The notes under the pieces are model-generated. The model saw nothing but the letters and a program-made list of their open reading frames with translations, did not search any database and was not told where the DNA came from. From Akkermansiaceae bacterium (GTDB lineage Bacteria > Verrucomicrobiota > Verrucomicrobiia > Verrucomicrobiales > Akkermansiaceae): DNA of 64,000 nucleotides. Of the stretch, positions 1-64,000 are shown one piece after another. The translations under genes were made by a program, and so were the position numbers. The stretch spans positions 1 through 64,000 of the forward strand of contig JABDRB010000002.1 of assembly GCA_013041925.1 (NCBI GenBank). The letters run 5' to 3'. Within the stretch, counting starts at the first letter, position 1, and each line of letters starts with the position of its first letter.

Positions 1-2003
1 TTCCCGACGGCTACGAGATGAAGCTTTTCGCCTCAGAAAAAGAATTTACCGACCTCGCCAACCCCGTTCAAATCTCCTTCGATAACCAAGGCCGCCTCTG
101 GGTTGCCACCATGGCCAGTTACCCACACTACCGCATCGGCGACCCGAAACCCACCGATAAACTCATTATCCTCGAGGACACCAACAACGACGGAAAAGCG
201 GATAAACAAACAACCTTCGCTGGAGACCTCCATCTTCCCATCGGATTTGAAATCACCGCCGATGGCGTCTACGTCTCCCAAAGTGATAGCCTCGTCCTTC
301 TCAAAGATAACAACGGCGACGACCAATACGATACCAAGGAGGTCCTCTTCAGCGGGTTTGACGACCATGATACCCACCACGCCATCAGCGCCTTCTGCGC
401 CGACCCCACTGGCGCCATCATGATGGGAGAAGGACTCTTTCTCCACAGCAACGTCGAAACCGCCTACGGCCCAGTTCGTGGCACCCACGGAGGTTTCTAC
501 CGCTACAACCCGAAACGTAAAAAACTCATCCGCTACGCCCAACTGAGTATCCCGAACCCGTGGGGAATCGCCTACGATCACTACGGACAGGATTTCTTCC
601 TCCACACCTCCTCCACATCAGCCGCCTGGATGATGCCAGGATCGGTCAAACCACGCTACGGCGTGAACTTACGCTCACCCAATATCCTGACCAGCAACAA
701 CGTCCGTCCAACCTCAGGGCTCGAGATTATTTCCAGCCGTCACTTCCCCGACGAAGTTCAGGGCGACATGCTGATTAATAACAACATCGGCTTCCTCGGC
801 GCCAAACAACACCAAGTCATCGAAGACGGCACGGGGTTCACCACCAAGTATCGCCAAGATTTGTTTACATCAAACGACACCAACTTCCGCCCAGTCGATC
901 TCGAATTTGCCCCAGACGGCTCACTCTACGTCGCAGACTGGCACAACGTGCTCATTGGTCACATGCAGCATAATGCTCGCGACCCCCACCGCGATCATGT
1001 CCACGGTCGGATCTACCGCGTGACCTACCCGTCACGCCCGCTGGTCAAACCCGCCACCATCCACGGCGCCTCGATCGCCCAGCTCCTCGAAAACCTGAAA
1101 CTACCCGAATACCGGACACGCTACCGGACACGCCGCGAACTCCGAGGTCGCCCAGCCAGCGAGGTCCTGCCCGCCACCCAAGCATGGGCAGCCAAACAAA
1201 CCGACGAACACCACCAACTCGAAGCCCTTTGGGTGAGCTGTGGCCACGACCAAGTCAATGATAAGCTCCTCAGGGGGTTACTTCAATCCTCCGACCACCG
1301 CATCCGCTCCGCCGCAGTGCGCGTGCTCCGCTTCAATGGTCACCGCATCGCCGACCAAGCGGCGCTCCTCATGTCAGCAGCCGATGACGACCACGGACGG
1401 GTCCGGCTCGAAGCCATCACCGCCGCCTCATGGATCGGCAGGGAGAAAGGCATCCCCATTGTCGAAGCCGCAGGCAAAAAAACCATCGATCGCTACATCA
1501 CACAAGCGCATCGTGTTGCTCTCGCCCACCTCAAAGGCGAACTCGCCAAAGCCAAGTCGGCAGATACCGTCAAAACCCACCTCAAAGGCAAAGCAAAAAA
1601 GCTCTTTCTCCAAGGTGCCCAAATCTACGCCCGTGACGGCCACTGTGCCACCTGCCACCAAGAAAATGGCCAAGGTCTTCCCGACTCAGGTTTCCCCCCA
1701 CTCAACCAAACCAAGTGGGCCACTCAGAACGAGGACCGACTCATCAAGCTCACCCTTAATGGTCTCATGGGACCGATCACGGTGAAGGGTAAACAATACC
1801 CCGGCCAAGTCCCCATGACCCCCTTCGGCGGCATGCTTAACGACAACGAGATTGCCGCAGTCTTGACCTATGTCCGCAACGCCTTTGGCAACAAGGCCTC
1901 GGTCATCACCCCAGAAAAAGTCAAAGCCGTCCGTGCCGCTACCCAAGGCAAACAGGGATTCTACTCCCCCGAGGAACTCCTCAAAGCCCACCCCCACCAG
2001 TAG
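1..2003 (+). CDS. PVC-type beta-propeller/HEAT/cytochrome c dehydrogenase, 5' truncated
   Basis: The reading frame is already open at base 3 and encodes PDGYE before the first ATG (base 18). That matches the usual lead-in of these proteins (P-x-G-[FY]-E followed by LFASE), so the true start lies left of the window. The visible part has a beta-propeller region of the PVC membrane-bound dehydrogenase/gluconolactonase type (about residues 1-345), HEAT-like helical repeats (about 400-480) and a C-terminal cytochrome c domain with CATCH near residue 545 and a possible Met ligand in PMTPFGG. Such proteins are abundant in Planctomycetes and Verrucomicrobia, are exported, and probably oxidise sugars or alcohols. 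The substrate is unknown. The gene converges with the HzsA-like gene 86 bp away. Confidence 0.85.
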   Translation, partial: PDGYEMKLFASEKEFTDLANPVQISFDNQGRLWVATMASYPHYRIGDPKPTDKLIILEDTNNDGKADKQTTFAGDLHLPIGFEITADGVYVSQSDSLVLLKDNNGDDQYDTKEVLFSGFDDHDTHHAISAFCADPTGAIMMGEGLFLHSNVETAYGPVRGTHGGFYRYNPKRKKLIRYAQLSIPNPWGIAYDHYGQDFFLHTSSTSAAWMMPGSVKPRYGVNLRSPNILTSNNVRPTSGLEIISSRHFPDEVQGDMLINNNIGFLGAKQHQVIEDGTGFTTKYRQDLFTSNDTNFRPVDLEFAPDGSLYVADWHNVLIGHMQHNARDPHRDHVHGRIYRVTYPSRPLVKPATIHGASIAQLLENLKLPEYRTRYRTRRELRGRPASEVLPATQAWAAKQTDEHHQLEALWVSCGHDQVNDKLLRGLLQSSDHRIRSAAVRVLRFNGHRIADQAALLMSAADDDHGRVRLEAITAASWIGREKGIPIVEAAGKKTIDRYITQAHRVALAHLKGELAKAKSADTVKTHLKGKAKKLFLQGAQIYARDGHCATCHQENGQGLPDSGFPPLNQTKWATQNEDRLIKLTLNGLMGPITVKGKQYPGQVPMTPFGGMLNDNEIAAVLTYVRNAFGNKASVITPEKVKAVRAATQGKQGFYSPEELLKAHPHQ

Positions 2004-2089
2004 AAACAAGGATGGCACAATGTGAAGTGACCCACTTGAGGGATCCAACGTTCCCCTGTCTACAATGCTGGGGAGGGATGGCGTGTCTC

Positions 2090-4540
2090 TCAAGGGCTCG
2101 TTGCTGCCTGTTCATCGAGTGGCATCATGTCCATACGCGGACGCTTAATAAGTGACTGTTGAATGGAGTCAAACAGACGGATAAGTTTTTGGTAATCAGG
2201 ATCGTTGGTGGAGGTAAAAACTCCCTTGCCGCAGGCACCACTGCCACCGGCTTTTTTTGCAAGCGGGGCGCGCAAGAAGGTGTTTCGCTCGGGGTGGTCG
2301 ATCCTTAGATAAAAACCCTGAGTGAGCGGATGGATTTCTTTCGTATCCTTGTGACACGTCTGGCAGCGCCTACTTGCCACCTCGGCCAAGGTGGCGTCGA
2401 GTGATTCAGGCAAAATTCGTCTACACCCTGTTTTCTCTTGATGGTTTGAATCACTGGTAGCGTAGTAGGGGCAGTTCAGATCGATCCAAGCGAAGATACG
2501 GCGAAGCTCTTTGGTCGAAAGATGGGTTCGCTTATTCCTAGATGCATCTGGGTGTCCGTTGATGAGCGTATTGGCGAGCAGTGATGCCTTGGCTCCCCAC
2601 TGGCCGGGTTTGATCTCGAGGATATTTTCTTCCTGTCCGTTGTAGGTCGGGATCCAACTGGTATATTTACTGTATTTAAAATCGCCTCGAACACCTCCCT
2701 GATTCCATTTTTCCGAGCTCGTGCCACGCCTCACAAGGTTCTCGTAGGACACATTAAAGAAGTCCGTTTTGTCGCCCGTGAGTTCAAGTTCAGCGGCGGG
2801 TTGCTCGTCATCGTGGCATTCTAGACAGTGTTGATCCCAAATAGGTTGAATGATTTGAGTATAACTAAAACCGTGCACACCCCACTCTGGTTTCTCTAGT
2901 TTCTGAGGTTCCCGCAGCATGGCGATTGGGCGCCTCGAATCCGCATCCATTTTGGGGGTGACGGAATTGCGGTCAGAGTGGCAACCAATACACCCCTGAA
3001 CTTCGCCTGGCATCAGGTGGGTAAAGGTGCGCATGCGCTGGACGGCCCGACCAGCTTCATCCAGTGGCAGGAAATAGATGGGCTCCTGTGCCGGCACCTT
3101 AAAGTTGGCTGAACCATCTGGCTCAACGGTCGCATAACCCCAGATTTTTTTAGGAGCGTATGTCGCTCCGCAACTAACTACGGGAAACTGGAATCCGAAA
3201 GCGCGTTTTTTGGGGTCGACCCCCAGTGGCTTTTCGACTTCCTGAACAACGGCAATCTGTTTGATCTCACCTCGTTTCACTGACTTACCAAGGCCATTAT
3301 AGACATCCTGCATCATGATCGTAGCCCATGCTTGCCCTGCTTGTTGAGGTTGTTTGGGAAGTGATGAAGGCACCAGGCGTTCACGCTTTCTGGGACGGAT
3401 GGGTTGTGGACAATAAAACCCGAGTCCCGATGGCGTGATGATCGGGACGGAAACCGTAACTTGGTAGTCTCTCAGTTCGATGGATCCCTTTTTACTGACC
3501 AGATAATATTGGTCATCCACGGGAAACGGATTCAGGTAGGGGCCTCGCACCCGATTGCCATTGCCCTTATCGACCCGTCCGATGTTAATTTCTGGTGTCA
3601 GATTAGAGATCGATTCTTGGGAGTTTGAGCTAAGCATCGGATTGACGATACCAATCGCACCACGGCACGGTCCATTATGCGAAGTCAGAACGCAAAGAAT
3701 CTCCCCCTGCCTACCAGGGATTTCTCGTGCATCCATCAAGGTGGCAGGGCTAAGGGATCGATTACCAAAAACTCCTGTAACATTCGTTCCATCAGGATTG
3801 ATCGCCCAAAGACTCTGGATCGGAATAGCAGGACGATCGACGTATTCCCACCGACTATAAATAATCCGCCCGTCTGAGAGAACCGACGGGGTGAAGTCGT
3901 TAAGGTAATTGGCGCTCAAGCGTATGAGGTCAGAACCGTCACGGGCGCAGCGGTAGAGAATAGGGGTGGTGGTTTGCCAGCAGTAAGCAAAGGCAGCTTT
4001 GCGATCAGAGAGAAAAGCAATCCCACCGTCAGGCAACCAGCAGGCATTAAAATTATTCGAGTCGTCCTTCGTGATCTGGGTCAATTCTGTGCCGTCCAAT
4101 TTAATGGTAAACAACTGAAATGGCTCCTGCATGATACGTTTCCAACTGAACAAAACGGTGACACCATCATAATGCAAGTTGGCGTCAAGAATCTCACCAT
4201 CCGCACTATCAAAAATTTTAGTCAGCTTCGGTTCTGAGCCTGAAAGATCGCAAACCCAGAGTCCCCCGCCAGGTTGCAAACTTTCTTCGTGATACGTATA
4301 GACATGAGTCGGGTTAAGTGGATTACGCTGAGTCAGTAGAATCTTCGTAAAACCAAGACTTCCCGACCGGAGTTTTTCGAGCAAAGCGGGATCAGGCAGA
4401 AGCTGACTCGTCGTTACTGGCAAAGCTTTTATAACAGTCGCCGAGGTGGTCGTTTTCGATTGGGCATCAAGCGGATGAACCGCCATCAACACAGTCACGA
4501 GCATCGCGCCTAGAATACGTTTCATGGGCTGGTATTTCAT
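2090..4540 (-). CDS. HzsA-related multiheme cytochrome with TolB-like propeller
   Basis: A protein of 816 residues with a signal peptide (hydrophobic core near MLVTVLMA, cleavage near LDAQS). The N-terminal half has WD40/TolB-like propeller blades (for example LDGTELTQIT and LPDGGIAFLSDR). The C-terminal half has three CxxCH haem c sites: CIGCH (about 517), CLECH (about 572) and CQTCH (about 726). This fits the HzsA-related family, which resembles the hydrazine synthase alpha subunit and is widespread in PVC bacteria that do not carry out anammox. No hzsB or hzsC is nearby, so hydrazine synthesis is not implied. It is probably a periplasmic redox protein. An internal ATG (4525) could also be the start; either choice keeps the signal peptide. 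Confidence 0.8.
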   Translation of the reverse strand: MKYQPMKRILGAMLVTVLMAVHPLDAQSKTTTSATVIKALPVTTSQLLPDPALLEKLRSGSLGFTKILLTQRNPLNPTHVYTYHEESLQPGGGLWVCDLSGSEPKLTKIFDSADGEILDANLHYDGVTVLFSWKRIMQEPFQLFTIKLDGTELTQITKDDSNNFNACWLPDGGIAFLSDRKAAFAYCWQTTTPILYRCARDGSDLIRLSANYLNDFTPSVLSDGRIIYSRWEYVDRPAIPIQSLWAINPDGTNVTGVFGNRSLSPATLMDAREIPGRQGEILCVLTSHNGPCRGAIGIVNPMLSSNSQESISNLTPEINIGRVDKGNGNRVRGPYLNPFPVDDQYYLVSKKGSIELRDYQVTVSVPIITPSGLGFYCPQPIRPRKRERLVPSSLPKQPQQAGQAWATIMMQDVYNGLGKSVKRGEIKQIAVVQEVEKPLGVDPKKRAFGFQFPVVSCGATYAPKKIWGYATVEPDGSANFKVPAQEPIYFLPLDEAGRAVQRMRTFTHLMPGEVQGCIGCHSDRNSVTPKMDADSRRPIAMLREPQKLEKPEWGVHGFSYTQIIQPIWDQHCLECHDDEQPAAELELTGDKTDFFNVSYENLVRRGTSSEKWNQGGVRGDFKYSKYTSWIPTYNGQEENILEIKPGQWGAKASLLANTLINGHPDASRNKRTHLSTKELRRIFAWIDLNCPYYATSDSNHQEKTGCRRILPESLDATLAEVASRRCQTCHKDTKEIHPLTQGFYLRIDHPERNTFLRAPLAKKAGGSGACGKGVFTSTNDPDYQKLIRLFDSIQQSLIKRPRMDMMPLDEQAATSP

Positions 4541-4634
4541 ACTTATTTGTCGTTATTATGATTACGTTGCTATCGCTAAAAACTTTCATATCACGGCACC
4601 AATGAGGCCATTGAGCGAGTCCACCGTTGAAGCA

Positions 4635-6236
4635 TCAAGGTTTGCCCGATACCCGCTCAAGCCTCGGCGAGCTGGCCACCAGTCGCCCATCGGCAAACAC
4701 CCGCAAGCCTTTCCCCTTATGATACTTCTCCCCAGTTTTATCCCACAAGATAGTCAAATCACGACCACGGTAGGAAACGCGGTCGAGGCAGAAGTAGTCC
4801 CACTGGCCTGCAGGCAGCAGAGGATTGACCACCACCTGACCATCCGCCCGCGGCCGAAGACCGACCAATCCCGTGATGATCAAGTCATTGTAGGACGAGT
4901 GATTGTAGTCCTTGCCCCGCTCTTTCCCTCCCTTTTTCGGGTCCCAGCTCCCGTTTTTCCATTGTTTCAGACGCGTTCTAGAAATCCACTCACCGGTGAA
5001 CGGGTTCAGATTCTCATCAATCCAAGGAACCACCATGCCGTCCGCCTTCTTCCGTTGGTGGCAATGGGTGTAGGCCATCATGGTCTGAAAATAGTCCTCC
5101 TTATCGACGATATCTTGGTCATAATCATTCAGTAAATTGGCAAAAGCGGTCAGCGTGACCGAGGTCGCCAATGGCCAACTCGGACCATTCCATTGGCATT
5201 CGTGACCATCATAGGAAATCTTGAATTGGGGGTGCCGTTGCTCCGTAAAAGTCGGACCATATGCGGCTGAAAAACCCCTTGGATCCATCAACTGCGCCCA
5301 AGCTTCTTCATACCCTGCATCAGGTAAATTAAAATACCACGGCGTGTAGCCGATAAGTTCTCGTACATCGCTCAGCGATTCAGCCTCTGCTGCGAGCACT
5401 TTAAAAAACTGAGCTTTCGAATCCCACAGGCGCGTTTGCACTAACTTTTTTAGTTCCTCTGCCTTCTTATCGAATCGTTGGGCTTGCTCCTCATTTCCCG
5501 CCATGCGCGAAATCGCAGCAATCGCCATCGCGTCGCCATAGAGGTAACTGTTCAAGGTCGGGCGATACCCACTGCCACCAATCGACATCTCCATGCCATC
5601 ACGATCATCGATGGTGAAAAACATCCGACTGCGGTGACGTCCAATGCGATGCTTCCCCCACACTCTCCCCGCTTCCCAAGCTTCAAAGTTCTTCACCAAA
5701 TCAGGTAAGAGGTCTGTGATCAGCTCTGGATTGGGCGTCACCCAATGCCGCTTGAGCATCGCGTCCGCGAGCCAGCAGCTGTATTGACGCGGTCGGCCAC
5801 CTTTGCGCAGCCAAAATACCGAGTAGTCATCGAGAATAGGTTGATGCTTCAACCAGCGCCCCTCATAGTAGTGGTGACCGACGGCGCAATTGATCGTGTT
5901 GTGTTTTCTCGCCCACGCGACATTCGGCAAAAACTCCGTGATAACATAACCGTCATCCGTCTTTTTGATGTGTTTGCGAAACGTCCACCAACGGAAGTAA
6001 TACGTGCGTTCGACCGCCTTGTTTGGGCATTCGAAAAACGGGATACGCTTTGCCAGAAAATCGGCAGCTTCGCCATTCGGGATGTTGGCGTAGAGCTCTT
6101 CGTCGGCCGCATTGAATTGTTTTACGTAATTACGCAACAAATCGGCTGACACCACGTGACTTGTATCTCCGCCATGCACCAAGCCCGACAGCACAAGTGC
6201 GATGAGCATGGCAGTGAGCCGGCGGGAAACGATCAT
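4635..6236 (-). CDS. GH63/MGH1-like (alpha/alpha)6-barrel glycoside hydrolase, exported
   Basis: About 533 residues. I chose the ATG at 6236, which gives a clean signal peptide (core LTAMLIALVLSGLVHGG). The longer frame would begin with TTG at 6266. The family signature is in the second half: YGPTFTEQRHP followed by HECQWNGPSWPLATS, typical of the mannosylglycerate-hydrolase-like/GH63 six-hairpin group. Acidic residues in FTIDDRDGMEMS and the glutamate in HECQW are candidates for catalysis. The enzyme probably trims a glycoside or alpha-linked oligosaccharide in the periplasm. The substrate cannot be read from the sequence. It lies 94 bp upstream of the HzsA-like gene on the same strand and could be cotranscribed with it. 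Confidence 0.75.
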   Translation of the reverse strand: MIVSRRLTAMLIALVLSGLVHGGDTSHVVSADLLRNYVKQFNAADEELYANIPNGEAADFLAKRIPFFECPNKAVERTYYFRWWTFRKHIKKTDDGYVITEFLPNVAWARKHNTINCAVGHHYYEGRWLKHQPILDDYSVFWLRKGGRPRQYSCWLADAMLKRHWVTPNPELITDLLPDLVKNFEAWEAGRVWGKHRIGRHRSRMFFTIDDRDGMEMSIGGSGYRPTLNSYLYGDAMAIAAISRMAGNEEQAQRFDKKAEELKKLVQTRLWDSKAQFFKVLAAEAESLSDVRELIGYTPWYFNLPDAGYEEAWAQLMDPRGFSAAYGPTFTEQRHPQFKISYDGHECQWNGPSWPLATSVTLTAFANLLNDYDQDIVDKEDYFQTMMAYTHCHQRKKADGMVVPWIDENLNPFTGEWISRTRLKQWKNGSWDPKKGGKERGKDYNHSSYNDLIITGLVGLRPRADGQVVVNPLLPAGQWDYFCLDRVSYRGRDLTILWDKTGEKYHKGKGLRVFADGRLVASSPRLERVSGKP

Positions 6237-6564
6237 GACGTCACGAGGGTTTAGCAGGTAAAACAATCGGCAGATAGCTATTTCTCCAGATCCTTCACCA
6301 AGGCATCCGAATCGGCAACGACAAAGCCAATCACAAATTTAGATCTCCCCTGACCTCGTATTAATGATCTCACTGCACTGTAAACCAGCTTATCTCAAAA
6401 ATCCGACTACCTAGCCAGAGGTTTACCCGAAAAACAACAAACAATCCACTCACTCGCCGATTCTTAAGTCATTGAAAACCAATACTCGGTCAATATCCAC
6501 CGTTGACTTACAATGTTTTTTCTATAATAATTAATCTTATCTCTAAAAACCCTATTGCATCATC
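6237..6564. other. Intergenic region between divergent GH and PEP-CTERM genes
   Basis: An AT-richer stretch of 328 bp between divergently transcribed genes. It holds the candidate promoter for the PEP-CTERM gene at its right end. I see no ORF, RNA or repeat in the rest. Confidence 0.6.
6503..6531 (+). promoter_or_regulatory. Candidate sigma-70 promoter of the PEP-CTERM gene
   Basis: TTGACT at 6503-6508 is followed after 17 bp by AATAAT (6526-6531). An exact TATAAT also overlaps at 6523-6528, but at only 14 bp spacing. The coding start is about 34 bp downstream. The assignment rests on consensus match only. Confidence 0.45.
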
Positions 6565-7485
6565 ATGTTCTCCCCTAGAATGTTATCGCTCCAAAACATC
6601 CCCATCGCTGCAATCATCGGCACTACATTCCTGCACACGTTGACAGCGGGCATCATTGCACCGACAGCGATTAATTATACCGTACCCGCAGGCAGCAATG
6701 ATACCACAAACCCGTTCACCGATGATGTTTTTTTGGATAGCATCGTATTTGCAAGCGGCACGGTCTATTCCGCTGGTGGCGGTATTCGTGGCGCCGTATC
6801 GAGTTTTGTTAGCTTAAATCGCAACAACATCAATGCCGAACGAGGTGACAACGACGATGATTCAGATGGGGATACTGACCCATTCACTCGCGTTGGGCTG
6901 GACCCAATGAACTACGAATCGACTGACCCCTCTTTTCAGGACCGATCAATCACCTCAGCTTTCTCAACTCGAAGTTTGGTGGAGGGTGTCGATGGCGAAT
7001 CTCTTTATCGTTTTAATATTATATTTAATGCGGGCATCTCAGATAACGATGCAGGTGTCGACTCGATGCCCGAAGTCGTTCTCTTTGAGCGTGGCAATAA
7101 CGACACGACCACTGTAAAGGCAATCATCGGCGGCACATACAACGCCCCTGTTTATGCCCCCTTGAGCACGACCATCAACTCCGGCAATCTAACCTACACA
7201 GGTCTGGATATTGATACCTATGAGATTGGCAGTGCCCAAAGCCTCAACGCTGGAGGATTTGACGCCAATGACTTTGGCACGACTTCAACGATCTGGGGAC
7301 TAGAAATCGAGTCCAACGGAGGTGATTTCTATGGTGTTTTTGCTGTAGCCGAAGACCCTTCTACCCAATTGGATTCCAACGTACCACAGGCTTTAATCAA
7401 TCCTGACGCTGTTCCTGAGCCACACACATCCATGTTTATCGGGATAACGAGTTTATGTCTTCTGTGCAGACGTTCACGCAAATAA
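6565..7485 (+). CDS. PEP-CTERM sorting domain protein
   Basis: A protein of 306 residues with an N-terminal signal sequence. The C-terminus has the tripartite PEP-CTERM signal: VPEP, a short hydrophobic segment (FIGITSLCLLC) and a basic end (RRSRK). Such proteins are exported and then cleaved and anchored or released by an exosortase, often in exopolysaccharide-producing bacteria. The central part is acidic and rich in Asp and Asn (for example RGDNDDDSDGDTD), suggesting calcium binding or a beta-rich extracellular fold. It contains no catalytic motif I recognise. No exosortase gene is in the window. It stands alone with its own promoter candidate. Confidence 0.8.
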   Translation: MFSPRMLSLQNIPIAAIIGTTFLHTLTAGIIAPTAINYTVPAGSNDTTNPFTDDVFLDSIVFASGTVYSAGGGIRGAVSSFVSLNRNNINAERGDNDDDSDGDTDPFTRVGLDPMNYESTDPSFQDRSITSAFSTRSLVEGVDGESLYRFNIIFNAGISDNDAGVDSMPEVVLFERGNNDTTTVKAIIGGTYNAPVYAPLSTTINSGNLTYTGLDIDTYEIGSAQSLNAGGFDANDFGTTSTIWGLEIESNGGDFYGVFAVAEDPSTQLDSNVPQALINPDAVPEPHTSMFIGITSLCLLCRRSRK

Positions 7486-7651
7486 GTGCCCACACAGACA
7501 ACCATCCCTCTCGAAAACATATTCGTTTCAGTCAGAGAAATCGCGCATCCGCTGATGGCAGCGCTCCTCATTTCTCGATCTCAGCATGCGCAAATTTCTG
7601 CCCGTCAATTCTAGGGTTTCCAAACCCGCTAATCGGGGGTAAGACACCGGC

Positions 7652-9004
7652 ATGTGGAAAGGACGATTCGCCAAAGCTACCGCCGATCTTGTTCAACAGT
7701 ACGGAGAATCCATCTCCTATGACTGGCGATTATACAAACATGATGTCGCAGGCTCCATCGCCCACGCCCGTGCCCAGGTAAAGGCCGGACTCCTCAACAA
7801 CGACGAGTTTGCCTCCATCGAAAAAGGACTCCGTGAAGTCGAACAGGAAATCGACGCCGGATCGTTTGATTTCTCCATCGAACTCGAGGACATCCACATG
7901 AACATCGAGTCAGCCTTGACCGAGAAAATTGGTGCGCCGGGCGCGAAGCTTCACACCGCACGGTCGCGCAACGATCAGGTCGCCACCGACACCCGCTTAT
8001 ACTGTCGGGAGGAAATCGACACCCTGACCACTCACCTCACCGAACTCAAAAAGGCACTCCTTGAACAGGCGTCTACCTATGCCGACGCCGTCATCCCCGG
8101 TTACACCCACCTCCAACGTGGCCAACCAGTCACCGTTGGCCACCACCTCCTGGCTTATGTCGAAATGATCGACCGCGATACGTCGCGGCTCGCTGACTGC
8201 CGGAAGCGCGTCAACGTCTCCCCGCTCGGGTCTGGAGCACTCGCCGGCTCTACCATCAACCTCGACCGCCAACAAATTGCCGAGGAATTAGGCTTCGACC
8301 GCGTCACCACCAATTCGATGGACGCCATTTCTGACCGCGACTACATCGCCGAATTTCTTTTTGACATCGCCCTCGTCGGAACCCATCTGTCACGTCTTTC
8401 CGAGGATCTCATCCTTTGGTGTAGCTCCGAGTTTGGTTTCGCCACCCTTTCTGACGCTCACACCACCGGTTCTTCGCTGATGCCCCAGAAAAAAAACCCT
8501 GACGTCTGCGAGCTCACCCGCGGAAAAACGGGTCGACTCTACGGTAACCTCGTTGCCCTACTCACTGCCGCTAAAGGGCTACCCCTCACCTACAACCGCG
8601 ATCTGCAAGAGGACAAAGAGCCGCTGTTCGACTCCATCGATACCCTCAAACTTGCCCTCAAGGTAAATACGGAAATGATTGCCGATATGACGATCAACGT
8701 CGACACCTGTCTCGCCGCCGCCTCCGACCCGCTTCTGTTAGCCACTGATCTTGCCGACTACTTGGTCAAAAAGGATGTCCCGTTCCGTCAAGCCCACGAA
8801 CTCGTCGGGCAAGCTGTCGCCGTCAGCGTGCAAACAAGCACCCCACTCGACCAACTCGACCTCACTCAAATTTCCGATCACTACGGAGCCGATACCAAGG
8901 AGGTCTTCCACCTCCAGACAGCCCTCGCCGCCCGTACCAACCCTGGCGCACCCAGCATCGAAAACGTACGTGCCGAGGTCGCACGCTGGCAAGAAAGCCT
9001 CTAA
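7652..9004 (+). CDS. argH: Argininosuccinate lyase
   Basis: A protein of 450 residues, full length for the family. It cleaves argininosuccinate to arginine and fumarate, the last step of arginine biosynthesis, in the cytoplasm. Signatures seen are MWKGRF at the N-terminus, the HTARSRNDQV loop, the TH in GYTHLQRGQPV, and the fumarase/lyase signature GSSLMPQKKNPD carrying the flexible catalytic serine loop. A G-rich stretch lies upstream but too far from the ATG to be a good ribosome site. No other arg gene is adjacent. sodN follows after 46 bp on the same strand. Confidence 0.97.
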   Translation: MWKGRFAKATADLVQQYGESISYDWRLYKHDVAGSIAHARAQVKAGLLNNDEFASIEKGLREVEQEIDAGSFDFSIELEDIHMNIESALTEKIGAPGAKLHTARSRNDQVATDTRLYCREEIDTLTTHLTELKKALLEQASTYADAVIPGYTHLQRGQPVTVGHHLLAYVEMIDRDTSRLADCRKRVNVSPLGSGALAGSTINLDRQQIAEELGFDRVTTNSMDAISDRDYIAEFLFDIALVGTHLSRLSEDLILWCSSEFGFATLSDAHTTGSSLMPQKKNPDVCELTRGKTGRLYGNLVALLTAAKGLPLTYNRDLQEDKEPLFDSIDTLKLALKVNTEMIADMTINVDTCLAAASDPLLLATDLADYLVKKDVPFRQAHELVGQAVAVSVQTSTPLDQLDLTQISDHYGADTKEVFHLQTALAARTNPGAPSIENVRAEVARWQESL

Positions 9005-9050
9005 TTTTTTACGTGCGTATCTTCGGATTCACGCCTAGAGTCGGCGTGTT

Positions 9051-9506
9051 ATGAAAAGCTATCTCATCATTGCCGTCGCTTCCGTCCTCACCCTTTCCGC
9101 AGCACCTGGGTTGAGGGCCCACTGCCAAGTCCCCTGTGGTATTTACTCAGACGATACGGTCCTCAAAGACCTCCACACCCATCAAGCGACCATCAGCAAG
9201 GCCATGGAACAAATCGCCAAGCTCTCAAAAAAACCCGGCGAAAATGCCAACCAGCTCACCCGTTGGGTCGTTAACAAGGAGGAGCACGCCACCAAGATCC
9301 AGCAGACAATGACCCAGTATTTTCTCGCCCAACGCGTCAAACTCACGGAAGCCGATTCCAATAACAAGGCCTACATCAAAAAAATCTCCCTGATCCATCA
9401 AATCATCGTGCACGCCATGAAGTGCAAACAAAGTACCGACCTCGACGCTGCCGCTAAACTGCATCAGTCCATCGCCCTTTTTACGAAGGCGTATCAAACC
9501 AAGTAG
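9051..9506 (+). CDS. sodN: Nickel superoxide dismutase with Sec signal peptide
   Basis: A protein of 151 residues. A signal peptide (MKSYLIIAVASVLTLSAAPG) ends in LRA, directly followed by the nickel-hook motif HCQVPCGIY. That matches the NiSOD signature H-C-x-x-P-C-G-x-Y, where His1, Cys2 and Cys6 of the mature enzyme bind Ni. Cleavage by signal peptidase after Ala would leave exactly His1 at the N-terminus. The rest (about 128 residues) fits the four-helix NiSOD domain. The enzyme dismutates superoxide to peroxide and oxygen. In many bacteria the hook is exposed by a dedicated protease, SodX, and none is seen here. The predicted location is the periplasm. Confidence 0.88.
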   Translation: MKSYLIIAVASVLTLSAAPGLRAHCQVPCGIYSDDTVLKDLHTHQATISKAMEQIAKLSKKPGENANQLTRWVVNKEEHATKIQQTMTQYFLAQRVKLTEADSNNKAYIKKISLIHQIIVHAMKCKQSTDLDAAAKLHQSIALFTKAYQTK

Positions 9507-9557
9507 AGGAGTCGATCCCAATGCCCCCCTCCCCCCAAGGATGGTCGATTAAACAAC

Positions 9558-10178
9558 TCACTCGTTCACAGTTTGGCAGATCTCACAGGTCATGCCATCA
9601 CACCCGCGAGCCGAACAATATTCGCGACCGTAGAAAATAATCTGCAAATGCAGTTTATTCCATTTTTCCCTCGGAAATAATCGCTTCAGATAGCGCTCGG
9701 TCTCAACCACATTCTTCCCTGGACTCAATCGCCACCTCTTAGCGAGTCGATGGATGTGCGTATCCACGGGGAATGCTGGCACGCCAAATGCCTGCGCCAT
9801 CACGACCGAGGCCGTTTTATGACCAACCCCTGGTAACGCCTCCAATGCCTCAAAATCAGCCGGCACCTGCCCGCCGTGCTGATCCAGCAGAATCTGCGAG
9901 AGCCCAGCAATCGCTTGCGACTTCCTCGGCGATAACCCACAGGGGCGGATGATCGCCTTGATCTCCTCCACCGACACCCGCACCATTGCCTCAGGCGTCG
10001 ATGCCAACGCAAACAACTCAGGCGTCACCTGATTCACACGGACATCCGTACACTGTGCCGATAATAACACCGCCAACAACAAGGTGTAAGCATCCGTGTG
10101 GTCCAACGGAATCGGCGTCTCAGGATAAAGTTCCTCTAGACGCCCCAAAATATATTCGACTCGCTCTGACTTGGTCAC
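9558..10178 (-). CDS. nth: Endonuclease III (base-excision repair glycosylase)
   Basis: A protein of 206 residues starting with GTG. It removes oxidised pyrimidines from DNA and nicks the strand. It has the helix-hairpin-helix LPGVGHKTA with the catalytic lysine, and VDTHIHRLAKR with the catalytic aspartate. The C-terminal cysteines are spaced C-x4-C-x4-C-x2-C (CSARGCDGMTCEIC) rather than the E. coli C-x6-C-x2-C-x5-C, so binding of the [4Fe-4S] cluster is plausible but not certain. It converges with sodN 51 bp away. Confidence 0.93.
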   Translation of the reverse strand: MTKSERVEYILGRLEELYPETPIPLDHTDAYTLLLAVLLSAQCTDVRVNQVTPELFALASTPEAMVRVSVEEIKAIIRPCGLSPRKSQAIAGLSQILLDQHGGQVPADFEALEALPGVGHKTASVVMAQAFGVPAFPVDTHIHRLAKRWRLSPGKNVVETERYLKRLFPREKWNKLHLQIIFYGREYCSARGCDGMTCEICQTVNE

Positions 10179-10215
10179 TCCGGAATCTTAACGTAACAAT
10201 CGGAAAAATGATAAG

Positions 10216-10261
10216 TCAAAAACCACCCGATCACATTGGGTCGATCAAACAAAGATCGGGT
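10216..10261 (-). terminator. Candidate intrinsic terminator of the 3D-domain lipoprotein gene
   Basis: An inverted repeat, ACCCGATC at 10225-10232 and GATCGGGT at 10254-10261, overlaps the end of the stop codon. On the minus strand it is followed by GGTTTTTGA. The 21-nt loop is long, so the call is moderate. Confidence 0.45.
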
Positions 10262-10941
10262 TAAAGCGCCCCGTTTTTCTTGATGTCTTTACTCGCCACA
10301 CGGCTGTTGAGCTTGCGCTTGCAACCGACATACATCTTGTTGCAGTGATGGTAACGGGTGCGCCCCTTGAGCATACGTGCGCTGCGCTCATAAGACCCCC
10401 ACTGAATCACCGTGATTTCTGTTTTTCGGGTTCCCCACTTGCGCATCAATCGTAGTGACGGCTTAAAAATATCAATCGTATTCGTTCCTGCCAATGCCGA
10501 TCCGTAATCGTCAACCACATAGATGTGCGGTTGTCCTTTTACACGAAACTTGGTGCCCAAGGGATACACCGACCAATCAGCAGCCGCACTACGCACACTC
10601 CCGTATTTTAAAATACCACCCGCTGCATTCATCCGTCCGGGAGCACCCACCTCATTCTCCATGTGTGAGTAGGAGGTGGTGCGCACATATCGGGTGCGGT
10701 CCGAGTGACTCTTATAAGTAGGCATCCCATGTTTATCCTTCGACATACTGCGTGACTTGCTAATGGTCTTCGATGATGCAGGATCAGGCAGAATAGAACG
10801 AGATGACGATGCGTTTTTTACAATAGCCGCAGATCGTAACTTGCTGAGCGTTGGTGCGCCCATCGTCAAACTCGAGCTGCAGCTACTCAGAGAAAACAAG
10901 CTCAGACATCCGAGACCAATAAGAAGGGGTTGAATAATCAT
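10261..10941 (-). CDS. 3D-domain (double-psi beta-barrel) lipoprotein
   Basis: A protein of 226 residues. A lipobox ends at Cys21 (SLFSLSSC), so it is a predicted lipoprotein. The C-terminal half contains the 3D motif, named for three aspartates (VVDDYG, then NTIDIF), preceded by YPLGTKFRV, as in MltA C-terminal and Rpf/YabE-type 3D domains. This family is linked to peptidoglycan cleavage or cell-wall remodelling. The middle is basic and Ser-rich with no clear domain. It is likely an outer-membrane or periplasmic wall-active protein. No neighbour helps to narrow the role. Confidence 0.75.
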   Translation of the reverse strand: MIIQPLLIGLGCLSLFSLSSCSSSLTMGAPTLSKLRSAAIVKNASSSRSILPDPASSKTISKSRSMSKDKHGMPTYKSHSDRTRYVRTTSYSHMENEVGAPGRMNAAGGILKYGSVRSAAADWSVYPLGTKFRVKGQPHIYVVDDYGSALAGTNTIDIFKPSLRLMRKWGTRKTEITVIQWGSYERSARMLKGRTRYHHCNKMYVGCKRKLNSRVASKDIKKNGAL

Positions 10942-11263
10942 AAATTCCGTGGGTTGGGTGGTTAGTGAGGATTTTAAAACCGAAAAAAGTGCGAAAACAC
11001 AAAATCAGAAACGCTCTCGAATCATTGGTCATCTGCTGACAATCAACTCATGTTAAGCGATCCCGATACCTTCTTTTACTCTACCGATGAAAGAATGGCA
11101 ACACTTTTTCCGTAGCCGAGCACCACCGCGCCACCCGTATCCGCTTCCGTAATGCATTGAAAATGAGCCACAAACATTGATTTCCAAACGACACGGCCGG
11201 TCACCACCCGCTTGACGCACGCTCTCGATTCAGCCTCATTTTCACAAGATCTCCTCTCTCTAT
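10942..11263. other. Intergenic region, no gene seen
   Basis: 322 bp upstream of the 3D-domain lipoprotein gene and downstream of the AAA ATPase gene, both on the minus strand. I see no convincing ORF, RNA or repeat. Confidence 0.5.
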
Positions 11264-12916
11264 TTACCCAATCGAGCGACGAAATGCGTCGGGAATCAAC
11301 GAGGCATCCGATGCTTCATCCACGGCGAGCTGAATCTGCGACTGAATCACAGCAGGAGAAATCGGAGCTAAATAGCCATCAAGGCAGCTGGACAAGGCAT
11401 CCTCTGCATCCAGCTCTCGGGTAATCATGAGTCGACGTGCCTTAACGGCAATCGCCTCCGCAGCCCCGGGGGTTAATAACTCGGGCATCTTATGGATCAG
11501 ATCAGACTGCTTGGATAAATGAACCCCCCTCGCCTTGCACAGCGCACGCATCAGCGACCATGCTTCCTTGGCATCGGAACAAGGAAAGAGTGGAATTTTG
11601 ACATCAACCCGCCCTGGGCGCTTCAAATCCACTTCAATCAAGTCGGGCCGACTCGAGGCCAACACCCAGATGATTTTTCCTCGGTTTCGGGTATCGGACA
11701 TCTCCTTGGCCATCATCGAGTAGACCCGACTCGACACGCCGGAGTCACCCGATCCCGATGCACGCCGACCGAGCGCTTGGTCGGCTTCATCAATAAAGAC
11801 AATGCAGCGGCCCAACGCATGTAGCAGTGAAAAAATCTTCTCCAGATTCTCCTCGGTGCTGCCGACCCAGCGGTCGCGGAAATTCTTTAATGTCACCACA
11901 GGCACGCCGGCCTCACCAGCAAGGCACTCGACGAGGTAGGTCTTCCCCGTGCCAACTGGTCCGCAGAACAGGTATCCCATCGGCATCGCCTCGAGATTAT
12001 CCTTTTTCCACAATGCTATATCCTGCCTCAGCCATGACTTCACCCCCTCCAAACCAATCACCCCCTCGAAATCCCGGTCGGGTTCAATGAAATCGATGAG
12101 CCCGCCGCAGTCGCGCTCAACCAGTGCCCTCTTCAAGTCGGAGAGGTCGGACTCTTCCAATGGCAACTTAGCATGCTCGCGCCGCAGGAGAAGGATCTCC
12201 ACAGAACTCAGGGTGGAGCCGGTGAGTCGACCTGCCGGTTGAGTAAAATCGTTACGGAAATTCAACAACGCCGTCGGGCACCGAGCTGAAAGCATTTCCA
12301 GTGCGGTGGTCATGTCATCCCTTGATGGCAGCGGCACCTCCACCGCTGAGATCCGGGGGCTTCGTGCCACCAGCGGGTGCAGACCATTTAAATTCTCTGA
12401 GATCAGAAATGCCGCCTGACCATGTTCTTGCAGCCGCATATCCGCAGCCCAACCACGGAGGATCGACGCCATGGCATTGAGGTCGTGGTTATGCGAGTTC
12501 GGCAGCGACGGACAGATCATGTGCGCCTGCCGGATCACCACAGCCACCTTCGGGCTCTCAGCCCCAACCGCTTGCAAGTTTTTACAGTATTTTAGATAAT
12601 GAGTTAACAAACGCACCGCAGGCAAGGGAGCGTCAGGCAGGTCGAGCCCCTCCTTGATGGTTGGCCACTGGGAAAAAACCTCGCCACCCCGCTCGATCCG
12701 TAACCCTTGACCGGGGTCATAACTCAACACGACATCGAACCGAGGCAGAAGAACCTCCATGACGAACTCCGGCAACCCGCCAAGGACCGATCCACTTTTT
12801 GCGGGCACGATGAGCCGATCATTGACATTACCGTGCAACACAAAACACCCGGCGGCTCCACTTTCATAACTACTGATAATCTCCGAAGCCCAGCCCGACA
12901 TGGTTGAAATATTCAT
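11264..12916 (-). CDS. Tandem AAA+ ATPase, Ycf46-like
   Basis: About 550 residues from the ATG at 12916; a GTG six bases upstream is also possible. The C-terminal AAA module is complete: Walker A GPVGTGKT (about 318-325), Walker B CIVFIDEAD, sensor 1 VLASSRPD and an arginine-finger region KRPGRVD. The N-terminal half looks like a second, degenerate AAA domain. It has a Walker-B-like strand (VAVVIRQAHM) and a sensor-like LISENLNGL but no P-loop, an arrangement resembling Ycf46-type ATPases. It is probably an ATP-driven remodelling protein in the cytoplasm; the substrate is unknown. It stands alone on the minus strand. Confidence 0.8.
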   Translation of the reverse strand: MNISTMSGWASEIISSYESGAAGCFVLHGNVNDRLIVPAKSGSVLGGLPEFVMEVLLPRFDVVLSYDPGQGLRIERGGEVFSQWPTIKEGLDLPDAPLPAVRLLTHYLKYCKNLQAVGAESPKVAVVIRQAHMICPSLPNSHNHDLNAMASILRGWAADMRLQEHGQAAFLISENLNGLHPLVARSPRISAVEVPLPSRDDMTTALEMLSARCPTALLNFRNDFTQPAGRLTGSTLSSVEILLLRREHAKLPLEESDLSDLKRALVERDCGGLIDFIEPDRDFEGVIGLEGVKSWLRQDIALWKKDNLEAMPMGYLFCGPVGTGKTYLVECLAGEAGVPVVTLKNFRDRWVGSTEENLEKIFSLLHALGRCIVFIDEADQALGRRASGSGDSGVSSRVYSMMAKEMSDTRNRGKIIWVLASSRPDLIEVDLKRPGRVDVKIPLFPCSDAKEAWSLMRALCKARGVHLSKQSDLIHKMPELLTPGAAEAIAVKARRLMITRELDAEDALSSCLDGYLAPISPAVIQSQIQLAVDEASDASLIPDAFRRSIG

Positions 12917-13065
12917 ACGCACGCCTATCTAAGAGAATCCTGACTCGCATGCCAGCCATAAATACCCGTGATGATCTAAGATGCGACACACACCTTGAGC
13001 ACAAGGACCGCATGACAATTATATCAGTCATTGCCCAATGATTTCATCGTTGGTATAGCCGCCCT

Positions 13066-15327
13066 GTGAATACCAAGTATCATCGCCTCCTGCTTCTCAT
13101 CTGCCTGCTCACCCAAAACACATCCGCGATCATGCAGCGTGGCGAATACCCATGGAATGTAAACCTCCGCAGTTATTATGACCTTGAGATGCAGGAAACC
13201 CTCAAGATCACGCCATGGCTACTTAATCTCGGCCCAACAGGTATCCGCGCACGTATCGACTCGGACAAAGCTGACCAACTCTCCGTGAAGTTTGTTTTTC
13301 AAGATAAGCAATCACCCGCCAAAGGGTTAATCCAGATCGGCGACATCATCATCGGCGCCAATGGTCAAAAATTTAAAACTTCCCACCGCTTCGGTCGCAA
13401 CCTCCGCGGCGGGGGCGGCTGGGATGGACCGATGATGGAGCTGGCAGGCCACATCGAGGAAAGCCAGGGCAATGACGGCAAACTCAATCTCATTGTCTGG
13501 CCGCGTGGGGTCAAGAGCGATGAAAAAGTCGTTCCCATTCAACTCCGGCCAGTGGGACGATTCGCAGATACTTTTCCCTACAACTGCACACGGTCCGAAA
13601 AAATGCTCGAAGAACTCTGCGATTTCATCGTGATGGATTACAAAGCAGACCATTGGAAAAAACCCAACACATTCCACGGAGGCCCACATAACAAGGCCCA
13701 CCAGATGCTCGCACTCATGGCAAGCGGCATCCCCAAATACGACCGGATCGTCAAAGACAACATCAAAAACTACTACAATCTCCGCTACAACCCCGCGGGC
13801 GGCGGATTCCAAACCTGGAGATGGGGATTCGAAGGCATCGTAATGGGCGAGTATTATCTCCTCCACAAAGATCGAAAACTCCTCCCTGCCATTGAATCAC
13901 TTACCGCTGCCATGCCACTCGGGTCCCGTAATGGCAACGGCATCTACACACACCGGTCGGAACTTAACCTGAGAACCATCGGCAAAAAGCCCTACGCGGC
14001 GATCGCTGCTATTTCAGGACTGCAAATGACCGCCATGAGCTTGTTCGACAAGGCAGGGCTCGAATACGACCAAAATCTCTACCAAAATATTCACCAACAC
14101 TATCTCAACAGCGCAACCCCCGAGACCGCCCAAATCGCCTACGCCTTCAACTCCGCTGATCGGTTCAACGATCCAAAAATCACTCACCGCCATGCCGTCA
14201 TCAAACTGAAAGACCCCAGCAACGTGCCCCGTGACAAAAGCCCTGGAACGATTCTTCCCAATGGCATGCAAGGCATCGGCGAGTATGAAATCTTCTGGCC
14301 AACCCAAGCCGACCCCCGCTGGAAACCGACCAACTGGATCGCAAAGGAAGCCGACACCAACATCGTCACCGTTCTCAAAGATAAGGGGGTGCTGCGTGTC
14401 GACCGGAACCACCCTAAATACAAACAAGCACCGGAACCCAAGAAACCATACAAAACCACCAAATCAGGATCACACCTCGCCCCCGTTGGTATGGGAGCAC
14501 TGGCTCACCTGATTGGCAGCGACATCAAACCCTCATGGCAATACCTCGGCCACCACGCCGCTAACACCTGCGCTCTTGCACCAGGCAATGCCTTCGACGG
14601 ACACGCAGGCGCTAACTTACACGGGTTCTGGAGCATCCTAGGTGCCGCAAGGAGTGATCAACCGAAACTTCGCCGTGCCTACTTCGACTACTTAAAAACC
14701 TTCCTCATCCTCTCTGAAACGCACAACGGTGGCCTCATCCTCCAACCTTGGGGGCGGGATCGTCCCAACTGTAACTCAGACTGCTCCTACGGCCCACGCA
14801 CATTAACTACAGCAACGGGTGCCATCTTATTAGCTCTAGGAAAAAAACATCTTCAGATCACGGGCGCAGACACAGGCAGCGCAGATACCTCCACCCGCCC
14901 GAAACCTGGTTCGGTTCGGCTTCAACGGAAAGCTCGCACTCTGCCGGATGCCAGAAAGGCCCTATTAGAAAAAGGACTCCTTCGAGCCCTAGCCGAGCTC
15001 AGCCACTCAAAAAAACTTGAGCCTGACCCCATCAACCTCTCCCGAGCCAATACCAAAGTCAGGCTCATCAACGTCGAGGGCGACACCCAACTCACCTTTC
15101 AAGCCATGAACGGCGAACAAGTGGCCTCCTTCGCCTTTTCCGACCTATCCACCAAAGACCACGCCCTTCTCGCACTATTAGTTGCCAAGCATCGCCCCAA
15201 CAACTCGGAGGCCTTGGTCTCCGCCGGAATCTACTGCGAACTTATGGGGGACACCCAAAAATCCGACGTCTATTACGACAAAGCAGGGCCTGAGCTCAAC
15301 GCAACGATAAATCAACTCTTCAAGTAA
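13066..15327 (+). CDS. DUF6288-type exported protein with PDZ-like domain
   Basis: A protein of 753 residues, GTG start, short signal peptide (LLLLICLLTQNTSA). Residues about 60-160 form a PDZ-like domain (GLIQIGDIIIGANGQ, then GKLNLIVWPRG). A long alpha-helical repeat region follows (GGGFQTWRWGFEGIVMGEY, LASGIPKYD-like segments) of the toroid type often seen in DUF6288 proteins of Verrucomicrobia and Planctomycetes. A short C-terminal domain carries TPR-like ends. No catalytic residues can be assigned. It probably acts in the periplasm, perhaps as a peptidase-like or glycan-related factor. No operon partner is evident: the next gene is 150 bp away and belongs to the pigment cluster. Confidence 0.65.
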   Translation: MNTKYHRLLLLICLLTQNTSAIMQRGEYPWNVNLRSYYDLEMQETLKITPWLLNLGPTGIRARIDSDKADQLSVKFVFQDKQSPAKGLIQIGDIIIGANGQKFKTSHRFGRNLRGGGGWDGPMMELAGHIEESQGNDGKLNLIVWPRGVKSDEKVVPIQLRPVGRFADTFPYNCTRSEKMLEELCDFIVMDYKADHWKKPNTFHGGPHNKAHQMLALMASGIPKYDRIVKDNIKNYYNLRYNPAGGGFQTWRWGFEGIVMGEYYLLHKDRKLLPAIESLTAAMPLGSRNGNGIYTHRSELNLRTIGKKPYAAIAAISGLQMTAMSLFDKAGLEYDQNLYQNIHQHYLNSATPETAQIAYAFNSADRFNDPKITHRHAVIKLKDPSNVPRDKSPGTILPNGMQGIGEYEIFWPTQADPRWKPTNWIAKEADTNIVTVLKDKGVLRVDRNHPKYKQAPEPKKPYKTTKSGSHLAPVGMGALAHLIGSDIKPSWQYLGHHAANTCALAPGNAFDGHAGANLHGFWSILGAARSDQPKLRRAYFDYLKTFLILSETHNGGLILQPWGRDRPNCNSDCSYGPRTLTTATGAILLALGKKHLQITGADTGSADTSTRPKPGSVRLQRKARTLPDARKALLEKGLLRALAELSHSKKLEPDPINLSRANTKVRLINVEGDTQLTFQAMNGEQVASFAFSDLSTKDHALLALLVAKHRPNNSEALVSAGIYCELMGDTQKSDVYYDKAGPELNATINQLFK

Positions 15328-15477
15328 TGCTCCCTGCATAGATCCCAACAACCCATACACAAGGATGCATTTCTATCCGCCAGGGCATTAATTTTAACCA
15401 CACGATATTTCAGGTTGTGCCCAAATTTTAATATGGCAGATTAGCATCAGTTCAACCAAGTTTGAGACCCTTTACCT

Positions 15478-17004
15478 ATGCAAAAAAAAATCATCATCAT
15501 CGGGGCTGGCCCAGGTGGACTGACCAGTGGCATGATCCTCGCTCACCGTGGCTATGATGTCACCATCGTGGAAAAAGCCTCCGTCATCGGCGGACGAAAT
15601 GCCGCCATTCAGGCTGGTGATTACACCTTCGACACAGGCCCGACCTTTCTCCACCAAAAATTCACCCTCGACGAGATCTTCGCTGAAACAGGCCGAAAAC
15701 CCGAGGACTACATGGACTTGGTGAAGCTCGACCCAATGACAACTCTGACATGGGGTGATGTTTCCATTGAAACGAGTTTCGATCACGAAACCATGACGCG
15801 TAATATCGAAAAATCGTTCCCTGGGGAGTCAGAAAACTACCGGCGTTTCATGATTGATCACAGCGAGAAACTCCGCACAATTTTTCCCTGCTTACTCAAT
15901 TCCTATCACAAGTTAAGCAGCTATTTACAGCCGCATATGCTCAAGGCACTTCCTTACGTGGCCACCACCAAATCCGTCATGGACGTGCTCGGTGAATATT
16001 TTACCGACGATCGGCTCAAACTCGCCTTCACCTTCCAAGCGAAATACCTCGGCATGTCGCCATGGAATTGCCCCGCATTGTTCAGTATTCTTTCATACAT
16101 CGAATACGCACATGGGATCTACCACGTCCAAGGTGGACTCTCCAACATCTCATCCGGCATGGCCAAGGCATTTCAAGAAGAAGGCGGGAAAATCATGCTC
16201 GATACCGAAGTGGCCGAAATCAAATACCATGGCAAGCGGGCGGTAGCCGTGCAGCTCGCCAATGGCACATCCATGGAGTGTGATGATTTGATTGTGAATG
16301 CTGATTATGCTCATGCACGTGGCACCATCTTCGGAGATAAAAACGAGTCACGCGATTCACTTTTAAAAAAGAAATATTCGTGTTCCACCTTCATGCTCTA
16401 TCTCGGGCTGGATAAAATCTACCAAGACGAACCGCATCACCACGTCCTCTTTGCCGATGACTACCACCAGAACTTACGCGACATTCAAGATGAGCGTGTT
16501 GTGTCTGATGACATGTCAGTTTACATCAGAAACTCAAGCGTCACGGATCCTACCGTAGCACCTTCAGGACACTCACAGCTATATATTCTTGTCCCCACGA
16601 TCAACACGCGCCACGGCGCACCATGGGAGTCCAACCAAGGAGCTTATCGTGACAAGGTCATCGACCGAATCATCGCCCAAACAGGGATGAAAGACCTCCG
16701 TGAACATATTGTCGAGGAGCGCTGCATCACCCCCAAGGGGTGGGAGGAAAACAATATCTTCATCGGGGCCACCTTCAACCTCGCCCACACCATGGATCAG
16801 ATGCTCTCCCTGCGACCTCAAAACCGCCTGAACGGTTTCAAAAACATCTACCTTGCCGGAGGTGGAACGCATCCAGGTAGCGGGTTACCCACGATCTACG
16901 AGAGTGCCCGCATATCCGCGAATCTTATATGTGACTCCTATGGAAAAAAACGAGAGCGTATCGACTTTGCCTCGGATATACTCGATGCTGCAGTGACGAG
17001 TTAA
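15478..17004 (+). CDS. crtN: CrtN-like C30 carotenoid desaturase (diapophytoene desaturase family)
   Basis: A protein of 508 residues, FAD-dependent phytoene-desaturase family. The N-terminal dinucleotide fold is IIIGAGPGGLTSG. The C-terminal FAD segment is YLAGGGTHPGSGLPTIYES. Internal features shared with staphylococcal CrtN include YSCSTFMLYLGLD and FADDYHQN. The enzyme would introduce conjugated double bonds into a C30 precursor (dehydrosqualene or squalene). It could instead be a C40 CrtI, but the neighbouring crtP, crtQ, crtO and aldH argue for C30. It leads a three-gene run with the lipoprotein and SRPBCC genes. Codons 2-4 contain a run of nine A (15482-15490). Confidence 0.85.
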   Translation: MQKKIIIIGAGPGGLTSGMILAHRGYDVTIVEKASVIGGRNAAIQAGDYTFDTGPTFLHQKFTLDEIFAETGRKPEDYMDLVKLDPMTTLTWGDVSIETSFDHETMTRNIEKSFPGESENYRRFMIDHSEKLRTIFPCLLNSYHKLSSYLQPHMLKALPYVATTKSVMDVLGEYFTDDRLKLAFTFQAKYLGMSPWNCPALFSILSYIEYAHGIYHVQGGLSNISSGMAKAFQEEGGKIMLDTEVAEIKYHGKRAVAVQLANGTSMECDDLIVNADYAHARGTIFGDKNESRDSLLKKKYSCSTFMLYLGLDKIYQDEPHHHVLFADDYHQNLRDIQDERVVSDDMSVYIRNSSVTDPTVAPSGHSQLYILVPTINTRHGAPWESNQGAYRDKVIDRIIAQTGMKDLREHIVEERCITPKGWEENNIFIGATFNLAHTMDQMLSLRPQNRLNGFKNIYLAGGGTHPGSGLPTIYESARISANLICDSYGKKRERIDFASDILDAAVTS

Positions 17005-17018
17005 AGCCATCCCGACTG

Positions 17019-17651
17019 ATGAAGAGACTACTTCGAAAACTAACCTGTATCGCTTTATGCCTAATCTCACCGGCATGCTCCAAGGAGGAAAAAGCATGCG
17101 GACAGGCAGCAGCGACCGATGACTCAAAGGGAAAGAAAAACCCCGCTCTCTACCTTGAATGGCATAAGAAATGTATCACGGATGACACCGGCAGCATCGA
17201 TGAACAGATCAAACAATTCGAAAACCGGTTGAAAAAGAACCCATCCGATCACCTCGCCATGGCTTACCTCGGCAGTGCCTGCGCTCTGAGAGCCAAAGCA
17301 AGCTTCTGGGGGCTCACCAAACTCAAATACCTGAATCGAGGAAAAAGCCTCATGGATGAAGCCGTCAAGGCGGCCCCCAAAAATCCACGCGTCCGCATGG
17401 TTCGTGCCATCGGCTACTACAAGGTGCCCAAACGTTTTGATACCCGACCGACCGCAGTGAAGGACTTTCAGGTTCTGATACCTATCGCATCAGAAAACCC
17501 CTCAGACCTCGCTATCAATGAGCGTCAAGCGATCCTCTATTACGCCTACCTCACTTTTTCCGAGGAAGGTCACCAAGGAGCGCAACAAGCCAAATCACTC
17601 TGCCATCAACTCGCGCCGAGTTCAAAGTATGGCCAACTCACACACCCATGA
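17019..17651 (+). CDS. TPR-like lipoprotein of the carotenoid cluster
   Basis: A protein of 210 residues with a lipobox ending at Cys20 (LCLISPAC). The body has helical repeats of TPR character (for example NPSDHLAMAYLGSACALRA and KAAPKNPRVRMVRAIGYY). It starts 14 bp after crtN and its stop overlaps the next start as ATGA, so it is cotranscribed with both. No enzymatic motif is seen. It could scaffold pigment enzymes at the membrane or help in transport of the product, but this is inference from position only. Confidence 0.7.
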   Translation: MKRLLRKLTCIALCLISPACSKEEKACGQAAATDDSKGKKNPALYLEWHKKCITDDTGSIDEQIKQFENRLKKNPSDHLAMAYLGSACALRAKASFWGLTKLKYLNRGKSLMDEAVKAAPKNPRVRMVRAIGYYKVPKRFDTRPTAVKDFQVLIPIASENPSDLAINERQAILYYAYLTFSEEGHQGAQQAKSLCHQLAPSSKYGQLTHP

Positions 17652-18112
17652 TCTATCAACTCCACCGCACACAATTGTTAGACACAACACTGGAAAGTGC
17701 ATGGGAATTCTTTTCCTCCCCGCGTAACCTCGATCGATTAACCCCAAAGTCCGTCGGCTTTAAAATCACCCATTGCTCGTCGGAAACAATGCACCCAGGC
17801 CAAATCATCGGCTACAAAATTAAGGTCGCTCCATGGGTCTGGCTCACATGGCTCACTGAAATCACCTTTGTGACCGAAAAAGAATCCTTTATCGATGACC
17901 AACGCATTGGCCCCTACAAGATCTGGCACCACACCCATCATTTCCAAGAAACCGACGATGGCGTCATCATGACAGATACGGTCGTCTACGTCATGCCCTT
18001 TGGCATCCTCGGACAGATAGTCCATGCCCTCTTTGTGAAACGACAGCTCAACCACATTTTCGATGAGCGGAAACGTCTCACCGATGCTATCTTTAACGCA
18101 TCAAACGCTTGA
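17648..18112 (+). CDS. SRPBCC (START-like, COG4276 type) protein
   Basis: A protein of 154 residues forming one SRPBCC hydrophobic-ligand-binding fold. Characteristic segments are FFSSPRNLDRLTP, DDQRIGPYKIWHHTHHF and the C-terminal LNHIFDERKRL. Proteins of this subgroup are often encoded beside photolyase and carotenoid genes in light- and singlet-oxygen-responsive clusters, which matches the setting here. The ligand and role are not known; binding of a carotenoid or lipid intermediate is possible. The start overlaps the previous stop (ATGA). Its last 20 bp overlap the convergent aldH gene. Confidence 0.8.
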   Translation: MIYQLHRTQLLDTTLESAWEFFSSPRNLDRLTPKSVGFKITHCSSETMHPGQIIGYKIKVAPWVWLTWLTEITFVTEKESFIDDQRIGPYKIWHHTHHFQETDDGVIMTDTVVYVMPFGILGQIVHALFVKRQLNHIFDERKRLTDAIFNASNA

Positions 18113-19469
18113 ACCACTTCAAAGTATCACCATACGGCGGGATCAGGTCAAACCACTTCACCCCCCAAGTTCCACGTTTCACCACCACACGCTCGTAACT
18201 GAATGCATCAACGCCGGCCTTGCCTCGGTAGCGACCATGCCCACTCTCGCCCACCCCGCCAAACGGAACATTGAGCTGAGACCCTTGCTTCATCGTATCA
18301 TTGATACACACGCCTCCCGACCTCACAGAGCCCATCAACTCCTCTGCAAAAGCATCGTTTTTACAAAAAATATACAACGCAAGTGGCAAACCATAATCGG
18401 ACATGCGACCAATCAGCTCCGAGGTATCAGAAAATGGAATCACGGGGAGAATCGGGCCAAAAATCTCCTCCTGCATCACGGGGTCACCCCATGCTGCATC
18501 GAGCACAATCCGGGGAGCCATCCTCAGAGATTCAGGGTCATCCTCACCATGCTTGATCACTTGGGTTTCTACGAGCAAGCGCTGCAATCGGTCATAGTGA
18601 CATTGGTTCACCACCCGCGCCATTTCCTCGCTCCACGGCACCGTCTCAACCAGTGCCTTAATCGCTTCCATCAAAGGCTCCATCACATCCTCATGCACAA
18701 CCACGTAGTCGGGCGCAAAACATGTCTGTCCACCATTAAAAAATTTCCCGGCGAGAATCCTACGCGCCGAGAGTCCAATGTCGGCAGACCGCTCCACCAC
18801 ACACGGGCACTTACCACCCAATTCCAACACCGTTGGGGTCAAATGCTCCGCCGCCTTAGCTGCGACCACCTTCCCAATCGCCGTGCTACCAGTAAAAAAT
18901 ATAAAGTCAAACCGCTGATCCAAAAGCTCTGCCGCGACACCCGCATCCCCTGTCACAACGGAAACATACTCAGGAGGAAAACAGGCACGGGTGATCTCGC
19001 ACAATAACTGTTCACTCGCAGGGGCCATCTCAGAAGGTTTAAGTATCACCGTATTTCCCGCAGCCACCGCGGCCAACAAGGGACTCAAGGATAGCTGCAC
19101 CGGATAATTCCACGGCGACATAATCAGCACTACACCAAAAGGCTCATAACGTATTTCATTTCGACAGGGTTTAAAATAAACAGGGCTCGAAACCCTCCGC
19201 ACTTTAAGCCACTTCTTAAGCGACTTCCGAATCATCCTCACTTCTTGTAACAGAAAAAAATACTCAGCTAGGAACGCCTCCATGCCGGGTTTTCCGAGAT
19301 CTTTCGACAGCGCCGATAGAATGTCATCACGCCTCAATACGAGAGTATTTTCAAGTCGCCTCATCGCGTCGATGCGTGCTCCGACATCGCGTGTATGGCC
19401 ATCGGAAAAATACCGCTTTTGATCGGCGACCAAGGTATCAATGTCTTGCTTTTCAGATTTTTCCTTCAT
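18093..19469 (-). CDS. aldH: Aldehyde dehydrogenase, likely carotenoid aldehyde to acid
   Basis: A protein of 458 residues, NAD(P)-dependent aldehyde dehydrogenase of the ALDH3-like class. Motifs are MSPWNYPVQL, LKPSEMAPA, the nucleotide-binding FFTGSTAIGK, the catalytic Glu in LELGGKCP and the catalytic Cys in FNGGQTCFAPDYV. In staphyloxanthin synthesis AldH oxidises diaponeurosporenal to diaponeurosporenoic acid. The location between crtN and crtP supports the same role here. It is divergent from crtP (94 bp between starts) and its 3' end overlaps the SRPBCC gene by 20 bp. A general fatty-aldehyde dehydrogenase is the alternative. Confidence 0.85.
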   Translation of the reverse strand: MKEKSEKQDIDTLVADQKRYFSDGHTRDVGARIDAMRRLENTLVLRRDDILSALSKDLGKPGMEAFLAEYFFLLQEVRMIRKSLKKWLKVRRVSSPVYFKPCRNEIRYEPFGVVLIMSPWNYPVQLSLSPLLAAVAAGNTVILKPSEMAPASEQLLCEITRACFPPEYVSVVTGDAGVAAELLDQRFDFIFFTGSTAIGKVVAAKAAEHLTPTVLELGGKCPCVVERSADIGLSARRILAGKFFNGGQTCFAPDYVVVHEDVMEPLMEAIKALVETVPWSEEMARVVNQCHYDRLQRLLVETQVIKHGEDDPESLRMAPRIVLDAAWGDPVMQEEIFGPILPVIPFSDTSELIGRMSDYGLPLALYIFCKNDAFAEELMGSVRSGGVCINDTMKQGSQLNVPFGGVGESGHGRYRGKAGVDAFSYERVVVKRGTWGVKWFDLIPPYGDTLKWFKRLMR

Positions 19470-19529
19470 GTGCAGATTTTCCCGTCATGTGATTCTCTCT
19501 AATATCTGAAAGTAATCAACGCAGCGTCG

Positions 19530-19557
19530 TTGACAAGTGCTTATTCAGCGCAATAAT
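19530..19557 (+). promoter_or_regulatory. Strong sigma-70 promoter candidate abutting crtP
   Basis: TTGACA (exact -35) at 19530-19535, a 16-bp spacer, then AATAAT (five of six -10 matches) at 19552-19557. Transcription would be expected to start about 7 bp further on, at or next to the crtP ATG (19564). The mRNA may therefore be leaderless. The site lies in the aldH/crtP divergent region. Confidence 0.65.
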
Positions 19558-19563
19558 CAGACT

Positions 19564-21069
19564 ATGTCATCGTCTAGCATTTCAGTTATCGGCGCCGGTC
19601 TCGGAGGACTCTCGGCCGCCATTTCACTTAAGGCCGCCGGATACGATGTCCAAGTCTTTGAAAAAAACGCCCACATCGGAGGCAAACTCAACGTCATGGA
19701 AATGAACGGGTTTACTTTCGATCTCGGCCCATCCATCTTCACCCTACCCCAGATGTTTCGTGATCTGTTTGAGCGGGCGGGTAAAAATATGGACGACTAT
19801 GTTCAACTGGACGCCGTGACTCCGCATTGGCGTAATTTTTTTGAAACCACTCCGACAATTGACCTCTATCAGGAGCCCGAGCTCATGAAGGCCGAGTTAA
19901 AAAAACTCAAGGGCAATCCCGATCAACACTGGAAAGAGCTCCAAAGCTTCCTCGATTATGGCCGCGAACAGTATGAAATTGTCAACAGCGGCTACTTTGA
20001 TAAGGGGCTCGACAACCTCTGGGAATTCATCCGCCACTATGGCTTCCAACTTATAGGAGGGCAAATTGATTATAAAAACACCATGTCCGAGTCGATCTAC
20101 GAGCGGCTCAGTGATCCACAGCTTAGGATGATCTTTGAGTATTTCATCAAATACGTAGGTTCCTCCGCACTCGATTCGCCCGGCTATATGAATCTCATGC
20201 CGATCATCCAGTTCGACTACGGCCTGTGGTATGTCCGTGGCGGGATGTATAACCTCGCCAAGGGACTGGGCAAACTCATGGACGAAATGAATATCCCCGT
20301 TCATCTCAATGCCGATGTCACCCGCATCGAAAAATCGGGAAAATCCGTCACCGGCGTCAGACTGGCCGATGGAGATTTCTTCCCCAGCGACATTGTCGTC
20401 AGCAACATGGAGGTAATCCCGACTTATAAAAACCTCCTTCACGAATCGGAGAGATTCACCCGTAAACTTGAAAAATTTGCACCTGCATGCTCTGGCATCG
20501 TGCTCCATATCGGCACCAACAAGCCATTTCCTCAACTCGCCCACCACAACTTTTTCTACTCAGAAAACCAACACAAACACTTCGAAACGGTCTTCCGTAA
20601 AAAAGAAATCCCACACGACCCCACCCTCTACGTTGTCGCCCCGACGCGCACCGATCCTACCAAAGCACCCGATGGATGCGACAACATCAAGATCTTACCT
20701 CACATCCCGCCACTCGAGGAGGGCTCCGGTATCACCCACGATGACTACGTTGCCCTCAAAGACCGATGCATTGATAAAATGGAGCGCTGCGGGCTGACCG
20801 GATTACGCGAGAGCATCATCACCGAGGATCTGCTCACGCCCATCGATATCGATCGCATGTATCGCTCGAATCAAGGGTCAATTTATGGTGTCGTGACCGA
20901 CTGGAAAAAGAACTACGGGTTCAAGGCTCCCAAGGTCAGCACCCAGTATCAAAACCTCTACTTCACCGGCGGCAGCACCAACCCTGGAGGCGGCATGCCC
21001 ATGGTCATCCTTTCAGGCCAAAAATGCGCCGACCGCATTATCAAACGCCACCCGATTTCAGGCGACTAA
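19564..21069 (+). CDS. crtP: 4,4'-diaponeurosporene oxygenase (CrtP)
   Basis: 501 residues from the ATG at 19564. A GTG at 19537 would extend the frame but would overlap the promoter. The match to staphylococcal CrtP is close along its length: VIGAGLGGLSAAI, FDLGPSIFTLPQMF, FIKYVGSSALDSPG, SNMEVIPTYKNLLH, QLAHHNFFYSEN, YRSNQGSIYGVV and GGSTNPGGGMPMV. CrtP oxidises the terminal methyl group of the C30 carotenoid to an aldehyde (or further) using oxygen and FAD. It heads a tight run with crtQ, crtO and phr, with gaps of 10 bp, 1 bp and a 1-bp overlap. Confidence 0.92.
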   Translation: MSSSSISVIGAGLGGLSAAISLKAAGYDVQVFEKNAHIGGKLNVMEMNGFTFDLGPSIFTLPQMFRDLFERAGKNMDDYVQLDAVTPHWRNFFETTPTIDLYQEPELMKAELKKLKGNPDQHWKELQSFLDYGREQYEIVNSGYFDKGLDNLWEFIRHYGFQLIGGQIDYKNTMSESIYERLSDPQLRMIFEYFIKYVGSSALDSPGYMNLMPIIQFDYGLWYVRGGMYNLAKGLGKLMDEMNIPVHLNADVTRIEKSGKSVTGVRLADGDFFPSDIVVSNMEVIPTYKNLLHESERFTRKLEKFAPACSGIVLHIGTNKPFPQLAHHNFFYSENQHKHFETVFRKKEIPHDPTLYVVAPTRTDPTKAPDGCDNIKILPHIPPLEEGSGITHDDYVALKDRCIDKMERCGLTGLRESIITEDLLTPIDIDRMYRSNQGSIYGVVTDWKKNYGFKAPKVSTQYQNLYFTGGSTNPGGGMPMVILSGQKCADRIIKRHPISGD

Positions 21070-21079
21070 TTCTTCCCTC

Positions 21080-22204
21080 GTGATACCCATCGCCATCGTC
21101 ATTTTCCCCATCCTCGCCATCCTCTGCGCTCCGGCGATCTGGTGCGTTTTGGGTCGACCCCACCGACTCCCATTACCTCAGAAATCTGAGTCAAAGCCGA
21201 GCAAGCCCATACGTATCTCGATCATCATCCCCGCGCGCAATGAAGAGGAAAATATCGGCAAGCTTCTAAAAACAATCAACCACCAGAGCCAGCCACCCTA
21301 CGAGGTCATTGTGGTCAACGATGGATCATCGGATCAGACCGCCAGCGTGGCGGAACAGCTCGGTGCACGTGTCATCAATGCCGCCCCGCTCCCCGACGGC
21401 TGGAATGGCAAACCTTGGGCGTGTCAGCAAGGGGCCGGCGCCGCGACCGGTCAATGGTTCCTCTTTCTCGATGCCGATCTTGCCCTAGAGAAGCGGACCA
21501 TCAGCACGCTGGCTGGATTATGCGACCAGCCCGATAAGGTTTATTCCGTCTGCCCACACCATGGCATCGAGAAAACCTACGAGGAGTTATCGGTCTTTTT
21601 CAATATCCTCATGCTGGCAGGCGTCAATGCCTTTGGCCCAGAAAAACAGGCCACCAACAACTCCGCCCTCTTCGGTCAGTGCATGCTCATCTCCCGTGAT
21701 CATTACCAATCCGTAGGCGGTCATGCCGAAGTGAAGGACAAGGTGTTGGAAAACTTCTATCTGGCCAACAGACTCAAGGCACTCGGCATCACGCGCTCAT
21801 GCTTCCTGGGTAAAGGGTTTATCACCATGCGCATGTTCCCCCATGGTATCGGTGAGCTATGGGCAGGCTGGAAAAAAGGCTTCGCCAGCGGCGCGGCGAA
21901 CACCCCTCGCTACGCCCTCGTTGCATCGTCTATCTGGATCAGCAGCTTGATGCTCACCCTCGTATCGGCCGCACTCACGCTGACGCCGTATGCATCAGCC
22001 CCGTTCATGATATTAGCTGCCACCGCTTATCTCATCCACGTCGGCCAGTGCCTCTATGCCTTTAAATCAGCTGGGACCTTTTCCGTGTGGAACGCCGTGT
22101 TTTTTCCCTTAAGCCTGCTTTTCTACCTGACTCTGTTTTTTTACTCCATCCTCGATCAAAAACGGGGGAAAACGACGCAATGGAAAGGACGCGCCGTCAG
22201 TTGA
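21080..22204 (+). CDS. crtQ: CrtQ-like carotenoid glycosyltransferase (GT2)
   Basis: A protein of 374 residues, GTG start. It has an N-terminal membrane segment, then a GT2 fold with IIPARNEEENIGKLL, VVNDGSSD and the metal-binding LFLDADL. A second conserved block (FGQCMLISRDHY, VLENFYLANRL) and two or three C-terminal membrane helices follow. CrtQ esterifies glucose onto diaponeurosporenoate at the membrane. The sugar used here is not predictable; pigments of related Verrucomicrobia carry xylose. The gene sits between crtP and crtO, as expected for the pathway. Confidence 0.87.
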   Translation: MIPIAIVIFPILAILCAPAIWCVLGRPHRLPLPQKSESKPSKPIRISIIIPARNEEENIGKLLKTINHQSQPPYEVIVVNDGSSDQTASVAEQLGARVINAAPLPDGWNGKPWACQQGAGAATGQWFLFLDADLALEKRTISTLAGLCDQPDKVYSVCPHHGIEKTYEELSVFFNILMLAGVNAFGPEKQATNNSALFGQCMLISRDHYQSVGGHAEVKDKVLENFYLANRLKALGITRSCFLGKGFITMRMFPHGIGELWAGWKKGFASGAANTPRYALVASSIWISSLMLTLVSAALTLTPYASAPFMILAATAYLIHVGQCLYAFKSAGTFSVWNAVFFPLSLLFYLTLFFYSILDQKRGKTTQWKGRAVS

Positions 22205-22205
22205 T

Positions 22206-22676
22206 ATGTGGATTGATCTCACCAACCTATGGATTATCGTGATCAACATCATCGCGATCCCCACCACCCACTTGCTCATCGCATGGTGGTCCACGGCATT
22301 GCCGGCACGGTTCTTTACGCGCAATGACACGCCGCGCACGACACCTCCCAACCCGATCTATGATCGCCTTTTCAGGATTCGTCGATGGAAACACCTCCTG
22401 CCCGACGGGGCACTTTGGCTCAACGGATTCCCCAAGGAAAAACTGCAATCTATCGAGTCAGAATACCTCCGCACGTTTATCCGCGAAACCCGCCGTGGCG
22501 AATTTTCTCACTGGGTCCAAACCCTCTGTATCGCCAGCTTCATCAGCTGGAACCCGTATCCAGCAAACCTCATCATCCTCGCGTATGCGGGACTTTCTAA
22601 TTTCCCTTGCATCCTCAACCTGCGCTACACCCGACAACGCATGCATAGGCTGCTCCATCAAATCACCACCCGATAA
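22206..22676 (+). CDS. crtO: CrtO-like glycosyl-carotenoid acyltransferase
   Basis: A protein of 156 residues matching staphylococcal CrtO in size and pattern. It has two hydrophobic segments, and between them RIRRWKHLLPDGA and a Glu-rich FIRETRRGEFSHW block. The segment NLRYTRQRMHRLL near the end also corresponds. CrtO attaches a fatty acid to the sugar of the glycosyl carotenoate, the last step of staphyloxanthin-type pigment formation. It starts one base after the crtQ stop and its stop shares an A with the phr start (TAATG), indicating translational coupling. Confidence 0.85.
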   Translation: MWIDLTNLWIIVINIIAIPTTHLLIAWWSTALPARFFTRNDTPRTTPPNPIYDRLFRIRRWKHLLPDGALWLNGFPKEKLQSIESEYLRTFIRETRRGEFSHWVQTLCIASFISWNPYPANLIILAYAGLSNFPCILNLRYTRQRMHRLLHQITTR

Positions 22677-24118
22677 TGTCCCAACCCGCTACCATCGTCT
22701 GGTTTCGCCGCGACCTCCGATTACACGATAACCCTGCATGGAACTGGGCCGTCGAGCAGGGCGGACCGATCGTTCCCGTTTACCTGCACTGCCCGACCGA
22801 TGAGGGTGCATGGCGCCGCGGCGGAGCGTCAACCGGATGGCTGCATCACGCCTTGGAGGACCTCGCCGCACAGCTCGCATCATCCGGCCATCGGCTCGTC
22901 CTCCGGCAATCGACCGACAGCCATGATGCGCTGCAAAAAGTCATCGCAGAAACCCAGGCCCAATCCGTGTGCTGGAACCGTTGTTATGAACCCACCATGG
23001 TGCAACGCGACAGCATGCTCAAACAAGCACTTCAGTCCGTGGGAATTGAGACACAGAGCTTCAATGGATCACTGCTACTCGACCCGTTAACGACACGCAA
23101 CAAGGCGGGTAAGCCCTTTCAAGTTTTTACCCCATTCTGGAAACACTGCCGAGCCATAGGTGTCCATCCCGTCGAAACATCCCCCCCCCCCAGTGCCCGA
23201 CCCACAAAATCAATCACCAGTGACCGACTAGATAATCTCAAACTCCTGCCCACCATTCCGTGGGACACAACCATCCAAGAGACATGGAAACCGACCCGCC
23301 AAGGTGGCCTCGAACTTCTCGATCTCGCGGTGCGCAAAAGCCAGAGCTATCTCGACACACGTGACACACCCGCCACCGATGGCACCAGCCGACTCTCCGC
23401 CTACCTCCACTTCGGCCAAATCAGTCCACGTGAATTTTTTCACCACATCTGGCAGCACGCCAGCGATCAGGAGCTGGCTGACACCGGGATCCTGCGCCAA
23501 CTCTACTGGCGTGAATTCTCCGCCCACCTCCTATTTCATTTCCCCCACAGTCAGGATACGGCACTCAAACCCGCATACGATCATTTCCCATGGGCGTTCA
23601 ACGAAACATACCTCCGCGCGTGGCAGCTCGGGCAGACAGGTTTCCCCATCGTCGATGCCGGTATGCGCCAGCTCTGGCAGACCGGATGGATGCACAACCG
23701 CGTCCGGATGATCGCAGGGTCATTTCTCGTTAAACACCTGCTCCAGCCATGGCAGGAAGGTGCCCGATGGTTCTGGGATACCCTCTGCGACGCCGACCTC
23801 GCAAATAACTCAATCGGCTGGCAGTGGATCGCTGGCTCCGGCGCCGATGCCTCACCGTATTTCCGAATCTTCAACCCCATCCTCCAAGGCCAAAAATTTG
23901 ATCCCCTTGGCGATTACGTCCATCGCTGGTGCCCCGAACTTGCCCAGCTCCCGAAAAAAAACATCCACACACCATGGGACGCCCCGCCCGACGTGCTTCA
24001 ATCGGCCAAAATCAAACTCGGTCACCACTACCCTCACCCGATCACCTCCCACCAGGAAGGCCGAAACAGAGCCCTCTCCGCCTACACCCACTACAAAGAA
24101 ATCAGCCGTCAACTTTGA
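22676..24118 (+). CDS. phrB: Deoxyribodipyrimidine photolyase, class I
   Basis: A protein of 480 residues. The N-terminal photolyase domain begins VWFRRDLRLHDNPAW. The C-terminal FAD domain has LYWREFSAHLLFHFPHS, GFPIVDAGMRQLWQTGWMHN and NNSIGWQWIAGSGADASP. It repairs cyclobutane pyrimidine dimers with blue light. It is coupled to crtO, which ties pigment production to UV repair. A run of 11 C (23181-23191) lies in the linker between the domains and codes for SPPP; it is in frame as read. A cryptochrome-like role is the alternative, but the repair motifs are well kept. Confidence 0.95.
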   Translation: MSQPATIVWFRRDLRLHDNPAWNWAVEQGGPIVPVYLHCPTDEGAWRRGGASTGWLHHALEDLAAQLASSGHRLVLRQSTDSHDALQKVIAETQAQSVCWNRCYEPTMVQRDSMLKQALQSVGIETQSFNGSLLLDPLTTRNKAGKPFQVFTPFWKHCRAIGVHPVETSPPPSARPTKSITSDRLDNLKLLPTIPWDTTIQETWKPTRQGGLELLDLAVRKSQSYLDTRDTPATDGTSRLSAYLHFGQISPREFFHHIWQHASDQELADTGILRQLYWREFSAHLLFHFPHSQDTALKPAYDHFPWAFNETYLRAWQLGQTGFPIVDAGMRQLWQTGWMHNRVRMIAGSFLVKHLLQPWQEGARWFWDTLCDADLANNSIGWQWIAGSGADASPYFRIFNPILQGQKFDPLGDYVHRWCPELAQLPKKNIHTPWDAPPDVLQSAKIKLGHHYPHPITSHQEGRNRALSAYTHYKEISRQL

Positions 24119-24125
24119 GCCCCGC

Positions 24126-24590
24126 CTACCCGTCGTCGCGCTTGGAAATCACATGGAGGTTCGCGATTCCATGACTCGAAAACTCTTTCCAAAACTTCTG
24201 GGTGACCGGCTCCGCAATCTTCTTGCGCTCATCATCGCTGAGCTTTTCCAACTCGGCAGCCGTATATTTTTTATCCAACTCACGCTCAGCCATCCGAGCC
24301 ACAAGTTCTTCCCAAAACGTCTCAGCTCGCATCTCATCGTAGCTCTGGGCGTAAAATGACCCCTCCTCATACTCCTTCCGAAGCCGGAGTCGCTGACGTT
24401 CAGGGTCAACCTCCACCATGCCCCCCTGACCATTGTGCTGCATCCGGGCGAGGATTTTTTCCAGCATGTCATCAAACCGCGCCACTCCGTCATCCGACCC
24501 CGGCTTGTGGTTCCAAAACGTCGCCCAACACGCAAGCGTCAGCATTTCTGACAGTGTAACCAGTTCCTCATCCGTAAAACGCAGGTGCAT
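24126..24590 (-). CDS. Hypothetical protein
   Basis: About 154 residues from the ATG at 24590, beginning MHLRFTDEELVTLSEML; a start at 24626 would add 12 residues. It is an alpha-helical, highly charged protein with many Glu, Lys and Arg and no signal peptide or membrane segment. I do not recognise it. It converges with phrB (8 bp apart). Confidence 0.6.
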   Translation of the reverse strand: MHLRFTDEELVTLSEMLTLACWATFWNHKPGSDDGVARFDDMLEKILARMQHNGQGGMVEVDPERQRLRLRKEYEEGSFYAQSYDEMRAETFWEELVARMAERELDKKYTAAELEKLSDDERKKIAEPVTQKFWKEFSSHGIANLHVISKRDDG

Positions 24591-24743
24591 ACACAAAAGG
24601 TGTATGACCCATCTTGAAACAGGCAAGAAATTTGCGACACATTTTTCGCCTACTCATCCACCATGCATAGATCGCCATTTCCCTCCCACCCAGCATCACA
24701 CGCATTATGCCTGCGGGATGGTCCCGCCACTTACTTAAAGGTC

Positions 24744-24866
24744 ATGATCTGCGCGGGAATGCTGATCTTTTTTATCGGATTGATGCGATTAGGCTTCCGA
24801 CCCGCCCCTCATTCCGTTTATGTTCCGTCCATGCCTCCCGACGCAGGGGACGTATCCATCCTTTGA
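24744..24866 (+). CDS. Possible small membrane protein
   Basis: A 40-residue reading frame starting MICAGMLIFFIGLMRLGF, one membrane segment followed by a Pro-rich tail. A longer in-frame start at 24663 exists but adds unlikely sequence. The support is weak: hydrophobic profile and position 27 bp upstream of another membrane gene only. Confidence 0.3.
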   Translation: MICAGMLIFFIGLMRLGFRPAPHSVYVPSMPPDAGDVSIL

Positions 24867-24893
24867 CTTCACCCAACTCATAACCCACGATTC

Positions 24894-25286
24894 ATGAACT
24901 ACGAAATCTACCGCCTCATCCACTTTGCTGGAATCTTTACGCTCCTCATCGCATTCGGTTCACTCTTTACCGGAGATAAAAGCACCAAAGCTGGCGCGAT
25001 CGGGCATGGGGTAGGACTTCTCTTGATCCTACTCGGAGGATTTGGCATGCAAGCAAAACTCAAGGACGCTTATGATGTCATGTATGGCACCAGTTTCCCG
25101 ACATGGATGATCATCAAAATCATCATCTGGATCGCGCTCGGCGGATCCATGGTTCTGGTAAAACGACGTATCATCAAGGGGCTGACCGCATGGATCCTGA
25201 TCATCGCCCTCGCCCTCGCAAGTGCCTACCTCGGCTACAAAAAACCCGCCATGGGGAACAAGCCGACCACCGCACAAGCCAAGTAA
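24894..25286 (+). CDS. Four-helix membrane protein of unknown function
   Basis: A protein of 130 residues with four predicted membrane helices (FAGIFTLLIAFGSLF, VGLLLILLGGFGM, IIKIIIWIALGGSMVLV, AWILIIALALASAYLG). The N-terminus MNYEIYRLIHFAGIF resembles small SirB/CopD-like membrane proteins, but I cannot assign a function. The tail is hydrophilic. mnmH follows 30 bp downstream on the same strand. Confidence 0.7.
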   Translation: MNYEIYRLIHFAGIFTLLIAFGSLFTGDKSTKAGAIGHGVGLLLILLGGFGMQAKLKDAYDVMYGTSFPTWMIIKIIIWIALGGSMVLVKRRIIKGLTAWILIIALALASAYLGYKKPAMGNKPTTAQAK

Positions 25287-25316
25287 CATGATGCAGGGTC
25301 GCTTCGCCATGAAACC

Positions 25317-26372
25317 ATGAAACATGTCGAAACCATCACCCTGCCCCATGATCTCGGCGAGTTCACCGAAATCATCGACGTGCGCTCGCCATCCGAGTTC
25401 GCTGAGGACCACCTTCCGGGGGCGATCAACCTCCCCGTTCTCAACGACGACGAACGCGTCGAGGTCGGAACGATTTATCAATCCAACCCGTTTGAGGCGC
25501 GTCGACTCGGCGCCAAATACATCTCGGCCCATGCCGCTGAACATTTAGCGACCCATCTTGCGGGAAAAGATAAATCCTACTCACCCCTCGTCTATTGCTG
25601 GCGCGGCGGGATGCGGTCCAACTCACTGGCACACATCTTACGATCGGTCGGGTGGCGCGCCCGATTAATCGAAGGCGGCTACAAGGCATTCCGAAAATTT
25701 GTCAGCGAGGACACCGACCGGCTTCTGGCCACCCCAGGATTCCATCTCACCGTGCTCGCCGGCCCGACAGGGGTGGCGAAAACCAGACTGCTCCACACCC
25801 TGAATGATGCTGGAGCTCAGGTGCTCGATCTCGAAGGACTCGCCGACCACCGTGGCTCCGTGCTCGGACTGGTTCCAGGCACGACCCAGCCGAGCCAAAA
25901 ACGATTCGAAACGCGCCTCTGGCACGCCCTGTCACAATGCGATCTCACACAGCCGGTATTTACCGAGGCAGAGAGCAATCGCATCGGCACCGTCCACTGC
26001 CCACCTGAACTTTGGAAAAAATTGGGACAAGGGGAGGTCGTCCGCATCCATTTACCACTCGACCAACGCGCCGCATTCTTGCTCGACGACTACCCACACT
26101 TCGCCAACGACCCCGGTCACCTCAAAAACCTACTTGAAAAACTCGTTAAACTTCGCGGACACAGCCAAGTCCAGCAATGGCATCACCAGATTGATAACGG
26201 ACAATGGCCAGAATTTGTCGAATCCGTCCTCCGTGACCACTACGACCTTGTCTACCGTCGGGCCGGTGACGCAAAGTCGAACTACCCCGCCCCGTCGCAC
26301 ACCGTCGATCTTTTAGGGTTTTCTTCGGTCGATTTATCACGTGCCGCCGCTGAGCTCATTACCCGTGACTGA
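25317..26372 (+). CDS. mnmH: tRNA 2-selenouridine synthase
   Basis: A protein of 351 residues (SelU/MnmH/YbbB). The rhodanese domain begins IDVRSPSEF and carries the catalytic cysteine at about residue 94 in YCWRGGMRS. The C-terminal half has a P-loop-like AGPTGVAKTRLL. The enzyme replaces the 2-thio group of the wobble uridine of certain tRNAs with selenium, via a geranylated intermediate. It needs selenophosphate from SelD, and no selD is in the window. The ORF overlaps the next gene. Confidence 0.93.
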   Translation: MKHVETITLPHDLGEFTEIIDVRSPSEFAEDHLPGAINLPVLNDDERVEVGTIYQSNPFEARRLGAKYISAHAAEHLATHLAGKDKSYSPLVYCWRGGMRSNSLAHILRSVGWRARLIEGGYKAFRKFVSEDTDRLLATPGFHLTVLAGPTGVAKTRLLHTLNDAGAQVLDLEGLADHRGSVLGLVPGTTQPSQKRFETRLWHALSQCDLTQPVFTEAESNRIGTVHCPPELWKKLGQGEVVRIHLPLDQRAAFLLDDYPHFANDPGHLKNLLEKLVKLRGHSQVQQWHHQIDNGQWPEFVESVLRDHYDLVYRRAGDAKSNYPAPSHTVDLLGFSSVDLSRAAAELITRD

Positions 26373-27123
26373 CGCCCACAACCACCTGCAAGATTCACGC
26401 TTCGATGGCATCCGTGAGCAAGTCATCCGTGAGATGACCCAATCCGGTGTCACCCGTTGCGTGGTCAATGGCACATGCCCAGCCGACTGGCCACAGGTCG
26501 CAGCCCTCGCCCGTCACCATCCCGAGCTCATCATCCCGTCATTTGGCCTCCATCCATGGAAAAAACCGACACCTGACTGGCTTCATCAACTCACGCACTA
26601 CCTCGACACCGTGCCTCATGCCTGCATCGGCGAGTGCGGACTGGACCGCTGGATCGAGGGATACAACATCGAGCGTCAAACAACCATTTTCACCGCCCAG
26701 CTCGACCTCGCCGCGGACCGGAATCTCCCCATCTCCATTCATTGCCTGAAAGCCTGGGGGCACCTCGTTGATCTCCTCGAATCACGCCCCCTCCCCGATC
26801 GTGGATTCCTCCTGCATTCCTACGGAGGATCGGCAGATCTGGTCCCACGCCTCGCCAAGCTCGGTGCCTATTTTTCCTTTTCCGGCTACTTTCTCCATGA
26901 GAGAAAAAAGAACGTCCGTGATGCCTTTAAGGTCGTCCCTCGTGATCGCTTACTCCTCGAGACCGATGCTCCCGATATGCTGCCACCGCCATCCGCCATC
27001 CATCACCCACTAACTGGTGAAATCAATCACCCAGCCAACCTCCGAAGCATTTTTCAATCGGCATCTTTACGGGTTGAGACCGTTACCATTGATGAGAATT
27101 TCCATAGGTTTTTCATCGATTGA
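26365..27123 (+). CDS. TatD family metal-dependent hydrolase
   Basis: About 252 residues from the GTG at 26365; a GTG at 26341 is also possible. The start overlaps the mnmH end by 8 bp. Family marks are the N-terminal metal site DAHNHLQD, the glutamate in GECGLDRW, the histidines in ISIHCLKAWG and LLHSYGG, and the final LLETDAPDM. TatD proteins are cytoplasmic DNases or hydrolases with a TIM-barrel fold. The exact substrate is unknown. Confidence 0.88.
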   Translation: MTDAHNHLQDSRFDGIREQVIREMTQSGVTRCVVNGTCPADWPQVAALARHHPELIIPSFGLHPWKKPTPDWLHQLTHYLDTVPHACIGECGLDRWIEGYNIERQTTIFTAQLDLAADRNLPISIHCLKAWGHLVDLLESRPLPDRGFLLHSYGGSADLVPRLAKLGAYFSFSGYFLHERKKNVRDAFKVVPRDRLLLETDAPDMLPPPSAIHHPLTGEINHPANLRSIFQSASLRVETVTIDENFHRFFID

Positions 27124-27149
27124 TGATATCCCTCGAGGATAAACACAAG

Positions 27150-28052
27150 CTACCACCCACGTGGATTCATCTTGGGGTGCTTATAAACGTAACCACTTTC
27201 TAACATTTTACCTGGAAGCACCCAGAGACTATCGAGTATGAGTCCGGGTGCGATACGAAGAAAATAGGCCGCTAGCTTAACCATCCAAGCGGCAGCAGGA
27301 AGCCCCACGGGCATCCCGACACTTTTTCTAAATCGGCACATAAAATCACGATGAGTCAACGGCTCCGGAGACGTCATGTTCACAGGACCCGTTAGATTTT
27401 CATGCTCGATGATCCACGCGATGACACCACACACATCATCGATATGAATCCAGCTCACCCTCTGATTGCCGCTGCCTATTTTTCCGCCCATCCCGAGCTT
27501 GGCAAGGGTCCGGAATATACGCAGCGGATTGCCCGCCACATCGGCAAGAACCATGCTCGTTCTGAGAGCGACCCTACGCACCTGTTGAGGCACATCGGCA
27601 TCAAACAATCGTTCCTCCCATGCCTCAACAACATCAGTCATAAACCCCTCTCCCTTTTCGCCCCCTTCATTGTGGCCGTGCTCATGGGAGCTGCTATAAA
27701 AATTAGCTCCACTTGCATTGAGCCAGACAGCTGGCGGCCGATCACATACCGCAATCGCCTCCCCAATGACGCGGGTGCTTTCGATACGCGATTTCATGAT
27801 CAACTCACGATTCTCGGGCGTGAATCGACAGTTCACCGACTTCCCCACCAAATTAACCACCGCATCACACGACTCTAGTTCCTTCGCCCAAGGGCCGATC
27901 GATTGACCATCCCAGTGCACATAACGACATCGCGGGTGCACGCCCTGCTCGCGGCGCGCCAAGCCCACCACCTCCCAGCCGTGGGATGAAAAATATTGAG
28001 TAAGGTGACGTGCCAGAAATCCGTTGGCACCGGCAATGAGCAGAGTTTTCAT
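27150..28052 (-). CDS. TIGR01777 family epimerase (extended SDR)
   Basis: A protein of 300 residues. It has the N-terminal nucleotide-binding GANGFLARHL, NLVGKSVNCRF, a VSWIHIDDV segment typical of the TIGR01777/YfcH group, and a C-terminal DUF1731-like tail (LLPGKMLESGYVYKHP-like). The function is unknown, but members are often encoded with photolyase, SRPBCC and carotenoid genes in light-response clusters. It lies about 3 kb from phrB here. It converges with the TatD gene (26 bp apart). Confidence 0.85.
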   Translation of the reverse strand: MKTLLIAGANGFLARHLTQYFSSHGWEVVGLARREQGVHPRCRYVHWDGQSIGPWAKELESCDAVVNLVGKSVNCRFTPENRELIMKSRIESTRVIGEAIAVCDRPPAVWLNASGANFYSSSHEHGHNEGGEKGEGFMTDVVEAWEERLFDADVPQQVRRVALRTSMVLADVAGNPLRIFRTLAKLGMGGKIGSGNQRVSWIHIDDVCGVIAWIIEHENLTGPVNMTSPEPLTHRDFMCRFRKSVGMPVGLPAAAWMVKLAAYFLRIAPGLILDSLWVLPGKMLESGYVYKHPKMNPRGW

Positions 28053-28419
28053 AAATTAATCAGTTTAACAAGTATCCTCATGGCTAAGATATGCATGGAA
28101 GGTTGATCTAGTCAGTAAATTTCTCAAGCAACGGCAATGGATCGTGTTGCCTTATTAAAGCGGACATCGGCTCAACTTTCGTTTGGATCACATGTCGACA
28201 AACTCGCTTGCCCGAGTAATTTTGAGTTCCTTGCTCACAGCACTCTGCCCAAAACCTATGGCTTCAGCTATCCGAGATTGAGACCCCCCTCCTGGATTCA
28301 TTCGGAAAAAAACACTTCATGCGGGTCAATTATCACCAGCTCAGAAGGTAACTCAAGTAACGCGATATTTTAAATTTCCTCATTTTGGGGTTGGGCATTG
28401 ATCACCTAGAGATTAAGTA
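28053..28419. other. Intergenic region, no gene supported
   Basis: 367 bp between the epimerase start and the FKBP gene. A 78-residue reading frame (28137-28373) is present, but it has no recognisable features and biased composition. No repeat or RNA is evident. Confidence 0.5.
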
Positions 28420-28800
28420 ATGCGCATGTCCGACGCAATCATCGCTGAAAAATACCCGAACGCTGAGACCACCGAGTCCGGCCTGAAATACGTAGTCACC
28501 GAAGCCGGCACCGGCACGGAGAAGCCCACACAAGGCCAATCCGTCACCGCCCACTACTCGGGCTACCTCCTGGACGGATCCAAGTTCGACAGTTCGGTCG
28601 ATCGCAATCAACCCTTCGTTTTCCCCGTAGGCATGAGCATGGTGATCAAGGGCTGGGACGAAGCCTTCTCCGATATGACCAAAGGGGAAAAACGCACCCT
28701 CATCATCCCACCCGAGCTGGGATACGGCGCCAACGGCTACCCGCCCGTCATTCCACCAAGCGCCACACTCATCTTTGATGTTGAGCTGATCGACTTCTGA
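28420..28800 (+). CDS. FKBP-type peptidyl-prolyl cis-trans isomerase
   Basis: A protein of 126 residues with a single FKBP domain: SGLKYVV, VTAHYSGYLLDGSKFDSS, GWDEAFSDMTKGEKR and PPELGYGANGYPPVIPPSATL. It speeds proline isomerisation during protein folding. No signal peptide is seen, so it is cytoplasmic. An in-frame ATG at 28426 is an alternative start. It is followed by a 265-bp gap before nuoD and need not belong to that operon. Confidence 0.93.
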   Translation: MRMSDAIIAEKYPNAETTESGLKYVVTEAGTGTEKPTQGQSVTAHYSGYLLDGSKFDSSVDRNQPFVFPVGMSMVIKGWDEAFSDMTKGEKRTLIIPPELGYGANGYPPVIPPSATLIFDVELIDF

Positions 28801-29065
28801 TCCGGCCACCCCATCATTTCACTCCTGAATCGAACAAAATTTCACCTAGCGCTGTCAGGGAGGCAGCGTTCCCCATGGTCGACTCACATACTCCCCCTGC
28901 CCGCTGGCGAGCCATCTCATCGGCTCGCGTCCGCAACTGGCTGAAAAAAAGGGCCTTATCCGCGCTCACCCCCTTGCCGCCCCACATCCATCACGCCTGT
29001 GAAAAGTTGCACAAAGTTCTTGCTTCATCGCCGGATTTAGCCCCTCTTACGCGTGTCTAAATCAC

Positions 29066-30343
29066 ATGAATTCTACGGACTACCAAGCACCCGACACCGC
29101 AGCCCGCGCCCATGACGGGCTGAAAAGCGCACAGGCTGGGCACGCCCCTGATTATCAGGCTGAAACCGAGGACCTTCTCGGTGAGAAAATGGTGCTTAAC
29201 ATGGGTCCGTCCCACCCCGCCACCCACGGGGTTTTACGCCTTGTGCTCGAGCTTGATGGTGAAGTGGTTACCAAGTGCGACCCCGACGTCGGCTACCTCC
29301 ACCGCGGTGATGAAAAAATCGCGGAAAACATGCACTACAACCAGTTTGTGCCCTACACTGACCGACTGGACTACCTCGCCCCGCTCGCCAACAACGTCGC
29401 CTACACCTGTGCGGTGGAAAAACTCATGGGCTGGGAGCTCCCACCACGCGGCGAGGCCGTGCGGGTCATCTGCTGTGAACTTGCCCGCATCGCCTCCCAC
29501 ATGCTGGGCGTAGGTGTCTGCGCCATGGACGTCGGAGCCATGACCGTTTTTCTTTACACCTTCACCGAGCGGGAAAAAACCTACAACCTGTGTGAACAAC
29601 TCACCGGTGCCCGCTTCACCACATCCTACACCCGCGTCGGCGGTCTGGTCCGCGACTTACCAGATGGGTTTATCGGCAACCTCGAAACCTTCCTCGACGA
29701 ATGCTCAAAAAGCATCGACGAAATCTCCAAACTCCTCGACCGCAACAAAATCTACCTCACCCGCATGTGTGACGTTGGCACCATTTCTGCCAAAGATGCC
29801 ATCTCATGGGGGCTCACCGGCCCGAATCTGCGTGGATCAGGCGTCACCCGCGACCTCCGCAAAGATAACCCCTACCTCGGCTACGAAAACTACGATTTCG
29901 ATATCCCCATTGGCGAAAATGGCGATTCCTACGACCGCTACCTCATCCGTATGGAGGAAATGCGACAGTCGATCCGCATCATCCGCCAGGTGCTCGCATC
30001 ACTCCCCGACGGCCCCGTCAATATCGCCGATTCCAAAAACATGCTGCCCGCCAAGGACAAAGTGCTCACCAGCATGGAGGAGCTCATCCACCACTTTATC
30101 GTTGCCACCCAAGGCATCGAAGCCCCAGCGGGCGAAGTCTACTTCGGAGCAGAAAACCCCAAAGGCGAACTCGGGTTTTATATCAATTCCAAAGGCGGCG
30201 GCGTGCCCCACCGGATGAAAATCCGCTCCCCATCCTTCGTCAACCTCTCAATCCTCGCCCACATGATCCCAGGTCACATGATCTCCGATGTCCCCGCCAT
30301 CCTCGGCTCACTCGATTTCGTCATGGGCGAATGCGACCGATAG
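29066..30343 (+). CDS. nuoD: NADH-quinone oxidoreductase subunit D
   Basis: A protein of 425 residues, the 49-kDa-type subunit of complex I that helps to form the quinone site with NuoB. Signatures are MGPSHPATHGVLRLVLELDGE, YLHRGDEKIAENM, PYTDRLDYLAP and the C-terminal LGSLDFVMGECDR. It is a peripheral-arm protein on the cytoplasmic face. It is the first complex I gene of the cluster here; nuoA, nuoB and nuoC are not upstream, and the preceding gene is an FKBP isomerase. Confidence 0.97.
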   Translation: MNSTDYQAPDTAARAHDGLKSAQAGHAPDYQAETEDLLGEKMVLNMGPSHPATHGVLRLVLELDGEVVTKCDPDVGYLHRGDEKIAENMHYNQFVPYTDRLDYLAPLANNVAYTCAVEKLMGWELPPRGEAVRVICCELARIASHMLGVGVCAMDVGAMTVFLYTFTEREKTYNLCEQLTGARFTTSYTRVGGLVRDLPDGFIGNLETFLDECSKSIDEISKLLDRNKIYLTRMCDVGTISAKDAISWGLTGPNLRGSGVTRDLRKDNPYLGYENYDFDIPIGENGDSYDRYLIRMEEMRQSIRIIRQVLASLPDGPVNIADSKNMLPAKDKVLTSMEELIHHFIVATQGIEAPAGEVYFGAENPKGELGFYINSKGGGVPHRMKIRSPSFVNLSILAHMIPGHMISDVPAILGSLDFVMGECDR

Positions 30344-30425
30344 TCATCGGCCACCCAACAAGGGACATTGGTTCACTACCTGATACATCCTTCCAAGCCA
30401 CATTCTGTTAATTCTGTCTCAAAAA

Positions 30426-30956
30426 ATGGACACACCCACCACCTTTCCACCCTTTGCCGTGACCGCCGAAATTGAGGCGGAAGCCGACGAGCGTATCAGC
30501 CACTACCCGGCGGATAAAAAACGTTCTGCCGTCCTCCCCCTGCTGCACATTATCCAACACAACTTCGGGTTCATCAGCAAAGACGCAACGGTTTGGGTCG
30601 CCGAGAAGTTGGGCCTCGAGCCGATCCAGGTGTATGAAGTGGTTTCTTTCTACCCCGGTCTGCGCGAACATGCGCCTGGCAAATACCACTTCCGCGTCTG
30701 CCGCACCCTATCCTGCGCGATGGCAGGATCAGCCGATCTCATGGACCGACTCTGCGAACTCACCGGCATCGACCGCTCACACAGTGACTCACACCACAAC
30801 CCGATCGCCGTTTCCCCTTGCGGCCAGTGGTCGGTCGAATTTGCCGAATGCCTCGCGTCCTGCGGCACGGGTCCCGTGTGCATGGTCAACGACGACTTCC
30901 ACGAAGCCGTATCACCTGACAAAGCCGAAGAACTCCTTAACACCACCAAGGCGTAG
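30426..30956 (+). CDS. nuoE: NADH-quinone oxidoreductase subunit E
   Basis: A protein of 176 residues, the 24-kDa-type subunit with one [2Fe-2S] cluster. The ligands are visible as CRTLSC (C-x4-C) and CLASC (C-x3-C). It begins with a sequence typical of the family (KRSAVLPLLHIIQ). It works with NuoF in the NADH-oxidising module. It starts 82 bp after nuoD. Confidence 0.95.
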   Translation: MDTPTTFPPFAVTAEIEAEADERISHYPADKKRSAVLPLLHIIQHNFGFISKDATVWVAEKLGLEPIQVYEVVSFYPGLREHAPGKYHFRVCRTLSCAMAGSADLMDRLCELTGIDRSHSDSHHNPIAVSPCGQWSVEFAECLASCGTGPVCMVNDDFHEAVSPDKAEELLNTTKA

Positions 30957-30997
30957 TCACTGGACCGAGACAACCTCTAAGCCCCATACGACCTACC

Positions 30998-32392
30998 ATG
31001 TCTGACATTCAATATCTCCCTGGCAAGGAACCCCACCCTTGCGAACACCGCATGATCTTTAAAAATATCGATCGGGCAGGCTGGGATCCCACCATCGATT
31101 GTTATCTCAATGACGGCGGCTACGACCAGCTTCAAAAAGCCCTCACGATGGAACCCCAAGCCATCACCAACGAAGTGAAAGCCTCAGGCCTTCGTGGACG
31201 AGGTGGCGCAGGTTTCCCCACAGGTGTCAAATGGGGGTTCATCCCACCCCATAACACCAAGCCAGTTTACCTCATTTGCAACTGCGACGAATCAGAACCC
31301 GGCACCTTTAAAGACCGCTACATCGTCCACCAAGACCCGCACCAACTCATCGAGGGCATGATCATTTCATGCTTCGCGGTCGGCGCCCACACCGCCTACA
31401 TCTACATGCGTGAAGAGTTTCCCGAGGCGGCCATCATCATGGAAAAAGCCATCGAGGAGGCACGCGCAAAAAACTTCCTTGGCAAAGACGTGCTCGGCTC
31501 CGGCTTCGACGTTGAAATCTACGTCCACCGAGGTGCCGGTGCCTACATTTGTGGCGAGGAAACGGGGCTCATCGAGTCGCTCGAAGGCAAACGCCCATAC
31601 CCACGGATCAAACCTCCGTATTTTCCCGCTGCCCTTGGCCTTTACATGGCTCCAACCATCGTCAACAACGTCGAGTCGCTCTGCCACGTCAAACACATCA
31701 TTGAGATGGGTAGCGAGGCCTACGCCCAACTCGGTGTCGCCCGCAACACCGGCACCCGTATCCTCTGCGTCTCCGGCGATGTCAAAAATCCCGGCTATTA
31801 TGAAGTCGAGGTCGGAAAAATCACCATGGGCGAACTGCTCAACGACGTCTGCGGTGGTCCGAAGGAGGGTCGCACATTCAAAGCATGCATCCCAGGTGGA
31901 TCATCCGCAAAAATCCTGCGCTGCGACGAATCCTACACCATCGCCCAAGGAGACTCAGAACAAACACTCACGTTCTTCGATATCCCGATGGATTTTGACA
32001 CCATCGCCGCCTGCGGATCCATGGCCGGATCCGGCGGCGTAATCGTCATGGACGACTCACGTAAAATCTCATGGGTCCTCAACAACCTCAACAGCTTCTA
32101 CGCCCACGAATCCTGCGGCCAGTGCACCCCGTGCCGAGAGGGGTCAATGTGGATGAAAAAAATCTCCGACCGCATCGTTGATGGCCACGCCACCCCCGAT
32201 GACATTCAAACCCTGGAGGACGTCGCCTACCAAATCGACGGGCGCACCGTCTGTGCCTTCGGCGAAGCCTCCTCCTGGCCAGTCGAAGCCATCATTTCTA
32301 AATTCCGCGACGAACTCACTGCCGAAACATCTGAAGACAACGACGACCTGTCCGAAGAGGCCAAACAACAACTTCAATTCATCAGCGAGTAG
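30998..32392 (+). CDS. nuoF: NADH-quinone oxidoreductase subunit F
   Basis: A protein of 464 residues that binds FMN and NADH and holds a [4Fe-4S] cluster. The FMN loop is LRGRGGAGFPTGVKW. The NADH region includes CNCDESEPGTFKDR. The cluster ligands are in ESCGQCTPCREG plus a later Cys in TVCAFGEA. It carries out the entry step of complex I. It sits 41 bp after nuoE, and a 210-bp gap with no ORF separates it from nuoG. Confidence 0.97.
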   Translation: MSDIQYLPGKEPHPCEHRMIFKNIDRAGWDPTIDCYLNDGGYDQLQKALTMEPQAITNEVKASGLRGRGGAGFPTGVKWGFIPPHNTKPVYLICNCDESEPGTFKDRYIVHQDPHQLIEGMIISCFAVGAHTAYIYMREEFPEAAIIMEKAIEEARAKNFLGKDVLGSGFDVEIYVHRGAGAYICGEETGLIESLEGKRPYPRIKPPYFPAALGLYMAPTIVNNVESLCHVKHIIEMGSEAYAQLGVARNTGTRILCVSGDVKNPGYYEVEVGKITMGELLNDVCGGPKEGRTFKACIPGGSSAKILRCDESYTIAQGDSEQTLTFFDIPMDFDTIAACGSMAGSGGVIVMDDSRKISWVLNNLNSFYAHESCGQCTPCREGSMWMKKISDRIVDGHATPDDIQTLEDVAYQIDGRTVCAFGEASSWPVEAIISKFRDELTAETSEDNDDLSEEAKQQLQFISE

Positions 32393-32602
32393 CCATTTGA
32401 GTCCCCTGCAACAACGATTTCCAGCCCGCACCCCTGCAAAACAGTATCGAAGTAGGCTTACTCCCCCATCTCGTCTCAGCAGCCTTCCGTTCAAAAGAAA
32501 ACACCAACGCACAGGAAAAACTTCCACATCTCCAATGAGACTCCGATAAAGGATCATCAATCCAAGTCATCCCATTAATCCTGTCAAAAAAATCTTCTCC
32601 CA

Positions 32603-34354
32603 ATGTCCGACACCGAAACAACACAACTCCCCAAAGACATCGCCGCTGAAAAGGGGCTCGTCAACGTCCAGATTGATGGTCACTGGATCCAAGTCCCCCG
32701 TGGGACACGGATGATCGAGGCCTGCAAAATCGCGGAAAAGGAGGTCCCTCATTACTGTTATCACCCCAAGCTTTCCTCCCCAGGAAACTGCCGCATGTGC
32801 CTCGTGCAAATGGGCATGCCACCACGCCCAGCACCGGACCAAGCCCCCGTTTACGATGAGGATGGATATCAGGAAATCGGCTGGATGCCGCGCCCCGTCA
32901 TTGCTTGCGCCAATACCGTCGGCGAAAACATGGGGATCCGCACACAGGGTGAACTGGTTGAAAAATGCCGCGAAGGCGTCATGGAGTTCCTCCTCATCAA
33001 TCACCCGCTCGACTGCCCCATCTGCGATCAAGCCGGTGAGTGCCGACTTCAAGAGTTCTCCGTCGAACACGGCAAAGGCGAATCTCGCTTTAAAGAAGAT
33101 AAAATCAAAAAACCCAAAAATGTCAAAATCGGCCCACGCATCCGCCTCGACGACGAACGCTGCATCATGTGTTCACGTTGTATCCGATTCATGGATGAAG
33201 TCGCCGACGAACCCGTGCTCGGATTTACCGAGCGTGGCACCCACACCACCGTCGGAGTCTTCCCAGGCAGAGAACTCACCAACAACTACGGACTCAACAC
33301 CGTCGACCTCTGCCCCGTGGGCGCGCTGACCAGCAACGACTTCCGGTTCCAGATGCGCACATGGTTCCTTAAGGAAACCGACAGCATCGACACCAACTGC
33401 GGCACCGGCGCCAACACCACCATTTGGACACGCGGTAACAAGATCTTCCGCGTCACCCCACGCCAGAATGATGACGTCAACTCCTGCTGGATGCCTGACT
33501 CACACCGACTGAACTACGTCTGCCCGACCGATGACGATCGACTCACCGCGCCGCTGATTAAAGTCGACGGCGTGCATGAGGAAACCTGCTGGGAAAATGC
33601 CATTGAGGCCGCTGCAGATGCGTTGAAACAATTTACCCCTAGCGAGATTGCCATCATTGCCTCGGGCCGCCAGACTAACGAGGAGCTCTTTATGATGCGC
33701 ACCCTCGCTGCCGAGCTGGGGATTGAAAGCCTTGCCATCGTCGCCCGTGAAGAAGCATCCGATGACATGCTGATCTCGGCCGACCGCAACCCGAACACAA
33801 CCGGCGCCCAACTCACGCTGCAGGACAAAGACGTCGCGGCCACCTTGGCCACCTTCCGCGAAGGTGTTTATCAAGGTGAAATCAAAGCCCTTTTTGTGGC
33901 ATCCGAAAACCTGCTCGAGGAAGCCGGCTTTACGAAAGAGGATCTCAACGCGTTGGAATTACTCATTGCTCTACACACATCAGCCAATGCCACCGCCCAC
34001 GCAAGCGACATCGTCCTCCCCGGTGCCAGCTCCGCTGAAAAGTTCGGCAGCATGGTCAATGTGGCGGGTCGACTGCAAAAGCTCAACGCAGCCTGCCTCC
34101 CACCGGCTGACGCGCGCAGCGATTGGGAAATCATCCGCGACCTCGTCCTCGCCCTCTCTGGCGACTCTGCCGAGCAAGCACCACAAAGCATTGAGGCACT
34201 TTTCCAAATCATCGCCACCAGTATTCCCGAGTTTGAGGGTAAATCACTCGCGACACTCAGCAATCTCGGTGAAACCATCACAGACACAGGGGTCACCATC
34301 CCCTTGGTCGAACGCGAAAACCAACGCAAGGCGCACGGTGAAATCGTCGGCTAA
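32603..34354 (+). CDS. nuoG: NADH-quinone oxidoreductase subunit G, short form
   Basis: A protein of 583 residues, shorter than the roughly 900 of E. coli. It has the N-terminal [2Fe-2S] ligands (C-x10-C-x2-C and a later C in ACAN), a His/Cys [4Fe-4S] site HPLDCPICDQAGEC, and a second [4Fe-4S] site CIMCSRC with CPVGAL. The C-terminal molybdopterin-like part is reduced. It keeps TNCGTGANTTIW with one Cys only, so the extra N7 cluster of E. coli is probably missing. It is a peripheral-arm electron carrier. Confidence 0.93.
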   Translation: MSDTETTQLPKDIAAEKGLVNVQIDGHWIQVPRGTRMIEACKIAEKEVPHYCYHPKLSSPGNCRMCLVQMGMPPRPAPDQAPVYDEDGYQEIGWMPRPVIACANTVGENMGIRTQGELVEKCREGVMEFLLINHPLDCPICDQAGECRLQEFSVEHGKGESRFKEDKIKKPKNVKIGPRIRLDDERCIMCSRCIRFMDEVADEPVLGFTERGTHTTVGVFPGRELTNNYGLNTVDLCPVGALTSNDFRFQMRTWFLKETDSIDTNCGTGANTTIWTRGNKIFRVTPRQNDDVNSCWMPDSHRLNYVCPTDDDRLTAPLIKVDGVHEETCWENAIEAAADALKQFTPSEIAIIASGRQTNEELFMMRTLAAELGIESLAIVAREEASDDMLISADRNPNTTGAQLTLQDKDVAATLATFREGVYQGEIKALFVASENLLEEAGFTKEDLNALELLIALHTSANATAHASDIVLPGASSAEKFGSMVNVAGRLQKLNAACLPPADARSDWEIIRDLVLALSGDSAEQAPQSIEALFQIIATSIPEFEGKSLATLSNLGETITDTGVTIPLVERENQRKAHGEIVG

Positions 34355-34403
34355 TACCGAACTCACCCGTTATTTCTTATCATTCATCAGCTATTAGGAT
34401 CCC

Positions 34404-35576
34404 ATGGACCACGCCACATTTATTTTCTTCATCAGCACAGCGATTAAAATCGCGATCTTCACCTTTGTGTTGATTCTGCCGATCATTGCCTACTCCACGT
34501 ATGCGGAACGCCGTGTCTCATCGATCATCCAAGATCGAGTGGGCCCGAACCGCGTGGGGATTCCGCTCACTCTCTTTGGTTGTAAAAAAGACATCCCCTT
34601 CTCCGGCCTCCTGCAACCGCTGGCAGATGGTTTAAAAGGATTACTCAAAGAGGATCTGGTCCCCGCCCACGTGCGTAAGTTTTTCTTCTGGATTGCTCCA
34701 GCCCTCACCGCAGCACCAGCATTTCTCACCCTCTGTGTGATCCCATTCGGTAGCAGCATCAGCCTTTTTGGCGAAGACATCAAACTCGTCATCGCCGACA
34801 TTGATGCGGGGCCGCTCTTTGTCTTTGCGATCGCATCACTGAGTGTCTACGGCATCACCATTGCCGGCTGGGCATCCAATAATAAATACTCCTTCCTCGG
34901 CGGCGTCCGCTCATGCGCCCAAATGATTTCCTACGAAATCGCCCTCGGGCTCTCCATCATCCCAGTGCTGATGGTTTTTGGCCAACTCAACCTCTCCGAC
35001 ATCGTCCAAGCCCAAGCCGATGGTGGCTGGACGTTGCTGCCACTCTGGAATGCACATGGATCCGTCCTCGATAGATCCTACTGGGAAAATGCTGGTGAAC
35101 AATGGCTCCTGCTCATCCCGTTGACCATCTCCTTCGTCATCTTCACCACCTCGATCTTTGCTGAAACCAACCGGATGCCCTTTGACCTTCCCGAGTGTGA
35201 AACAGAACTCGTCGGCGGCTACCACACGGAATACTCGTCGATGAAATTTGCTCTTTTCTTCCTCGGAGAATACGCCGCCATGATCGTCGGGTCTGCCATC
35301 ATCGTCACCCTCTTCTTCGGTGGATGGTCCGCTGGCTTTGGGCTGGATACCGCCATCGCCAACATGGCATGGGGCAGCTTCAAACTGGGAGGTCTCATTC
35401 ACCTCGGCATCTTCCTCGCCAAGGTCATCGCCTTTGTCATCTTCTTTATCTGGGTCCGCTGGACCGTCCCCCGTTTCCGCTACGATCAACTCATGAAACT
35501 CGGCTGGGTCGTCTTCTTCGAGCTCGCTCTCGTCAATATCTTCATCACCGCCGGCATCATCATGATGATGAACTAA
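34404..35576 (+). CDS. nuoH: NADH-quinone oxidoreductase subunit H
   Basis: A protein of 390 residues, a membrane subunit with about eight helices that links the peripheral arm to the proton-pumping arm and helps form the quinone cavity. Marks are AYSTYAERRVSSIIQDRVGPNR near the start (shown in part here), LLQPLADGLKGLLKEDL and ETNRMPFDLPECETELVGGY. Lengths and motifs are normal for the family. Confidence 0.97.
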   Translation: MDHATFIFFISTAIKIAIFTFVLILPIIAYSTYAERRVSSIIQDRVGPNRVGIPLTLFGCKKDIPFSGLLQPLADGLKGLLKEDLVPAHVRKFFFWIAPALTAAPAFLTLCVIPFGSSISLFGEDIKLVIADIDAGPLFVFAIASLSVYGITIAGWASNNKYSFLGGVRSCAQMISYEIALGLSIIPVLMVFGQLNLSDIVQAQADGGWTLLPLWNAHGSVLDRSYWENAGEQWLLLIPLTISFVIFTTSIFAETNRMPFDLPECETELVGGYHTEYSSMKFALFFLGEYAAMIVGSAIIVTLFFGGWSAGFGLDTAIANMAWGSFKLGGLIHLGIFLAKVIAFVIFFIWVRWTVPRFRYDQLMKLGWVVFFELALVNIFITAGIIMMMN

Positions 35577-35611
35577 TCCGCATCCTGACCACTTCTTACT
35601 GACCACCCGAC

Positions 35612-36178
35612 ATGGCCATTATCAAAATTAAACGCCCCAAGCTCACCCTTGCAGACAAGCTTTATCTTCCTGCCGTGATCAAGGGGTTGTTCATCACCTT
35701 TAAGCACGCCATCCGAGCGATACGGGGGAAAACCCACGGTGCAGAACAATTCAACTCGTCCGGCCTTGGGGTGACTATGCAGTATCCTGAAACCAAATGG
35801 GACGATCAACTTCCCGATTACTACCGGGGCGTCCCCGCCCTCGTCACCGACGAACAGGAGCGCGAGCGCTGCGTCTCCTGCCAGCTCTGCGAATTCATCT
35901 GCCCGCCCAAGGCCATCACCATCATCCCCGGCGAAATCGAGTCCGACGACCCGTGGGCGAAAGTCGAAAAACGCCCGAAAGAGTTTGAGATCGATATGAC
36001 CCGCTGCATCTACTGCGGTATGTGCGAAGAAGTCTGCCCCGAGCAAGCCATCTACCTCCGAGACGACTATGCCATGACTGGCCTCAGCCGCGCTGAAATG
36101 GTCAACGACAAAAAACGCCTCTACGAAATTGGCGGTGTCCGCACGGGCCTCGTTAATAAATGGAATGAGATAAAATAA
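35612..36178 (+). CDS. nuoI: NADH-quinone oxidoreductase subunit I
   Basis: A protein of 188 residues carrying two [4Fe-4S] clusters of the ferredoxin type, CVSCQLCEFICPP and CIYCGMCEEVCPE. It passes electrons from NuoG towards the quinone. It is 35 bp downstream of nuoH and 45 bp upstream of nuoJ. The nuoJ leader is strongly pyrimidine-rich. Confidence 0.96.
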   Translation: MAIIKIKRPKLTLADKLYLPAVIKGLFITFKHAIRAIRGKTHGAEQFNSSGLGVTMQYPETKWDDQLPDYYRGVPALVTDEQERERCVSCQLCEFICPPKAITIIPGEIESDDPWAKVEKRPKEFEIDMTRCIYCGMCEEVCPEQAIYLRDDYAMTGLSRAEMVNDKKRLYEIGGVRTGLVNKWNEIK

Positions 36179-36223
36179 TCTTTAACCACTCCCTATTTCC
36201 AACTTCCTACTCCCCATTTCCTA

Positions 36224-36862
36224 ATGATGCCATCGCCTCTCTTCTATCTCCTCGCCGCGCTGATGTTCACTGGCGGCCTCATGGTTGTGTTTATGCGCAA
36301 CCCAGTTTCCAGTGCCCTCTCGATGGTGCTGAGTTTCATTGGACTCGCCGGCCTCTTTGTCGGGCTTAATGCCTACTTCATCGGCATCCTTCAGATCCTC
36401 ATCTACGCTGGGGCCATCATGGTGCTCTTTATCTTTATCATCATGCTACTCGACCTTAAAAAGGAGGATGAACACCCGCGACGAGGAGCCGCCATGGCGG
36501 CAGGCATCATCATCCCCGTCGTGCTACTCATCCAGCTTGCCGGCGTGCTTGCCACCGAACAAGACTCCCCGAAGGTGCCCGAGCTGATGCTGCAAGAACA
36601 GGCCGCCGAGTATGACAAGGAAACGATCATCCACAAGCGTCTCGCAGACAACCGCCTTCCAGACGTCCACTTAACGGGCCGCAAGATATTCACGGAGTTT
36701 AATTTCCCACTCCAGATCATCGCGGTGCTGCTTTTGGTCGCCACCGTTGGCTGTGTCGCCCTCTCCAAAAAACAGACCAAAACCGTCGTCAAAAAACTTC
36801 CCGCCCAGCGCATCCCAACCATAGCCTCGGCACCTGACCTCACCTCTAAGAAAAACGACTAA
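36224..36862 (+). CDS. nuoJ: NADH-quinone oxidoreductase subunit J
   Basis: A protein of 212 residues with five membrane helices. The most conserved part is [20 protein letters not shown]. The C-terminal tail is longer and charged. It is a small membrane subunit of the proton path. The leader before the ATG is CT-rich and has no Shine-Dalgarno sequence. Confidence 0.95.
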
Positions 36863-36875
36863 GACCCACGATTCA

Positions 36876-37196
36876 ATGACTCCGACACTCAACGAATACC
36901 TCTTTATCTCCGGTCTACTTTTTGCCATCGGTCTCGGTGGCGTCATCATCCGGCGCAACATCATTGTCATCTTTATGTGCCTTGAGATGATGCTGGCTGC
37001 GGCCTCCCTGACGCTCGTCGCATTTTCCCGATTCAACACTGTGGATGGCTTACCCGACTACGACGGCCAGGTGGTTGTCTTTTTCATCATCACGGTTGCT
37101 GCAGCGGAAGTTGCCGTTGGCCTCGCCATCATCGTCTCCCTGTATCGTGCAAGGCAAACCATTAACACCGATGAACTCACCTCGCTGAAGGGGTAA
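36876..37196 (+). CDS. nuoK: NADH-quinone oxidoreductase subunit K
   Basis: A protein of 106 residues with three membrane helices, Mrp-like, with the key glutamates in [12 protein letters not shown] and [11 protein letters not shown]. Typical length. It starts 13 bp after nuoJ. Confidence 0.96.
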
Positions 37197-37240
37197 GTTT
37201 TACGTCCCGCTTAATCACAACAAGCTCACACCTTTCTCAA

Positions 37241-39064
37241 ATGGAAACTCTTCCCTGGTTCTTACTTCTCCTGCCACTCGCGAGCGCCGTAATCATTCAA
37301 CTTGCTCTCAAGTATAGTGCAACGGCGTCATCGATGCTCTCAACCCTTTCGGTGGTCGTCACTTTTATCATTTCCTGTTTCCTCATTGGTTCGACCGCTG
37401 AGGGCTACCAGCCATGGATCAGCATCGGTGGACTTGATCTAGGCATTGGCTACAAACTCGACCAGCTCGCCACGGGCATGATGATCGTGGTCACAGGCAT
37501 CGGCATGCTGGTGCATCTTTTCTCGCTGGGTTATATGAAGGACGACAAAGCCAAGGCACGTTACTTTGCTGGGCTTTCACTCTTTATGTTTTCGATGACG
37601 GGGATCGTGCTGGCCTCGAACTTCATCATGATGTTCATTTTCTGGGAGTTGGTGGGTTTAAGCTCTTACCTACTCATCGGCCACTGGTATCAGAAAAACT
37701 CTGCCGCCGATGCTGCTAAAAAAGCCTTTCTCACAAACCGCATCGGCGACTTTGGGATGATGATTGGCATCCTGATGCTCTGGGGCGTGATGGGCACGGT
37801 TGTTTTTGCTGATATGAATGTAGGCCATTTCTCTGGCCTCTGCACCTGCCTGACAGGTGCGATCATCCTGCTTATCTTCTGCGGTGCCGTTGGCAAATCC
37901 GCGCAACTCCCACTTCATGTCTGGCTCCCTGATGCCATGGAAGGCCCAACACCCGTCTCAGCCCTGATCCACGCGGCCACGATGGTTGCCGCAGGTGTCT
38001 ATATGATGGCACGCGTTTTCTTATCGCTGGGAATTACCCCCGAAAACATGGAGATCATCGGTAACGCCCCAGATGTCATCGCTTGGGTGGGTGGTATCAC
38101 GTCACTGGTCGCCGCACTGATGGCGACCCAGCAGGACGACATCAAAAAGATCCTCGCCTACTCGACCCTTTCACAGCTGGGATATATGGTGATGGCGGTC
38201 GGGCTGATTGCCCCGGAAGCGGGGATGTTCCACCTCTATACTCACGCTTGGTTCAAAGGTCTACTCTTCCTCGGATCAGGCGCCGTCATCTTCTCCTGCC
38301 ATCACGAACAGAACATCTGGAAAATGGGTGGGCTTTTCAAAAAGATGCCGATCACTTCAATCACCTTCCTGATCGGAACCGCAGCTCTCACCGCCGTCCC
38401 CTTTACCTCTGGGTTCTATTCCAAGGAAGGGATCCTTCACGCCGCCGAGCATGCCCATAACCAGCCGCTCTTCTGGCTCGCAGTGTGTGTGGCCGCCCTC
38501 ACCACCTTCTACATGTTCCGTCTCTTCTTTGTCGCCTTCCTTGGCCAGGCCCGCGATCATGGTGCTGAAAAAGCGAAGGAAGTTCCTCTCATCATGTGGC
38601 TCCCCCTTGCCGCCCTTGCGGTGATGGCCTTTGTCTCACCATGGCTATCGCAATCGATCCTTCCGATCGCACAATCATGGGATCTCAACCTGCATGTGAT
38701 GCCGCCCATGAATACTGCCTTTTTTGCCTCCATCGGCGCATTTACCGTGGGTATTGCCGCCGCCTTCGTCCTCTACTTCGGCAAGGACAAGGATCCCGTC
38801 AACATCCCCCTGTTTCGCAACAAATTCTACTGCGATGAATTTTACGCCCGCCTGATCAAGTATTTCCAAGATGCCCTCGCCGCCATCATCCACTTCTTCG
38901 ACGAGTTCCTCATCGCTGGCATGATCGTCGGCGGACTCAGCCGATCTGCCACCGGCATTGGCAATATGTTCCGACGCTACGCACAATCGGGCAACCTCAA
39001 TAGCTACAGCTTCCTCATGGCGGCAGGTGTGCTTCTTGTCATTTATTTTACCGTTTTTTATTAG
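37241..39064 (+). CDS. nuoL: NADH-quinone oxidoreductase subunit L
   Basis: A protein of 607 residues, an antiporter-like proton-pumping subunit. Signature segments are LVGLSSYLLIGHWYQKNSA, PLHVWLPDAMEGPTPVSALI and the C-terminal long helix and anchor. It contains about fifteen membrane segments. Motifs of the proton channel (Glu in FWELVGLSS, Lys in KKAF) are kept. Confidence 0.97.
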   Translation: METLPWFLLLLPLASAVIIQLALKYSATASSMLSTLSVVVTFIISCFLIGSTAEGYQPWISIGGLDLGIGYKLDQLATGMMIVVTGIGMLVHLFSLGYMKDDKAKARYFAGLSLFMFSMTGIVLASNFIMMFIFWELVGLSSYLLIGHWYQKNSAADAAKKAFLTNRIGDFGMMIGILMLWGVMGTVVFADMNVGHFSGLCTCLTGAIILLIFCGAVGKSAQLPLHVWLPDAMEGPTPVSALIHAATMVAAGVYMMARVFLSLGITPENMEIIGNAPDVIAWVGGITSLVAALMATQQDDIKKILAYSTLSQLGYMVMAVGLIAPEAGMFHLYTHAWFKGLLFLGSGAVIFSCHHEQNIWKMGGLFKKMPITSITFLIGTAALTAVPFTSGFYSKEGILHAAEHAHNQPLFWLAVCVAALTTFYMFRLFFVAFLGQARDHGAEKAKEVPLIMWLPLAALAVMAFVSPWLSQSILPIAQSWDLNLHVMPPMNTAFFASIGAFTVGIAAAFVLYFGKDKDPVNIPLFRNKFYCDEFYARLIKYFQDALAAIIHFFDEFLIAGMIVGGLSRSATGIGNMFRRYAQSGNLNSYSFLMAAGVLLVIYFTVFY

Positions 39065-39148
39065 TAGCGAGCCGTTAGCAAACCTCTGTATCTCTGTCAC
39101 ACCGAAGCAATCTCTCCCAGCCTCCTCTCTACCCACTCCTCAAATAAC

Positions 39149-40555
39149 ATGTTATTTGCCCTCATTATCATCCCACTCCTTGCCGCTGTTGCCATTCTGT
39201 TTGGTTCACCTGCGCGTCTGACTGCACTTGGTGCGTCCCTTACTAATATCCTTCTAGCCGCTGCGGCAGTGGCATTCCCAGTGGACGTCAGCCTGCCCAT
39301 ACTCACTGACCTCGGTATCCACATCTCATTAGGTCTCGAAGGCATGAATTCTATCATGTTGATCCTCAGTGTCATTGTCACCCTGACCGCGATTTACAGT
39401 GGCAATTGCCCTGAAGGACGGGAAAAACTGTGGTTTTCTAGTATTCTCTTTATCTCAACGGGTGCCATTGGCGCGTTTCTCTCCACCGATATCTTTTTCT
39501 TCTACGCCTTCCATGAACTCGCCCTGATCCCAACCTTCCTCATGATCGGCATCCTTGGTCGAGGCGACCGCAAGGAGGCGGCTTGGAAAATCACCATCTA
39601 CCTCGCATTGGGATCCATCGTCCTGCTTGCCGGTCTGCTTCTTGCCACGGCGCATCTCGATAGCTTTGCCTTCTCTGACCTAAAAGCCATCCCCGCCGAG
39701 CACCAGAATCATGTCGCCCTGCTGTTGATCATAGGATTCGGCACACTGGTTTCACTTTTCCCTTTTCACTCATGGGCCGCACCCGCCTACGCAAGTGCTC
39801 CAGTCCCGGTTGCCATGCTCCATGCCGGGGTGCTCAAAAAATTTGGTCTCTATGGGTTACTTCGTATCGGCATGGTGGTTGCACCCGAGGGCATGGCCTA
39901 CTGGCTACCATGGATTTGTGTCCTTCTGCTCGGTAACATCATCTGGGTCGGCTTGGTAACACTCAACCAAAAACGTCTCGACCTCATGCTCGGCAACTCC
40001 TCGGTGATGCACATGGGATACATCTTTCTCGCCATTGCAGCGCTGTCAGCCAATCCCGATAACTCCATCGCGCAACCTGGGGCGATTCTTCTAATGTTCG
40101 CCCACGGCATCTCGATCGCCCTCTTGTTTTCACTAACCTCGGTCATTGAAAGAAAAACAGGAACGCTCGAAATCGCTCGACTCGGTGGACTTGCCAAGAC
40201 GGCGCCCGCTCTCGCATTTCTCTTTGGGCTCGCGGGGATGGCATCCATTGGCCTCCCTGGGCTGGCTAACTTTGCGGGTGAAGTCATGGTGTTTTTTGCG
40301 GGCTTTGCCGATTGGTCACCGGCCGACGGCATGGGTTGGGTGCAGGTGACGACGATCATTGCCCTCTGGGGTGTCGTCCTCAGTGCCGTTTACATGCTCC
40401 GCGCCTTCCGCAACACATTTCAGGGGCCGCTGGTCACATCCACGCAGTATGCAAAGGATATTCATCTCGACGAAAAGGTCCCCGCCTACATCCTTGCCGG
40501 CACTTTGCTCATCATTGGGATTTATCCGAACCTGCTGCTCAATTTACTCAAGTAA
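39149..40555 (+). CDS. nuoM: NADH-quinone oxidoreductase subunit M
   Basis: A protein of 468 residues, the second antiporter-like subunit. Typical pieces are FFYAFHELALIPTFLMIG, HSWAAPAYASAPVPVAML and GLAGMASIGLPGLANFAGE. Proton pumping through the membrane arm. The 84-bp gap upstream is pyrimidine-rich. Confidence 0.97.
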   Translation: MLFALIIIPLLAAVAILFGSPARLTALGASLTNILLAAAAVAFPVDVSLPILTDLGIHISLGLEGMNSIMLILSVIVTLTAIYSGNCPEGREKLWFSSILFISTGAIGAFLSTDIFFFYAFHELALIPTFLMIGILGRGDRKEAAWKITIYLALGSIVLLAGLLLATAHLDSFAFSDLKAIPAEHQNHVALLLIIGFGTLVSLFPFHSWAAPAYASAPVPVAMLHAGVLKKFGLYGLLRIGMVVAPEGMAYWLPWICVLLLGNIIWVGLVTLNQKRLDLMLGNSSVMHMGYIFLAIAALSANPDNSIAQPGAILLMFAHGISIALLFSLTSVIERKTGTLEIARLGGLAKTAPALAFLFGLAGMASIGLPGLANFAGEVMVFFAGFADWSPADGMGWVQVTTIIALWGVVLSAVYMLRAFRNTFQGPLVTSTQYAKDIHLDEKVPAYILAGTLLIIGIYPNLLLNLLK

Positions 40556-40625
40556 ATCACCACGGAAGCCACGCATACACGGAAATCACTTTTAATTCTT
40601 TTGTTCACTCTGTCCTAAAAAAATC

Positions 40626-42056
40626 ATGTCACCACATCTCCTCGAATTTATCACCGTCGGCTTTGGTCTCATCCTCCTGATGGTTGAGGCGTTCAGCAAC
40701 GGCCACCGATCACGGATCGGACTCATCGCAGCAGCTGGACTCACCGTCATCCTCAGCATGCTTTTCTGCCCAACCCCCGAAGGCTACGAGGTGCCCACAT
40801 GGATGTCGCGATTTTACGGCTACGATTCGCTCGCCCGATTCTACAAAATCATTGCCCTCGTCAGCACCATCCTCGTGCTCCTGATGGCCATCGATTTCCG
40901 CAAGGTCCTCTCACAATACACGTCCGGCGACGATTCAGAATCGGGCACTGGAGAGTTCTATTGCCTGCCTATTTTTGCCTGCGCTGGACTGATGTGGATG
41001 GCATCGGCAACCGATCTTGTTTCCATCTTCGTTGCCCTTGAGCTCGTCACGATCACCTTTTACGTGATGGTCGCCTACATGCGCCGCAATGTCGGTTCAT
41101 TGGAAGCGGGTGTTAAATACTTGATCCTCGGGGCACTTTCCACGGGTTTCCTCGTTTACGGTATCGCTTGGCTCTACGGCACGCTGGGGTCCACCCACCT
41201 AGAGGCCATCACAGCGGCCGTTCACAAGGGGGATTTTAACCCCACATTCTTACTCTTCGGGGTTTCCCTGATCCTCATTGCACTCGGCTTTAAGGTGGGC
41301 GCAGCACCCATGCAACTCTGGATCCCCGACGTCTACCAAGGAGCACCCACACCCATCACCGCCTACCTCTCCGTCGCCTCCAAAGCTGCAGGATTCGTCG
41401 TACTTATGCACATCATCGGCCCCTTCCTCGATGCCGAAGCCACCCGTGGTCCCGTCGTTTTCATCCTCCTAATCATGGCGGGCGCCACCCTTGTTTACGG
41501 TAACCTTGCTGCTATCAGCCAAAGTAATTTCAAACGACTACTCGCCTATTCATCCATCGCCCACGCCGGCTTCCTTCTCATCGGCGTGGCCACCAGCGAT
41601 TTCACCTCCGTCTCGTTCTACCTTGCCACTTACCTGCTGATGACGTTCGCCTCATTCTTCGTGCTCGCCTTAGTCCGCAGCCATGAGGGAAGCGATGAAA
41701 TCGACGCTTTCGATGGTCTTGGCAAACGCAACCCAGCCGTCGCCTTCGCACTCACCATTTGCATGTCAGCCTTAGCTGGCATCCCACTGACCGCCGGATT
41801 CTGGGGGAAGTTCTTCATCTTCAAATCCGCCATCACGCATAACGTCAGCTGGTGGCTAATCGCCATCGCCTTTGTCAGCGTAGCCGCCGGATTCTACTAC
41901 TACCTTAAAGTCGTCAAGGCCATGTATTGGAACGCGCCACGTCGCGAAAATGCCATCGTGGTCCCAGTAACAACCCAAGCAGTGTTGATTGTTCTCACCA
42001 TCGCCATCCTCGTCTTGGGAATCTATCCTCAGCCGATCCTTGACCTCCTGAAGTAA
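40626..42056 (+). CDS. nuoN: NADH-quinone oxidoreductase subunit N
   Basis: A protein of 476 residues, the third antiporter-like subunit. Typical segments are FVALELVTITFYVMVAYMRRN, LWIPDVYQGAPTPITAYLS and GIPLTAGFWGKFFIFKSA. It is the last gene of the complex I cluster here. Confidence 0.97.
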   Translation: MSPHLLEFITVGFGLILLMVEAFSNGHRSRIGLIAAAGLTVILSMLFCPTPEGYEVPTWMSRFYGYDSLARFYKIIALVSTILVLLMAIDFRKVLSQYTSGDDSESGTGEFYCLPIFACAGLMWMASATDLVSIFVALELVTITFYVMVAYMRRNVGSLEAGVKYLILGALSTGFLVYGIAWLYGTLGSTHLEAITAAVHKGDFNPTFLLFGVSLILIALGFKVGAAPMQLWIPDVYQGAPTPITAYLSVASKAAGFVVLMHIIGPFLDAEATRGPVVFILLIMAGATLVYGNLAAISQSNFKRLLAYSSIAHAGFLLIGVATSDFTSVSFYLATYLLMTFASFFVLALVRSHEGSDEIDAFDGLGKRNPAVAFALTICMSALAGIPLTAGFWGKFFIFKSAITHNVSWWLIAIAFVSVAAGFYYYLKVVKAMYWNAPRRENAIVVPVTTQAVLIVLTIAILVLGIYPQPILDLLK

Positions 42057-42133
42057 CACAAAACGCGCTGGGACCTCCGCCCCCCCTATGTTGGAAGCTT
42101 GCCCTGCTTTGCTAGGTATTGTAAGGTCAGAGC

Positions 42134-42304
42134 ATGACTCAAATCATCCTCCTATCCTTAGTCACTGGCTTCATCGTCGGTCTTCTATTCACGGGTCTCA
42201 AGATGCCGCTCCCTGCCCCCAATGCCCTCGCAGGAGTCATGGGGATCGTAGGAATCTACCTCGGACACATCGCCTGGCCTCACCTCATCAAACTCTTTTC
42301 GTAA
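42134..42304 (+). CDS. XapX-like small membrane protein
   Basis: 56 residues, too short for usual gene calls. The sequence starts [18 protein letters not shown] and continues with the XapX-type [19 protein letters not shown], giving two membrane segments. Small XapX/DUF1427 proteins occur next to nucleoside catabolism genes. Here it ends one base before the deoA start, so the two are coupled. A role in nucleoside or proton exchange at the membrane is possible but unproven. Confidence 0.75.
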
Positions 42305-42305
42305 A

Positions 42306-43628
42306 ATGTTTCCTCAGGAAATCATTCGCCGAAAACGTGATGGAATCCGACTGAGCGATGACGAACTTCGCTTTTTTGCCCATGGCATCGCCGATGAATC
42401 GATCAGCGAAGGACAGATTGCCGCCTTTGCCATGGCTGTCTTTTTCCAAGGGATGACAACGGCAGAAGCCACCGCCTTAACTCTCGCTATGCGCGACACC
42501 GGAGACGTGCTCCGCTGGGATAACGAGAACCTCCCAGGGCCTATCATTGATAAACATTCGACGGGTGGTGTCGGCGACGGCGTTTCGCTCATCCTCGGTC
42601 CACTGATCGCGGCATGTGGCGGTTATGTTCCCATGATCTCTGGGCGAGGACTCGGCCACACCGGCGGCACTCTCGATAAACTCGATGCCATTCCCGGCTA
42701 TGACTCGACGCCAGACACCGCTCGATTCCGCAAAACCGTTCGTGAATGTGGCATCGCCATCATCGGACAAACAGGCAAGCTTGCACCAGCCGATCAACGT
42801 TTCTACGCCACGCGCGATGTCACGGCAACCGTCGAATCCATCCCACTGATCACGGCATCCATCTTATCTAAAAAGTTGGCCGCAGGGCTCGACTGCCTCG
42901 TGATGGATGTCAAGACTGGGTCAGGAGCGTTTATGCCTACCCATGATGCATCACGCGATCTCGCCGTCAGCATCACGGAGGTCGCCAACCAAGCCGGCGT
43001 CAAAACCAGCGCCCTCGTCACGGACATGAACCAATGCCTCGGCTTCAATGCCGGCAATTCCCTTGAAGTTCGCGAGGCCATCGAATTCCTTACGGGAAAT
43101 CGCCAAGGGAAACGAATCAAGGAGGTCACCTTCGCGCTCTGCGCTGAACTTCTGACGCTGGCCAACCTTGCAGACGACAAACTCACTGCCGAAACCATGC
43201 TCGACGACGCATTGGATAGTGGCAGAGCAGCAGAAGCATTCGGAAAAATGGTTTACCACTTAGGCGGCCCCGCTGACATGCTGGAACATTACGATGCACA
43301 CCTCTCCCATGCTCCCGTGGCGCGTCCCATTTTTTCTCATTCAGAGGGCTACGTAACGTCCATCAACACACGAATGTTAGGACTTAGCGTCGCGCAACTC
43401 GGTGGTGGCCGGACACGCTCCGAGGATTCAATCGATCCCTCTGTTGGTCTCGAAAATGTCATCTCCTTAGGATCCACCAGCGATCAAGCTTTGGCCGTTA
43501 TTCATGCCCAGTGCGATGACGATTGGAAAAAAGCCGCGGACACGATAAAAGCCGCCGTCCACTTCGGCCCGTCCCCCATTTCGCCCCCACCTGTCGTCTA
43601 TGAAGCCATTCACCCCAAGCTTCGGTAA
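42306..43628 (+). CDS. deoA: Thymidine (pyrimidine nucleoside) phosphorylase
   Basis: A protein of 440 residues, the E. coli DeoA length. The signature is [15 protein letters not shown], with [19 protein letters not shown] and [12 protein letters not shown]. It splits thymidine to thymine and deoxyribose-1-phosphate. The latter is the substrate of DeoB, encoded next. Confidence 0.96.
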
Positions 43629-43647
43629 AAACCTCTGACTCTCCGTC

Positions 43648-44877
43648 ATGCACACCGATCGCGTCATCTTGTTAGTTTTGGACTCCCTAGGGATTGGAGC
43701 CTCTGAAGACGCCAGTCACTTTGGAGATTCGGGCGCTGACACGCTCGGCCATATTGCCGAAACGTTGGCTCCAAACAGAGCGTTGCATCTCCCGCACATG
43801 AGCCAACTAGGGCTAATGCATGCCTACCGCACCAGCACCGGAAAGTTTCCAGCCTCCATGAGCCCGCCCGACTCATTGATCGGTTCCTACGCCTGCGCCA
43901 AGGAGATCTCTTCAGGCAAAGACACGCCCAGCGGTCACTGGGAAATGGCGGGTGTCCCCGCACTCTGGGACTGGGGGTATTTTCATAACAAGGAGAATGC
44001 CTTCCCGCAGGATCTGCTCGATAAAATCATCCGTCGCTCAGGCATTGCAGGATCACTGGGTAATTGCCACGCCTCTGGAACCGAAATCATCGGCCGGCTC
44101 GGCGAGCAACACCTCATCACAGGTCATCCCATTTTCTACACCTCCGCCGACAGCGTGTTTCAAATTGCCTGCCATGAGGAGTCCTTCGGACTGGAAAACC
44201 TCTACCACCTTTGCGAACTCTGCCGCGAAATACTCACCCCCTACAACATCGGTCGAGTCATCGCCCGACCGTTCACAGGATCCAACTCGAAAGATTTCCA
44301 ACGCACAGGAAACCGGCACGACTACGCCATCGCCCCGCCCAAGCCCACCGTTCTTAAAAAACTCACCGACGCCGGCGGCACCGTCATCGCTGTCGGCAAA
44401 ATTGGCGACATCTTCGCCCACGACGGCACCAGTGAGGAGATCCGAGCGTCAGGCCACCCAGCCCTCTGGAAAGAAACTCTCGCCGCGATGGACCGAGCAC
44501 CCGCACGGAGTATTATCATGACGAACTTTGTCGACTTCGACGCCGTGTATGGGCACCGCCGCGACCCGATCGGATACGGCCGGGCCTTGGAGGAATTTGA
44601 TGGTCAACTCCCTCAACTTTTTGCATCAATGCGCTCCAGCGACCTCCTCATCCTTACCGCGGACCACGGTAACGACCCGACATGGAAAGGGACCGATCAC
44701 ACCCGCGAGCATGTGCCGATTTTAATCTACCAAAAAAACATGACGCCCACTCACCTTGGATTCCGCGATACCTTTGCAGACATCGGTCAGACAATCGCCC
44801 AACTCTTTCATCTCGCACCGTTCGAACACGGCACCGCATTGGAACTTTCAACTCAACACGATCAACTCCACCCATGA
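43648..44877 (+). CDS. deoB: Phosphopentomutase
   Basis: A protein of 409 residues, usual length. It converts (deoxy)ribose-1-phosphate to the 5-phosphate. Metal-binding and catalytic segments are [25 protein letters not shown] (phosphorylated Thr) and [20 protein letters not shown]. Its stop overlaps the deoD start (ATGA). Confidence 0.96.
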
Positions 44878-45602
44878 CACCACATCTCGAAGCTCCCGCT
44901 GGATCATTTGCTCCGACCTGCCTCCTTCCTGGCGACCCATTACGCGCTCAATACATTGCCGAGACGTTTCTCACCGACGTCAAAAAAATCAACAACGTGC
45001 GCAACATGCTCGCCTTTACCGGAAACTATTTGGGCACCCCGGTATCCGTCATGGGAAGTGGCATGGGGATCCCCTCGATCTCGATTTACGCCAAAGAACT
45101 CATCACCGAATATGGAGTGAAAAATCTCATCCGCGTAGGCAGCTGTGGCGCGGTCAGCCCCGATGTTCAAATCCGCGACATCATCATCGGCATGGGAGCC
45201 AGCACCGATTCCGCCGTCAATCGGCAACGTTTTCAAGGTTACGACTACGCCGCGATCGCAAGCTATTCAATCCTCAAATGCCTGAACCAAGCAGCCGACA
45301 CGCTTAACTTACCCGTCACCAATGGGAATCTCTTTTCTGCCGACCTCTTCTACACACCCAACCCGTCGATGTTTGATACCATGGAAAAGATGCATATTCT
45401 CGGAGTCGAAATGGAAGCGGCGGGACTCTACGGAATCGCCACCGAATATGGCGCCCATGCCGCAGCCATCTGCACCGTTTCCGACCATATCCGCACAGGG
45501 GAATCCACCACCTCTGACGAACGGCAATCGAGCTTCGAAGATATGATGCGCATCGCACTGAATGCAACCCAACGCATTACCCCGGATCTTCACACCAACT
45601 AA
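44874..45602 (+). CDS. deoD: Purine nucleoside phosphorylase, DeoD type
   Basis: 242 residues from the ATG at 44874; the open frame runs further upstream, inside deoB, but DeoD homology begins here. Motifs are [40 protein letters not shown] and EMEAAGLYG. It phosphorolyses purine nucleosides to the base and ribose-1-phosphate. It is coupled to deoB by ATGA and is followed one base later by cdd. Confidence 0.95.
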
Positions 45603-45603
45603 T

Positions 45604-45993
45604 ATGGAACCATCCCAACTCACCCAAATCGCAGCCGATGCGCGTGATGCCGCCTACGCACCCTATTCAAAATTTAAAGTCGGCGCCGCCCTGCTCACTG
45701 ACAATGGCGAGGTATTCACCGGTTGCAACATCGAGAATGCTTCTTTCGGCCTCACCATCTGCGCCGAGCGCACAGCGCTTTTCGCTGCGGTGGCGGCTGG
45801 CGTCCGAACATTTTCCGGCATTGCCGTGAGCTCAAGCCATGCGGTCTGCCCCTGTGGAGCCTGCCGCCAGGTCCTCAACGAGTTTAACCCGACCCTTGAT
45901 GTCTACCTCGGGGATGAAACGGGCCAGATGGTCACAAAAACATCACTGGATCGACTCCTGCCAGAAGCATTTGGCCCCGACAACCTGCGATAA
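45604..45993 (+). CDS. cdd: Cytidine deaminase
   Basis: 129 residues from the ATG at 45604. The zinc site is GLTICAERTALFAA plus CPCGACRQVL. YAPYSKFKVGAAL and FTGCNIENAS are also typical. It deaminates cytidine and deoxycytidine. It is the last gene of the salvage operon. Confidence 0.95.
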   Translation: MEPSQLTQIAADARDAAYAPYSKFKVGAALLTDNGEVFTGCNIENASFGLTICAERTALFAAVAAGVRTFSGIAVSSSHAVCPCGACRQVLNEFNPTLDVYLGDETGQMVTKTSLDRLLPEAFGPDNLR

Positions 45994-46111
45994 ACTACGC
46001 ATCTCGGAGAGTATCAGGTCGAAATACGCCGAGAATAAACCGCACGGATCACTATTCCCTTTCCCCTATGCCGAATTTCGCTTATTTCCCGTGCAGCGAA
46101 TTTTTTCATTC

Positions 46112-46864
46112 ATGCGCGTATTTTCCATACTTTTCCGGAAGGAGTTCAAAAACTACTTTCTCACGCCCTTTGGCTGGGTCATTCTCGCCCTGATCTTACT
46201 GATGCAGGGGTTATCCATGACCACGGCCATGGAAAAGATGAAGGACGCCCCGCTCTCTGAAAACTTTGTTTTTGTCTCACTGCACTCGCCGAATTTCTGG
46301 TTTTATTTTTTGTTTACCTTCCCGCTGCTGACGATGCGCCTGTTTGCTGAGGAAGAAAAATCAGGCACCTTGGAAACGCTGATGACCGCGCCAGTCAGTA
46401 GCCTTCAAGTCGTTCTCTCCAAGTACTTCGCCGCACTCAGCTTCTACGCACTGCTCTGGTTGCCCATCCTTCTTCATTTAAAAATCTTTACCGCTATCAC
46501 GGGCAACCCACCACCCTACGAGGTCGGTCACCTGATTGGCACCTATACCATCCTCATGCTGATCGGCTGCTTTTTCCTCGCCATCGGCTGCCTCGCCTCA
46601 ACTCTGAGCTCCAATCAAATCGTGGCTGGCATCATCACCATCGCCATCCTCGTCATGCTCTTTTTCCTAGGATTTGTCCCCTACATCACCGGTGAAGGAT
46701 TTCAGGCCGTATCACTTTTCCACTATGTCTCGATCCAAGAACATCTAGCCAACTTCGCCCGAGGCATCATCGATACACGCGCCATCGTCTACTACCTCAG
46801 CATGGCTGCCTTTGTCCTTTTCCTCACCCATGTCACCCTCGATTTCCGCCGTTGGAAATCATGA
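46112..46864 (+). CDS. GldF-like ABC transporter permease
   Basis: 250 residues from the ATG at 46112; the open frame extends upstream but not convincingly. The N-terminus MRVFSILFRKEFKNYFLTPFGW and the EEEKSGTLETLMTAPVSSLQ block are diagnostic of ABC-2/Gld permeases. About six membrane helices. A GldG-like protein gene follows after 36 bp. No ABC ATPase gene is adjacent, so the ATPase must be encoded elsewhere. Confidence 0.9.
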   Translation: MRVFSILFRKEFKNYFLTPFGWVILALILLMQGLSMTTAMEKMKDAPLSENFVFVSLHSPNFWFYFLFTFPLLTMRLFAEEEKSGTLETLMTAPVSSLQVVLSKYFAALSFYALLWLPILLHLKIFTAITGNPPPYEVGHLIGTYTILMLIGCFFLAIGCLASTLSSNQIVAGIITIAILVMLFFLGFVPYITGEGFQAVSLFHYVSIQEHLANFARGIIDTRAIVYYLSMAAFVLFLTHVTLDFRRWKS

Positions 46865-46900
46865 CCGTCCCTGCCCATCCTCGATTTCTCCCACTCCGAT

Positions 46901-48484
46901 ATGCCGGACTCCTCACCATCATCCACACCTGCAAGCCCCGTCAAACGATTGGGCCGAAGCATCAACCTGATCATTCAGCTGCTGCTCTTTCTCGTTGTGA
47001 TCATCTCAGCAAACTACCTGAGCTGCGCACGACATCATCGCGTCGACCTCACCGAACGCCACGACTTCACCCTCTCCGACCTCACTAGCCAATACCTCAA
47101 AAGTGATACTCTGCAGAACCGTAAAAACCGATTGCATGTCATCGCCGTAATCCGCCGCAACTCACCGCATTACTCAAGAATTTACAACCTGCTGGACGAA
47201 TATCAACGCATCGGGGGGGAGGCTCTCACCTTGGAATTTGTCGATCCCCTCCGGCAAACTGACCGCACTCTGGAAATAGAAAACACCTATAGCCAGCCCT
47301 ACACAGAGGATATGATCATTGTCGATGGCAGGGTCAAATCCGAGCAGAGCAGCTCCGATCCCGAAAATCCACTCGTCGAGAAAAACCCAACCACCGATAC
47401 CGATCCCACATCACCTGCGGCCACCGAACAGCAAAACCTCTCCGCCCACGTTCGCACCATCCCCATCAAGCACCTCTATCTTCAAGACGACAGAGGAAAC
47501 ATCACAGCCTGGCAAGATGAAGACGTCATCACATCCACGATCATCGGCTCGATCGAAGGCCAGCCCCGAAAAATTTATTTTGCCGCAGATAAAGTCAATC
47601 TCGAGGCCAACGAGGGCAACCCAGCATGGCAAAGCCTCGCGGAAATGCTCTGGCAGCAAAACATCCTGCTCACCCCCCTGCGCCTTTCTGAAACAACCCG
47701 CATCCCCGAGGACGCCGAAGGCTTCGCTCTGATCGCGCCCCAGTATGACCTCGATCACCACCAAATTAAAGTTCTCACCGAGTATTGGGACCGTCAACAG
47801 TCGGCCATCTTCATCACCCTTGACCCCAAAGCCAAACTCGACAACCTCCGTGTCTTCCTGCGTAACTACGGGGTAACACCTCGGCACGACCGGATCATCA
47901 CCGTGCAAAACGGACAAACGTTATCCAATGTCCAATCACTCTTTTCCCGGGGCTCTGAGATCAGCCGCGATCTCGGTGGAAAATCGACCATATTCGATGG
48001 GTCATCATGCAGCCTAGAGGTGCGGGAAAATGACGACACGCTCCTCAATAAGCGAATCCAAGCCATCGCGCTCGTCGAAGCCTCAGAGGGATGGTGGGGT
48101 GAAACACGCTACCACGATGACAACCCCAAGTTCGATAAAGAAGAAGATCATAGCTCCCCACTCCACCTCGCCGCCGCCATCCTCAGAGGCCAAGCGACCT
48201 CAGATGAGACGGCTACCCTTGTTTCCAAGATGGTTGTCATCAGCAACACCGACTTCCTCACCACCCAAAAAACCCGCCCAGAACAAGCGGACTTCGTTAA
48301 ATCCAGCATCAATTGGCTCGTCGGAAGAGAGAATCTCATCGGCATCGGACCACGTAAACTTCACCGACATAAGATCACGATCCTCGACGCCCATAACACA
48401 TTCATCACCCGCTTGGTGCTTATTTTTCTCCCTGCCATCGCCGCTCTCGTCGCCCTTATCGTCTGGAATATGAGGCGTGCCTGA
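46901..48484 (+). CDS. GldG-like auxiliary protein of ABC transporter
   Basis: A protein of 527 residues. It has an N-terminal membrane anchor (LIIQLLLFLVVIISANYL), a large periplasmic region that starts with the family-typical RVDLTERHDFTLSDLT, and a C-terminal membrane helix before RRA. It fits the GldG/DUF4350-type family that accompanies ABC-2 permeases. An insert rich in Ser, Pro and Asp (about residues 145-185) looks disordered. Confidence 0.85.
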   Translation: MPDSSPSSTPASPVKRLGRSINLIIQLLLFLVVIISANYLSCARHHRVDLTERHDFTLSDLTSQYLKSDTLQNRKNRLHVIAVIRRNSPHYSRIYNLLDEYQRIGGEALTLEFVDPLRQTDRTLEIENTYSQPYTEDMIIVDGRVKSEQSSSDPENPLVEKNPTTDTDPTSPAATEQQNLSAHVRTIPIKHLYLQDDRGNITAWQDEDVITSTIIGSIEGQPRKIYFAADKVNLEANEGNPAWQSLAEMLWQQNILLTPLRLSETTRIPEDAEGFALIAPQYDLDHHQIKVLTEYWDRQQSAIFITLDPKAKLDNLRVFLRNYGVTPRHDRIITVQNGQTLSNVQSLFSRGSEISRDLGGKSTIFDGSSCSLEVRENDDTLLNKRIQAIALVEASEGWWGETRYHDDNPKFDKEEDHSSPLHLAAAILRGQATSDETATLVSKMVVISNTDFLTTQKTRPEQADFVKSSINWLVGRENLIGIGPRKLHRHKITILDAHNTFITRLVLIFLPAIAALVALIVWNMRRA

Positions 48485-48502
48485 CCCTCTTTATCTGAGA
48501 AT

Positions 48503-50428
48503 ATGCGCTACAGCTTCACCATCGTATTATCGATTTTGGCCCTCATTCTCGGTGGCCTCGCTGTGGTGCATACCGGCAGCTCATACCGTGCTGCGATTTT
48601 CGGCACAACCGCCACCGCCCCAGGAGAAAAACTTTTCGCGCTCAAGGAGATCGACAAAGTCAGGCATATCACGCTCACAAACAGCGATGGCGACGTGGCC
48701 AGCTTTCACATCGCGGGTCACTTTTGGCAGGCCAAAACACCATGGAAAGACCGCGCCGACCCACTTTTTATCAAGTTCCTCATCCAGTTTACAACCCGCT
48801 TGAAAGTGCAGGAAGTCATTCCCCGTGAGCACCTCAACCTCAAAGAGTTTGGACTCAGGGATGGCCACATCCGTGTCACCATGCGCGACGCCAAAGGCCA
48901 AGATGTCTGCGATTACAGAATCGGCCGACCCACGGCGTGGAAAATCCCCAGCGAGGATGGGAAAACAACCCAACCCACCCTCTTTATCCGCAAGGTTCCC
49001 AAGACATTAAAAAACAACATCTACATCTGTTCTGAAGACTCCGCCCAAAGTATCCATGCGCTGTTTAAGAGTCAATTTGCCCGCTTTCGTGACCACCACC
49101 CGTTTCACTTCAGCCCCCGATATCTCGACAAAGTTCGCATTCAAAACAATGAAGGCGAGGTCGTCATCTCAAGAAAGGATCTCAAGTCAGGCTGGCTCAT
49201 CACCAAACCTCTGGAACTGCGACTCGACCCACAAGCGCAAGCGAACCTCTTTAAGGACCTCGCACGCCTCACCGCGATCAAGGTAGAGGATCGCGCTAGC
49301 GTCACTCTCCCTACCGCCGAAGACGATACCTCACAGGCACGCGAAATCTCCCTCCATTTTGCCGGAGCCAAGGACGATGTCACCCTCCGAATCTACCCGC
49401 CCGCCAAGGACGGTGACCCCATCACCCTCGCCACCGTAAGTGATCGACCCGATGCCGTGTTTCATCTTCCCCTCACAGCAGCGGCAGGCATCCCCGGATC
49501 CACCTCCCTGAGTCAACTTCAAACAGGCGTAAACGACCTTCGGTCCAAAACAATGACCCATCTCAACGGCCCGCAACTCAAAACCATCATCATCCGCCCG
49601 ACCGGTCGACCCGACACCATGCTCAAGCGCACCAAAAAAACGACCTGGCGCGTGCTCCGGCGAAAGGGATGGGAGGCCGCCAACCAAGACGCGGTGATCG
49701 ACCTCATGCTCGCCGTCACACGCGACAAGGTCCAAAAATTTGTAACGGATGCCGCCACGGACCTTTCTCCTTATGGGCTCGACCAACCCATGCTTCAGGT
49801 CGGATTTATCAGTTTTAACAACGAGGGAATGCGCATCGCGATCGGGCAAGGCCCGACGGGTGATCATCTCTATGCTCACGTGGTCGGTCGACCCAACATA
49901 TGGGAGATCAGCAATGAAACACTCGGCAAGATCGCCATTCATCCATGGCAATGGCGGACGTCACACGTCTGGCATATCCCCAAGGTCGACATCAACGGCA
50001 TCCGTATCGAGAAAAACGGACAACCAACCGTCGATCTCAAGTATGCCTTCTTTGCCGAAAAATGGGAGGCGACCGAAGACGGCGAAGACGCCACAGCCAG
50101 ACTGAACCCAAACAGAGCCAACGCCTTCCTCAGCCACATCGAATCACTAGCGACCTCTCAATGGCTCGGACCTCTGCATACTCAGGCGACAAAGGCACTT
50201 CGCACCCCAGATACCGTCATTCAGATGTCGATCAAAGGCGTGGACGATGAAGGGAAAGACATGCCACCCATCGTCAAAACGCTTCAAATTGCCCACACCC
50301 AGGGAAAGCTCATCTACTTTGCCAAGGTGCACACCGCCCCCCGCGATCCTCGTCATGATGATGAGGATAGCTACTTCCTTCTCACCCCAGAAACCGTTGA
50401 TCAACTCTACGTCGACCTTTTTGAATAG
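48503..50428 (+). CDS. DUF4340 domain protein
   Basis: A protein of 641 residues with an N-terminal membrane anchor (FTIVLSILALILGGLAVVH) and a long periplasmic part containing repeated beta-rich DUF4340 units (such as KEIDKVRHITLTNSDGD, LPYGLDQPMLQ-like). DUF4340 genes often follow gldF/gldG-like genes, which is the order here (18 bp gap). The role is unknown, possibly as a structural or substrate-binding partner of the transporter. Confidence 0.85.
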   Translation: MRYSFTIVLSILALILGGLAVVHTGSSYRAAIFGTTATAPGEKLFALKEIDKVRHITLTNSDGDVASFHIAGHFWQAKTPWKDRADPLFIKFLIQFTTRLKVQEVIPREHLNLKEFGLRDGHIRVTMRDAKGQDVCDYRIGRPTAWKIPSEDGKTTQPTLFIRKVPKTLKNNIYICSEDSAQSIHALFKSQFARFRDHHPFHFSPRYLDKVRIQNNEGEVVISRKDLKSGWLITKPLELRLDPQAQANLFKDLARLTAIKVEDRASVTLPTAEDDTSQAREISLHFAGAKDDVTLRIYPPAKDGDPITLATVSDRPDAVFHLPLTAAAGIPGSTSLSQLQTGVNDLRSKTMTHLNGPQLKTIIIRPTGRPDTMLKRTKKTTWRVLRRKGWEAANQDAVIDLMLAVTRDKVQKFVTDAATDLSPYGLDQPMLQVGFISFNNEGMRIAIGQGPTGDHLYAHVVGRPNIWEISNETLGKIAIHPWQWRTSHVWHIPKVDINGIRIEKNGQPTVDLKYAFFAEKWEATEDGEDATARLNPNRANAFLSHIESLATSQWLGPLHTQATKALRTPDTVIQMSIKGVDDEGKDMPPIVKTLQIAHTQGKLIYFAKVHTAPRDPRHDDEDSYFLLTPETVDQLYVDLFE

Positions 50429-50467
50429 TCCATATCGGCAATTCGTCCACTCCAATCCATTCACCCA

Positions 50468-51694
50468 GTGACCCGCATCAACCCCCAGCAAATCCGTAAA
50501 GATTTCCCCATCCTCGATCAGCAGATCAATGGTAGGCCACTCATCTACCTGGATAATGCCGCCACATCACAGACACCTCGCCAAGTGGTTGAGGCAAGCA
50601 CACATTATTACGAGTCGATCAATGCCAACATCCACCGTGCCGCGCATAAGCTAGCCCGCGAAGCCACCACAGCTCACGAAGCGGCACGCACCACCATTGC
50701 CAGCCATCTCCATGCCGCTCACGATCACGAGATCATCTTCACTTCAGGAACCACGGATTCCATCAATCTTGTTTCCAACACACTGACACTCTCAGGAAAG
50801 ATCAGCTCGGGCGACACCGTCATCATCTCCGGCCTAGAACACCATTCCAACATCGTTCCTTGGCAGATGCTTTGCCAAGGCACAGGAGCCACACTCAAGG
50901 TGATCCCTGTGCTCGACGATGGCTCGCTGGACATGGACGCCTACCACCAACTGCTCAACAACAACGTCAAATTGGTTGCTGTCAGCCATGTCTCAAACGC
51001 CCTTGGAACCATCAATCCTGTGCAAGAAATCATTGATGCTGCGAAGAAGCAAAATGCGCTTGTCCTCATCGATGGAGCACAGGCGGCCCCACACCTCAAA
51101 ATCGATGTCCAAGAGCTCGGATGTGATTTCTATGCCTTCTCAGGTCATAAAATCTATGGGCCTACCGGTATCGGAGCCCTCTATGGCCTTGAGCCCATCC
51201 TCAACGACCTCCCGCCATGGAAAGGCGGCGGCGAAATGATCAAAGAAGTCACTTTTGAGCATACCACCTACAACGATCTCCCGTTTAAATACGAAGCTGG
51301 AACCCCAGATATTGAAGGGGCCATCGCGCTTGCCACAGCAATCGATTACATGAACTCACTGGGGATGGAAAATATCGCGGCCCATGAAAAATCACTCCAG
51401 CAGCGCGCCACCGCAGGTTTAGTCGAATTACCGGGCATTCAACTCTACGGCACGGCTGAGCACAAAGCCGCCGTTGTTTCCTTCCTGATCGATGGCATTC
51501 ACCCCTATGACATCGGCACGCTACTCGATCAAATGGGCGTCGCCGTGCGCACCGGCCACCACTGCTGCCAGCCACTGATGGCTCGCTTCGGCATCACTGG
51601 AACCGTCAGAGCGTCTTTTGCCGCCTACAACACAGAGGAGGAAGTTGACCTCTTCGTCGAGGCCGTCAAGAAATCCATCATGATGTTATCCTAA
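50468..51694 (+). CDS. sufS: Cysteine desulfurase, SufS type
   Basis: A protein of 408 residues, GTG start. Marks are IYLDNAATSQTP, the PLP lysine in FSGHKIYGPTGIGALYG and the catalytic Cys in RTGHHCCQPLM. It mobilises sulfur from cysteine for iron-sulfur clusters, which fits the needs of complex I. No other suf genes are adjacent in the window. It ends by overlapping the convergent kinase gene by 4 bp. Confidence 0.95.
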   Translation: MTRINPQQIRKDFPILDQQINGRPLIYLDNAATSQTPRQVVEASTHYYESINANIHRAAHKLAREATTAHEAARTTIASHLHAAHDHEIIFTSGTTDSINLVSNTLTLSGKISSGDTVIISGLEHHSNIVPWQMLCQGTGATLKVIPVLDDGSLDMDAYHQLLNNNVKLVAVSHVSNALGTINPVQEIIDAAKKQNALVLIDGAQAAPHLKIDVQELGCDFYAFSGHKIYGPTGIGALYGLEPILNDLPPWKGGGEMIKEVTFEHTTYNDLPFKYEAGTPDIEGAIALATAIDYMNSLGMENIAAHEKSLQQRATAGLVELPGIQLYGTAEHKAAVVSFLIDGIHPYDIGTLLDQMGVAVRTGHHCCQPLMARFGITGTVRASFAAYNTEEEVDLFVEAVKKSIMMLS

Positions 51695-52821
51695 CAAAAG
51701 GATGGGTTCCGAGCCTTGGCGAGACGCTCAACAAATTCAACCATCTTGGGTTCATTCCCCTCGAGTAACTCAACCAGTCTGAACTGCGTGCGAGCACGAT
51801 CAAGGTTTTGTCCCTCCCTCTGAGTTTTGAAGTAAACATCGCCTTCAAGATAATCGGTCAGAAAACGCATTCCTATCTCCAAAGAAATTAACCTACCCGC
51901 AAAGGCTAGGTTTTCAATTTCCGTGTCACACAAACAATCGCAGGCGTCCATATACCCTTCGGCCAGTGCCTCAAACATGGACATACGCATCTCAACCTTC
52001 GACAAATCGGGCTCGTCTTCAGCAGCTGGACTCACCGCCGTTCTCACGAGGTCACCAAAGTCGTAAAGTGCAAGCCCCGGCATAACCGTGTCGAGATCAA
52101 TCACACAGACGGCCTCGTCACTCTCCGTATCGATCATCACGTTGTTGATCTTGGTATCATTGTGCGTGATCCTTTCAGGAAGTTTACCAGCATTGCGCAG
52201 ATCGATTAGCTTGGAAACAATTCCCTCGCGCTGCTTGACGAATTCAACTTCCGCTTGCACAGAGCTAAGACGACCGCATGAGTCTGCGGCCACAACTTCC
52301 ATGAGACGAGCATAGCGCTTCGGGGTATTATGGAAATCAGGGATAGTTTCCTCAATATCTACCACTGGAATATCACAGACAAGATCCTGAAACGAACCAA
52401 AGGCATGCGCGGCCTGATAGGCTTGGCGGGTATTTTCCACAATGTCGTATGTCCTGCAGCCTTCTATAAAATTGTAACATCGCCAAATACCACCACCCGC
52501 ACCGGTCGCATAAAATCGACCACCGCGTGCCGGATAGAGATTAAGTGTCTGTCCGCCGATATCACGTTTGACTCGCATCACCTTCCAGTTGATGTGACGC
52601 GTCACCATCTCGACGTTACGCATCACCGCAAGCGGGTCTTTGAACACATTCTCATTGATACGCTGGAAGATGTATCGATTCAAGGTCCCGTCGTGCCTTT
52701 TAAAGGTCCCCATATACGTGGCATTAATATGACCACTGTCGATTTCCTCCCCCCCGACAAATTCACCCGCAATGGCAAACTCGTTCGCTATCTCTTCAAT
52801 ATGGCTTTCATTTTCAATCAC
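51691..52821 (-). CDS. Phosphotransferase (APH/NahK-like kinase)
   Basis: A protein of 376 residues with a kinase fold of the aminoglycoside-phosphotransferase/N-acetylhexosamine kinase group. The catalytic loop is THNDTKINNVM and the metal site is IDLDTVMPGLALYDFGD. The N-terminal region carries SGHINATYMG, typical for NahK-like kinases. The likely substrate is a sugar, not an antibiotic. No partner sugar enzyme is adjacent. It is read from the same strand as the phosphatase gene. Confidence 0.8.
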   Translation of the reverse strand: MIENESHIEEIANEFAIAGEFVGGEEIDSGHINATYMGTFKRHDGTLNRYIFQRINENVFKDPLAVMRNVEMVTRHINWKVMRVKRDIGGQTLNLYPARGGRFYATGAGGGIWRCYNFIEGCRTYDIVENTRQAYQAAHAFGSFQDLVCDIPVVDIEETIPDFHNTPKRYARLMEVVAADSCGRLSSVQAEVEFVKQREGIVSKLIDLRNAGKLPERITHNDTKINNVMIDTESDEAVCVIDLDTVMPGLALYDFGDLVRTAVSPAAEDEPDLSKVEMRMSMFEALAEGYMDACDCLCDTEIENLAFAGRLISLEIGMRFLTDYLEGDVYFKTQREGQNLDRARTQFRLVELLEGNEPKMVEFVERLAKARNPSFC

Positions 52822-52841
52822 TCGATCAGTCTCCTTCGTTG

Positions 52842-53327
52842 TTAACTTTTTGTATGCGAAAGTTCAGCTATAATTCCGGGAAGTGCCATGCCGATCACTT
52901 CGGCCACTTCTTCATAAGCAGCTCGTCCCATCCCGATAGGGTCAGGAACATCCACACCCGCTAACCCCTCATCAGGATCGATGAAGTCACAGAGTAACTT
53001 TACATCACCCGCACAGTCAGGAAAAAAACGCTTCACGAGATCCGCATGCGCCTCTGTCATCGCCACAACCAAACTCGCGTCATCAAGCAACGCTTGATCC
53101 ACCTGGCGACTTTTAAAGTTTTCTAGTCGCGCCTTATTTGCCTTAAGCACATTTTGGGTTTCCCGGCTCGCCCCCTGCCCAGGCATGGCGGCGACCCCAG
53201 CAGAGCCTACTTGGACATCGAGCTCGTCCCGAAGGGCCGACTTCAATAATCCTTCCGCCATGGGGCTGCGGCAGGTATTTCCCGTGCAAACAAAAAGAAC
53301 ACTCTGGATAGGTGCTGATTGGGACAT
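52842..53327 (-). CDS. Low-molecular-weight protein tyrosine phosphatase
   Basis: 161 residues from the ATG at 53327; longer starts up to 53387 are possible. The P-loop is LFVCTGNTCRSPMAEG and the catalytic aspartate is in VDVPDPIGM. The family dephosphorylates protein tyrosine or arginine and often regulates exopolysaccharide export or stress responses. The kinase-like gene is downstream by 20 bp. Confidence 0.9.
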   Translation of the reverse strand: MSQSAPIQSVLFVCTGNTCRSPMAEGLLKSALRDELDVQVGSAGVAAMPGQGASRETQNVLKANKARLENFKSRQVDQALLDDASLVVAMTEAHADLVKRFFPDCAGDVKLLCDFIDPDEGLAGVDVPDPIGMGRAAYEEVAEVIGMALPGIIAELSHTKS

Positions 53328-53415
53328 AAGCGATTGGTTTATAAGCATGACAGGTTTTTCACGCATTCGGAAAACCCTGCCCATCAAATCGGTGATCGAT
53401 CAATGCGATCAGTGA

Positions 53416-55662
53416 TTATTTTACTTTCAGGTGCAGGGAGATACGGCTACGTCCGCCTTCGTTACGCGCGTGCAGCGTCAAGTCATCAAGAGAACCGAAT
53501 GCCTTCATCGCCTCCTCGATCATCGGTTTGTTCTCCGTAAAATCCTCACGAGCACTTTCTGAGCGGGCGAGTTCATCGAGATTTCCCTCAACCAAATCAA
53601 GCCATTGCTGGGCGTAATGGTGAAGCACCTTGAAGTCAACATGCAGCCACGCACCCTTGCGGGGGTCTCCTCCACCTTGCTTGAACTGTTCAGCTAGACC
53701 TTCAGAAAATGCCTTTGACGTCGAAACAAAGAAAAGTTCGTCACTGACAGAAACGGATGGCACAAAATCATCGTTCTGAAACGGAATCGGAATGAACCAT
53801 GTTTTGAGATCGTTCTTCTCACTACTCATGGGCACCTGCATCGGAATTTCATTCCCTACCATTTCACTGACAGCCTTGAGGATATTCTCAGCCGATTCGT
53901 TGAGTCGCTTCCAAGATGTCTGCAGTTTGGCTCGATCCGCTACGGCGCTGACGTAGCTGATGCGTGGCATTTTCCCCTGTTCAAGAATCATCTTAGGAAC
54001 TTGTGGCACCTTGGGAAGTGATCCATTGACATCGACAACAAGAGCCGACTCAGCACCGAGGCCGGCGGCCATATCACCACGAAGTGCTTGCCAAATTTCC
54101 AAGGCATCGTCGCGGAATGACCGATCAAATAGGTCAATCCCCTGCTTAAATTCATTAAAATCGTTATCCTCAAGGTCTAAGGCCGCGACACGCTTAACCA
54201 AGAGATAGCCGGCCTCACCAAGAGAATCAACATACTCCATGACTTTCTCATTATAGGCCTCGTTGCTGGTCCAATTCGCAAACAGGAGCATCCCGTCACC
54301 ACTCGCAAGTGGACTGAGCGAATGACTTTTTTCAAAATCAAAGGACGGCAAATTGGATCCTCCAAACCCTTCAACCTTGAGCCCTTCTTCGAGGTAAGCC
54401 ACGTAGCCGGCATCGGTTCCTGAGAACATCGAAGCGAGCTTGCTTCCCTGCTCATCAATGCTATCCAAGATGGCTTCAATATCCTGAGTGTCACCCAGTG
54501 ATGCCGCATCGCCGAGCCCTTCACTAACTCCCCGGACGGTAGAACTGAGGATACGGTATCCAATCGATTCAATACTGCCAACAGCCTGCACGACCTTGGC
54601 ATCCCTGAAGCTGACGGTCAGAAGATCCTTCCCAAGGTATGGGTCAAGATAAACAATGTCATCGGAGGCACAGATCGAGTCGGCAACATCATCGACAAGA
54701 ACCAGATCCTCTTCAGATTTACCAAAAAACAGAATGACATAATCATCCACCACACCAGTAACTCCCACTATGTTTTTGCTGGCTAGTGACTTTTTAAAGG
54801 CCTCGATATCGGCGATTTCAAAAACTTCTTTCATCTCATCGACCGCATCGTCGTCGATCATCTCAGCAAGTTTTGCACCGGAGATCTTATAACCACTGAA
54901 CTCGGCATCACCACGCTTAATCGTGATGGCTTCAGATGCATCTTCAGCAAAACCTAGCATAGAAACCACTTGCTCCATCTGCGCCGTCACCAATTCACGT
55001 GACTCAGGATCAGAAACCTTGGAGCCTTGGTAAAAGCAGGGCATCTCAAAATCTGAAAACATTTTAACCAATTCCTTGGGAGCTCCTTTAAGCGGCCCAT
55101 CCATAAACGGTGCAGGACCACGAGGACTGAAATCACCCCCTTCACGAACAACCCCGTCGCCCATGAACACCCCAACACGAGCACCGTAGAAACCAAGGCG
55201 CTCAAAAAACTTCATACTCAGGTCAAATGCCTCACTTGTTCCTTTTCCATAGGCAGAGAAATACTCTTCGCTATAAATGGCAATTTGGGCTGCCGCTTCA
55301 TCATTTCCCTCAAGCATGTCCAATGACATTCCCTCATCGGCCATGCGCTCAACAATGAACTCACCGAGGCTCGACTTCACCAGCTTATCAAATGCTTTAC
55401 GGCCATTGAATACCGCATCGTAAATGACAATATCTCCGGGTAAATGCTTAGCAAATCCGAGTTTGGCGGCGCGGTCTTCAACACTGGCTGAGGACGGCAT
55501 AGGAGCGACGGGTACAACGTCGGGTTTCTCCGTAGAGCCCGTATCGCCAGTTTGCGGATCAGACGACTGTGCTCCGGAAGATGGTGTTGTTGGTTTGTCC
55601 TTACAAGCTGTGAATGCCAAGGCAGCCAAAACCAAGGAGGTAAATAAGTATTTGCGTTTCAT
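53416..55662 (-). CDS. Large acidic lipoprotein of unknown function
   Basis: A protein of 748 residues with a lipobox ending at Cys20 (LAALAFTAC), followed by a Thr/Ser/Gly-rich linker. The remainder is acidic and appears to contain related alpha/beta units, but I recognise no family. It is divergent from mutM (91 bp between starts). It is probably anchored in a membrane facing the periplasm. Confidence 0.8.
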   Translation of the reverse strand: MKRKYLFTSLVLAALAFTACKDKPTTPSSGAQSSDPQTGDTGSTEKPDVVPVAPMPSSASVEDRAAKLGFAKHLPGDIVIYDAVFNGRKAFDKLVKSSLGEFIVERMADEGMSLDMLEGNDEAAAQIAIYSEEYFSAYGKGTSEAFDLSMKFFERLGFYGARVGVFMGDGVVREGGDFSPRGPAPFMDGPLKGAPKELVKMFSDFEMPCFYQGSKVSDPESRELVTAQMEQVVSMLGFAEDASEAITIKRGDAEFSGYKISGAKLAEMIDDDAVDEMKEVFEIADIEAFKKSLASKNIVGVTGVVDDYVILFFGKSEEDLVLVDDVADSICASDDIVYLDPYLGKDLLTVSFRDAKVVQAVGSIESIGYRILSSTVRGVSEGLGDAASLGDTQDIEAILDSIDEQGSKLASMFSGTDAGYVAYLEEGLKVEGFGGSNLPSFDFEKSHSLSPLASGDGMLLFANWTSNEAYNEKVMEYVDSLGEAGYLLVKRVAALDLEDNDFNEFKQGIDLFDRSFRDDALEIWQALRGDMAAGLGAESALVVDVNGSLPKVPQVPKMILEQGKMPRISYVSAVADRAKLQTSWKRLNESAENILKAVSEMVGNEIPMQVPMSSEKNDLKTWFIPIPFQNDDFVPSVSVSDELFFVSTSKAFSEGLAEQFKQGGGDPRKGAWLHVDFKVLHHYAQQWLDLVEGNLDELARSESAREDFTENKPMIEEAMKAFGSLDDLTLHARNEGGRSRISLHLKVK

Positions 55663-55753
55663 ACGAAGCGGATTAACGGATATCTCAAACGCTTTTTCAA
55701 TTATAAAGCGTGATATTTTTTATAACCAGCTCACCCCATGCCCCAAGCTCTCC

Positions 55754-56575
55754 ATGCCTGAACTACCCGAAGTCGAAACCACGCGGCGCGGTATATCCCC
55801 CCATTTGATGGGACATACCGTCACCCACCTTGAAATCCGCGAACGACGGATGCGCTGGCCCGTCGATGATTCCGTGCTGCAAATCATCGGCCATCCAATC
55901 ACTCGTATTCACAGACGAGCCAAATACCTCCTCATCGACTGCGAGACGGGCACTCTGATCCTCCATCTGGGCATGTCAGGAAGCATCCGCATCTGCACAC
56001 ATGACGTGGAACTCAAAAAACACGACCACTTCATCATGCAACTCGACAGCCACCAAGAACTGCGACTCCACGACCCGCGCCGCTTTGGGGCGATCCTCTG
56101 GCATCACCGCCATGATGGAGACACCCGCAATCACCCGTTACTCAAGCATCTCGGGCCAGAACCACTCGAACAAACATTCCACGCCAACTATCTCATCAGC
56201 ACGTGCACAGGCAGAACCACCAGCATCAAACAGCACATCATGAACTCCAAAATCGTAGTCGGAGTCGGGAACATCTACGCCTGCGAGGCCTTGTTCCGCA
56301 GCGGCATTCACCCGACCCGATCCGCAGGAAGAATCTCGAAACCACGTCTGATCAAACTGACGCAGGACATCAAAAACGTCCTCACTGAAGCCATCACGCA
56401 AGGGGGCACGACGCTTCGCGACTTCCTTCGCGAGGATGGAAAACCAGGATATTTCAAACAGAAACTCAACGTCTATGACCGCCAAGGTGAGCCATGCCGC
56501 CACTGTGATACGACCCTGAAAAAAATCGTCATCTCAAACCGCTCAACCTATTACTGCCCGATGTGCCAAAGATAA
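55754..56575 (+). CDS. mutM: Formamidopyrimidine-DNA glycosylase
   Basis: 273 residues from the ATG at 55754, because the mature protein must begin with Pro (PELPEVETTRRG); the longer open frame is antisense to the lipoprotein gene. Other marks are the Lys in RRAKYLL, KIVVGVGNIYACEALF and the C-terminal zinc finger with CRHC and CPMC. It removes 8-oxoguanine from DNA. It joins nth and phrB as a third DNA repair gene in the window. Confidence 0.96.
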   Translation: MPELPEVETTRRGISPHLMGHTVTHLEIRERRMRWPVDDSVLQIIGHPITRIHRRAKYLLIDCETGTLILHLGMSGSIRICTHDVELKKHDHFIMQLDSHQELRLHDPRRFGAILWHHRHDGDTRNHPLLKHLGPEPLEQTFHANYLISTCTGRTTSIKQHIMNSKIVVGVGNIYACEALFRSGIHPTRSAGRISKPRLIKLTQDIKNVLTEAITQGGTTLRDFLREDGKPGYFKQKLNVYDRQGEPCRHCDTTLKKIVISNRSTYYCPMCQR

Positions 56576-56589
56576 TTCCATTCGGTGAC

Positions 56590-56618
56590 TTGACATTTTC
56601 CACAATTCACGCAGATTC
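56590..56618 (+). promoter_or_regulatory. Candidate promoter of tRNA-Leu
   Basis: An exact TTGACA lies at 56590-56595. The -10 region 16-18 bp downstream is poor (CAGATT or GATTCT). The tRNA begins about 35 bp after it. Weak evidence. Confidence 0.3.
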
Positions 56619-56652
56619 TCGGCCGTCACCTCTCAAGGGTCTCAAGCATTAT

Positions 56653-56734
56653 GCCGGTGTGGCGGAATTGGTAGACGCGCGTGATTCAAAATCACGTTTC
56701 CTCGGAAGTGCGGGTTCGATTCCCGCCGCCGGTA
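56653..56734 (+). tRNA. tRNA-Leu (anticodon CAA)
   Basis: A class II tRNA of 82 nt with a long variable arm. The acceptor arm is GCCGGTG (56653-56659) pairing with CGCCGGT (56727-56733), with two G-U pairs. The D-arm region GGAATTGGTAGACGC, the anticodon stem CGTGA/TCACG with loop TTCAAAA (anticodon CAA) and the T arm with GTTCGATTC are standard. The discriminator base is A. CCA is not encoded. It reads UUG leucine codons. Confidence 0.95.
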
Positions 56735-56806
56735 TTTTAATGCTTCACAGACCCAGGATCACGACCACGATCCATCAACGGATCGATCGTCCATCCCGCA
56801 CGCGTA

Positions 56807-57619
56807 TTAATCCTCAAGGGAAAATGCCGAACGCAGAGCTTCGATCGCGCCGACACTGGCGACGCCTCGCGCCACATATCCCCCACTGGATAAAACACGG
56901 CTCTTCACTTCCTCGCAGGCATTGTGGGGGCATGCTATGCGCGCGGCCAACGTCAAATCCAACATATCCAGATCATTGTGGCTGTCGCCAATGGCAAATG
57001 TCCGGTCGGCATCGAGATCAGACCGGCGCGCGACCTCGGCCATTGCGGAGCCTTTATGAAAATCTCGGTGGCTGAAACGAAGATATATCCCATTGCGCTG
57101 GTAGCAGAGCATCGGGGTATCCTGAAGATCCTGATCCAACTTTTTAACGATGTAATCCATCTCCGTGGCTGTGGATGCCACGATACCTGCGGGCTCGCCG
57201 TCCTGCATCCCCCAGATGGCACCCGTTTCCTGTTCCACCCACTTTCGAATACATTTCAACAACCTCCGACACTTACGAAAGAGTTTGCCGTGCTCGTTGT
57301 CACAGCGTTTATTCCAATCGCTTAACCCCACCCACCGACCAAAATCGTTGGGTGTGTAAATTTCCCGCTCACGGGCAATAATGTAGTCGGGAAGAAAAGG
57401 AAAACGTGCCTCCCCGATCCCCTGCACGGTCTGCATCAGTGACCTGCCTGTATTGATCCCCCACAACACCTTGTGGGATGCACGCATCCTACGGATGATT
57501 TCAAAAAACTGCGGATGCACGGGTGGATCTTCATCAGGAATGACCAGTGTGCCGTCAAAATCAAAGGCTAACAACCATGCATAACCATGCGTTTCGCATA
57601 CGGGACTAAGAACATTCAC
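56807..57619 (-). CDS. HAD superfamily hydrolase (Cof/sucrose-phosphatase-like)
   Basis: A protein of 270 residues. HAD motif I is FDFDGTLV, the middle cap region is of type IIB, and the final motif is FAIGDSHNDLDMLDL. The substrate is probably a sugar phosphate, not determinable. It lies 45 bp upstream of the OmpA-like gene on the same strand. Confidence 0.85.
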   Translation of the reverse strand: MNVLSPVCETHGYAWLLAFDFDGTLVIPDEDPPVHPQFFEIIRRMRASHKVLWGINTGRSLMQTVQGIGEARFPFLPDYIIAREREIYTPNDFGRWVGLSDWNKRCDNEHGKLFRKCRRLLKCIRKWVEQETGAIWGMQDGEPAGIVASTATEMDYIVKKLDQDLQDTPMLCYQRNGIYLRFSHRDFHKGSAMAEVARRSDLDADRTFAIGDSHNDLDMLDLTLAARIACPHNACEEVKSRVLSSGGYVARGVASVGAIEALRSAFSLED

Positions 57620-57664
57620 AGACGTAGAGAGGTGGGATGCATCGATGGTCGTGGTGGATTCCCA

Positions 57665-58882
57665 TTATTCCTCAACGAGAATGGCGCGGCGAGGTTTAGG
57701 CTGAACCAACACATCGTCTTCAGGCTCAACAATCGCTTTAGGTGGTGCAGGTAATGGCGAGAATGGCGTTAAATCCGGAACATCTTCCTCCACGGGGACG
57801 GCCTTCGATGGCTTTGCCTCTTTGATCTCGCCTCCTTTTTTATAATCCACCTCCATCTCTGGGCGACTCTTGCGCATCTTGATCTCGACGCGACGGTTCG
57901 GCGCCTGCTGCTCCGCGGTTCCCGATTGAACAATCGGCTTATTTTTCCCAAAACCACGCACAGCAACACGTTTTTCATCGAGATCCAAGGTCTCCACCAA
58001 CCATGACTTCACCGCCATGGCACGCCTTTTCGACAAAAGCAGGTTCGGCTGCTCACCACCAATCAAATCAGTATGACCATCCACCCAGCAGACGAGGTTC
58101 GGGTGTTTATCGATCAGCAGGGCGACCTTCATGAGGCTGACCCGTGCACTCTGCCGCAGGGTAAAGCTATTAAAATCAAAGAGCAAGTCACTACCGATCA
58201 GAGCCTTACTCGTCAAGAGCGAGTTCCCATCCATACGTGCCATCTTGTCAAGGGAGGTGAAGTCCTTGAGTAAGCCGCTTTCTGAATCTCCCTCCGCACC
58301 CTTGCGCAGGGCGTCGGTATAAGCATCAGGGTCATGCTCCTCTGCCATCCTCGCTCCAGGGTCAACCGTCACCTGCGTATCGTTCGCCCTCGGAAAAAAA
58401 TCCTCGGTTTTTCCCATTTCAGGTAAGTCAGGTTCAAATAGTGGCGCTTTCATCACCACCATCGCCTCGCCCTCGAGGTTGCCTGCCGCAGCAGGGTTCG
58501 ACATCGGTATTTCTAAACTCTTAATGTCTGGACTGATATCCATCTCAATGTCCGGAAGATTCTCCAACACATCCAACTCATCCGCAGGCGGCACTACAGG
58601 AACGGGTTGCTGAACCTGAGGATCGTTAGGTGTCGTGACTTCAGGGCGTCCGTCATCCATATCCACACGGCTAACCCGCACCACCTGCGTCTGCAGCACA
58701 GACTCTTCGATAAACTCAGGCAGGATAATATCAATACGGCTCAAACCAACGATGACCACAACATGAAACAAGATGGCGACAATCATCGAGATGAGCACCC
58801 ACTTTCCCATCCCCTCATTCTCAGGAAGCCTGAATGAGGATGAGCCGCGTAAGCCACCGTTCCAACTGTAGTCGTCGTCCAT
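57665..58882 (-). CDS. Membrane-anchored OmpA-like protein
   Basis: 405 residues from the ATG at 58882; the open frame extends further without support. One N-terminal membrane helix (KWVLISMIVAILFHVVVIVG), a Pro- and Asp-rich linker, then an OmpA C-terminal peptidoglycan-binding domain (FDFNSFTLRQSA, VDGHTDLIGG, LSKRRAMAVKSWL, RGFGKNKP) and a Lys/Pro-rich tail. Having a membrane anchor rather than a barrel, it probably tethers the inner membrane to the wall. Confidence 0.85.
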   Translation of the reverse strand: MDDDYSWNGGLRGSSSFRLPENEGMGKWVLISMIVAILFHVVVIVGLSRIDIILPEFIEESVLQTQVVRVSRVDMDDGRPEVTTPNDPQVQQPVPVVPPADELDVLENLPDIEMDISPDIKSLEIPMSNPAAAGNLEGEAMVVMKAPLFEPDLPEMGKTEDFFPRANDTQVTVDPGARMAEEHDPDAYTDALRKGAEGDSESGLLKDFTSLDKMARMDGNSLLTSKALIGSDLLFDFNSFTLRQSARVSLMKVALLIDKHPNLVCWVDGHTDLIGGEQPNLLLSKRRAMAVKSWLVETLDLDEKRVAVRGFGKNKPIVQSGTAEQQAPNRRVEIKMRKSRPEMEVDYKKGGEIKEAKPSKAVPVEEDVPDLTPFSPLPAPPKAIVEPEDDVLVQPKPRRAILVEE

Positions 58883-59009
58883 CGATCCGTATTCTAGCGC
58901 ATTTGATGAAAATGGCAACCGAGGGTTTATTCTTATGATGAAGCGACATCGACCGGTTTTTTCCGCTCGATTAATGACGGTCTTCATGGGCAGACTAAAC
59001 ACGTCAACC

Positions 59010-59318
59010 ATGAGTAAAAATCCCCACTCCCACAAACAACAACGCATCCCACCCTGGCGATGGGCCTGGCTGGGCTTTGGCCTCGCCGCCGTCCTCTGGC
59101 TCGGATCATCCGCGTATTTCCAGCGCCTTGCCCAGATCGAGACCATCGACTCCCAAAGTGATGCCATCCAAACATGCGACCAGCCAAATCATCATCAGAG
59201 CAACATGCACAAACTCATGGTCTGCCAAATTAGCGCGGGCGTGCTTGCCTTAGCCTCCCTCACCTACCTCGTGAGCCAAGTCGATATCCGCCGGGCAAGG
59301 CCTCGCCCCGAAAGATAA
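59010..59318 (+). CDS. Small membrane protein, unknown
   Basis: About 102 residues from the ATG at 59010, beginning MSKNPHSHKQQRIPPW. Two membrane segments (AWLGFGLAAVLWLGSSAYF and ISAGVLALASLTYLV). No known family. It is divergent from the OmpA-like gene (127 bp between starts). Confidence 0.5.
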   Translation: MSKNPHSHKQQRIPPWRWAWLGFGLAAVLWLGSSAYFQRLAQIETIDSQSDAIQTCDQPNHHQSNMHKLMVCQISAGVLALASLTYLVSQVDIRRARPRPER

Positions 59319-59362
59319 CCCAGATCATCGGCGCCGATGACAAACAATTCGCTCCAGTATCG

Positions 59363-59391
59363 TTGACAGTTTCGGGTATTTTATGCAAATG
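59363..59391 (+). promoter_or_regulatory. Candidate promoter of the histone-like gene
   Basis: An exact TTGACA at 59363-59368 with a poor -10 (GCAAAT or CAAATG) 16-17 bp downstream, about 64 bp before the ATG. Weak evidence. Confidence 0.3.
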
Positions 59392-59454
59392 GCATACACA
59401 TTGCTCGCCACCCCCAAGTCGAGCAAGCAACGCAATCTCAACCCTAACTAAACC

Positions 59455-59796
59455 ATGCCCAAAAAAACAACCAAGAAAGCGGCCAAGAAATCGGTAAAAA
59501 AAGCAGCCAAAAAAACCGCCACCAAAAAGGTAGCCAAGAAAGCACCCGCCAAGGTCGCTAAAAAATCGGCCAAAAAGGCAACCAAGAAATCCGCCAAGAA
59601 ATCGAATAAAAAAGCAGTCCGCAAAGTAGCCAAAAGCACACCTAAAGCGGCAACTAAGACCGCGGCAGCAGACCCGTCCTATGAGGAAATCAGCCATGCT
59701 GCCTTCCTTAACTTTATGAGCCGCATCGAAAACGGCATCTCTGGAGACCAGCATGGCGACTGGCTTGCTGCCGAGAAATCGCTTCTAGTCGATTAA
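59455..59796 (+). CDS. Lysine-rich histone H1-like protein with DUF2934-like tail
   Basis: A protein of 113 residues. Residues 1-70 are Lys/Ala repeats of the KKxAKK type, as in histone H1 tails and AlgP-like proteins, suited to DNA binding. Residues about 73-113 (SYEEISHAAFLNFM, DQHGDWLAAEKSLL) resemble the DUF2934 domain. It is probably a nucleoid-associated protein. A terminator follows directly. Confidence 0.8.
   Translation: MPKKTTKKAAKKSVKKAAKKTATKKVAKKAPAKVAKKSAKKATKKSAKKSNKKAVRKVAKSTPKAATKTAAADPSYEEISHAAFLNFMSRIENGISGDQHGDWLAAEKSLLVD
59500..59640 (+). repeat. Lysine/alanine codon repeats in the histone-like gene
   Basis: Imperfect tandem units of aag/aaa and gcc codons encode KKxAKK-type repeats. 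The repeats make the region prone to length change. Confidence 0.6.
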
Positions 59797-59817
59797 CTCC
59801 CTCCCCAACCACCCCGC

Positions 59818-59853
59818 AAAGCCGCACCTTCATCAGAGGTGCGGCTTTTTTTT
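59818..59853 (+). terminator. Rho-independent terminator after the histone-like gene
   Basis: A 12-bp perfect stem, AAAGCCGCACCT (59818-59829) with AGGTGCGGCTTT (59837-59848), with a 7-nt loop and a run of T. It ends the histone-like transcript 22 bp after its stop. Confidence 0.92.
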
Positions 59854-59956
59854 CATCAAAAAACCACACTCCGTTCATCATCATTTCATATTCGCAAGGC
59901 AACGTTCTTTCCGTCAGCAGATTAACCGCTCGACCCACCTAACGTCCTAACTCTCC

Positions 59957-60664
59957 ATGCCCAACCTATCCAACCCCCTCCAAAACATCCCCCCATTGTG
60001 CCGGGGCGACCGGAGTCTTTTACGCCGATGGCTTGATCAACCCATCACAGAGTGCCTCAGCTTCTGCATCCCAGCCATCCTCCTTGGTTGTGGATGTTAC
60101 GGATTTACCATGGGCCTCTGGCAGGGGTGGGAAATGGCCAGCTATGTCGGCATCAAATTCCCTCTCGTTATTTTTGCCACACTCCTTGTCAACGGTGCGA
60201 TCAACGGCATGCTCGCCATGGTCTTAGGCAGTGGCATAGGGTTCCGACAAAGCATTCAGTTCTTGCTCGCCGGCTTCTCCTTGATGTCGATCATTCTCCT
60301 ATCCATCAGCCCGATCACCTTTTTTGTAGCGCTACACGCCCCCGACCCAAGTGACGCAGGTGCTCAGCAATGGCACCGCGTTACACTCCTCACCCACACA
60401 TTGCTCATCGCTTACGCAGGCATTGTCTCACACCGATCATTGCTTGTTCACGTCAGGAACTTTGCCACCACACCCAGACACGGCAGCCAAACATTCTTTA
60501 CCTGGTTAGCAGGCAACCTTTTTGTCGGAGCCCAGATTTCCTGGATCATGCGCCCCTTCTTCGGAACCCCAGGACTCGATGTCCAATTCTTCCGCAATCA
60601 CCCGATGGCAGGCAATTTCTACGAAACGGTCTGGAATGCTGTCACCTCCCTACTCTCATACTAA
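59957..60664 (+). CDS. Multi-helix membrane protein A (tandem paralogue)
   Basis: A protein of 235 residues with about five membrane segments, starting after the CTCTCC leader. Conserved feature near the end is FVGAQISWIMRPFFGTPG. It resembles the next gene product in size, order of helices and position of the RPF/RPI motif. No known function. Confidence 0.7.
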   Translation: MPNLSNPLQNIPPLCRGDRSLLRRWLDQPITECLSFCIPAILLGCGCYGFTMGLWQGWEMASYVGIKFPLVIFATLLVNGAINGMLAMVLGSGIGFRQSIQFLLAGFSLMSIILLSISPITFFVALHAPDPSDAGAQQWHRVTLLTHTLLIAYAGIVSHRSLLVHVRNFATTPRHGSQTFFTWLAGNLFVGAQISWIMRPFFGTPGLDVQFFRNHPMAGNFYETVWNAVTSLLSY

Positions 60665-60688
60665 CTCATCCATCAAACCAACAAAACC

Positions 60689-61513
60689 ATGACTGACGAA
60701 CAAGCACCCAAGCTCCCAGAACCCCAGCAGAATACTCCGCCCATGCCCCCGTATCAACCTTCCCCTCAAGCCACTGATCCCGACTATCAGTCGATGAAGG
60801 AAACGGGTTTCTCCCATATCCTCAATGACCTACTCAAGAAACCACTCAGTGTGATTTATGAGGTAAAACACGGCAATCATAGCCCACTCTCGGCATTACT
60901 CATCGTCACTTTGGCATCACTTGCCATCTTTGGTATCGTGCTTGGAATGTTCAGCTCAGGGGAGCAACTTTGGGCAGCTCCTGTCAAAATCATCGGGGGC
61001 GTCCTATTCAGCGGACTCATCTGCTTTCCCAGCCTCTACATCTTTGGTTCGCTCGGAGGGATGGATGCAAAGATTCAACACGTCATGGGGATCATGTTAA
61101 CATTCCTCGCGATCACCTCATTGCTCTTGGTTGGCTTCGCTCCCGTGATTTGGCTCTTTTCGACGTCAAGTAACTCGCTCGTCTTCTTCGGGATCCTCTG
61201 CCTGACCATCTGGATTATCTGCCTCACCTTTGGTCTTAGGATCATTTTACGAGCCAGCAAAATCATGGGAGGGAGACGTGGCGGGCACCTCAATATTTGG
61301 GCCGTCATCTTTATCATGGTCACCGTGCAAATGACCACAACCCTACGCCCGATCATCGGCAAGTCAGATTCGTTCCTCAACCTCGAAGAAAAACGCTTCT
61401 TTATTCGCTACTGGTTCGAGGTCATGGAAAGCGAAAGTCAAAGCGGATCACCTAGGGCGATCAATGCTGATACAGGAAATAACGAACCCAAACGACCCAG
61501 GAACAAAAAATGA
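60689..61513 (+). CDS. Multi-helix membrane protein B (tandem paralogue)
   Basis: A protein of 274 residues, with a Pro/Gln-rich cytoplasmic N-terminus, five or six membrane helices and a hydrophilic C-terminus. The segment TTTLRPIIGKSD corresponds to RPFFGTPG of the preceding protein. It is 24 bp downstream and probably cotranscribed. Confidence 0.7.
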   Translation: MTDEQAPKLPEPQQNTPPMPPYQPSPQATDPDYQSMKETGFSHILNDLLKKPLSVIYEVKHGNHSPLSALLIVTLASLAIFGIVLGMFSSGEQLWAAPVKIIGGVLFSGLICFPSLYIFGSLGGMDAKIQHVMGIMLTFLAITSLLLVGFAPVIWLFSTSSNSLVFFGILCLTIWIICLTFGLRIILRASKIMGGRRGGHLNIWAVIFIMVTVQMTTTLRPIIGKSDSFLNLEEKRFFIRYWFEVMESESQSGSPRAINADTGNNEPKRPRNKK

Positions 61514-61527
61514 CCCCGCATAAAAAC

Positions 61528-62322
61528 TTAATCTAAAAAGCCCGTCAACGGGCTCGTCGCCGAAGCATGATCATCCACTTCAGGTAAACCCATTTCATAG
61601 GCGGCCCTGCCAGCCTCGACCGCGAGTTTAAAAGCAGCTCCCATACGCACAGGGTCAGAGGCGATAGCCATCGCCGTGTTAACCAACACCGCATCAGCAC
61701 CTAATTCCATCGCTTCGGCCGCGTGACTCGGAGCGCCCAAGCCAGCATCAACCACCACCGGCACGATAGCTTGATCGACAATGATTCGGATTTGGTCGCG
61801 GGTGACCACTCCCTTGTTTGAACCAATCGGAGCTCCCAGGGGCATCACTGCGGCCGTGCCGACCTCTTGCAAACGCTTCGCCAACACAGGGTCAGCATTG
61901 ATATAGGGAAGAACCGTAAACCCTTCATTCACCAAAACCTCAGCCGCTTTTAATGTCTCGATCGGGTCCGGCAACAAATAAGTAGGATCAGGGTGAATCT
62001 CGAGCTTGATCCATTTCGGTAATCCCGCAGCCGCCGCAAGCCGGGCAAGTCGCACCGCTTCATCCGCATCCATCGCCCCACTCGTATTGGGTAACAACAG
62101 ATACTTTTCGGGGTCAATGAATTTTAAAATATTCGCCTGCGGGTCGTCTCCTCCTGTCAGGTCAGCCCTGCGCAGAGCAACGGTCACGATTTCCGTTCCG
62201 CTGGCGGCAAGCGTATCCCGCATCAGTTCATTGGAGGCAAATTTCCCCGTTCCTGCCATCAAACGGGAATTTAAGGTGCGGTCGGCAATTTTCAGTGGCT
62301 GGTTCATCACAGGCCGCGACAT
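61528..62322 (-). CDS. thiG: Thiazole synthase ThiG
   Basis: About 264 residues from the ATG at 62322; 62352 and 62307 are also possible starts. Marks are MAGTGKFAS, the Schiff-base lysine in [20 protein letters not shown] and the phosphate site GAPIGSNKG. It forms the thiazole part of thiamine. No other thi gene and no TPP riboswitch sequence are in the window. Confidence 0.92.
61534..61554 (-). terminator. Candidate terminator inside the thiG 3' end
   Basis: A stem AGCCCG with CGGGCT (61539-61554 as read on the plus strand) and a 4-nt loop, followed on the minus strand by TTTTT. It lies in the last codons of thiG. Confidence 0.5.
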
Positions 62323-62530
62323 TACCCCTGTCCCACCACCATGCAAGCGCAAGGATGATTCATTTTATCCAAATTTCAGATCATCCCTAAGGAATCTGAC
62401 GTTAATCACCACCCTTTTGAAGCATCTCATATGACTACGTCGTAGATTGATCGAATATATTGGATTTATTCGACCTCTTCATCTATCATGCAACATGTCG
62501 CCACAAACCTAACACTTCTAAAAAAAGACC

Positions 62531-64000
62531 ATGAACCTGTTTATTCGATCCGTCGCCGTGCTCGCAATCATCCTTCCTAGCTGGATCCAAGCGGCCACCA
62601 CACTCCAAATCAGCACCTCCAAGCTGACCCCTGAATCCCAAATTGAAATCATTTTTGATCGTGCCGTAGCTTCGGATGACGCCGTCAACCAAGGATCAGC
62701 CAACCGTATCCTGAAAATTAAGCCTGCGATCCAAGGAACTATCCGCTGGAGGTCCACCAACATCGCACGATTCATCCCCTCGGAGGCACCCCAAATGGGC
62801 ACGACGTATTCGTTTTCCATCGCCAAAGGCCACACATTCCAAGACGGCACCCCACTCCCCCCCATCAAACTAAAAACTATCACATCGGAACCATTCCGTG
62901 TGCAAGGTTCCAGCCGACGCTCCCCATCGACCGAATACACCCGACTGCCCAGCTATTACGTTTATTTTAATGACAGCATCGATGAGCAAAAATCCGCTCG
63001 GTTTTTTTTGTTTAAAAACAAGGATGGCCAACAGGTAGCGGCAAGCGTTCGTCGTGCCGTTTGGGGTGACATCAAATCCTCTTACTACCGAGGCAAAACA
63101 TGGCAAGAGCGATACGATGCTGTGCACACAGGAAAAAATGCGCCGCCCAACGATACATTGACCACTCCCATCCCAAACGCGCTGATGGTGCAACCCGTTG
63201 CCCCTTTGCCCGTCGGCGACAAGTGGTATCTTCATGTTCTCAAAAAGATCCCCAACGCATCCTGCTCCACCGCCGATCGAGTCGGCCGCCAAATCTGGAT
63301 CGGGGACGTCGACCCCTTCAAACTCGGATCCGTCCAAGCATACATCGCAGCGAACCAACCCCGACAAATCAACCTCACCTTTAGCGCCTACATCCCCACT
63401 ACGATGAGCCAGGAACAGCTCGCTGCCCTGATTCAATGTGTACCTACCCTAAAAAAAGCTCACTACAAGGTGCTGGGAAAAACCATCGTCATCACCGGCA
63501 ACCTGCGTGACCACGACCAATGGACCGTCTCGATCAACCAAGCATTGCCGTCAAGTAACGGACTTGTCCTGAATCAACCCCAAAAAGAGATAATCACATT
63601 TAAATCGGTCCCCACAGGGCTCGCTTTACCCGCTTTCGACTCCGCTCAACTTGCCACCGGCAACCGCCTCTACAGCATTGACACCGTCAACATCGCATCA
63701 ACCCGCATCCGCATCAAACAACTCACCCCCGACCAAGTGGTGCGCACCATGCAAGGATATCGCCATTACAAGGGCAGCGGCCACAACCATAAACGCATCA
63801 GCCCTGAACACCCAATCCCCTACACGTTGATCGAAGGAAAAACCATCTACGATCGCACGGTCTTCCTCGATAATAAAATCGATACCTCCCGCGACCTTCC
63901 GCTCGATTGGAATGAAGTTCTCCCCAAGAGCGCTCACACCACTTGTTTTTTCGTTTCTGTCGAAGGGGCAGCAAAGGACGGTGCCCGCGGAGGAAATCGT
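62531..64000 (+). CDS. Alpha-2-macroglobulin family protein, 3' truncated
   Basis: The frame is open from the ATG at 62531 to the right edge (490 codons) with no stop. A signal peptide (MNLFIRSVAVLAIILPSWIQA) is followed by beta-rich macroglobulin-type domains that start with a segment typical of bacterial alpha-2-macroglobulins (LTPESQIEIIFDRAV, then FIPSEAPQMGTTYSFSI). The thioester and bait regions would lie beyond the edge. It probably traps proteases in the periplasm. Confidence 0.8.
   Translation, partial: MNLFIRSVAVLAIILPSWIQAATTLQISTSKLTPESQIEIIFDRAVASDDAVNQGSANRILKIKPAIQGTIRWRSTNIARFIPSEAPQMGTTYSFSIAKGHTFQDGTPLPPIKLKTITSEPFRVQGSSRRSPSTEYTRLPSYYVYFNDSIDEQKSARFFLFKNKDGQQVAASVRRAVWGDIKSSYYRGKTWQERYDAVHTGKNAPPNDTLTTPIPNALMVQPVAPLPVGDKWYLHVLKKIPNASCSTADRVGRQIWIGDVDPFKLGSVQAYIAANQPRQINLTFSAYIPTTMSQEQLAALIQCVPTLKKAHYKVLGKTIVITGNLRDHDQWTVSINQALPSSNGLVLNQPQKEIITFKSVPTGLALPAFDSAQLATGNRLYSIDTVNIASTRIRIKQLTPDQVVRTMQGYRHYKGSGHNHKRISPEHPIPYTLIEGKTIYDRTVFLDNKIDTSRDLPLDWNEVLPKSAHTTCFFVSVEGAAKDGARGGNR

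Follow-up and report, generated by a model that had tools for sequence, protein, structure and literature searches.

Nickel superoxide dismutase (NiSOD) is the classic example of an enzyme whose metal-binding N-terminus has to be uncovered by a protease of its own. Within the N-terminal hook, His1, Cys2 and Cys6 are presumably the nickel ligands, and in the Streptomyces enzyme the axial histidine is supported by Glu17 and Arg47. The Streptomyces NiSOD (SodN; PDB 1q0d, 1t6u) combines a hook of the form HCxxPCGxY with a four-helix bundle and is processed by SodX, which the accessible part of PMC3919588 gives as the cognate peptidase of SodN. In cyanobacteria NiSOD is cytoplasmic according to the available sections of PMC8346466, where ten sodN strains without sodX are counted among 55 and where verrucomicrobia and planctomycetes appear among the listed sodN carriers. 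An N-terminal partner other than a pro-peptide precedes NiSOD in the algal ubiquitin-NiSOD fusions presented in the excerpted text of PMC6332867. By analogy, removal of ubiquitin may free the histidine in these proteins, although they are eukaryotic and carry a ubiquitin domain, unlike the export signal discussed below. A signal peptide followed by an N-terminal histidine, as found here, is present in the NiSOD of the planctomycete Roseiconus lacunae (WP_230780104.1). In the portion of PMC12537917 that was available this signal peptide served as a search query which returned many NiSODs, exported metal-carrying proteins with an N-terminal histidine are described, and that portion holds no study of NiSOD maturation. 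Because a NiSOD signal peptide was used as a query there, an exported NiSOD is already implicit in print. Apart from this implicit use, export-coupled maturation of NiSOD was not recognised as described in our literature search, which was not exhaustive.

The window analysed here, a stretch of 64,000 nucleotides from an Akkermansiaceae bacterium, encodes a protein of 151 amino acids on the forward strand at 9051-9506 (ATG start), which reads MKSYLIIAVASVLTLSAAPGLRA and then HCQVPCGIYSDD. The sequence-only reading had called it a nickel SOD, and this identity is confirmed by the match to Pfam Sod_Ni (PF09055; E 6.8e-30, 104.7 bits, cut-off 25) together with the hook HCQVPCGIY (His1, Cys2, Cys6, Tyr9; 9120-9146, forward strand). 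The mature enzyme of 128 residues is assigned to 9120-9506 (forward strand, stop codon included) on the basis of the Sod_Ni match and a four-helix model. Phmmer with the window protein gave no relative of solved structure at E 0.001. A profile of 16 relatives had the Streptomyces NiSOD as its top match, with an E of 0.012, which is weak; the same search returned 13 distinct sequences up to E 1, namely six NiSODs and seven unrelated proteins. Profile-profile comparison with three SodX-type or pro-peptide NiSODs gave a probability of 98 and an E of 1.7e-13. The AlphaFold2 model, computed from a three-sequence input, has four helices and an unresolved hook (mean pLDDT 81.1 for the best and 59-81 across the five models). 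Its PDB ranks 1-10 were all NiSOD chains at TM scores of 0.55-0.64, with no E-value below 0.001. On the sodN equivalog (NCBIfam TIGR02753, curated cut-off 90) the window protein scored 36.9 bits and the NiSOD of Ilyobacter polytropus 31.9 bits, whereas the pro-peptide NiSODs of Nonomuraea and Novosphingobium reached 152 and 156 bits. All members of the A1 set (n = 16) matched this model with E-values of at most 0.001 (the lowest being 4.3e-13), the mature part of its first member at 29.8 bits. By profile, fold and hook, the protein is thus a member of the NiSOD superfamily. The Pfam model of the SopA central domain also scores weakly (22.9 bits, cut-off 27), most likely through a chance helical similarity.

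Compared with the Streptomyces enzyme, the window NiSOD carries a predicted Sec-type signal peptide with a hydrophobic core instead of a short pro-peptide. The leader (9051-9119, forward strand, 23 residues) has one N-terminal positive charge, a best 10-residue Kyte-Doolittle mean of 2.71, Leu at -3 and Ala at -1, and it ends with LRA directly before the hook. The same measure gave a core of 2.21 for the Roseiconus lacunae leader. With these values the window leader fits Sec-exported signal peptidase I substrates by a hand-made rule whose thresholds are uncalibrated: a core of at least 1.6, a net charge of at least 1, a small residue at -1 and an allowed residue at -3. Assignment of the signal peptide draws on these rule features and on the boundary conserved in relatives. 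NiSOD was present in 52 of 97 genomes of a family sample and in 62 of 387 genomes of a phylum sample. The family and phylum matches plus two further loci (L032 and L033) gave 109 loci that were read; L032, from an Akkermansiaceae metagenome-assembled genome, is a relative with 84% identity. After two contig-end fragments (L116, L117) were dropped, 107 complete NiSODs were left, of which 106 are distinct because L033 and L024 are identical. The start codons of these proteins were chosen by rule (the ATG nearest to 23 residues), so that leader lengths are approximate.

The signal-peptide rule was passed by 104 of the 107 complete NiSODs. Two of the failures had a charge of 0 with the chosen start codon (L027, L063) and one had Pro at -1 (L115). 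At position -1 Ala predominates (99 sequences), followed by Gly (6), Ser (1) and Pro (1), and a (-3,-1)-compatible site exactly before His1 is kept in 105 of the 106 distinct sequences, the next commonest offset being found in 39. Judged from its conservation across relatives, the leader pattern is more than chance, and the layout appears to be a feature of the sampled phylum, not peculiar to one genome. The earlier observation that the hook begins exactly at the predicted signal-peptidase cut (LRA, then HCQVPCG) therefore holds well beyond the window, with the site kept in all but one of the distinct sequences. It is this conservation on which the boundary before His1 rests, because a site-seeking version of the rule passed 12 of 48 long ORFs of the window, several of them falsely, with N-termini of Rossmann type by eye, and chose an 18-residue leader for the window NiSOD (site, then Pro). 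Two other modes of export were considered and ruled out: Tat export, since an RR pair within the first 12 residues occurs in none of the 107 leaders, and lipoprotein processing, since the residue after the cut is His, not Cys.

A NiSOD with the same layout was found outside the phylum, on a plasmid of Ilyobacter polytropus (Fusobacteriota; WP_013389192.1), where the leader MNKLVLILSLLILIPNYLFA directly precedes HCEVPCGIY. A search confined to this plasmid gave no match to sodX. In a tree of 110 rows, the Ilyobacter protein, although from a different phylum, falls among the 107 exported rows, which stand apart from three pro-peptide or SodX-type NiSODs with a support of 99/99 on long branches. 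The tree was rooted at the midpoint and has just three outgroup rows, because the plasmid collection yielded only Ilyobacter, Novosphingobium and Nonomuraea.

We propose, with a probability of roughly 0.8, that the window encodes a NiSOD that is exported to the periplasm, owes its N-terminus to signal peptidase I and acquires its nickel once exported. The Sec pathway would move the unfolded precursor across the inner membrane, where the general signal peptidase I would cut after Ala23 and make His1 the N-terminus. The four-helix bundle would then fold, the HCQVPCG hook would take up nickel in the periplasm, and the enzyme would remove superoxide there, with a leaderless Fe/Mn SOD working in the cytoplasm. 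A single signal peptidase I gene is present in the source genome (PF10502, 87.4 bits, with both matching stretches in one 431-residue open frame).

The likeliest of the alternatives, which we nevertheless regard as unlikely, is that the protein, once exported and cleaved before His1, acts as a carrier or sensor of nickel or copper rather than as a SOD. It draws on positions that differ from the Streptomyces enzyme. The position of Arg47 is occupied by His in 105 of 106 distinct NiSODs, in the window protein by His56 (codon 9285-9287, forward strand; aligned with Arg47 by profile-profile alignment), position 17 is variable, and position 9 of the hook is Phe in 15 sequences. The exported metal-carrying proteins with N-terminal His that appear in the available portion of PMC12537917 point in the same direction, as do His-rich C-termini, with at least four His in the last 25 residues of 24 of the 107 relatives. 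On the other hand, His1, Cys2, Pro5 and Cys6 are invariant in all 106 distinct sequences and Tyr9 is kept in 91, so that the full hook of a NiSOD is retained. In addition, no NiSOD genome of the two samples also encodes the Cu/Zn enzyme SodC, as would be expected if both do the same task. Phe9 (for instance in L031, L059, L064, L077, L084, L087 and L108) is the same change as in the Streptomyces Y9F mutant known from PDB titles. The His-rich tails (L007, L044, L047, L064, L095, L103 and L114 are examples) lie in some cases within the last helix and are absent from the window protein; they might hold metal.

The relation to SodC deserves further comment. Periplasmic Cu/Zn SOD belongs to a family unrelated to NiSOD, and SodC and an exported NiSOD probably share the task of removing superoxide in the envelope. 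No Cu/Zn SOD was found in the source genome. SodC was detected in 6 of 97 family genomes, one of these being a partial match with an internal stop, and in 16 of 387 phylum genomes, three SodC genomes being common to both samples. Among the 97 family and the 387 phylum genomes not one had NiSOD and SodC together (Fisher p 0.008 and 0.086, respectively, uncorrected for relatedness). The N-termini of SodC, viewed for 5 of 10 loci, were signal-peptide-like by eye. This pattern, which is an association only, fits an exported NiSOD as an alternative envelope SOD. Within genus g7, NiSOD occurs in three genomes (G030, G048, G093) and SodC in four others (G019, G039, G064, G085), never both. The single Fe/Mn SOD of the source genome begins with MAHELPDLG and is leaderless. 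Its C-terminal tail, CCGGGCGCG, is rich in cysteine, and more cysteines precede the DVWEH motif (L118; genome G000, contig C19, ~46095-46415, minus strand).

Outside the cytoplasm, the hook cysteines of an exported NiSOD could be prone to oxidation. The window protein has three mature cysteines, and among the 107 NiSODs two are found in 40, three in 42, four in 24 and five in one. An odd number, which would leave the third cysteine unpaired, is a mild oddity for a protein predicted to be exported. A search for the DSBA family (PF01323) gave no match in the source genome, compared with matches in 8 of 14 control genomes. The hook thiols may therefore meet less oxidation, as far as PF01323, the one family covered by the search, is concerned.

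A second alternative, which we consider very unlikely, would leave the NiSOD in the cytoplasm, where a diverged relative of SodX, encoded at some other locus, would remove the leader, which would be a pro-peptide of unusual hydrophobicity. In the NiSODs of Nonomuraea and Novosphingobium the pro-peptide likewise ends in Ala before His, and because these two share it, the Ala of the window leader is no proof of cleavage by signal peptidase. The discriminating feature appears to be the hydrophobic core, not the Ala, with 2.71 in the window NiSOD against 1.44 and 0.43 in the two pro-peptide proteins, and a positive n-region with a hydrophobic core in 104 of 107 leaders argues against a pro-peptide. 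The protease itself was sought elsewhere in the genome with the sodX model (TIGR02754), and no match at E 0.001 was obtained in the 33 contigs of the source assembly, whose completeness of 98.07% leaves room for an undetected sodX. Neither a sodX match nor a short pro-peptide without a hydrophobic core, the two marks of the SodX-processed cytoplasmic class, was thus found for the window protein, which differs in both respects from the Streptomyces enzyme.

In the wider samples, none of the 97 family genomes and none of the 387 phylum genomes had a sodX match above the curated cut-off of 63.25 bits. This cut-off is too strict, because an S26-type ORF beside the Novosphingobium sodN, likely a SodX that the cut-off misses, scores 44 bits. 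On the plasmid in question (NZ_CP141945.1; L134, ~3.2-4.8 kb of the locus) sodN is flanked by this ORF and by another that by eye resembles a nickel permease of the HupE/UreJ type, and near the Nonomuraea NiSOD a motif search gave no S26-type ORF within 3 kb. Weak S26-type matches below the cut-off occur in 14 of 97 family genomes and in 145 of 387 phylum genomes, which could speak for a diverged protease. They are also seen in four of the 14 control genomes, E. coli among them, are no commoner in genomes with NiSOD (23 of 62, versus 145 of 387 overall; p 1.0), reach 31.9 bits in the best match listed for a NiSOD genome (G355) and are taken for ordinary signal peptidases. Furthermore, no ORF longer than 90 amino acids with an S26 motif lies near NiSOD in the 109 loci (within ~1.5 kb, where the contig allowed). 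That export processing exposes His1 without SodX, as suggested from the sequence at the outset, is hence the best-supported reading, given a genome with no sodX match and one signal peptidase I gene.

Least likely of all is that the leader of an exported NiSOD is retained as an anchor or cleaved elsewhere, His1 then not being N-terminal and the nickel site not formed, since of the compatible sites in the window protein (offsets -7, -6 and -3 in the leader and +10 in the mature part, besides that before His1) just the one before His1 is kept among relatives, with Ala at -1 in 99 of 107, and since invariant hook ligands would be odd if the N-terminus were unused.

The probably exported NiSOD of the window represents a variant form of a known enzyme and apparently matures by a different route, partly foreshadowed in print. 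We speculate, at about even odds, that it belongs to a phylum-wide, SodX-free branch of NiSODs in the cell envelope, in which signal peptidase I suffices to produce the N-terminus, nickel enters once the protein has been exported, the site is supported by a second shell that has His56 instead of Arg47, and NiSOD replaces Cu/Zn SOD as the periplasmic SOD. If so, bacteria would have a second route to the NiSOD hook, by way of ordinary secretion, and a nickel-thiolate enzyme would reside in the cell envelope. The delivery of nickel to a hook with two cysteines outside the cytoplasm would then become a testable question. The finding also matters for annotation, because the sodN equivalog stays below its cut-off on the window and Ilyobacter NiSODs.

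The surroundings of the gene were compared across the loci. Upstream lies argininosuccinate lyase (argH; 7652-9004, forward strand; Pfam Lyase_1 E 1.4e-81 and ASL_C2), found on the same side in 9 loci, and downstream an nth-like HhH-GPD DNA repair protein (9558-10178, reverse strand; Pfam HhH-GPD E 9.8e-23), found in 8 loci. Together with one uncharacterised upstream family (8 loci) these are the largest neighbour families, and a nickel operon is unsupported, as no family obtained by clustering the neighbours within ~1.5 kb extends beyond 9 loci. A group of 58 loci from an earlier clustering was set aside, being taken for single-linkage of antisense ORFs. Phage carriage was likewise rejected: the phage collection gave no match, and of 24 pattern-matching stretches in viral_contigs none was confirmed. 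A promoter scan at the NiSOD gene found none, and two sites resembling terminators were seen within the gene, on the opposite strand. Further downstream, a 3D-domain protein (10261-10941, reverse strand; E 7.1e-9) has an N-terminus that looks lipobox-like by eye, and members of its family are found downstream of sodN in 7 loci.
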